Of a DNA stretch of 24,817 nt, positions 1-24,817 are shown in pieces. Numbering within the stretch: position 1 is the first letter of the stretch; each line of letters opens with the position of its first letter. The stretch spans positions 1 to 24,817 of IMG/VR virus record IMGVR_UViG_3300031688_000126. One strand, written 5' to 3'. The stretch is from a virus. The notes under the pieces were generated by a model, which saw only the letters and a list, made by a program, of their open reading frames with translations, did not search any database and was not told the DNA's origin. A program made the translations under genes and the position numbers.

Positions 1-160
1 TAAAGCTAGTAACATAACTATTTCCATAAAAAGGAAAAGTAAAGTCAAGAGGTACTTCAACCCAACTATCATCCGCTATCTGATGCTCAATTATCTCTGG
101 ATCAGACCAAGAGGATAGCGAACAAGATAACGCTAATAATGCCGCTAACCAATTTCTCAA
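1..160 (-). CDS. Secreted phage protein, TTG start, 3' end beyond left edge
   Basis: This gene is short in the window because it runs off the left edge; 53 codons are seen. The frame opens with TTG at 160, preceded by a good AGAGGAG ribosome site 6 bases upstream. The N-terminus (MRNWLAALLALSCSLSSWSD) is a plausible signal peptide with a cleavage site near residue 18-20. It is followed by DDSWVEVPLDFTFPFYGNSY, which resembles the start of a secreted or structural protein found in marine phages; I recall the family only by pattern. It overlaps the tail of the preceding gene by 59 bases in another frame. Function is unknown; position after the fibre and dioxygenase genes suggests a virion or envelope role. 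The start choice is moderately sure; that the frame is coding is likely. Confidence 0.6.
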   Translation of the reverse strand, partial: MRNWLAALLALSCSLSSWSDPEIIEHQIADDSWVEVPLDFTFPFYGNSYVTSF

Positions 161-716
161 GAAATACTCCTCTATCCATATTTGCTGTTTGTTCTTTCTT
201 TGGAATCTTCTTAGGATTCAATCTCCATTCTGCTGTAGCTTCTTGTCCAATCAATCCTTCACCTGTAGTAGATGAGAAAATCGGACAAGGCGTTCCTGCA
301 AATTTCATCGCATCATATGTATTTCTATTTTGGCACATTAAAGCAACTGCTGCTACTTTCATACCCATATCATATAATACTTTAGCGTTCTTTAATCTTA
401 CACAGTTCTCATCATTGTAGACTTGACCTGTACTTATACCTATTATTTGTGTTTGTACTGCTCCTGCTACACCTACTGTACATAAGTCTGAATTACTAGC
501 ATTTATGCTAGGACTAATTGCACTAGGTGGATTAGTTCTAACTGTAGACCTAGTAGTTGAATTACTTGTTACTGTGCTGTTAGCTGTGCTGTTAGTAACT
601 ATAGGGTCTGCTGAATGAGCAACACCTACTAAAAATACTAATACTATTAACCCAGCTATTAAATTGTTACGCAGTCTGTTTGACATCAATCGTATACTAT
701 TTAAAAGGTTTTCCAA
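102..716 (-). CDS. Secreted Ser/Thr/Asn-rich phage protein with C-terminal membrane segment
   Basis: This 204-residue protein has a basic N-terminus, a hydrophobic core (about residues 18-33) and an AHS-AD signal cleavage site near 35. A Ser/Thr/Asn-rich linker follows (about 38-75). Next comes a compact domain (about 78-150) with four cysteines and the motifs VGVAGAVQTQIIGISTG, LYDMGMKVAAVALMC and GTPCP. The last 16 residues are hydrophobic and may anchor it in the membrane. I have seen the central domain pattern in marine phage hypothetical proteins, but I know no function. ATG at 716 overlaps the previous gene by 20 bases; a second ATG at 686 directly before the signal peptide (MSNRLRNN) is equally possible. 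The end overlaps the TTG-started gene at 160. A periplasmic or envelope role late in infection is inference. Confidence 0.75.
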   Translation of the reverse strand: MENLLNSIRLMSNRLRNNLIAGLIVLVFLVGVAHSADPIVTNSTANSTVTSNSTTRSTVRTNPPSAISPSINASNSDLCTVGVAGAVQTQIIGISTGQVYNDENCVRLKNAKVLYDMGMKVAAVALMCQNRNTYDAMKFAGTPCPIFSSTTGEGLIGQEATAEWRLNPKKIPKKEQTANMDRGVFLEKLVSGIISVILFAILLV

Positions 717-1290
717 GAAACCACATACTAAGAGAATATCTAGTTCCCTTTGTTACTGGTGTTATTTCGTGAAGTAAGTAGCTAGGAAAAAAAGTTATCC
801 ACCCTTTCTTTTGTTCTATATGACCAGAATTATATAAAATTAAATCACCGCCCTCAAAATTATCATTTAAAGGCATAATCATAGACAGTTTACGAACCTT
901 GTTATGAAGATTTTTTTTTGTTGGAAGTATCATTTTTTCTCCTTCTGTACCCATACTATCTATGTGTTGTTTATGGAAATCACCAACTTCATATTTTGAT
1001 ATCTGGTAAGACTCTGCCGAAGATATTTCAAAATTCCATTTTGCATTTTGATTTGCCCTAGTCATAAATGACCAGACTAAATCATAAATAAATTGTTGGT
1101 TATTAAAAAAATTATTTCCTGTTCTTATATTTTCAGAAGAATGACTAGCTGTAACTGGGTTCATTCCAACATCAATAAAATTATCAACAGCAGTATCAAG
1201 AATAGTTTTACAAATTTTAGAGTCAAATCCTTTTTTAAAAGACCAAGAAGGATTGCCAGAACATTCATTAGTAAACTGTATAATACTCAT
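697..1290 (-). CDS. 2-oxoglutarate/Fe(II) dioxygenase-like protein (PKHD type), copy 2
   Basis: This 197-residue protein belongs by pattern to the prolyl/lysyl-hydroxylase-like 2OG-Fe(II) oxygenases, which use 2-oxoglutarate, oxygen and iron to hydroxylate a protein or other substrate. The iron ligands appear as H109-x-D111 and distal H174, and R184 in VTKGTRYSLSMWFLG is placed to bind 2-oxoglutarate. It is a tandem paralogue of the gene at 1300-1923: they share the N-terminus (MS-I-QFTNE) and C-terminus (RYSL-WFLG-P-K), and the middle is diverged. The start has no clear Shine-Dalgarno, only an AT-rich TATTAATT leader. Such genes are common beside tail and capsid genes of marine phages, and their substrates are generally unknown. 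Modification of a virion or host protein is inference. Confidence 0.85.
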   Translation of the reverse strand: MSIIQFTNECSGNPSWSFKKGFDSKICKTILDTAVDNFIDVGMNPVTASHSSENIRTGNNFFNNQQFIYDLVWSFMTRANQNAKWNFEISSAESYQISKYEVGDFHKQHIDSMGTEGEKMILPTKKNLHNKVRKLSMIMPLNDNFEGGDLILYNSGHIEQKKGWITFFPSYLLHEITPVTKGTRYSLSMWFLGKPFK

Positions 1291-1299
1291 AATTAATAT

Positions 1300-1923
1300 T
1301 TATTTAATAGGTGCACCAAGAAACCAACTTACTAATGAATATCTTACACCCTTTGTTACAGGTGCAACTCTATGTTCCATACCTGTTGTAAAAAATACCA
1401 TACTTCCTGCTTTTAAATTAACTGGTATATTTTTACACTTTCCTTGACGGTAACTACAAAATTCAAAACCACCACCTTCAAAGTTATCATTTAATATTAA
1501 AGACATACTTATCTTTCTAACCTTACCGTGCATAAAAGAATTTTGTGGCAAGTCATAAGTCGATAAACTATCTGAAATACCATCGGTGTGCCATCCATAA
1601 AAGCCATCTTTTTTGTAACGAGTTATCTGCATATCTTCAGCAGCGCTAATATCTAAATTCCAACTAGATTTTTTATTAGCTTCTAACATATATAGCCAAA
1701 TTAAATCATAAAGCCATTGTTCAGAAGTCCAATAAACATCACTTATTCTAACTTTAGTATCTTTTTTGTAATCATCCTTTTGACCTGCATAGATTTTTTC
1801 TTTAGTTGAAGCAACGGTAGAGTCTACCCATTTACTTTTGCCGAGGTTTTTTATTCTATTACAAGTTTTTTTATCTATAACTTTATCAAAAATGCACCAT
1901 TCATTAGTAAACTGTATACTCAT
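1300..1923 (-). CDS. 2-oxoglutarate/Fe(II) dioxygenase-like protein (PKHD type), copy 1
   Basis: At 207 residues, this has the usual length of a phage PKHD-type 2OG-Fe(II) oxygenase, a double-stranded beta-helix fold. Ligands seen are H112-x-D114 (in FYGWHTDG), H184 (in GMEHRVAPV) and R194 (in KGVRYSLVSWFLG); the strand NDNFEGGGFEF is typical of the family. It lies 9 bases before its paralogue at 697-1290 and follows a small tail-type gene by 32 bases. Like its sister it lacks an obvious ribosome site. The first 25 or so coding bases and the C-terminal codons are almost the same in both copies at DNA level, so the duplication is either fairly recent or its ends have been homogenised. The reaction class is confident; the substrate is not known. 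Confidence 0.88.
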   Translation of the reverse strand: MSIQFTNEWCIFDKVIDKKTCNRIKNLGKSKWVDSTVASTKEKIYAGQKDDYKKDTKVRISDVYWTSEQWLYDLIWLYMLEANKKSSWNLDISAAEDMQITRYKKDGFYGWHTDGISDSLSTYDLPQNSFMHGKVRKISMSLILNDNFEGGGFEFCSYRQGKCKNIPVNLKAGSMVFFTTGMEHRVAPVTKGVRYSLVSWFLGAPIK

Positions 1924-1955
1924 AATTGATACTTATATCTAACTTAAAAAATTCT

Positions 1956-2237
1956 TTAAGTAGTTTCTACCCAATTTGTTATTGATTCATCCCAAGTATA
2001 AAACTTTCCGTCTGCTGGATGAGCTACTGGTGGGTTCCAATCATTTTTATTTTCATCTAGTATATAAGATGGATGTGGTTTAGGTGGAACAAAAGCCTCT
2101 CTCGCTGCATCATAAGAAAAACCTATGCTTGCAGTTGAAGATTCTATCCAAGTTCCTTCTTGTCTATCAATAAAGTCTTGTTCAGATACAATTACTTTGT
2201 CTACTATTCCATCAATTACTTTTGCATAATTTGCCAT
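1956..2237 (-). CDS. Small tail/fibre-associated protein, unknown
   Basis: A 93-residue protein starting MANYAKVIDGIVDKVIVSEQ and ending in a Trp-rich tail (FYTWDESITNWVETT). The pattern 'variable-name, viv.e.df, W, PPKPHPSYILDE, W..P' is one I recognise from small hypothetical proteins after fibre genes in marine cyanophages and pelagiphages. It may assist fibre assembly or form a tip domain; this is inference. I place the start at ATG 2237 because GGTGAG stands about 8 bases before it; an in-frame ATG at 2246 would overlap the adhesin gene, which ends at 2239. It sits between the glycine-rich adhesin and the dioxygenase pair, in the same direction, and so is probably co-transcribed. Confidence 0.75.
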   Translation of the reverse strand: MANYAKVIDGIVDKVIVSEQDFIDRQEGTWIESSTASIGFSYDAAREAFVPPKPHPSYILDENKNDWNPPVAHPADGKFYTWDESITNWVETT

Positions 2238-2238
2238 A

Positions 2239-3141
2239 TTAACCACTCACCCTATATCGAATAACAACAACACCATTACCACCATCACCCGGCCCACCTG
2301 CATCACCGCTATTTGGATGTGTAGCACCAGCACCTATTGCTATAGCGTATGTCGTTGCTGTAACAGATTTACTTGCATTAACTAATACACCGCCAGCTCC
2401 GCCTCCACCGTGACCAGCTCCGTAGCCATAATCAGAAGCACCACCACCGCCACCTAAACCATCTGTACCATCAACACCATTTAATGGGTCACCTACACCT
2501 GCACTAGAAGGTGAGCCTCCAGCTCCTCCTCCTCCGTTTCCACCAGCTCCACCTGCAACAGAAGTATTACTAGAACCACCACCGCCACCACCACCATAAT
2601 AGATGTTAGAGCCAGTTTTATAAGCGTTTTGTATTCCAACACCACCAGCACCATTAGCTGATGCAGAAGCATTTCCACCTGCACCACCTGCACCACCGCC
2701 ACCACCGCCTGCAGCATTGGTACTAGTGTGTTGATTACCACCAGCGTTGCCTTGTCCTGCTGTACCAGAACCACCATTAGCGTATGGAGAACCAGCACCA
2801 CCACCCGAACCACCATTGTGTCCTGCTGGAGAACCGGGATATGGGCCTCCACCACCACCACCAATAGCAGTTAAACCAAATCCAGTAGTATTTGCTCCAT
2901 CAACTCCATCTTTATAACCAGCTAATACATAAGCAGCACCAGAGCCACCACCAGCAACAAGCATCACATCAACAATAGCATCTTCTCCAAGAGTTGTTAT
3001 TTCAAAATCTCCAGAAGATGAAAATGTATGTGATTTAAAATCACCATAAGTAGCAGTTGTGCCACCAGTTGCTTCTGTGTATACTGTGCCCCCACTAGGA
3101 TTAGCAGAACCAAAGCCTAATACTGTATATCCAAAACTCAT
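2239..3141 (-). CDS. Glycine-rich tail fibre adhesin
   Basis: This 300-residue protein begins with a short variable part, then HTFSSSGDFEITTLGEDAIVDVMLVAGGG, the typical entry to a glycine-rich fibre domain (PF21722-like by memory). From about residue 67 to 285 it is made of long poly-glycine tracts separated by short loops. It ends in NGVVVIRYRVSG, the usual closing strand of these domains. In T-even-like phages, comparable glycine-rich domains form polyglycine-II sandwiches at the fibre tip and bind host surface receptors. It follows the repeat-built fibre gene by 9 bases, with GGGG before its ATG (RBS-like AAGGGGATTAT). Role as receptor-binding tip is an inference from family and position. 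The loops between glycine tracts are the likely specificity sites. Confidence 0.85.
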   Translation of the reverse strand: MSFGYTVLGFGSANPSGGTVYTEATGGTTATYGDFKSHTFSSSGDFEITTLGEDAIVDVMLVAGGGSGAAYVLAGYKDGVDGANTTGFGLTAIGGGGGGPYPGSPAGHNGGSGGGAGSPYANGGSGTAGQGNAGGNQHTSTNAAGGGGGGAGGAGGNASASANGAGGVGIQNAYKTGSNIYYGGGGGGGSSNTSVAGGAGGNGGGGAGGSPSSAGVGDPLNGVDGTDGLGGGGGASDYGYGAGHGGGGAGGVLVNASKSVTATTYAIAIGAGATHPNSGDAGGPGDGGNGVVVIRYRVSG

Positions 3142-3150
3142 ATAATCCCC

Positions 3151-4536
3151 TTACGCATCTGTTAAAGCATCTGTCGTATAGAATATTTTAATTCCATGTA
3201 GCCTAGCATCTCCAGCCATAGCATCTCCAGATACATCTCTTCCAATTCTAAAATAACATAAATCATTATCAGCAGGTGTACCTGCAATAGTAACTGCTCC
3301 GCTTTCTGCTGATACTAATAATTCTTCAACTGCTCCTTGTGCGTTATCTGTAACAACTACTGCTGTTCCATAAGCAACATCAATAGTTTCATTGTCATTC
3401 ATTGCCACACCTTGTACTGACCAATCACAATCAGTTGTTGCAGCTATGCCCGACCAAAATACTTGAAAAGTAACTGTTCCTAAGTTCCACATTTTAGGAA
3501 AGGCTACAGAAAATTGTGCAAACTCATCACTATCTTTATCAAAATCTAAAACATTCATATCAGGTCTACCTGAAGTTGTTTCAACTGTTGTTAAAGCAGA
3601 GCAACCATTTGATGTAGTTGGAGTCATTGCTTGTGAAGGAACCCATATAGTATTTTTACCAACCAAACCAGTTGTTTTAGCGAGAGTAACTTGTGCATCT
3701 GCTATGTGAGCAGTATCTATACTTCCATCTGTATAGTGTTCTGAATCAATTGCATCATCTGCAATTTTAGCACCTGTTACTGCATCGGCTGCAATCTCTG
3801 CTGTACCAACTGCATTATCAGCTAAGTGTTCATTGTCAATACTAGCTGCTGCGTAGTGTTCAGAGTTTAAAACATTATCTCCAATTTTAGCTGCGGTTAC
3901 ACAATCTGCACCTAAAGCAGTAGCATCTACTGAACCTGCTGCATAATGTTCTGCATCAATTGAGTCTGCTGCTATGTGTTCTGAGTTAATACTATCATCT
4001 GCTATCTTTGTTCCGTCTACAATATCTGCTGCTAAGTGAACTCTGTCTATTGAGCCATCAACATATTGGTCAGAGTCTACAGAGTTAACACTCATATGAA
4101 CTAAATCTATACTACCATCTACATATTGAGGACTGTCTACCGAGTTAACTGACATGTGAGCCAAGTCTACTGCTCCGTCTGCAATCTCTGCTGAGTCAAT
4201 TGCATCATCTGCCATCTTAGCATTTGTTACATTTGAATCTAAAATCTTAGCTGTTGTTACTGCGTTGTTAGCTAGTTCAGCTACAGTAATAGCATTGTTT
4301 GCTATATCTTCTGCAACAATAACATCGACTCCTAGTTTTGCTGAAGTAATTGCGTTGTCTGCAATATGTGCTGTAGCAATTGAACCGTCTACATAGTGTT
4401 CGGCTCGTATAGAATTGTCGTGTAAAACATTGTTGATGGTTACTTTCTTAGAAGTACCACCATCATTAATTAATAATTCCTCATTACCGTCTGTAGCGGT
4501 TAATGCGGTTAGTGCTGATACTTTAATTTGTGCCAT
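3151..4536 (-). CDS. Tail fibre with 25 ten-residue repeats
   Basis: A 461-residue fibre protein. Residues 1-38 (MAQIKVSALTALTATDGNEE) resemble the N-terminal virion-binding part of marine phage fibres. Residues 39-288 consist of about 25 uninterrupted ten-residue units of the form (A/V)D(G/N/D)(S/A)(I/V)(D/T)xx(H/K)(I/L/Y), which probably make a trimeric beta-helical shaft. Residues 289-461 form a C-terminal globular domain (FQVFWSGIAATTDCDWSVQG, CYFRIGRDV, GIKIFY), a jelly-roll-like region seen at the ends of phage stalks. The start has a good GGAG site. It lies between a small unknown gene and the glycine-rich adhesin, and probably carries the adhesin or works beside it; that partnership is inference. 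The fibre identity is confident. Confidence 0.88.
   Translation of the reverse strand: MAQIKVSALTALTATDGNEELLINDGGTSKKVTINNVLHDNSIRAEHYVDGSIATAHIADNAITSAKLGVDVIVAEDIANNAITVAELANNAVTTAKILDSNVTNAKMADDAIDSAEIADGAVDLAHMSVNSVDSPQYVDGSIDLVHMSVNSVDSDQYVDGSIDRVHLAADIVDGTKIADDSINSEHIAADSIDAEHYAAGSVDATALGADCVTAAKIGDNVLNSEHYAAASIDNEHLADNAVGTAEIAADAVTGAKIADDAIDSEHYTDGSIDTAHIADAQVTLAKTTGLVGKNTIWVPSQAMTPTTSNGCSALTTVETTSGRPDMNVLDFDKDSDEFAQFSVAFPKMWNLGTVTFQVFWSGIAATTDCDWSVQGVAMNDNETIDVAYGTAVVVTDNAQGAVEELLVSAESGAVTIAGTPADNDLCYFRIGRDVSGDAMAGDARLHGIKIFYTTDALTDA
3673..4422 (-). repeat. 30-bp coding repeats (25 x 10 residues) in fibre shaft
   Basis: The fibre gene holds about 25 consecutive diverged 30-bp units, each coding ten residues such as VDGSIDLVHM, ADDAIDSEHY or AADAVTGAKI. 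Two neighbouring pairs form a 20-residue super-repeat (VDGSID-VH- plus SVNSVDS-QY). The constant phase without indels implies structural constraint on shaft register. Confidence 0.9.
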
Positions 4537-4539
4537 TTT

Positions 4540-4740
4540 TTACTCCGCTATTATAAATGTTGATGTTTCGTTTAGTACATTTGCATTTGGGTCTACCCTT
4601 GATTCATCTACTAGATAGTTACCATTTTCTAGTAAAATTTCTATTGCAGTTGTTTCTGTAGGGTCAAAATCTCGCATCCATTGCCTTCTATTCTGCAATG
4701 TAGCTAGTGCTTTTTGTTGTTTCCAATACATTCTTGCCAT
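4540..4740 (-). CDS. Small protein, unknown (tail region)
   Basis: A 66-residue protein, MARMYWKQQKALATLQNRRQ at the start and NVLNETSTFIIAE at the end. The first third is basic and probably helical; the rest is acidic (DFDPTETTAIEILLENGNYL). It overlaps the stop of the gene before it by one base (TAATG arrangement at 4740), so translation is probably coupled, and ends 3 bases before the fibre ATG. I recognise no domain. Position between a Ser/Thr-rich unknown and the fibre suggests a minor structural or connector part, but this is inference. Confidence 0.7.
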   Translation of the reverse strand: MARMYWKQQKALATLQNRRQWMRDFDPTETTAIEILLENGNYLVDESRVDPNANVLNETSTFIIAE

Positions 4741-5327
4741 TAGATTCTTACCCCAAATTGTTTATTTCGTTTAGCAACTAATCTTAATAATCTTTCACGC
4801 TCAACTTTTAATATATCTTCTATTGATTTAATACTAATAGGTGCAGATTGTTCATGTATTTTAGTTGTAAGTGTTTTCCCTGTAGGCTCAATATAAGACG
4901 ATGATTTTGCTTTAATTTCTGAATCACTTGGTGTTTTTGTAGAAGCATGAGTTGCATCATATGTACCTTTAGGTGCTTTAGAAGATTCTTTATGAGCAGA
5001 TAAGCTAGTACCACTATAAGTAGGTGCTTTAGAATCACCACTAATAGATTCTAATTCTTCTTGTGGGTCTAACATATCTTCAAACATTGTAAGTAAAGTA
5101 TCTACTTCATCTTCTGGTTGTTCATCACCTTCAAACATAAGTTTATTGTGGTCTAGGTAATGTTCTAAAGTTACAAAGTCATCACTATCTTCATTCATGT
5201 CGTGATACTCTTTTTCATAAGTAGCAGACAAGAGTTGACTCCATACCTCAAGTACCTTTGCTTTTATTCTATCTAACTCTAAGCTATCTGTAGAGTTATG
5301 GTCGCATGTGTCTTTAAATATGTCCAC
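4740..5327 (-). CDS. Unknown acidic/low-complexity phage protein, GTG start
   Basis: About 195 residues. The frame is open from an ATG at 5411, but that start would overlap the zinc-ribbon gene by 98 bases. GTG at 5327 has AAGGAT 8 bases upstream and leaves only a 14-base overlap, so I choose it. The N-terminal half is acidic and likely helical (LELDRIKAKVLEVWSQLL, EDEVDTLLTMFEDMLDPQEE). A Ser/Thr/Lys-rich low-complexity middle follows, then a helical basic C-terminus (IEDILKVERERLLRLVAKR). I do not recognise a family. Genes with this acidic helical start followed by linker occur between capsid and tail genes of marine podoviruses, where they may be minor virion proteins; that is inference. 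Confidence 0.7.
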   Translation of the reverse strand: MDIFKDTCDHNSTDSLELDRIKAKVLEVWSQLLSATYEKEYHDMNEDSDDFVTLEHYLDHNKLMFEGDEQPEDEVDTLLTMFEDMLDPQEELESISGDSKAPTYSGTSLSAHKESSKAPKGTYDATHASTKTPSDSEIKAKSSSYIEPTGKTLTTKIHEQSAPISIKSIEDILKVERERLLRLVAKRNKQFGVRI

Positions 5328-5559
5328 TAAATTTATCCTTATATGTGCCGTTTTTAGTTTCGCTAATGCGTTTGCGTTCTCTTTGATTCCATTGTGTTGA
5401 TTCATATCCAAACGATGGGCGTATATCAGTATTAATAGTCATAATAACCTCACCCTTACTACCGCACTCTGGACATTTTTTCTTTATTTCTCTTTCTTTA
5501 TATGAACATAATTCTTCAAATACATGTCCATCTTTACATTCGTAATCGTAATAAGGCAT
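5314..5559 (-). CDS. FmdB-like zinc-ribbon protein
   Basis: An 81-residue protein with an N-terminal zinc ribbon: MPYYDYECKDGHVFEELCSY, then KKKCPECGSKGEVIM, giving Cys8 and CxxC as metal ligands; GHVFEE replaces the usual second CxxC with C-x2-G-H, so the histidine may serve as a ligand. This is the pattern of the FmdB/putative regulatory zinc ribbon family. The C-terminal part (SFGYESTQWNQRERKRISETKNG) is basic. ATG at 5559 is chosen; an upstream TTG at 5571 has no better signal. It directly follows the major capsid gene and overlaps the next gene by 14 bases. FmdB-like genes are frequent in marine podoviruses; DNA or RNA binding is inference. Confidence 0.78.
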   Translation of the reverse strand: MPYYDYECKDGHVFEELCSYKEREIKKKCPECGSKGEVIMTINTDIRPSFGYESTQWNQRERKRISETKNGTYKDKFSGHI

Positions 5560-5585
5560 AACTTTTTCCAATTAATTCAGAATAA

Positions 5586-5603
5586 CCCCCTCGTTAGAAG
5601 GGG
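5586..5603 (-). terminator. Hairpin after major capsid gene, possible partial terminator
   Basis: On the minus strand CCCCTTC-TAAC-GAGGGGG makes a 7-bp stem (one G-U) with a 4-base loop, 15 bases after the capsid stop, followed by TTATTCTG. The U tract is poor, so it may attenuate or protect the capsid mRNA 3' end instead of stopping all transcription. Confidence 0.5.
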
Positions 5604-5608
5604 CTACA

Positions 5609-5624
5609 GCTTAATTAATTAAGC
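5609..5624. other. 16-bp perfect palindrome over capsid stop codon
   Basis: GCTTAATTAATTAAGC is a perfect palindrome that contains the TAA stop of the capsid gene (5619-5621). With the hairpin at 5586-5603 it forms a two-hairpin cluster at the end of the capsid message. Confidence 0.7.
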
Positions 5625-6551
5625 ACCTGGAACTACAAACGCAACACCAGCATCGTTACGAAGTTCTGCAACTCCATAAAGAGTATCAGCAGTGAACAAA
5701 TCACCTAAATACTCCTGCTTATATTGTGTTTGACTTCTTACGCCAACTTGTTCCGCAAGGACTAAAGCGTCTTTGTGAAATAAGCAACCAACTCTATCAG
5801 TTGCTGTATCAGCAGTAGTAGTAGTAGGACAATTAGATGAGATGTAAACATCAACACCATAAATCATACCAATCTTGCCAGTCTTAATTGCTTCACCATT
5901 ACCAATGAACTGTTGCTCTGTGAATCTGTTGATTCCAAGCAAGTCATTCGCTGCAATTGGTGGCATTACGATATAACGATTGTCCATAGGAACATTCGCA
6001 TTATCTAGTTTAAGAATCATTGCTCTGATTCCTGCATCCGTAATGTCTGCTGCGTTAGAAGAGTTACCAGTATAGAAAGCTGCACCAGTTGAACCGATGT
6101 ATGCTTTCTCCCAAGCTGCTGCATCTGCACCTGCTACTGTTCCGCCTTGAAAACCTTCCCATAGTGTAACTAGGTCAGTGTCCACCTGCGTTGCCAAAGC
6201 AAAGCCAGCATCATCAGTATAGAACTTTCTCATTGATGCTAGTGATTGTACTTCTGCAATATCTTCAATTAGCTTAGAGTATTCATAATGCTTATTGATT
6301 GTTACTGTGACAGCAGTGTTAGTAGCAGCACTCAATGTTACTTGTGTGTTTGCTGCTTTTGCACTTGCTGCACCTCTAGCGGGTACTGGAATATATATAG
6401 TATCGCCTTTTTTACCTTTATGTGATAATTTTGTAACTAAATTTGCTGTTACAAGATTTGATTTATACGCACCTATTACTTCATCGCTCCACAACTCGGG
6501 GATGAAGTTATTGGCAACTGCTGTTGTTACTTGATTAGAACCTAAAGCCAT
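5619..6551 (-). CDS. Major capsid protein
   Basis: A 310-residue coat protein, the usual length for the HK97-fold coat of marine podoviruses. It opens MALGSNQVTTAVANNFIPEL, has FIPELWSDEVIGAYKSNLVT, then a strand-rich portion (KKGDTIYIPVPARG) and INKHYEYSKLIEDIAEVQS corresponding to the long-helix region. The P-domain portion includes NRYIVMPPIAANDLLGINRF, and the C-terminus has LYGVAELRNDAGVAFVVPGA. A strong AGGAG lies before the ATG. It follows the scaffold gene by 20 bases, as in T7- and P22-like head modules. It is the most abundant virion protein by role, and the hairpin at 5586-5603 downstream may help raise its mRNA level (inference). Confidence 0.95.
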   Translation of the reverse strand: MALGSNQVTTAVANNFIPELWSDEVIGAYKSNLVTANLVTKLSHKGKKGDTIYIPVPARGAASAKAANTQVTLSAATNTAVTVTINKHYEYSKLIEDIAEVQSLASMRKFYTDDAGFALATQVDTDLVTLWEGFQGGTVAGADAAAWEKAYIGSTGAAFYTGNSSNAADITDAGIRAMILKLDNANVPMDNRYIVMPPIAANDLLGINRFTEQQFIGNGEAIKTGKIGMIYGVDVYISSNCPTTTTADTATDRVGCLFHKDALVLAEQVGVRSQTQYKQEYLGDLFTADTLYGVAELRNDAGVAFVVPGA

Positions 6552-6571
6552 TTGCTTCTCCTATTAAATGA

Positions 6572-7375
6572 TTATTTAACCCTTCCTTCTGCGTACGCTT
6601 CCTGTATTTCATCAGCAAGCGAGGCATATCGGTTTGGGTCTGTAATTTGAAGGTTGATTAAATCAGACCTCCTATACATTTTCTTACCACCTACAGATTG
6701 TGTGGAACGAGTTTCAGATACAGTTTGTCGTAATGCTTTATCTACTTTAGCCTTCTCACTTTTCTTAACCTCTTTGGTTTTTTCAACCATATTGACTTTA
6801 TCATACATGTCAAAGAGCTCAATTGCGTAGTCTGGTCTATAGTCTGTATCAGCTTTACGGAAAATATCTTTTCTAATTTCACTAGCACCTACCCATTCTT
6901 GAAAAGTCTTGTCAGCGACACGATTTTCCCAGTCTGGATATGCCTTTTCAAGTACATTCAACTTTTGTTGTTGTTCTTGTTGGGCTGTTTGTTGCCTTGC
7001 CTTTAGTACATCTGGATGATTTTCTATAGCTGAGTTTACTGCTTGTGCAGGGTCAGTATAAAAAGCATCTTCAAAACTAACTGCTTCCTCTTGTGGTTCT
7101 ACAACAGTAGAAGCCTTGTTTTGTGCCTCAAGTAAACTTTGGATTAACTTCCGTTGTTCTCCAACTTCTGTTCCTTGTTTACCAAACGCTGATTCAGCGT
7201 TCTGATGCATTTCAATTACCTCTGCCATGCTCTTTCCCGCATACTTAGCTGGTATATCTGCTACATTACCATCAACTTCTGTAACTTGTTCTGGTTCTGT
7301 AACTGTTTGTGTTTCTACCTGCGTTTCTGTTATGGGTTGTTCTGGCATTGGTGTGCCTTCTACTACTATACTCAT
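6572..7375 (-). CDS. Capsid scaffolding protein
   Basis: A 267-residue acidic, helical, Gln/Glu-rich protein located between portal and coat genes. The motif DIPAKYAGKSMAEVIEMHQN, followed by AFGKQGTEVGEQRKLIQSLL, is the hallmark of T7/podovirus-type scaffolding proteins ('FAGKS..EIIEMH.NAE...G..G.E.GE.RK'). A Gln-rich coiled-coil stretch is at about 128-145 (ARQQTAQQEQQQKLNVLEK) and the C-terminus is basic (MYRRSDLINLQI to YAEGRVK), as expected for coat binding. GGCGGAGAAAAA precedes the ATG. It should assemble with portal and coat into the procapsid and then leave. No protease gene is seen beside it. Confidence 0.93.
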   Translation of the reverse strand: MSIVVEGTPMPEQPITETQVETQTVTEPEQVTEVDGNVADIPAKYAGKSMAEVIEMHQNAESAFGKQGTEVGEQRKLIQSLLEAQNKASTVVEPQEEAVSFEDAFYTDPAQAVNSAIENHPDVLKARQQTAQQEQQQKLNVLEKAYPDWENRVADKTFQEWVGASEIRKDIFRKADTDYRPDYAIELFDMYDKVNMVEKTKEVKKSEKAKVDKALRQTVSETRSTQSVGGKKMYRRSDLINLQITDPNRYASLADEIQEAYAEGRVK

Positions 7376-7409
7376 TTTTTCTCCGCCCTCGTAGGGTTGT
7401 GAAGTTTAA

Positions 7410-7652
7410 TTATGTTGGATTTCCGTCTTGGAGTTCTTCCAACGCTAGGGTTGTTGATGTATCTAAACTTAATATAAAGTTTATAATACGCAACTGACCT
7501 TTGATTGCCCAAAGGTCTTGCTCAGAGTTTATATTATCTATATTAGTAATACTTCCCTCTAAATTCTCTATTTCTTCTACTAAATCTAACCATCCTTCGC
7601 TTCTTGTCATCTGTATTCTATCAGATAAGAAAGCCTCGTCTGTCTTTGGCAT
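7410..7652 (-). CDS. Small unknown protein between portal and scaffold
   Basis: An 80-residue protein, MPKTDEAFLSDRIQMTRSEG, then helices WLDLVEEIENLEGSITNID and QDLWAIKGQLRIINFILSLD. Small helical proteins in this position of marine podovirus head modules are common and mostly unassigned. They could be head-completion or portal-associated factors, but I see no diagnostic motif. It starts 3 bases after the portal stop and ends 35 bases before the scaffold start, so it belongs to the same transcript. Real gene: likely, by position and spacing. Confidence 0.75.
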   Translation of the reverse strand: MPKTDEAFLSDRIQMTRSEGWLDLVEEIENLEGSITNIDNINSEQDLWAIKGQLRIINFILSLDTSTTLALEELQDGNPT

Positions 7653-7654
7653 AG

Positions 7655-9610
7655 TTACTGTACTCTAGTATTTATATTAGTTGTTCTTCCAGCTTGTTTA
7701 GCTTTTGCTAAGTTTAATATAGTTTCAGATTTTAAATGTTCTACTTCTGGAATATTTCTTGCAGTTTCGGAAACTTTATTAGCCATATTTATTTTAGTTT
7801 GTTCCATGTTAACAGAATCAGACTCTAATCTAAGGGCTTTTGCTTGCATATCTATCTCTGTTGGCTGTAATGAAGCAGCATTTGCCATATGTAACTGTGC
7901 TTTTGCTTGTTCTTCTTGTGCTTCAGCTTGTGTTTTAGCTACATTAGCTTGTGCTTGTTGCATTTGTATATTAATAGCTTGTTGTTGCATATCATCCATT
8001 TCTGGATTAGTTTGTTGTCCTTGTTGTAGACCATATACAATAGCATCTCTATTATGTATGCTGGAATTTTGCATCATCGCCAACAGTATAACATTAAATG
8101 CAGGTGAATCTTTAGGTATAGCTTGTAACATTTGTACCATTTGCTGCATTTCTAACTCTTTAGCCATAATACCCATAGTAGAGTAAGGCACAAATTTAAA
8201 ATCAGTAACAGGGTATCTATCAACATCAAATTGTATCTTGCGATACATAGCTTTGTGAATCATTGGTATAAGGAATGTATTTTGAAAGTTCATCAAAGTG
8301 CGTTTTTGTCTTTTAATAGACGCTGATTGCATCATTGACATACCACTAGCAGTATCACCACCATTATTCATGTCAGAACTACCAGTACCCATTTGTATCA
8401 TGTTCTGTAGACTAGCTACTTGGTTAAATGTGCTAGGGTCTGTTTGCCCCATGTCCAAAGGCATGATAGCATCTCTAGGATTACCATTAGTAAGTACAGT
8501 TTTACCTGTTCTTATCTCAAATTTAGTTCCACGAGGTAGTCTTGTAGCGTCAGCAGCCATCATAGGCGTAGTAGTCATAGCCAATGAGTCTATCCTTGCT
8601 CTCATTTCTGCATCTAACGCTTTTTGTGGGTTATATCCTTTTTCTGCAACCCCCCTACCCCAAAATTTGTTTGGTACAATGTCGTGTTGGTAAGAAACAA
8701 AAGGTCTATCTTCCATCATAAAAGCATTTTCTTCTACACGCAAGATATATTCATCATTACATATAGTTACTACTGCTTCTATTAACTCATCTTTCTTTGA
8801 ATACTCAAAATCATCTTTGTCAACACCTTTTTTCATAAATCTTTTAGGTATCAATCCCCAATACTCTGTAATTTTTACATTGTCAGACTCATCTGCTTGT
8901 CTACTTTCCGAGTCAAAGCCCATTTTTACAGTATCGTAATCACCATCAAGAGGTACATCTCTATAAATTCCAGAACGAATACCTTCTACTACATGATATC
9001 TAGGTTTAATTACTTCGTGGGCGACACCCAATGCTTCATTAATGCTATTTGCAGCAGGGTCAATAAGAAATTCTTTAGGTGAGATAGGCTCAATCTTTAC
9101 ATCTATAGAAGAATACTCTGTAATACTTCTCATGCCAGTCATTGAACCTTCTATAGGTTGTTCAATAGGGGCTCTTTCAACTGTTTGGTTAACAACTATC
9201 TTTGCAATACCTGTTCCGTAAATAGCCCCATTGAGAAAAACTTCTGCTATCGCATCTTTGCAGCCAGTTTTTTCTAAATCTTCTTGCAATAAATTACGGA
9301 TGTACTCAGCTTCACTATTGTCTTGGTCAAGCATGTCGTCTTGTAAATCAAACCACTTGCCTCTGCCAAATGTAGCTTCCTCGAGCTCCGCAACGGAAGA
9401 TTCTATTGCCTGTTGTAAGGCGGGTGCTATAATTCTTGAGCGTTCTGCTGTTCTTGTTCTATCAGATTCATCCCAAATGCCACGCCACAGACGATAATAC
9501 TCATCCCATTTAGAAGTGTAGTTTTGTTCTCTGTGATTTCTCCAACCATCTAGTCTATAGTTAAGCCAACTAGCTAGTGCTTGGTATTGTAATTCTTTCT
9601 TATCGTGCAT
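7655..9610 (-). CDS. Portal (head-to-tail connector) protein
   Basis: A 651-residue portal of the long podovirus (P22/N4-like) kind. N-terminal region: SWLNYRLDGWRNHREQNYTSKWDEYYRLWRG, a helical stretch typical of these proteins, then ERSRIIAPALQQAIESSVAELEEA. Middle: FLNGAIYGTGIAKIVVNQTV, SPKEFLIDPAANSINEALG, ITEYWGLIPKRFMKKG and MEDRPFVSYQHDIVPNKFWGRGVAEKGYNPQKALDAEMRARID, all conserved in marine podovirus portals. The C-terminal 130 residues are Gln/Ala/Met-rich coiled coil (QQAINIQMQQAQANVAKTQA), consistent with a barrel extending into the capsid. It has a GAGGAAAA site before ATG. Twelve copies should form the DNA channel, which the terminase docks on. Confidence 0.94.
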   Translation of the reverse strand: MHDKKELQYQALASWLNYRLDGWRNHREQNYTSKWDEYYRLWRGIWDESDRTRTAERSRIIAPALQQAIESSVAELEEATFGRGKWFDLQDDMLDQDNSEAEYIRNLLQEDLEKTGCKDAIAEVFLNGAIYGTGIAKIVVNQTVERAPIEQPIEGSMTGMRSITEYSSIDVKIEPISPKEFLIDPAANSINEALGVAHEVIKPRYHVVEGIRSGIYRDVPLDGDYDTVKMGFDSESRQADESDNVKITEYWGLIPKRFMKKGVDKDDFEYSKKDELIEAVVTICNDEYILRVEENAFMMEDRPFVSYQHDIVPNKFWGRGVAEKGYNPQKALDAEMRARIDSLAMTTTPMMAADATRLPRGTKFEIRTGKTVLTNGNPRDAIMPLDMGQTDPSTFNQVASLQNMIQMGTGSSDMNNGGDTASGMSMMQSASIKRQKRTLMNFQNTFLIPMIHKAMYRKIQFDVDRYPVTDFKFVPYSTMGIMAKELEMQQMVQMLQAIPKDSPAFNVILLAMMQNSSIHNRDAIVYGLQQGQQTNPEMDDMQQQAINIQMQQAQANVAKTQAEAQEEQAKAQLHMANAASLQPTEIDMQAKALRLESDSVNMEQTKINMANKVSETARNIPEVEHLKSETILNLAKAKQAGRTTNINTRVQ

Positions 9611-9659
9611 ATAAGATTTTCCTCAGAAATTGTTGGCGATTATAACACAAAAACCACTT

Positions 9660-9899
9660 TTAATGTATGCTATCGCTTAAACTTTCTATTTCAATTGCCC
9701 CATCCATAATCATCTTACATATAGATAAGTCTACATTTTCATCATTAGGTAGTAACTTAGGGTCTAAGTCATTTGCTAGGTTAGCAATAATTGACAAAGC
9801 AGCTACATACCTTAATCTAATATTAGATGTGTCTTGAGCAAACTCCCAGACATCATCATATTCTTGTTGTTCTAAATCTTCAATATCCTGCCACATCAT
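9660..9899 (-). CDS. Small unknown protein between terminase and portal
   Basis: About 79 residues (85 if the ATG at 9917 is used). The start at 9899 (MMWQDIEDLEQQEYDDVWEF) is preferred because GGAG lies 8 bases upstream, within the end of the terminase gene. The protein is acidic and helical (LRYVAALSIIANLANDLDPK, ICKMIMDGAIEIESL). It overlaps the terminase end by 20 bases, and 49 bases separate it from the portal gene, which has its own ribosome site. No known domain is recognised. A packaging or portal accessory role is possible from position only. Confidence 0.68.
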   Translation of the reverse strand: MMWQDIEDLEQQEYDDVWEFAQDTSNIRLRYVAALSIIANLANDLDPKLLPNDENVDLSICKMIMDGAIEIESLSDSIH

Positions 9900-11130
9900 C
9901 CATTGGACTCCAGTCATCTTCTAACTCTATAGTATGTGCGAAGTCGGCAACACTTACTTGGTCTATATACGCTAACGAGTCGAGCAAATCGTCATGTGCT
10001 AATCTGTTTGGAAAGTCTAACATCTGGTTTTTAAAATACTTCCAGTCTTTATCTGGGTTAAATGTTATCTGACCATGTTCCATTCTACCTTGTAATGACC
10101 AAGTGATTCTATCTAATTTCTTTTTACCACCATGTCGGCACTCTATAATAGATATGAACTGATTCTCTGTCCTCATTTCATCTTCAAGGTAAGGTAATAT
10201 AGCATTACGCAATGCCCCAGTTTCAATACCTACTGAAGTAGACTCTACCTTCATCGCAGATGAAAGAATTTTTTTGGCTGTTTCTTTAATGTTCCAACGA
10301 CCATGTAGTATGTCTTTAACCCACCACTTATCTCTATCTATCTTTACAATCGCAATAGCGGTTTCATCTAATCGAGAACGCTTTAAGTTTCTTTCTTTTT
10401 CACTATCCTCGTAACCTGCTGGGTCTACCGCTATTACATAGCTTCCTTCAGTTGGTTCTTCATCTACTTTAAACCATTCTTCTTTAAAGATACCACCACT
10501 AAATGTTTCAAATGACGCTTCAAACTCTTGTCTAAACGACATTGAGGACATTGACTTACTGGCAGCAGCAATTTCTTTTTCTGATAAGAAAGGGTTATCA
10601 ATAGAGGTAAACTGAAATGTATCCCAATCTTCATCCTCCTGTGCGTCTTGGTACAAATCAAAGAAGTGATTTTTCCCTGCGGGCGTACCTATAAAGAGTG
10701 CCCTACCTTCCACATCGGCAAGTGTTGGCCTTATTATCTGTTCCCAAACAACTGGCTTCATAGAAGCGTACTCATCAAGCACAACATAAGCTAGACCCAC
10801 GCCTCTTAGAGTTTCTGGTCTATCTGAGCCTTTTAAGTAAATCTTCCTACCATTAATTAGCGTAAGAACCGCAGTATTCTCGTAGGCTTGTAATATTAAA
10901 TCTCTACCTAACTCTTTTAGCATCGCCCACATAATATCTTTGGCTTGCTGGAATGTAGGGGCTATATAAAATACATCTTTAGAATCAGATTGTATAGCGT
11001 TAATTAATAATAACCAAGCAGAAAGGTAGGACTTTCCAAAGCGTCTACCCGCAGCCACAATCTTAAATCGTTTATTAGACTTAAATATCTCTAATTGAGC
11101 AGGGTGTAAATCAATGTTAAGTTCACTCAT
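9880..11130 (-). CDS. Terminase large subunit
   Basis: A 416-residue DNA-packaging motor. The ATPase domain shows Walker A AGRRFGKS (27-34), Walker B VVLDEYA (116-122, with E120 catalytic) and coupling motif FIGTPAG (146-152). The nuclease domain follows with VIAVDPAG (acid at 236), RLDETAIAIVKID (acid at 255) and the C-terminal AHDDLLDSLAY acid cluster, an RNase H-like metal site. The length is a little under that of many large terminases but all core motifs are present. It overlaps the small-subunit gene by 8 bases. It packages and cuts concatemeric genomes at the portal; the packaging mode cannot be told from the window. Confidence 0.96.
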   Translation of the reverse strand: MSELNIDLHPAQLEIFKSNKRFKIVAAGRRFGKSYLSAWLLLINAIQSDSKDVFYIAPTFQQAKDIMWAMLKELGRDLILQAYENTAVLTLINGRKIYLKGSDRPETLRGVGLAYVVLDEYASMKPVVWEQIIRPTLADVEGRALFIGTPAGKNHFFDLYQDAQEDEDWDTFQFTSIDNPFLSEKEIAAASKSMSSMSFRQEFEASFETFSGGIFKEEWFKVDEEPTEGSYVIAVDPAGYEDSEKERNLKRSRLDETAIAIVKIDRDKWWVKDILHGRWNIKETAKKILSSAMKVESTSVGIETGALRNAILPYLEDEMRTENQFISIIECRHGGKKKLDRITWSLQGRMEHGQITFNPDKDWKYFKNQMLDFPNRLAHDDLLDSLAYIDQVSVADFAHTIELEDDWSPMDDVAGY

Positions 11131-11536
11131 CGAATTTGTCTTTCATTGGTGATGAATCTATATTAACAATAACCTCATCGTCAGACATCTCTTCTGGTTC
11201 TATAAGTTCTGCTTCTGGGGTTGAGCCAATCTGTTGTTTAATGCTTTCTATCGAAGCTACATTAATAATAACCTGTGCGTCTGCTTTAGTTCTTGAAGAG
11301 TCAACCGCTTTATGAACAGGCAATATTCTATCGAGGCACATTTTTAAACAGTTTACATCGCCCTCTAATGCTTTCTCTAATACTTTAGCCACAATCTCTG
11401 GCGACTTAGTAGACATTAATTCTCTTGAAAGAGCAGCATACTTGTTAACAGAGCCCTTAGTTCTTCCTGCGGGGTTTAAAGGTTTCATACCCTTATGGAA
11501 GTTAGGGTTTCCTCGTTTCTTCTTTGGTTCTGCCAT
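11123..11536 (-). CDS. Terminase small subunit-like, DNA-binding (DUF5681 type)
   Basis: A 137-residue protein with a basic N-terminal GNPNFHKGMKPLNPAGRTKG motif, typical of the DUF5681 family of phage proteins that stand in for the small terminase subunit. Helices follow (KYAALSRELMSTKSPEIVAK, LEKALEGDVNCLKMCLDRIL), and the C-terminal 40 residues are acidic (PEEMSDDEVIVNIDSSPM). It overlaps the large subunit by 8 bases and is the first gene of the late transcript. The start has only weak ribosome-site similarity. The small subunit recognises the packaging site and regulates the motor; here this is inference from position and the motif. Confidence 0.85.
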   Translation of the reverse strand: MAEPKKKRGNPNFHKGMKPLNPAGRTKGSVNKYAALSRELMSTKSPEIVAKVLEKALEGDVNCLKMCLDRILPVHKAVDSSRTKADAQVIINVASIESIKQQIGSTPEAELIEPEEMSDDEVIVNIDSSPMKDKFDE

Positions 11537-11565
11537 TAGGCTCGTTATAGAGTTATCTTGAGAGT

Positions 11566-11595
11566 ATTATAGCACAGCTAGGAGTTATGTTTCAA
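11566..11595 (-). promoter_or_regulatory. Sigma70-type promoter for late (terminase to fibre) operon
   Basis: On the minus strand TTGAAA (-35, 11590-11595), an 18-base spacer and TATAAT (-10, 11566-11571) with TGC before it form a near-consensus, extended -10 promoter. It lies 30 bases before the terminase small-subunit ATG. It suggests the host RNA polymerase reads the late genes, in agreement with no phage polymerase in the window. Confidence 0.75.
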
Positions 11596-11641
11596 ATTTC
11601 GTTTTTTGTGCGTTGGAGGTATTATATATATAAAGCCTTGC

Positions 11642-11680
11642 CAAGCATGGCCCCCCTCTGGGGGTCATTGCTTGTATTTT
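11642..11680 (+). terminator. Strong hairpin, terminator-like on plus strand
   Basis: CAAGCA-TGGCCCCC / loop CTCT / GGGGGTCA-T-TGCTTG gives a 14-bp stem with one bulge and one G-T, followed by TATTTT. It lies upstream of the late promoter and could stop stray rightward transcripts that arise in the late operon as antisense. The short U tract leaves room for another structural role. Confidence 0.5.
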
Positions 11681-11779
11681 AATACTTAGCTTCGCTAAGC
11701 CCTAGCCTGTAGCTCTTGACCTTATCCCTTTAATACTCAGCTTTGCTGAGCCAAGGCTCGTATGCTCTTGACTTGCTCT
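11678..11779. repeat. Two 51-bp imperfect tandem repeats with conserved hairpins
   Basis: The units begin TAATACTTAG (11680) and TAATACTCAG (11731). Each has a small hairpin, CTTAGC-TTC-GCTAAG (11685-11699) and CTCAGC-TTT-GCTGAG (11736-11750), then GCTCTTGAC. The T-to-C change in one arm is matched by A-to-G in the other, so pairing is kept. Confidence 0.75.
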
Positions 11780-11889
11780 GCTGTTTGAGGGCTGGTGATA
11801 AGGCTGGCAATAACTGGAGTGCCACGCTAACTCATGTTATTCTAGGCTTATGCTAGCCCGAAGTGAGCCGACTCTTAGGCGAATCCTTC

Positions 11890-11930
11890 ATGCTCTTGCG
11901 ATACTTAGCGACGGAGGAGCATAGTATCGC
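11890..11930. other. Interleaved inverted repeats (alternate stems)
   Basis: ATGCTC (11890-11895) pairs with GAGCAT (11917-11922), while GCGATACT (11898-11905) pairs with AGTATCGC (11923-11930). The two stems are interleaved, so only one can form at a time unless as a strained pseudoknot; they could form a switch in RNA or a structured DNA site. Confidence 0.6.
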
Positions 11931-12092
11931 CCATTTCTGAGCGGTAAGTAAATGTATGAGGGGTACTAAATATTTGCCCTCTATAAAAAGATTATCTACC
12001 ACGAAGCAAAGCACTAGAATATATTTTCTTTATTAGAGATATATTAAATGGCTTGTTGTTTTGTCTGTATCTGCAAAGCGTATATTGTAGCT

Positions 12093-12223
12093 GATAAAGT
12101 GGTTTTCTGTCAATCAATTGTTTAACTATATTTTAATCTGGACTACTAGATAGTTGGCTGTGGTTCTATAGAAACATTCTACACCTGTGAGAATTTGATA
12201 TAATAGAACCAGTTACAAAGAAA
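12093..12223 (+). promoter_or_regulatory. Early rightward promoter module P1
   Basis: The -10 is TATAAT at 12199-12204 with TG at 12196 (extended -10) and a poor -35. Seven bases after it stands AGTTACAAAGAAA (12211-12223). Upstream are GATAAAGTGGT (12093-12103), TAATCTGGACTAC (12134-12146) and GGTTCTATAGAA (12162-12173, holding the palindrome TTCTATAGAA). The same motifs occur in module P2 at 13961-14055, some inverted, so they are probably regulator or promoter elements. It drives the genes at 12271 and 12573. Confidence 0.65.
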
Positions 12224-12270
12224 GACGGCAATTCCTAAGAAGAAACTTTTTTTTACTACGGAGAAACAAA

Positions 12271-12528
12271 ATGCAACAACTAAAAATACAATTAATACCA
12301 CACGGAAAAACACCTAGTAACACATCAGCAAATATCTGGTTTCTATTAAAAGAAAATAAATATTTTGAAATCAATAATTTTACAGAAACAAATGCCAACG
12401 ACTCAACAAAAGAAGAAGAACATTTTATTGTAATAGATTTTGAAATGAAAAATTTTCAAGAAGTCCATTATGTAATTAATTCTTTACAGGGTTTAGGTTT
12501 TATTGAGTCTAACAAATCTTACGATTAA
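12271..12528 (+). CDS. Unknown early protein, first gene of P1
   Basis: An 85-residue protein, MQQLKIQLIPHGKTPSNTSA at the start, then WFLLKENKYFEINNFTE and EEHFIVIDFEMKNFQEVHYV. It is mixed alpha/beta by look, with no membrane segment or cysteine. CGGAGAAACAAA gives a clear ribosome site. It is the first gene after promoter P1, with a 60-base leader, and is followed by a GNRA-capped hairpin and a second small gene, then a terminator. First-expressed small phage genes often act on host defence or transcription, but nothing here shows this directly. I do not recognise the family. Confidence 0.75.
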   Translation: MQQLKIQLIPHGKTPSNTSANIWFLLKENKYFEINNFTETNANDSTKEEEHFIVIDFEMKNFQEVHYVINSLQGLGFIESNKSYD

Positions 12529-12535
12529 TTTTAAC

Positions 12536-12551
12536 GGGGGCGAAAGCCCCC
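12536..12551 (+). other. GNRA-capped G/C hairpin between two early genes
   Basis: GGGGGC-GAAA-GCCCCC is a perfect 6-bp stem with a GAAA tetraloop. It has no U tract after it, so it is more likely an mRNA stabiliser, processing mark or partial terminator separating the 12271 and 12573 genes. Confidence 0.65.
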
Positions 12552-12572
12552 AACACAAACGGAGAAATAAAA

Positions 12573-12899
12573 ATGATTACAAGAGTATGCAGAGATGATT
12601 TTGAAAGAGCGTTCAAAGACTCACAATATGAAAATAATTTTAGCGGTCTTGGTCTAATGGTTTTATTTGACTACTTAGAATTAAGAGAGGAGCAACAAGG
12701 CGATGATTTTGATTTTGAAACTTGGTCAGTTTGCGAAGATTACAAAGAGTACGAAAGTTTTACAGATTTTTTTGCACAGCATGGCGAGTATACAAAATAC
12801 CAAAACATCGACGAGTTAGCAGACGAATATAATGTTTTAAAAATTAAAGATTGGCAAGACAATGGAGAAGGTTTCATTATTGAATTGTTCAACGAGTAA
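12573..12899 (+). CDS. Acidic early protein, unknown phage family
   Basis: A 108-residue, strongly acidic protein: LMVLFDYLELREEQQGDDFDFETW, VCEDYKEYESFTDFFAQHGE, DELADEYNVLKI, and GEGFIIELFNE at the end. The pattern 'FS..GL..LFDYLE.LEE..G...E.D...C.(D/E)Y.EY.S' is one I recognise from hypothetical proteins across many phages, without assigned function. The charge and position among the first-expressed genes would fit a DNA-mimic or host-takeover factor, which is inference only. It has a CGGAGAAATAAAA ribosome site, lies 44 bases after the first gene, and is followed 27 bases later by an intrinsic terminator, so these two genes form a closed early unit. Confidence 0.82.
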   Translation: MITRVCRDDFERAFKDSQYENNFSGLGLMVLFDYLELREEQQGDDFDFETWSVCEDYKEYESFTDFFAQHGEYTKYQNIDELADEYNVLKIKDWQDNGEGFIIELFNE

Positions 12900-12926
12900 C
12901 TCCGTAATAAAACCATCGCGTTTTAT

Positions 12927-12960
12927 CCCCCCACTGATTTATTAACGGGGGGTTTTTTTT
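12927..12960 (+). terminator. Intrinsic terminator of first early operon
   Basis: CCCCCC (12927-12932), a 14-base loop, GGGGGG (12947-12952) and eight T (12953-12960): a classic rho-independent terminator 27 bases after the stop at 12899. Confidence 0.9.
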
Positions 12961-13078
12961 GTCTATCGATTTTCGCACTAGCTCTTTCATTGTCGATTAG
13001 CTTTTGCTTTCGCTCGGTTGTTTCTGTTCTTTGAAACATTAAGAGCATAGACTAAGCCGACAGGCTTACCTTATTTCT

Positions 13079-13251
13079 TTTGCTCTTGCTCTTAGTGAAG
13101 CGTCTTAGCTGAAACCTTCACGCTCTTGATTTGCTCTACTAAAACTGAGCCGACTTAGGCGAAACCTTTACGATTTCTAAAAAAAAATTTTCCCCTGCGG
13201 GGCTAAGAGAATGACTCGCTAATCGCTCGGCTATGATAGAGCAAGAGCAAA
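13079..13251. repeat. 14-bp inverted repeat pair
   Basis: TTTGCTCTTGCTCT (13079-13092) is exactly inverted at 13238-13251 (AGAGCAAGAGCAAA). A second, partly overlapping pair, TTGATTTGCTCT (13126-13137) with AGAGCAAATCAA (13244-13255), competes for the same right-hand partner. Confidence 0.8.
13179..13202 (-). terminator. Minor terminator-like hairpin, minus strand
   Basis: On the minus strand CCCC-GCA-GGGG is followed by AAAATTTTTTTTT. The stem is short and the U run comes after four A, so it is at best a back-up terminator for leftward transcripts. Confidence 0.4.
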
Positions 13252-13304
13252 TCAAAAGCACATCAAGAACAAGAGCCATCGGCCAGAGTGAAAAGCTAAG
13301 AGCG

Positions 13305-13335
13305 AAAAAATACCCGACTAAATTAGTCAGGTATT
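13305..13335 (-). terminator. Intrinsic terminator of the leftward small operon
   Basis: On the minus strand AATACC-x-GACTAA pairs with TTAGTC-x-GGTATT (12 pairs, one mismatch, very small loop), then a run of six T. It lies 15 bases after the stop of the gene at 13351-13575. Confidence 0.82.
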
Positions 13336-13350
13336 AAGTAGGAAGGTAAA

Positions 13351-13575
13351 TTATTTTTTGAATGGCACTCCCATTTCTATCATTAGATTTTTGAATTGGT
13401 CATAAACTTTTTGCTTGTTACCTTTCAAATTAAATTCAGATTTAATTCTTGAGTAACAACTTTTACCTCTAGTAAGTTGATGCCCTGAAAATTTTATCTC
13501 AGTTTCTAAACCAATTAATAAGACATGCAATCTGTAACCATGTATCTGTTCTGGTGTGTCCAAAATTATACTCAT
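13351..13575 (-). CDS. Unknown small protein, second gene of leftward operon
   Basis: A 74-residue protein, MSIILDTPEQIHGYRLHVLL, then EIKFSGHQLTRGKSCYSRIKSEFNLKG. The start 'ILDTPEQI..Y(R/Q)L..L..(A/G)LE.E' and 'TRG.S.Y...K..(F/L)' are a pattern I recall from hypothetical proteins of marine phages; function is unknown. It is basic in the second half and might bind nucleic acid. Its ATG overlaps the stop of the upstream partner (TAATG at 13573-13577), so they are translationally coupled, and the terminator at 13305-13335 closes the unit. It is transcribed against the early genes around it, from a promoter with an operator. Confidence 0.78.
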   Translation of the reverse strand: MSIILDTPEQIHGYRLHVLLIGLETEIKFSGHQLTRGKSCYSRIKSEFNLKGNKQKVYDQFKNLMIEMGVPFKK

Positions 13576-13721
13576 TATTTTTTCCCCTTTAAATTCATAA
13601 TTTGAAATATTATATAATCTCTTTCTTGCTTACTTAATATGCCACCTTTATAATTAGTTTTGATGTGATGTTTTTTCATTAGTTCTTTTATGCTTGTTGG
13701 TATATTATTTATTTGTTTCAT
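13575..13721 (-). CDS. Tiny basic protein, first gene of leftward operon
   Basis: A 48-residue basic protein, MKQINNIPTSIKELMKKHHI then KTNYKGGILSKQERDYIIFQ, ending KGKK. A GGAGTAAGAA ribosome site precedes the ATG. It looks like a short helical protein (IKELMKKHHI; SKQERDYIIFQIMNL), possibly a small DNA-binding or transcription modulator, but no fold can be named. It is the first gene behind the promoter with the perfect 9-bp-arm operator at 13749-13771 and is coupled to the 13351-13575 gene. The operator suggests strict control, maybe by one of these products or by the ribbon-helix-helix protein at 20602; this is inference. Confidence 0.7.
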   Translation of the reverse strand: MKQINNIPTSIKELMKKHHIKTNYKGGILSKQERDYIIFQIMNLKGKK

Positions 13722-13748
13722 TTCTTACTCCGTAGTTAAAAGGTTTCT

Positions 13749-13774
13749 TACTTTGTATCTAGTACAAAGTATAC
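13749..13774 (-). promoter_or_regulatory. Leftward promoter overlapped by a perfect palindromic operator
   Basis: TACTTTGTA (13749-13757), spacer TCTAG, TACAAAGTA (13763-13771): perfect 9-bp arms. On the minus strand the -10 TATACT (13768-13773) with TG before it (extended -10) overlaps one arm, so a dimer bound here would cover the -10 and the transcription start. Confidence 0.75.
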
Positions 13775-13960
13775 CATAGGTATAGATAAGTTGTGTACTT
13801 ATTTAATAAATAAATCTAAAATAAATTGGATTAATTTTAACCTATCTTAGCCTTGATTTAAGGGTACTTTATTTTTAGTGGGGTAATGCTATAGGTACAA
13901 GGGCGTTCGTTGAATTGGTACTCTCAAGAAACAAAAGTTTCTTCTTAGGAAACTATATTC

Positions 13961-14055
13961 CTATAGAACCAGATGGGATAAAGTGGTAGTCCAGATTATA
14001 AATAGGTGGTAAATAGTTATTTACTTATGGTAAACTTAGTTCAGTAACAAAGAAA
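13961..14055 (+). promoter_or_regulatory. Early rightward promoter module P2
   Basis: It has CTATAGAACC (13961-13970, inverse of P1's GGTTCTATAG), GATAAAGTGGT (13977-13987), GTAGTCCAGATTA (13986-13998, inverse of a P1 block), a palindrome GTAAAT-AGTT-ATTTAC (14009-14024), TGG-TAAACT as a weak extended -10 (14028-14036), and AGTAACAAAGAAA (14043-14055) seven bases later, the same spacing as in P1. It should drive the replication operon from 14082. Confidence 0.6.
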
Positions 14056-14081
14056 AATCTTATAACTATATGGAGTACGAA

Positions 14082-14267
14082 ATGACAGAAGAAAGAAAAG
14101 CCAAGATGATGGAAGCCTTAAAAGATAGCCAAGAAATGGCAACATCAAAACAACTATGGGTAATAAATACTTTATGCCTTGAGCAACAAAAAGAATATGC
14201 TTTACCTTTAGGAAAGTATGAAGCGTCTTTAATTATTAGTGATTTAAAACTGAAGGAGATAGTATGA
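14082..14267 (+). CDS. Small unknown protein, first gene of replication operon
   Basis: A 61-residue protein, MTEERKAKMMEALKDSQEMA, then KQLWVINTLCLEQQKEYALP and ASLIISDLKLKEIV. An ATG at 14070 lies in frame, but GGAG at 14072-14075 is placed for ATG 14082, so the later start is chosen. Segments such as 'TSKQLWVINTLC' and 'PLGKYEASLIISDLK' resemble the 'kQ...I..L......L....AS.LI..LK' pattern of small phage proteins linked to DUF3072-like or recombination modules; this is weak. It overlaps the next gene (ATGA at 14264). Confidence 0.72.
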   Translation: MTEERKAKMMEALKDSQEMATSKQLWVINTLCLEQQKEYALPLGKYEASLIISDLKLKEIV

Positions 14268-14455
14268 AATTATCAGACGCACACATGGAAGCAACAGAAC
14301 TTTGGGCAGAGGTTGGAAACCAGCCACTAAGAAATGATATAGAAACACCCGAAGATTTTATAGAACTAGGCAACGCTTTACTAACAGGCAATGAGAAATA
14401 TGTTAAGGCTTTCCTAGAAATTTATACAACATTTAACAACAGGAGTAAATACTAA
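14264..14455 (+). CDS. Small unknown early protein
   Basis: A 63-residue acidic helical protein, MKLSDAHMEATELWAEVGNQ, ending KAFLEIYTTFNNRSKY. It has AAGGAGATAGT before the start, overlaps the gene before by four bases (ATGA) and the gene after by one (TAATG), so it is translated as part of the coupled early chain. No domain is recognised. Confidence 0.72.
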   Translation: MKLSDAHMEATELWAEVGNQPLRNDIETPEDFIELGNALLTGNEKYVKAFLEIYTTFNNRSKY

Positions 14456-14652
14456 TGAGTGATTTTAAAGAGATGTTATTCTCAGAAACTATTAAGCCTT
14501 TGAACTGGCAAGACTTACAAGCCAGAGATGAGGAGTTGCAAAAAGAAATTGATGAGCAACTTGAACAAGATGATAAGCAACTTGAACAAGATGATAAGTA
14601 TCAAGATGTTGGAATGTCAAGGTCAGATTTTTATAGCGGGGGTACATTCTGA
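14455..14652 (+). CDS. Small acidic protein with exact 7-residue duplication
   Basis: A 65-residue acidic protein, MSDFKEMLFSETIKPLNWQD, then KEIDEQLEQDDKQLEQDDKY. The QLEQDDK segment is doubled by a perfect 21-bp tandem repeat (14557-14577 and 14578-14598). It is probably a coiled helix. Aggagtaaat is the ribosome site; its stop overlaps the next ATG (ATGA at 14652). The function is unknown. Confidence 0.7.
   Translation: MSDFKEMLFSETIKPLNWQDLQARDEELQKEIDEQLEQDDKQLEQDDKYQDVGMSRSDFYSGGTF
14557..14598 (+). repeat. Perfect 21-bp tandem duplication (in frame)
   Basis: CAACTTGAACAAGATGATAAG stands twice without a mismatch, inside the coding region and in frame (QLEQDDK twice). Identity of the copies implies a recent event or active slippage. 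Confidence 0.9.
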
Positions 14653-14795
14653 TGAGTAAAATAATAATAGATATGCCAACTAAAGAATTAGAAGATGCAA
14701 TGCGATATAAACTTGAACATCATTTTGACGAACAAGAAGCCTTGAAAGAAGCACTCGAAAGAGATGATGAATATGAAGGTGATAATTTAAACTAA
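14652..14795 (+). CDS. Tiny acidic helical protein
   Basis: A 47-residue protein: MSKIIIDMPTKELEDAMRYK, then a strongly acidic helix (EHHFDEQEALKEALERDDEY). It starts by four-base overlap (ATGA) with the gene before and ends 11 bases before the ERF gene. There is no known domain. I keep it as a gene because it fills the gap exactly, has coupled start signals and normal early codon use. Confidence 0.62.
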   Translation: MSKIIIDMPTKELEDAMRYKLEHHFDEQEALKEALERDDEYEGDNLN

Positions 14796-14806
14796 CAAGG
14801 AGCGAC

Positions 14807-15361
14807 ATGAAAGAAGATAACATTTATAAAGCAATACTACAAGCAAGAGGAATGATTGGTTCAGTTAAGAAGAACGCCAAGAACCCATTCTTTAAATCTA
14901 ACTACGCAGATATTAACAATGTGATTGAAACAATTGCACCAGTCTGCGACTCATTGGGTATTTGTTTTACTCAATGTCCAAAGGTAACAGATGGCAATGC
15001 TGATGTGTTAGTAACAAGGCTAACACTACTAGCTAACCCCGACTCATTCATTGAGTCAGAGATTAGATTGTTCCTACCTACCGCAGACATGCAGAAGTTA
15101 GGCTCGGCAATAACTTACGCAAGGCGATACGCTTTGATAAGTATGTTCGGATTAGAAACAGAAGATGATGACGGGCAGTCAGTAACTAAACAACTAACAC
15201 CAACGCAGAAAAAGAACCAAGCTATTGTCAAGGCGATGGATAAATTAGTTGAGGCACACAAGAACAAAGACATTGAAACTGCTACTAATATATATGAGTG
15301 GGCAGAAGATAATGAATATGGTCAAGTGTTAGACAAACACATACAACTATTTGGAGAATGA
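14807..15361 (+). CDS. erf: ERF-family single-strand annealing recombinase
   Basis: A 184-residue protein of the ERF family (P22 Erf-like), which anneals complementary single strands and helps circularise or recombine phage DNA. Family marks: IYKAILQARGMIGSVKKNA (6-24), NPFFKSNYADINNVIETIAP (26-45), SFIESEIRLFLPTADMQKLG (80-99) and GSAITYARRYALISMFGL (99-116), followed by the acidic EDDDGQS. The C-terminal third is Lys-rich helical (KKNQAIVKAMDKLVEAHKNK). The AAGGAGCGAC site is clear. It works with the NinB-like, RusA and YbcO-like proteins downstream in the same operon. Confidence 0.93.
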   Translation: MKEDNIYKAILQARGMIGSVKKNAKNPFFKSNYADINNVIETIAPVCDSLGICFTQCPKVTDGNADVLVTRLTLLANPDSFIESEIRLFLPTADMQKLGSAITYARRYALISMFGLETEDDDGQSVTKQLTPTQKKNQAIVKAMDKLVEAHKNKDIETATNIYEWAEDNEYGQVLDKHIQLFGE

Positions 15362-15362
15362 T

Positions 15363-15557
15363 ATGGCATTAAAAACCACAATAGATATGGCTTTATTAAA
15401 AGCAATGATGTTAGATAAAGTCTTAGAATTTTTGCAAGAAGAATCACAAAGTGAATCATTTCTTAATGCAGAACAAGCACAACACATGCTAGATTATATA
15501 GGTAGCATGTTGATTGTAGAACTATTACAAAATAAGGAGTATGACAATGCATCTTAG
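15363..15557 (+). CDS. Small acidic helical protein, unknown
   Basis: A 64-residue protein, MALKTTIDMALLKAMMLDKV then FLQEESQSESFLNAEQAQHM and LDYIGSMLIVELLQNKEYD. ATG 15363 has GGAG 7 bases ahead; an upstream TTG at 15351 is less likely. It is amphipathic helical, with no signal for a membrane segment. It overlaps the HTH_39 gene by 17 bases. Position after ERF suggests an accessory role in recombination, which is inference. Confidence 0.7.
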   Translation: MALKTTIDMALLKAMMLDKVLEFLQEESQSESFLNAEQAQHMLDYIGSMLIVELLQNKEYDNAS

Positions 15558-15831
15558 TAAACAAGAACGAAGAATCTTAAATCAATTTCAGATGAATGAG
15601 ATTAAAGATTTAGATGAAGATGGTTTTGTCGGTAAGTATCACCGATGGGGAGCAGTCAATCCAATGGACGCATGGAACAAGTGCGGTGTTTATAGATTGT
15701 CGGCAGTCATCCATACCCTTAGAAAAAAGGGCTGCGAAATTATAACAAGAGATAAGAAAGTACAAAACCAATTCGGTGAAACATGTACTGTTGGTGAGTA
15801 CCTCTTTGATATAGGAAGGGGGAAAACATAA
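15541..15831 (+). CDS. HTH_39-type winged helix protein
   Basis: A 96-residue basic protein. The segment AVNPMDAWNKCGVYRLSAVIHTLRKKGCEI matches the HTH_39 pattern '(I)TP.EA...(F/C)G.(Y/F)RL(S/A)A.I..LRKKG..I', a small helix-turn-helix DNA-binding fold frequent in phage early regions. A leading helix (LSKQERRILNQFQMNEIKDL) and a C-terminal wing (TCTVGEYLFDIGRG) surround it. AAGGAGT is placed before ATG 15541, with a second ATG at 15547. Its stop shares a base with the next ATG (TAATG). It may regulate early genes, and might be the protein that binds P1/P2 motifs; this is inference. Confidence 0.82.
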   Translation: MTMHLSKQERRILNQFQMNEIKDLDEDGFVGKYHRWGAVNPMDAWNKCGVYRLSAVIHTLRKKGCEIITRDKKVQNQFGETCTVGEYLFDIGRGKT

Positions 15832-16028
15832 TGTCTAAAGATGATGAACACTTTATAGAACTAGCAAACTTTCTACCACTAGAAGATTTGGCTAGATTAA
15901 TTGAAGTTAACCGAGATAGAATTATAGTATTTAATGAGGGTACTGCAACAGTAGACAATCTATCAATAGATAATAATGTATGTATGAATGGAACATCTAT
16001 TCAAATCACAGTCAATGATAATGCCTAA
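15831..16028 (+). CDS. Small unknown early protein
   Basis: A 65-residue protein, MSKDDEHFIELANFLPLEDL then ARLIEVNRDRIIVFNEGTAT and NGTSIQITVNDNA. It has an acidic helical start and a strand-rich second half. It is coupled on both sides: TAATG overlap at the start and an 8-base overlap with the next gene. No known fold is recognised. Confidence 0.68.
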   Translation: MSKDDEHFIELANFLPLEDLARLIEVNRDRIIVFNEGTATVDNLSIDNNVCMNGTSIQITVNDNA

Positions 16029-16239
16029 GAATGAATGGCATCAAGCTAGAGGTGAGATGTTACTTTACAGTAAAGATTATTTGGTAGATGAAATAGCAAG
16101 GTTAAAAAGAAAATGTATTCGTTATGAAAAAAGATTAGATTATATTTGGAATGACGATACACTTCTTAATTATCAGAAAGAAATAGCACTACATAAAGAG
16201 TTTGTAAAGTATGTTAGTGCTAAGAATTATAGTGTATAA
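16021..16239 (+). CDS. Small coiled-coil protein, unknown
   Basis: A 72-residue protein, MPKNEWHQARGEMLLYSKDY then LVDEIARLKRKCIRYEKRLD and LLNYQKEIALHKEFVKYVSA: mostly one or two basic coiled-coil helices. Possible starts in frame are 15988, 16015 and 16021; none has a strong ribosome site, and 16021 gives the least overlap. The 3' end is overlapped by a promoter-like TATAAT (16235-16240) for the SSB-like gene. Confidence 0.62.
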   Translation: MPKNEWHQARGEMLLYSKDYLVDEIARLKRKCIRYEKRLDYIWNDDTLLNYQKEIALHKEFVKYVSAKNYSV

Positions 16240-16240
16240 T
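16232..16240 (+). promoter_or_regulatory. Possible promoter (GTGTATAAT) before the SSB-like gene
   Basis: GTGTATAATAA ends at the stop of the gene before, 35 bases ahead of the SSB-like start. The same GTGTATAAT is found at 20568-20576 before the ribbon-helix-helix gene. The -35 element is poor in both, so they may need an activator or a TG-assisted -10. Confidence 0.5.
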
Positions 16241-16274
16241 AACTATTTATAATAACAATCCGAAGGAGGATTAA

Positions 16275-16523
16275 ATGGAATACGATAACACAAACCGAGG
16301 TAGCATTTGGAAAAACCTCAAGAGAGATAGCGACAAACACCCACACTTAACAGGCACTTTAAATGTAGAGGGCAAAGAGTTTTGGGTATCAGCATGGGCA
16401 AAGGATAAAGAGGGTAACCCTAAAGCACCTGAACTAACCTTTAGTATTAAACCTAAAGATGTACAGTCAGCACCAGCCGAGCCATTCCAAGCCAAGGTTG
16501 AAGATGACGACATGCCATGGTAA
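16275..16523 (+). CDS. SSB-like protein with acidic tip (putative)
   Basis: An 82-residue protein. The core is GSIWKNLKRDSDKHPHLTGT, LNVEGKEFWVSAWAKDKEGN and LTFSIKPKDV, a small strand-rich domain compatible with an OB fold. The C-terminus is EDDDMPW, which closely mimics the DDDIPF-type tip through which bacterial SSB proteins call in partner proteins. Small proteins of this pattern are widespread in marine phages; I infer single-strand DNA binding. It has AAGGAGGATTA as ribosome site, a possible private promoter, and lies two genes before the helicase-loader-like gene, the expected place for SSB. A catalogue name is uncertain. Confidence 0.72.
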   Translation: MEYDNTNRGSIWKNLKRDSDKHPHLTGTLNVEGKEFWVSAWAKDKEGNPKAPELTFSIKPKDVQSAPAEPFQAKVEDDDMPW

Positions 16524-16801
16524 CAAGTAATACTAACACTCGCAATGGAGCAAAACCATTGCGGGTTTACACACTCGATGATGGTACTCAATGGACTGTC
16601 TACGAAATACTTAACAAAATAAAAAGCAAGTGGAAGAATAAAGATGTGGAATTATCTTTAGTGAGGGCTAGAATACAAAAACATACAGACCCTGACAAAA
16701 TATTTGCCAAGCCAATCTTAACTAGACCACGAACTCTGTTAACTAAATCACAAAAAGAAATTGACAGAGAAATGATGAACTTAGCTTTGAGGAATATATG
16801 A
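16517..16801 (+). CDS. Small basic DNA-binding-like protein, unknown
   Basis: A 94-residue basic protein. It opens with a flexible MVTSNTNTRNGAKPLRVYTL, then DDGTQWTVYEILNKIKSKWK and VELSLVRARIQKHTDPDKIF, which looks like a helix-turn-helix of the kind used in phage regulators ('..T..E.....(I/L)S...VR.RI.'), but this reading is weak. The C-terminus RPRTLLTKSQKEIDREMMNL is basic helical. It overlaps the SSB-like gene by 7 bases, and the next gene by four (ATGA at 16798). Confidence 0.7.
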   Translation: MVTSNTNTRNGAKPLRVYTLDDGTQWTVYEILNKIKSKWKNKDVELSLVRARIQKHTDPDKIFAKPILTRPRTLLTKSQKEIDREMMNLALRNI

Positions 16802-17136
16802 ATAATATTATTTGTCCTTGTTGTGGACACAAAATAACAACAGATAAAAACATTAAAGCACATCAGCCCCATGAAGAAAAAGCCTTTGAAACATTTAGAA
16901 GTAACTACAAAGGTAAGAAGCGTGGACTTCATACAGAGTTTGACAACTTTAAGAAACATAAAGATTGGAGAAGTGTTCTACCTAAACTTCATGCAATGAA
17001 TATAAAGTGGGGATGTGAAACAAAATACATACCACACTTAGCAACATTTATTAACCAACGCAGATGGGAAATGGTAGAAGATGTTAAGCCTACTGTTAAT
17101 CCATATGGGGAACAACATAACTGGAGTACAAAATGA
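16798..17136 (+). CDS. Zinc-ribbon replication protein, possible helicase loader
   Basis: A 112-residue protein. It begins with a zinc motif CPCCGHKI (cysteines 6, 8, 9; other ligands may be H12 and H22, H25). A helical domain follows: EEKAFETFRSNYKGKKRGLH, then FDNFKKHKDWRSVLPKLHAM and KYIPHLATFINQRRWEMVED. The last matches the '(F)IPH.ATWLN.(R/G)RWED' motif in phage replication initiators and DnaB-loader-like proteins. It is directly upstream (one small gene between) of the DnaB helicase. I infer it loads DnaB or bridges it to DNA. It lacks any ATPase motif, so it would be a non-ATPase loader. Confidence 0.72.
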   Translation: MNNIICPCCGHKITTDKNIKAHQPHEEKAFETFRSNYKGKKRGLHTEFDNFKKHKDWRSVLPKLHAMNIKWGCETKYIPHLATFINQRRWEMVEDVKPTVNPYGEQHNWSTK

Positions 17137-17288
17137 GTAAAAAATATTATGTAAGAGGTAAAGAAATTGATTTAGATTATTGGACAATATTACTTACCGA
17201 TATAGATGGACTTGATGAAGATGACTATGAATATGCAACGGATAGACATGGAAAAATACTAGGTGTAGCATGGGAAACAGAACTATGA
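17133..17288 (+). CDS. Tiny protein before the helicase gene
   Basis: A 51-residue acidic protein: MSKKYYVRGKEIDLDYWTIL then LTDIDGLDEDDYEYATDRHG and KILGVAWETEL. Its start overlaps the gene before by four bases (ATGA) and its end overlaps the DnaB frame by 19 bases, the normal coupled layout of the operon. No domain can be named. Confidence 0.65.
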   Translation: MSKKYYVRGKEIDLDYWTILLTDIDGLDEDDYEYATDRHGKILGVAWETEL

Positions 17289-18559
17289 ACTCACATGACG
17301 CAGAAGAACAAGTCATAGGTGGCATACTAATTGAAAACGCTAACCTTAAATGGGTACTAGCAACTGGTTTAGATGGTGCTGATTTTTCAGACCATAACCT
17401 AGCCCAGTTGTGGGAATACATTATTGAAATGACTGATGAAGGTTTACATATAGATGCTCTTACTACTAGAGATTATATTAATAGCCAAGGAAATCATAGT
17501 GGGGAGTGGACTAGCTTTCCTTACCTTGCTGGTCTAATGGAAAATTGTATTGGTACTGCTAACATAGAAGTCTATGCTAATCACATTCGTGATACTAGAA
17601 TTAACAATGATATTGATAAACTAAAACAATCAATAAAGTATGACAACTATCAACAAACAGTAACCGACATACAGAAACTAGAACTTGACCTAGCTAAAGA
17701 TGAAGAAGGGTCAATGCTTAATGTAGTAGGCAAGACCATTGAGTACATAGATGACATGCACAAAAATGGTACTGGTTTGTCAACTGGTTTCGATAGTATC
17801 GATAGTCTTTTGGGGGGAATGAGAGGGGGTACGCTGACAGTTATGGCTGGTAGGCCAAGCATGGGTAAGAGTACACTCGCCCTCAACATAGCCAACAACA
17901 TGGCAACTAGGAATAAGAATGTATTGTTCTACTCACTAGAGATGCAACAAGTACAGTTAATGATGAAGATTGTAGCTAGTGAAACAGACATTAACCTTAA
18001 CAAAGTAGACAACAACACACTATCAGAAGATGAAAATGACAGGTGGTACAGAGCATTAGCCAAAGCGGGAGACAAAACTATGACCATACTAGATCGAGGT
18101 AACATATCAGTAAGAGATATAGTATCTAAAGCAAGACAAATGAATGGTCAGACTGGCATTGATTGTATTGTAATTGACTATCTACAGATAATGAAGTATG
18201 ATAAAGGCAAAGAGATATCAGAACTGGGTAACATAACTAGAGAATTAAAGTATTTATCTAAGGAACTAGACATACCCATAATTCTATTATCTCAGTTGAG
18301 TAGGGGAGTAGAGCAGAGGGAAAACAAACGCCCTCTTATGAGCGACCTACGCTCTTCTGGTGAGATTGAGCAAGATGCTGACTGTATTATTATGGTCTAT
18401 CGTGATGAGTATTACAACAAGGAAGAGTCAGAGGATAAAGGTATGGCTGAAATTATTGTAGCTAAGAACAGAATGGGTCAGATTGGCTGGGTCAAGTGTA
18501 AGTTTGAGGGTCAGTATTCTAAATTCTCAGACGAGGAGCGTAACTTATATGACAAGTAA
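17270..18559 (+). CDS. dnaB: Replicative DNA helicase, DnaB family
   Basis: A 429-residue hexameric helicase. N-terminal domain: NSHDAEEQVIGGILIENANL to about 105 (DnaB N). The RecA-like C-domain shows Walker A AGRPSMGKST (193-202), YSLEM with catalytic E224, Walker B CIVIDYLQIM (299-308, D303), LSQLSRGVEQREN (motif H3/L2) and LRSSGEIEQDAD (H4, arginine finger region) near 352-363. It unwinds DNA ahead of a polymerase; no phage polymerase is seen, so the host enzyme may be used. The start may be ATG 17270 or 17285 (MNSHDAEEQV); neither has a clear site. It is the central replication gene of the operon. Confidence 0.97.
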   Translation: MGNRTMNSHDAEEQVIGGILIENANLKWVLATGLDGADFSDHNLAQLWEYIIEMTDEGLHIDALTTRDYINSQGNHSGEWTSFPYLAGLMENCIGTANIEVYANHIRDTRINNDIDKLKQSIKYDNYQQTVTDIQKLELDLAKDEEGSMLNVVGKTIEYIDDMHKNGTGLSTGFDSIDSLLGGMRGGTLTVMAGRPSMGKSTLALNIANNMATRNKNVLFYSLEMQQVQLMMKIVASETDINLNKVDNNTLSEDENDRWYRALAKAGDKTMTILDRGNISVRDIVSKARQMNGQTGIDCIVIDYLQIMKYDKGKEISELGNITRELKYLSKELDIPIILLSQLSRGVEQRENKRPLMSDLRSSGEIEQDADCIIMVYRDEYYNKEESEDKGMAEIIVAKNRMGQIGWVKCKFEGQYSKFSDEERNLYDK

Positions 18560-18842
18560 AATCACACAATCAGCAAGGGGTAAGCCTTGCCAAGTTAGAT
18601 TACATGGGTGTATGCCCGATAATGAAACCGTAATCTTTGCACATATGAATGGTGGGGGAATGGCAAGGAAACAAGCAGACCTCTTTGGAATGTATGCTTG
18701 TCTTAATTGCCATGATATATATGATGGTCGTAAACATCTTGACCCACCAATAGAAAATGAATGGTTAGAGTTGCAAGTATTGAGGGCGGTAATATGTACA
18801 CAAAAAATACTTCACAGAGAAGGTTTGATTAAGTTAAAATAG
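18549..18842 (+). CDS. YbcO-like putative nuclease (DUF1364)
   Basis: A 97-residue protein, MTSKITQSARGKPCQVRLHG, then CMPDNETVIFAHMNGGGMAR and YACLNCHDIYDGRKH. The order 'GKPCQVR..GC......V.AH.....G.......G..AC..CHD..DGR' is the DUF1364/YbcO family, a small zinc/metal-binding nuclease-like protein (ninX region of lambdoid phages). Cys14, Cys21, and CLNCHD give metal and catalytic-like residues. ATG 18549 overlaps the helicase stop by 11 bases. A TTG in frame at 18483 exists but is unlikely. It probably cuts branched or single-strand DNA in recombination, with RusA and NinB-like; activity is inferred from the family. Confidence 0.87.
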   Translation: MTSKITQSARGKPCQVRLHGCMPDNETVIFAHMNGGGMARKQADLFGMYACLNCHDIYDGRKHLDPPIENEWLELQVLRAVICTQKILHREGLIKLK

Positions 18843-18869
18843 AGGGTACTTTAATAAGAGGAGAAGTAT

Positions 18870-18977
18870 ATGGAAGAAATAAAAGAGTTAGTAGATAAAG
18901 TTTTAAAGAATAGAAGTCTAACAATTTTTCTAGGCATTGTTGTTCTAGCATTAGTTATGGGATGGGTCGGTGGATAG
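18870..18977 (+). CDS. 35-residue single-span membrane protein
   Basis: MEEIKELVDKVLKNRSLTIF then LGIVVLALVMGWVGG. An amphipathic or charged first half is followed by a membrane helix (about 17-33) at the end. GAGGAGAAGTAT makes a strong ribosome site for ATG 18870, and its end overlaps the GTG start of the next gene by 8 bases, so it is part of the operon. Tiny early membrane proteins may be host-membrane effectors or lysis or exclusion proteins; nothing more can be read from it. Confidence 0.65.
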   Translation: MEEIKELVDKVLKNRSLTIFLGIVVLALVMGWVGG

Positions 18978-19203
18978 AGAGCACGACATTGTAAACAACC
19001 CTTCACACTACACGCAAGGTAAGATTGAGGTTATAGATTTTATCATTGACCAAAAGATGGATTACCTTACTGCGTCAGCTATGAAATATTTATGTAGACA
19101 TAGCCATAAACATAAAGGTGAAGGGCAAATAGAAGATTTAAGAAAGGCAAGATTTTATATTAACAAATTAATAAACTCTCTTATGGATGATGGAGTACAA
19201 TGA
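18970..19203 (+). CDS. DUF3310 protein, GTG start
   Basis: A 77-residue protein of the DUF3310 family (T7 gp1.7-like C-terminal unit): DIVNNPSHYTQGKIEVIDFI, then YLTASAMKYLCRHSHKHKGE and IEDLRKARFYINKLI. 'NPSHY..G..EVIDFI' and 'KYL.R...K.G..EDL.KA..Y...L' are the hallmark. The T7 relative gp1.7 is a nucleotide kinase, so a nucleotide-linked role is possible, but it is not demonstrated for the short family. The start is GTG 18970, overlapping the membrane peptide; the stop overlaps the next ATG (ATGA). Confidence 0.9.
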   Translation: MDREHDIVNNPSHYTQGKIEVIDFIIDQKMDYLTASAMKYLCRHSHKHKGEGQIEDLRKARFYINKLINSLMDDGVQ

Positions 19204-19610
19204 CAAGTAGAAGTATTCATAGAGACAAACCTAAAGAAGCAATCTTCAAAACTTTAGTGCAAGATTATTTTTTAGAAAATCCTAGCACTAAGGAAGCAAC
19301 CATTTCTATTGGCAAGACCAAGAGAACAGACGCTCAGAATAGATTGTACTGGTGCTGGGTAGGTATCATGTCTAAAGAAATTGGTTATGCTAAACAAGAA
19401 ATGCACCTTATCTTAGCGGATATGTTCTTAACTAAGATATCTTTTACAACAAAAAAAGGCAAGACAATTGAACAGATACCATCAACAACAGAACTAAAAG
19501 TTGATGAGTTTATAGATTACATTTGTGAGATAGATATGTTAGCGGGTGAACAAGGAATTAAATTACCTCACAATGATGACTATAGAGTAGTAACACAGTA
19601 TGACAGATGA
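19200..19610 (+). CDS. ninB: NinB/Orf-like recombination protein
   Basis: A 136-residue protein. TISIGKTKRTDAQNRLYWCW VGIMSKEIGYAKQEMHLILA is the NinB/lambda Orf signature ('K..RT..QN..YW......' followed by a helix). Lambda Orf is a recombination mediator that binds single-strand DNA and SSB and can replace host RecFOR functions. SFTTKKGKTIEQIPSTTELK then DEFIDYICEIDMLAGEQGIK is also in the family pattern (STT.L...EF...I..I...A...GI.LP). It overlaps genes on both sides by a few bases. It is expected to work with ERF and RusA here. Confidence 0.88.
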   Translation: MTSRSIHRDKPKEAIFKTLVQDYFLENPSTKEATISIGKTKRTDAQNRLYWCWVGIMSKEIGYAKQEMHLILADMFLTKISFTTKKGKTIEQIPSTTELKVDEFIDYICEIDMLAGEQGIKLPHNDDYRVVTQYDR

Positions 19611-19776
19611 ACTAGATGAAATCCTTATTAACCTTAAAGATGCATTAGAATTAGCAAGAGAAGAAGATACACCAAGAGATATGGAAATAAGATTTATGTT
19701 AACACTAGCAGTTAACAAACTTGAAGCACACATACAAGATGATTTTGGATATCAATACAACATCTCATCGTTTTGA
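19600..19776 (+). CDS. Small acidic helical protein, unknown
   Basis: A 58-residue protein, MTDELDEILINLKDALELAR then EEDTPRDMEIRFMLTLAVNK and LEAHIQDDFGYQYN. It is a helical bundle-like acidic protein. It overlaps the NinB-like end by 11 bases and the RusA start by 38. No known family is recognised. I keep it because it fits the coupled layout and ends just within RusA. Confidence 0.65.
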   Translation: MTDELDEILINLKDALELAREEDTPRDMEIRFMLTLAVNKLEAHIQDDFGYQYNISSF

Positions 19777-20173
19777 TATAAGTCCTGTACCAGCATCAAG
19801 ACCTCGGGTCAGTAGGTGGTCTACATACTACCCAAAGAAGTACACTAAGTTTAAAACAGACATGAAAGCACTAACAAGTGAGTTGGATACGACTCCCTGT
19901 GAAACCCTAGTCTGTGTTTCAATAGACTTTATGGTAGAGATACCTAAGTCATGGTCAAAAAAGAAGAGAGAGGAATGTCATAACACCTACTGTAATAACA
20001 ATGCTGACATTGATAACTACATTAAGGCAATACTAGACAGTCTAAATTCTGTTTTTTTCGTGGACGATAAACAAGTTGTGGAGATTTTTGCTAGAAAGTT
20101 TTACAGTAAAGACCCACATATATTATACAAACAAAAGGAGATATTAAAAAATGACGAGGGTAGAATTATGTGA
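19739..20173 (+). CDS. rusA: RusA-family Holliday junction resolvase
   Basis: A 144-residue protein (150 from a TTG at 19721). Family marks: ISPVPASRPRVSRWSTYYPKKY, the RusA N-terminal RPR segment; DIDNYIKAILDSLNSVFFVDDKQVVEI, with the catalytic acids of RusA (D..DN..K...D.L....V..DD.....). The basic patches (SRPRVSRW; KSWSKKKREE) fit junction binding. RusA cuts four-way junctions made in replication and recombination and clears them before packaging. ATG 19739 is preferred. It overlaps the next gene by 23 bases. In lambdoid phages RusA also lies in the nin region with NinB, as here. Confidence 0.92.
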   Translation: MILDINTTSHRFDISPVPASRPRVSRWSTYYPKKYTKFKTDMKALTSELDTTPCETLVCVSIDFMVEIPKSWSKKKREECHNTYCNNNADIDNYIKAILDSLNSVFFVDDKQVVEIFARKFYSKDPHILYKQKEILKNDEGRIM

Positions 20174-20408
20174 AGCATTGGCAGTAGATTACGCAAGAAG
20201 AGCGTCAGTATTAAGTATGAAGTTTGAAGAGGCTTATAATAAATACTTAAAGAGATGTGAGATACGAAGCTACGAGAATCTATTTCAACAGTTTAGTCAT
20301 GGTAATTTGTTAACCCTTACCTCAAATGTACAAAAAAAGTACAGTCAAAATGAATATATAATATCTGTATCAGATGATGATTGCGAGGATGGTGTATGCA
20401 AACTTTAA
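20151..20408 (+). CDS. Small basic/helical early protein, unknown
   Basis: An 85-residue protein, MTRVELCEALAVDYARRASV then LSMKFEEAYNKYLKRCEIRS and NLLTLTSNVQKKYSQNEYII, with a Cys-containing acidic end DDDCEDGVCKL. AAGGAG lies 10 bases before the ATG. The start region is helical. It overlaps RusA by 23 bases and the lipoprotein gene by 13. There is no known family. Confidence 0.7.
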   Translation: MTRVELCEALAVDYARRASVLSMKFEEAYNKYLKRCEIRSYENLFQQFSHGNLLTLTSNVQKKYSQNEYIISVSDDDCEDGVCKL

Positions 20409-20554
20409 TAATAATAGTAGTATTACAATTGGCAATAACTGTATTAACAGGATGTAGTCAGTTAGATAATAAGATGGCACAACAAAAAAATATATCTCAG
20501 AATCTAACATGCCAACCAGTAGACGCAACAGGATGTATAGGATGGACTAAATAG
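20396..20554 (+). CDS. Tiny lipoprotein (signal peptide with lipobox)
   Basis: A 52-residue protein. MQTLIIIVVLQLAITVLTGC has a short hydrophobic stretch and the lipobox LTG-C with Cys20 as the lipidated residue; the mature part is 33 residues with two more cysteines (CQPVDATGC). It resembles outer-membrane spanins (Rz1-type) of some phages in size and lipobox, but no inner-membrane spanin is seen beside it and no Pro-rich zone, so that is a possibility only. It overlaps the preceding gene by 13 bases. It is the only visible export-type gene besides the 35-residue membrane peptide in the early block. Confidence 0.65.
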   Translation: MQTLIIIVVLQLAITVLTGCSQLDNKMAQQKNISQNLTCQPVDATGCIGWTK

Positions 20555-20562
20555 ATTCTATT

Positions 20563-20602
20563 TACTGGTGTATAATTATCATTTTAAATAGAGTAACCAG
20601 TA
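20563..20602 (+). promoter_or_regulatory. Promoter and inverted-repeat operator of the RHH gene
   Basis: TACTGGT (20563-20569) and ACCAGTA (20596-20602) form an inverted repeat surrounding the -10 TATAAT (20571-20576); the right arm includes the A of the start codon. This fits autoregulation by the ribbon-helix-helix protein encoded next. Confidence 0.55.
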
Positions 20603-20781
20603 TGAACGAAGCAACAGAACAGATTAATCTAAAGATTAACAAGAGAGATTTAAAGTTTATAGATGCAAAGGCTGAGAGATATGGAATTAGTCGCTCATCT
20701 TTGCTGAAGATATTTGCATTAAACGGAGAGTTATCCGTAGCAAATTTAAATAGGGATAAATTAAGACTACCAGTTACCTAG
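20602..20781 (+). CDS. Ribbon-helix-helix regulator (CopG/Arc type)
   Basis: A 59-residue protein, MNEATEQINLKINKRDLKFI then DAKAERYGISRSSLLKIFAL and NGELSVANLNRDKLR. The strand (EQINLKINKRD) followed by two helices with the turn 'YGISRSSLLKI' is the standard ribbon-helix-helix layout of Arc/CopG-type repressors, which bind DNA as dimers by the strand. It is likely to regulate phage transcription. The inverted repeat spanning its promoter and start suggests self-control. It is preceded by its own TATAAT and follows the lipoprotein gene by 47 bases. The gene is not coupled to its neighbour, unlike most here. Confidence 0.83.
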   Translation: MNEATEQINLKINKRDLKFIDAKAERYGISRSSLLKIFALNGELSVANLNRDKLRLPVT

Positions 20782-20783
20782 TT

Positions 20784-20921
20784 ATGACATCACCTTACAA
20801 AACAGGTTGGCTTAAAAGACGATATACTTTTGAAAAGATGGGTTTAACAAGTTTACGACAAGATTTAACACCCAGAGTACAACGAAGAAAATTAGAAAGA
20901 GCTAAACAAAAGATAAGATAG
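20784..20921 (+). CDS. Tiny basic protein, last early gene
   Basis: A 45-residue very basic protein, MTSPYKTGWLKRRYTFEKMG then LTSLRQDLTPRVQRRKLERA and KQKIR. Strong basic charge suggests nucleic acid binding or a small factor interacting with the host polymerase, but this is inference. It begins 2 bases after the RHH stop and is the last gene before the convergent junction. Confidence 0.65.
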   Translation: MTSPYKTGWLKRRYTFEKMGLTSLRQDLTPRVQRRKLERAKQKIR

Positions 20922-20962
20922 ACTAGTTTTCGGGGGGATTTCTCACCATGAGTACATCGTGG

Positions 20963-21000
20963 ACACTATACTGCCCCCATAGTTTATGAAGGTATAGTGT
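20963..21000. other. Convergent junction inverted repeat
   Basis: ACACTATAC (20963-20971) and GTATAGTGT (20992-21000) form perfect 9-bp arms with a 20-base loop. No long U tract follows on either strand. It may be a terminator of the rightward early transcript or an operator; its function is unproven. Confidence 0.5.
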
Positions 21001-21074
21001 AAGTTAAGACTGCGTTGATGTGGGTATGTACAATCAACAAGGCGAGGGTTATAATATTCCCTTTTTGGCAAGTT

Positions 21075-21102
21075 TACCTGTACTTGTGCCACAGAACAGG
21101 TA
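21075..21102. terminator. Hairpin at end of leftward lysozyme gene, convergent junction
   Basis: TACCTGT (21075-21081) pairs with ACAGGTA (21096-21102) and an inner TGT/ACA pair extends it. It lies one base after the minus-strand lysozyme stop at 21104. It could end the leftward transcript or protect its 3' end; the U tract is missing on the minus strand. Confidence 0.45.
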
Positions 21103-21103
21103 T

Positions 21104-21583
21104 CTATTTATACTTCTTTTCCCATTCTTTAGCACTTAACATGCGTCTTTCGTTGTGTGGAACGCTTGGTTTTTCATATACATCAGAGAATGTCTTGGCT
21201 TTACGAGTAGTAGGGTCATCAATATGTGGGTTAGCAGTCATATCTTCTTCAAGAATAGTCTGTAACTTACTTCTATCTCTCCATCCTAACTCACGACCAT
21301 ACCCTTTAGAGCCATAAATATTGTCATAGACAAACTTTGCTTGGCTATTTTTACCATCATCAAGGTCAGACTTTTTAAGCCAGTCCATGTAATCTCTCTT
21401 GTGGCTACCAGTAAATTGAAATAAACCATACCCTTTACCACCTCTTTCTTCTTGCGTGTGGCTATATGTTCCACCTGTTTCTACATCTATATTACCCATG
21501 ATAGCAGGAATATCATCCGACTGAAATCCTGCTCTTAATAAAGCATCAATTGTTTCTTGCTCGTTGTCAGTAAGCATACCCAT
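21104..21583 (-). CDS. Phage tail-type lysozyme (peptidoglycan hydrolase)
   Basis: 159 residues from ATG 21583. MLTDNEQETIDALLRAGFQS, then IPAIMGNIDVETGGTYSHTQ, ERGGKGYGLFQFTGSHKRDY and DWLKKSDLDDGKNSQAKFVY match the phage tail lysozyme family (PF18013-like): catalytic-like Glu in 'NI(D)VETGG', 'GYGLFQ(F/W)T', and a Tyr/Asp-rich second half. It degrades peptidoglycan, either at DNA entry or host lysis. ATG 21583 is one base after the stop of the upstream gene (TAGTATG), so it is coupled; no Shine-Dalgarno is present. In-frame ATGs at 21631 and 21664 would add a signal-like MKIWVFLLISKSCLAS; see findings. Confidence 0.85.
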   Translation of the reverse strand: MGMLTDNEQETIDALLRAGFQSDDIPAIMGNIDVETGGTYSHTQEERGGKGYGLFQFTGSHKRDYMDWLKKSDLDDGKNSQAKFVYDNIYGSKGYGRELGWRDRSKLQTILEEDMTANPHIDDPTTRKAKTFSDVYEKPSVPHNERRMLSAKEWEKKYK

Positions 21584-21584
21584 A

Positions 21585-22295
21585 CTAGCCAAACAACTTT
21601 TTGATATCAGCAGAAATACCCAAATCTTCATACTGTTCTTTATCTTCTTCTTTAATTTTTTCATAGTTTTGTTCAGATGGATTCCATACTAGAGTAGGTT
21701 CTTTAACCCATGCTGGCTTATTACCATACATTTCCATAGCTTTATCATACCCTTCTTGAGTTTTCCAGAAGTCATCTTTTGTATCAACACTACTTGTACC
21801 CCCCTCATCTTGAGTCATACCCATAGTGCGTTCAGAAGGTTCTTCCATTTCTGCATCAGCCATAATAGAACCATCTTCCATTTCATGGAATCCTTCTGGT
21901 ACAGCCATTTGTTTTTTAGTAATTAAATCATCATCAACACCAATAGCAACTTTAGCACTTAAAGGTATAGCAATACCATCAGCATCAAACTCTTGTATTT
22001 CTGGCTCTGAAGTTTCTTCACCTTCTTTAGCTGCTTTAGCTTTATAATCTTGTGCTTCAGATAAATCTTTATCCATTGTATTAGCATCAGCCATTTGTTT
22101 AGCAGTAATCATACTGCCTTCAGCATCTCTATTGCCTGTTAATCCACGATTTCTATCAATGTTAACTGCTTCGTCTAGAATGTTAGGCTCTGGTACTGCT
22201 TTTGCAGCAGCTATATCAGCTTTAGCTTGTGCTATTTCAGCTTGTAACTCTGCCATAGTTTTGTTTAGTTCTTCTAATCTTAGTTCTGGGTTCAT
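21585..22295 (-). CDS. Acidic coiled-coil virion-type protein, unknown
   Basis: A 236-residue protein, MNPELRLEELNKTMAELQAE with an N-terminal coiled coil (to about residue 34), a low-complexity acidic centre, and PEGFHEMEDGSIMADAEMEE (about 133-152), a motif like 'PEGFH.MPDG..M.D..M' that I remember from marine podovirus structural genes. The C-terminal part contains DDFWKTQEGYDKAMEMYGNK and PTLVWNPSEQNYEKIKEEDK, perhaps a compact domain. It lies between the huge protein and the lysozyme, all leftward, so it is probably a virion part. Function is not known. Confidence 0.72.
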   Translation of the reverse strand: MNPELRLEELNKTMAELQAEIAQAKADIAAAKAVPEPNILDEAVNIDRNRGLTGNRDAEGSMITAKQMADANTMDKDLSEAQDYKAKAAKEGEETSEPEIQEFDADGIAIPLSAKVAIGVDDDLITKKQMAVPEGFHEMEDGSIMADAEMEEPSERTMGMTQDEGGTSSVDTKDDFWKTQEGYDKAMEMYGNKPAWVKEPTLVWNPSEQNYEKIKEEDKEQYEDLGISADIKKLFG

Positions 22296-22304
22296 TTTGT
22301 ACTC

Positions 22305-24817
22305 CTAGTATATTTTAAATTTACTTTTATTGTCTGGCTTTCCATACCTAGGGAAACCAATAAAACCTAATACTGCTTTTTCAAACATTTTATAACCAAC
22401 AGGAACATCATCATCTGTTAATGCTTGTTTAAATGGACTAATTGATATTGGTGTTACTTTATTTCCAAACCAATTTGCCCAATCTTTAGGGTCTGCCTTG
22501 TTAAAAGTAGGCCCTGTAATACTACCACCATGTTTAAGTGATACCCATTGTTTACCAAACATAATTTCCATTGCTGCTTTAGGTAACGAAGCACCTTTGT
22601 TTAATGCTGTGTGCATAGGGCTAGTTACCCAATGCATTGGCTCTGCAATCTGTTTTGATATAACTAACTCTTCACCATTTCCTAATTGTAATCTACCAGA
22701 ATACCAAAACTCTTGTAAATTAAATTCTGTTCCTTCTTCTGCAAAAGCCTTATGTATCATCCAAGCAAACATAGATGTTGATACACCTGCTCTAAACATA
22801 TAACCCATGTACATATTCCACTCACCAACTTCTTTAGCAGTAAGTTTTTTACCTGCTAATACTTTTGAACCTAGATTTTTAGTCATACCTAAACCTTTAA
22901 ATCCAATATTAATATTAGATATAGTCCAGTCTGGTGATAACAATAACCAATTAGATAATGATTTTTTAGTAGGTGTTGCTGCCATTGCAGCCCATTGATA
23001 GAACACACCTTTAGGATTACTAGCATTTTCTATTGCTAATTGTTCCCATTGTAAACTTAATGCATTAAAATTTTGTCCACCATAAGCATCATTTGCAAAT
23101 TGTGCTGCCATTAATCTAGCTTCTGGTTCTGGTATTTTTAAAGTACCTTCTTCTGTTTTTACAAATCTACCTAATCCTCTAGCTTTTCCAGTCATTAATC
23201 TTTCTTTCATTGTAAGATAAGTAAACATTTTAGAATGGTCGTGTATACCATCCCATGTAATTTTATCTACCATGTCTTGAAATTTACCAAGTGGTTTTAA
23301 TCTTCTGTCTAAAAAATCTTTAACTGTTCTGTAACCAGCGTTAGTTAATTCATTTGTTTTAGCACTACCAATACCTAACCTAGCTTCTACTATTTCTCTT
23401 ATCATTTCTGCGTGTACAAAATCACCTTTAAGGTCTACTAAATCACCATCCATATTTCGTACTTTCATAACTTTACCATTGTTATCTCGCATTACTGCGT
23501 TTAAATCATATCTTGCATCTAAAAATTCTTTAACTTTTTTACGAGTTTTTATACCTTCGCTAGTAAATCTATGTGTTAAACCACCAGTATAAACTCCAGA
23601 TAAAAGTAATGCTTGAGCATGAAACAAAGAAGCTGATAATACAATTCGTTTCATTGCATTGTTAAGTGTTGCTGCTTTACCAGCAAATCCTGTACTTCCT
23701 ATACTTGGAGAATAGAAATCTTCAATTGCTTTTTTAATTAATGGGTGTAGTAATTTACCTTTAAGAGCAGGCATTTCACTTACTCTATATCCATTAGCTT
23801 TTGCAAGTTTAGCATCAGCAACATTAGCAATATCTACTGCTATACCAATAACATCATTACCAATTCTATACCCAGCACCATCTAAATGTTTAACAATTTC
23901 TTTTCCAGCTAGAATTTTTTGTAATGACTGTGTATAACCAGCAATAATTTTAACAGGGTCAAATACAATGTTCCTATCTTTACCAATCTGTTCTATAGTT
24001 TCAAAGATTTTTCTTTGATTAGCAAAGTTAAATTTCTTTGCTGCACCTAATTCATTAAAAGCTGCATTTAATTGTATTCTTTCTTTAGTAGTTATTTCTT
24101 TTCCAAAGATATGTGTTACATAATCTACAATATGAGATTCATCTCTAAGAATTCCAGCTTCATTAGCCATCTTCCAAAACTTTTCCATTGAGTTATGATA
24201 GGCTGTTACAGCTTCTAAATATTCAACACCATGTTTTGCTGCAATATATTCTTTATGTGTTTTATATTTCCCTTCTAATTTTTTTGGATAAACTTTAGAA
24301 AAATTTTCTACATTTGATAGAAATTCTTTTTGTTGTGCTGGTTCTTTAATAATTCTTTGAATTAATTTACCAACCATAGTAGCATCTTTTTGCATACCTT
24401 CTTCAAGCAGCTTACCTTTGTCAGCTATTTGATGTCCTACTTGTTTCATCTTAGCTTTTTGTACATTAATACCTTTAAATATAGTACCTCTAGCTAAACC
24501 AAATGTTAATGCTCCCATAAAAGCAGCCATAGTTTTATCTTCATCAACATATAATGCTGAAGCAACTGCACCAATAGCTGCTGCTTTAGCTATCTTACTT
24601 CCCGAAGGTTTGCCTGCTTTACTCATAATGTCAATCTCTGGTAGGATAACATTAAAATCTTCTGGGTTTTTAGGTGGTGCTTTATAATCTGGTTTTGACA
24701 TATTCTTTTGACCTATATCAAACTCTTCATATGCACCCCACTTTCTATCTTTTTGTGGATTAGTTTTTGCATTTTCATTTCTAACCCACCATCTTTCTGG
24801 ATTTCTTTGACCACTTA
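22305..24817 (-). CDS. Very large virion protein (polyvalent/ejection type), N-terminus beyond right edge
   Basis: The frame is open to the right edge: 798 residues follow the ATG at 24701 and 38 more codons without a methionine extend to 24817, so the true start is probably outside. The ATG at 24701 has no good ribosome site. N-terminal part in view: a Gly/Ala-rich stretch (AKAAAIGAVASAL, MGALTFGLARG), perhaps membrane-active, then long charged helices. Near the end stand MAAQFANDAYGGQNFNALSL and WLLLSPDWTISNI, characters of large marine podovirus internal proteins (LPD38-like by memory). I infer an ejected internal protein forming part of the DNA entry channel. It is followed by the acidic coiled-coil gene 9 bases later. 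Confidence 0.75.
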   Translation of the reverse strand, partial: SGQRNPERWWVRNENAKTNPQKDRKWGAYEEFDIGQKNMSKPDYKAPPKNPEDFNVILPEIDIMSKAGKPSGSKIAKAAAIGAVASALYVDEDKTMAAFMGALTFGLARGTIFKGINVQKAKMKQVGHQIADKGKLLEEGMQKDATMVGKLIQRIIKEPAQQKEFLSNVENFSKVYPKKLEGKYKTHKEYIAAKHGVEYLEAVTAYHNSMEKFWKMANEAGILRDESHIVDYVTHIFGKEITTKERIQLNAAFNELGAAKKFNFANQRKIFETIEQIGKDRNIVFDPVKIIAGYTQSLQKILAGKEIVKHLDGAGYRIGNDVIGIAVDIANVADAKLAKANGYRVSEMPALKGKLLHPLIKKAIEDFYSPSIGSTGFAGKAATLNNAMKRIVLSASLFHAQALLLSGVYTGGLTHRFTSEGIKTRKKVKEFLDARYDLNAVMRDNNGKVMKVRNMDGDLVDLKGDFVHAEMIREIVEARLGIGSAKTNELTNAGYRTVKDFLDRRLKPLGKFQDMVDKITWDGIHDHSKMFTYLTMKERLMTGKARGLGRFVKTEEGTLKIPEPEARLMAAQFANDAYGGQNFNALSLQWEQLAIENASNPKGVFYQWAAMAATPTKKSLSNWLLLSPDWTISNINIGFKGLGMTKNLGSKVLAGKKLTAKEVGEWNMYMGYMFRAGVSTSMFAWMIHKAFAEEGTEFNLQEFWYSGRLQLGNGEELVISKQIAEPMHWVTSPMHTALNKGASLPKAAMEIMFGKQWVSLKHGGSITGPTFNKADPKDWANWFGNKVTPISISPFKQALTDDDVPVGYKMFEKAVLGFIGFPRYGKPDNKSKFKIY

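Follow-up and report, generated by a model that had tools for sequence, protein, structure and literature searches.

Covarying non-coding hairpin modules border an exchangeable accessory-gene array in an uncultured phage lineage

What kind of element is formed by the short repeats and folded non-coding stretches that separate the late and early genes of an uncultured phage? The window, that is, the whole stretch of DNA analysed here, is a 24.8-kb linear virus record (24,817 nt; IMG/VR IMGVR_UViG_3300031688_000126). Its late operon runs leftward, with terS at 11536-11123 followed by terL, and its early operon runs rightward from about 14070 and encodes an Erf-like annealing protein (a single-strand-annealing recombinase, 14807-15361) and a DnaB-like helicase. 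Between the two lies a variable region made up of plus-strand genes (12271-12899), minus-strand ORFs (13721-13351) and two gene-free blocks (Table 1). A DNA comparison with 50,697 records of cultured phages returned nothing similar to the window, and a tRNA scan of the window was empty. Relatives of its terL are abundant in IMG/VR, and about 40 relatives, all uncultured phages, were compared.

An earlier note on this locus had listed seven GCTCTTG sites, set in repeats of a diverged motif in G+C-rich, folded DNA free of reading frames, and had read them as iteron-like repeats beside divergent promoters, as expected of an origin of replication or a packaging/regulatory RNA. The seven sites are where it placed them: they are the only matches in the window, five direct and two inverted, and all fall inside the two blocks, with successive spacings of 52, 128, 1190 and 40 before the inverted copies. 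Window-wide, 2.76 ± 1.69 sites were expected and 1 of 100 shuffles reached seven; within the two blocks the expectation was 0.25, and none of 1000 shuffles reached the observed number. GCTCTTG is the commonest 7-mer in the blocks, where the linkers joining hairpin modules are of the GCTCTTG/GCTTTGC type, and both strands entering block 2 are rich in GCTCTT. The diverged motif is equally real, with TCTTAGGCGAATCCTTCATGCTCTTG at 11873-11898 and further copies at 13103 (85%) and 13153 (69%). G+C content is about 0.45-0.47 in block 1 and 0.41-0.44 in block 2, compared with 0.30-0.40 over most of the window, and both blocks fold more strongly than shuffled sequence on both strands (z = -3.4 on plus and -2.1 on minus for block 1, -4.6 and -6.3 respectively for block 2). 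Freedom from reading frames holds for the two blocks as delimited in Table 1, not for the whole interval that had been described, which contains the two plus-strand accessory genes. Nor are the transcription units around block 2 divergent; they converge on it, each ending in an intrinsic terminator.

Table 1. Positions of the features of the variable region and its borders in the window
Feature	Position	Strand	Basis or remark
Late promoter P2 of terS, TTGAAA-18-TATAAT	11566-11595	-	-10 conserved
Block 1, gene-free: hairpin modules, with GCTCTTG three times in direct orientation	11640-12000	.	sequence, counts, folding
GC-rich hairpin ATGGCCCCCC-TCTG-GGGGGTCAT	11647-11668	.	relatives have GAGCCTCCCCC-type hairpin at same place
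Perfect hairpin CTTAGC-TTC-GCTAAG	11685-11699	.	sequence
Second perfect hairpin copy CTCAGC-TTT-GCTGAG	11736-11750	.	sequence
Stem A: long three-segment hairpin, covarying, one copy per genome	11788-11860	+	reading on + gives two invariant G.T pairs
Conserved box GAGCCGACTCTTAGGCGAATCCTT: GCC...GGC mini-hairpin and GAAWCCTT	11865-11888	+	sequence, conservation in relatives
Stem C: GCGATACT...AGTATCGC, covarying helix; tandem GA/GA variant among relatives	11898-11930	+	
Conserved tail of block 1: CATTTCTGAGCGGTAAG...GAGGGGTACTAAATATTT	11931-11975	+	conservation in relatives
Promoter P1, TTGACA-18-TACAAT, leftward through block 1 towards terS	12113-12084	-	conserved in most clade members
Extended -10 TGATATAAT of plus accessory unit, beside TAGA/TCTA palindromes	12196-12204	+	sequence
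Exchangeable accessory genes 1 and 2 (products of 85 and 108 aa)	12271-12528, 12573-12899	+	no family match
Intergenic hairpin GGGGGC-GAAA-GCCCCC, then SD (ACGGAG)	12536-12551	+	between plus accessory genes
Intrinsic terminator of plus accessory unit	12927-12960	+	sequence
Block 2: hairpin modules, flanked by the two converging terminators; GCTCTT points inward at each end	12966-13305	.	counts, folding
Module D: GCTCGGTTGTTTC-TGTTCTTT-GAAACATTAAGAGC, covarying stem, constant TGYTCTTT loop	13012-13046	+	
Box copy 2 GAAGCGTCTTAGCTGAAACCTT; stem altered on both sides to AGC/GCT	13097-13118	+	repeat comparison
Box copy 3 GAGCCGACTTAGGCGAAACCTT	13147-13168	+	repeat comparison
Diverged inverted box copy, approximate ends	13206-13230	-	sequence
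Intrinsic terminator of minus accessory unit	13335-13309	-	
Minus accessory unit ORFs	13721-13575 and 13575-13351	-	

Repeats and folding are both kept in the relatives, in the form of covarying hairpin modules; the number, spacing, position and strand of GCTCTTG differ from one relative to another. The conserved units are hairpins, namely stem A, the box, stem C and hairpins with a TGYTCTTT loop, and their stems stay paired through compensatory changes, which indicates selection on pairing. Stem A is single-copy in 31 loci, and its half-sites are spaced 11-12 bp. In an alignment of its pairs 97% of cells are paired, with 23 double-change cells compared with 7.5 in shuffles and 0-4 in slid controls; G-C pairs change to U-A or A-U, A-U to G-C, and the apical GGAGT/ACTC to GAAC/GTTC. 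Stem C and the box are 95% paired with 22 double-change cells (8.7 in shuffles), and three pairs of stem C covary, showing as many as three pair types. The 24-bp box, TTAGGCGAAWCCTT, is present in the window as three direct copies and one diverged inverted copy, and the TGYTCTTT loop is carried by at least five unrelated stems. In a 34-kb relative (G002, or L095) block 1 consists of some ten near-perfect hairpins in series, their loops 3-4 nt long, and the seven perfect hairpins of the genome are all found there, within 250 bp. The hairpin-SD unit between accessory genes (12536-12565) is kept between different genes in 15 phages, is 78-98% conserved and has a closing pair that covaries C-G/A-T. 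With helices kept through two-sided changes, the locus is a conserved structured element. Strong folding is present in the array-bearing clade and absent from the more distant L044, L060, L038, L072 and L058, the first three of which also lack the hairpin array. That the box and stem A are strongly conserved points to a specific binding partner, for which a role as shared homology would give no need; this tells against the explanation preferred below.

The hairpin modules have been gained, lost, inverted and relocated between the two blocks. In most genomes stem A followed by the box lies some 210-400 nt from terS; in six (L025, L028, L057, L059, L101 and L106) the distance is about 1.6 kb and the pair is fused to a block-2 tail. 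Stem C is variably present, module D is found in both orientations (inverted in L025 and L028), and stem A is inverted in L027. The accessory sets between the blocks vary too, with products of 85 and 108 aa in the window, 77 and 108 in L009, 77, 77 and 87 in L004, 90, 77 and 91 in L005, and 90 and 87 in L093, closely shared genes being 95-100% identical. Gene 2 of the window is 96% identical to that of L009 and is missing from L004, although the terS of L004 is 95% identical; gene 2 of L004 is that of L005, and its gene 3 that of L093. Single genes have been swapped one by one between near-identical genomes, and the non-coding modules remain.

The blocks themselves are composite. The left half of block 2 in the window is 90% like L046 over its full length, with L009 matching only a third, and the right half, for which L046 has no match, is 91% like L009. 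Taken segment by segment, the closest relatives are L004 for terS, the P1 region and ORF74, L009 for gene 2, L046 and L055 for the left of block 2, L009, L011 and L105 for its right, L009 and L011 for ORF48, and L093 for the operator. By these comparisons the window is a mosaic with switches in or near the modules, and the modules may be the cause of the mosaicism. An ArdC-type antirestriction gene (PF08401 and PF18818, matched on the L095 protein) occupies the same variable region in L057 (upstream of terS), L095 and L017, which suggests an anti-defence locus. A protein of about 290 aa near the blocks of relatives, considered as an RNA-guided nuclease, proved to be this ArdC antirestriction protein.

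A match to P1 (TTGAC[AT]-18-TA[AC]AAT) lies 355-715 nt upstream of terS in 15 of the 21 array-bearing genomes scanned and in none of four array-less outgroups; L004, L093, L105, L017, L029 and L045 gave no match at the threshold used. Fourteen relatives have a TTGAC[AT]-18-TAAAAT version, with a different spacer sequence. Since block 1 lies downstream of this conserved promoter, it is probably a leader of about 540 nt for the late operon. In L057-type genomes P1 still precedes the terS leader, and the ArdC gene has a consensus promoter of its own. A conserved GTTTTTTGTGCGTTGGAGG block (11601-11619) stands just upstream of P2. Two features fit the plus strand, opposite to P1: the invariant G.T pairs in stem A and, in stem C, the tandem GA/GA variant. 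Folding z-scores and counts of G.U versus A.C gave mixed answers as to strand, and wobble pairs in the small hairpins are likewise mixed, with no clear strand; the minus terminator, taken as a control, gave the expected minus-strand wobbles. Scans of the relatives detected no plus-strand promoter ahead of block 1, and scans of the window and relatives detected no sigma-70-like one between genes 1 and 2.

The plus and minus accessory units have promoter/leader sequence in common, present as inverted copies at 12131-12177 and 13955-14001 (CTGGACTAC...GGTTCTATAG), and a second inverted pair is found at 12232-12254 and 13929-13951 (TTCCTAAGAAGAAACTTTT). Just before the plus terminator, ACTCCGTAATAAAA (12899-12912), conserved in many relatives, is complementary to the SD of the genes (TACGGAG); it is either an anti-SD 3' UTR or the relic of an inverted gene start.

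The covarying helices, and a conserved P1 upstream of a long structured late-operon leader, could mean that block 1, and the A-box-C unit, is a functional structured RNA, acting either in cis, as a leader with an effect on RNA polymerase or on the late mRNA, or in trans as a stable RNA. The cis-acting form would be put- or nut-like antitermination with the GYTCTTT loops as boxA-like sites, and the TGYTCTTT loops do resemble the boxA consensus GYTCTTTAANA (PMC5725501). The locus shares with boxA, nut and put RNAs the GYTCTT-type sequence, the hairpins and the position of a long leader behind a phage late promoter, but its sites occur on both strands, and it has no conserved boxB and no recognised N- or Q-like gene. 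The nearest match to the boxA consensus is GTTCTTTGAAA in module D; the repeated GCTCTTG deviates at position 7. As sites near P1 are also lost in L009, L105 and L017, the identification of GCTCTTG with boxA, which the loops had suggested, is doubtful. Moreover, stem A and the box lie outside the terS leader in L025/L057-type genomes, and stem A can be inverted. A functional RNA is possible but doubtful. Its most specific version is rather unlikely; here block 1 would be a new class of phage structured leader RNA with interchangeable covarying domains (A, box, C and TGYTCTTT hairpins), and the phage would use it to control the switch from early to late expression with no known antitermination protein involved. 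An origin of replication is improbable. Iterons and single-stranded hairpins would here lie beside an AT-rich stretch (12000-12130) and P1, which could prime synthesis; the spaced half-sites of the single-copy stem A fit this, as do the numerous 3-nt-loop hairpins, a type that is stable when the DNA is single-stranded, and a cumulative skew minimum at 11467. That minimum, the outcome of a check proposed in the earlier note, coincides with a gene-strand switch, as skew turns do everywhere, including in longer contigs of relatives. There is no adjacent initiator gene, and the array is absent from the related L044, L060 and L038. Iteron origins of plasmids and phages also have short repeats beside an AT-rich stretch, but here spacing is irregular, orientation mixed and number variable, with no conserved iteron. 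The iteron interpretation is not supported by this comparison, the conserved items being the covarying hairpins.

Modularity, inversion and variable number would also be expected if selfish, functionless palindromes of the REP/MITE kind had accumulated between the genes. REP/BIME and small palindromic repeats similarly form short perfect intergenic hairpins, but here these keep to a single locus, their stems differ in sequence and a few modules are strongly conserved; there is no spread elsewhere in the genomes searched, and the single-copy stem A and the selection on pairing also make this explanation very unlikely. Least credible is a packaging recognition site (pac/cos). The conserved repeats do lie immediately upstream of terS, but their position beside terS is not fixed in the relatives: the most conserved module, stem A with the box, is about 1.6 kb away in the six genomes named above, and the same box recurs in block 2.

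The explanation that we prefer, with a probability of about one half, is that the blocks are PeSL-like regulatory and recombination boundary modules of an exchangeable accessory-gene array, whose shared sequence lets a phage recombinase shuffle cassettes. Such modules would delimit the array, which lies between the leftward late operon (terS) and the rightward early operon. Each block draws on one set of conserved parts, comprising stem A, stem C, the 24-bp box, hairpins with the TGYTCTTT loop and perfect mini-hairpins, and the modules keep their foldability while being gained, lost, moved and inverted. The homology that they supply may be where the Erf-like recombinase swaps cassettes, as has been proposed for PeSLs. 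Block 1 would most likely be transcribed leftward from P1 as the late-operon leader, and block 2 would act as a spacer separating the two convergent terminators.

PeSLs (promoter-early stem-loops) of T4-type phages (Arbiol et al. 2010; Comeau et al. 2014; both as cited in PMC4503421) are summarised in the latter as conserved promoter/stem-loop modules that separate the small accessory genes of a hypervariable region and are believed to bring about gene shuffling. The likeness lies in a stem-loop between exchangeable small genes, as in the hairpin-SD unit found here. PeSLs have an early promoter in each intergenic unit, whereas here the GAAA-loop hairpin and SD stand without one; the boundary blocks are large, combine many hairpins and contain a 24-bp box, and the phage group is unrelated. 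By its behaviour the locus is closest to the PeSL shuffling modules, and by its lack of the promoter it is not a member. The swapping of single-gene cassettes between conserved non-coding hairpin modules, described mainly in T4-type phages, is documented here in an uncultured phage lineage, and what guides the shuffling of phage accessory genes becomes testable by metagenomic junction mapping and metatranscriptomes.

The suggestion that the pattern has no named counterpart agrees with our searches of Rfam (nothing at the gathering threshold or at E<=10), of cultured phages, and of 84,980 prokaryote species, each represented by a single genome, from which the exact box pattern is absent. Covariance models and exact coordinates are now given for elements found in no RNA library. 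Models R1 and R2 had no match on 44 extra contigs fetched via the RHH gene described below, contigs that may not all reach the terS side.

Other parts of the window also yielded observations. Two adjacent tail-region proteins of similar make-up are encoded at 697-1290 and 1300-1923 (minus strand), the former matching the 2OG-Fe(II) oxygenase family. A 59-aa protein (20602-20781, plus strand) has a weak match, below the curated cut-off, to a NikA-like (ribbon-helix-helix, RHH) Pfam model; it is 90-100% identical in most of 51 contigs, where most neighbours are 40-80% identical, and its silent sites have diverged. Upstream of its gene is a palindrome, AATAGATTCTATT (TAGA/TCTA, Arc-like half-sites), which recalls TTCTATAGAA at the accessory promoter near 12168, and the protein is possibly a master regulator. 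As a co-occurring partner of the blocks it was rejected, its likely TAGA/TCTA sites falling in promoters, outside the blocks. Finally, a highly conserved non-coding element without an Rfam match lies between the convergent early and late operons at 20935-21102 (plus strand). Its hairpin CCATG-AGTACAT-CGTGG, with a covarying stem and a loop invariant in 39 sequences, can kiss the hairpin GTTGAT-GTGGGTATGTACA-ATCAAC via GUACAU/AUGUAC, and an H-type pseudoknot follows (GGCAAG-TTT-ACCTGT-A-CTTGTGCC-...-ACAGGT). Both hairpins occur in 39 sequences, 30 of which also have the pseudoknot; the element is a strong candidate for an undescribed structured RNA.
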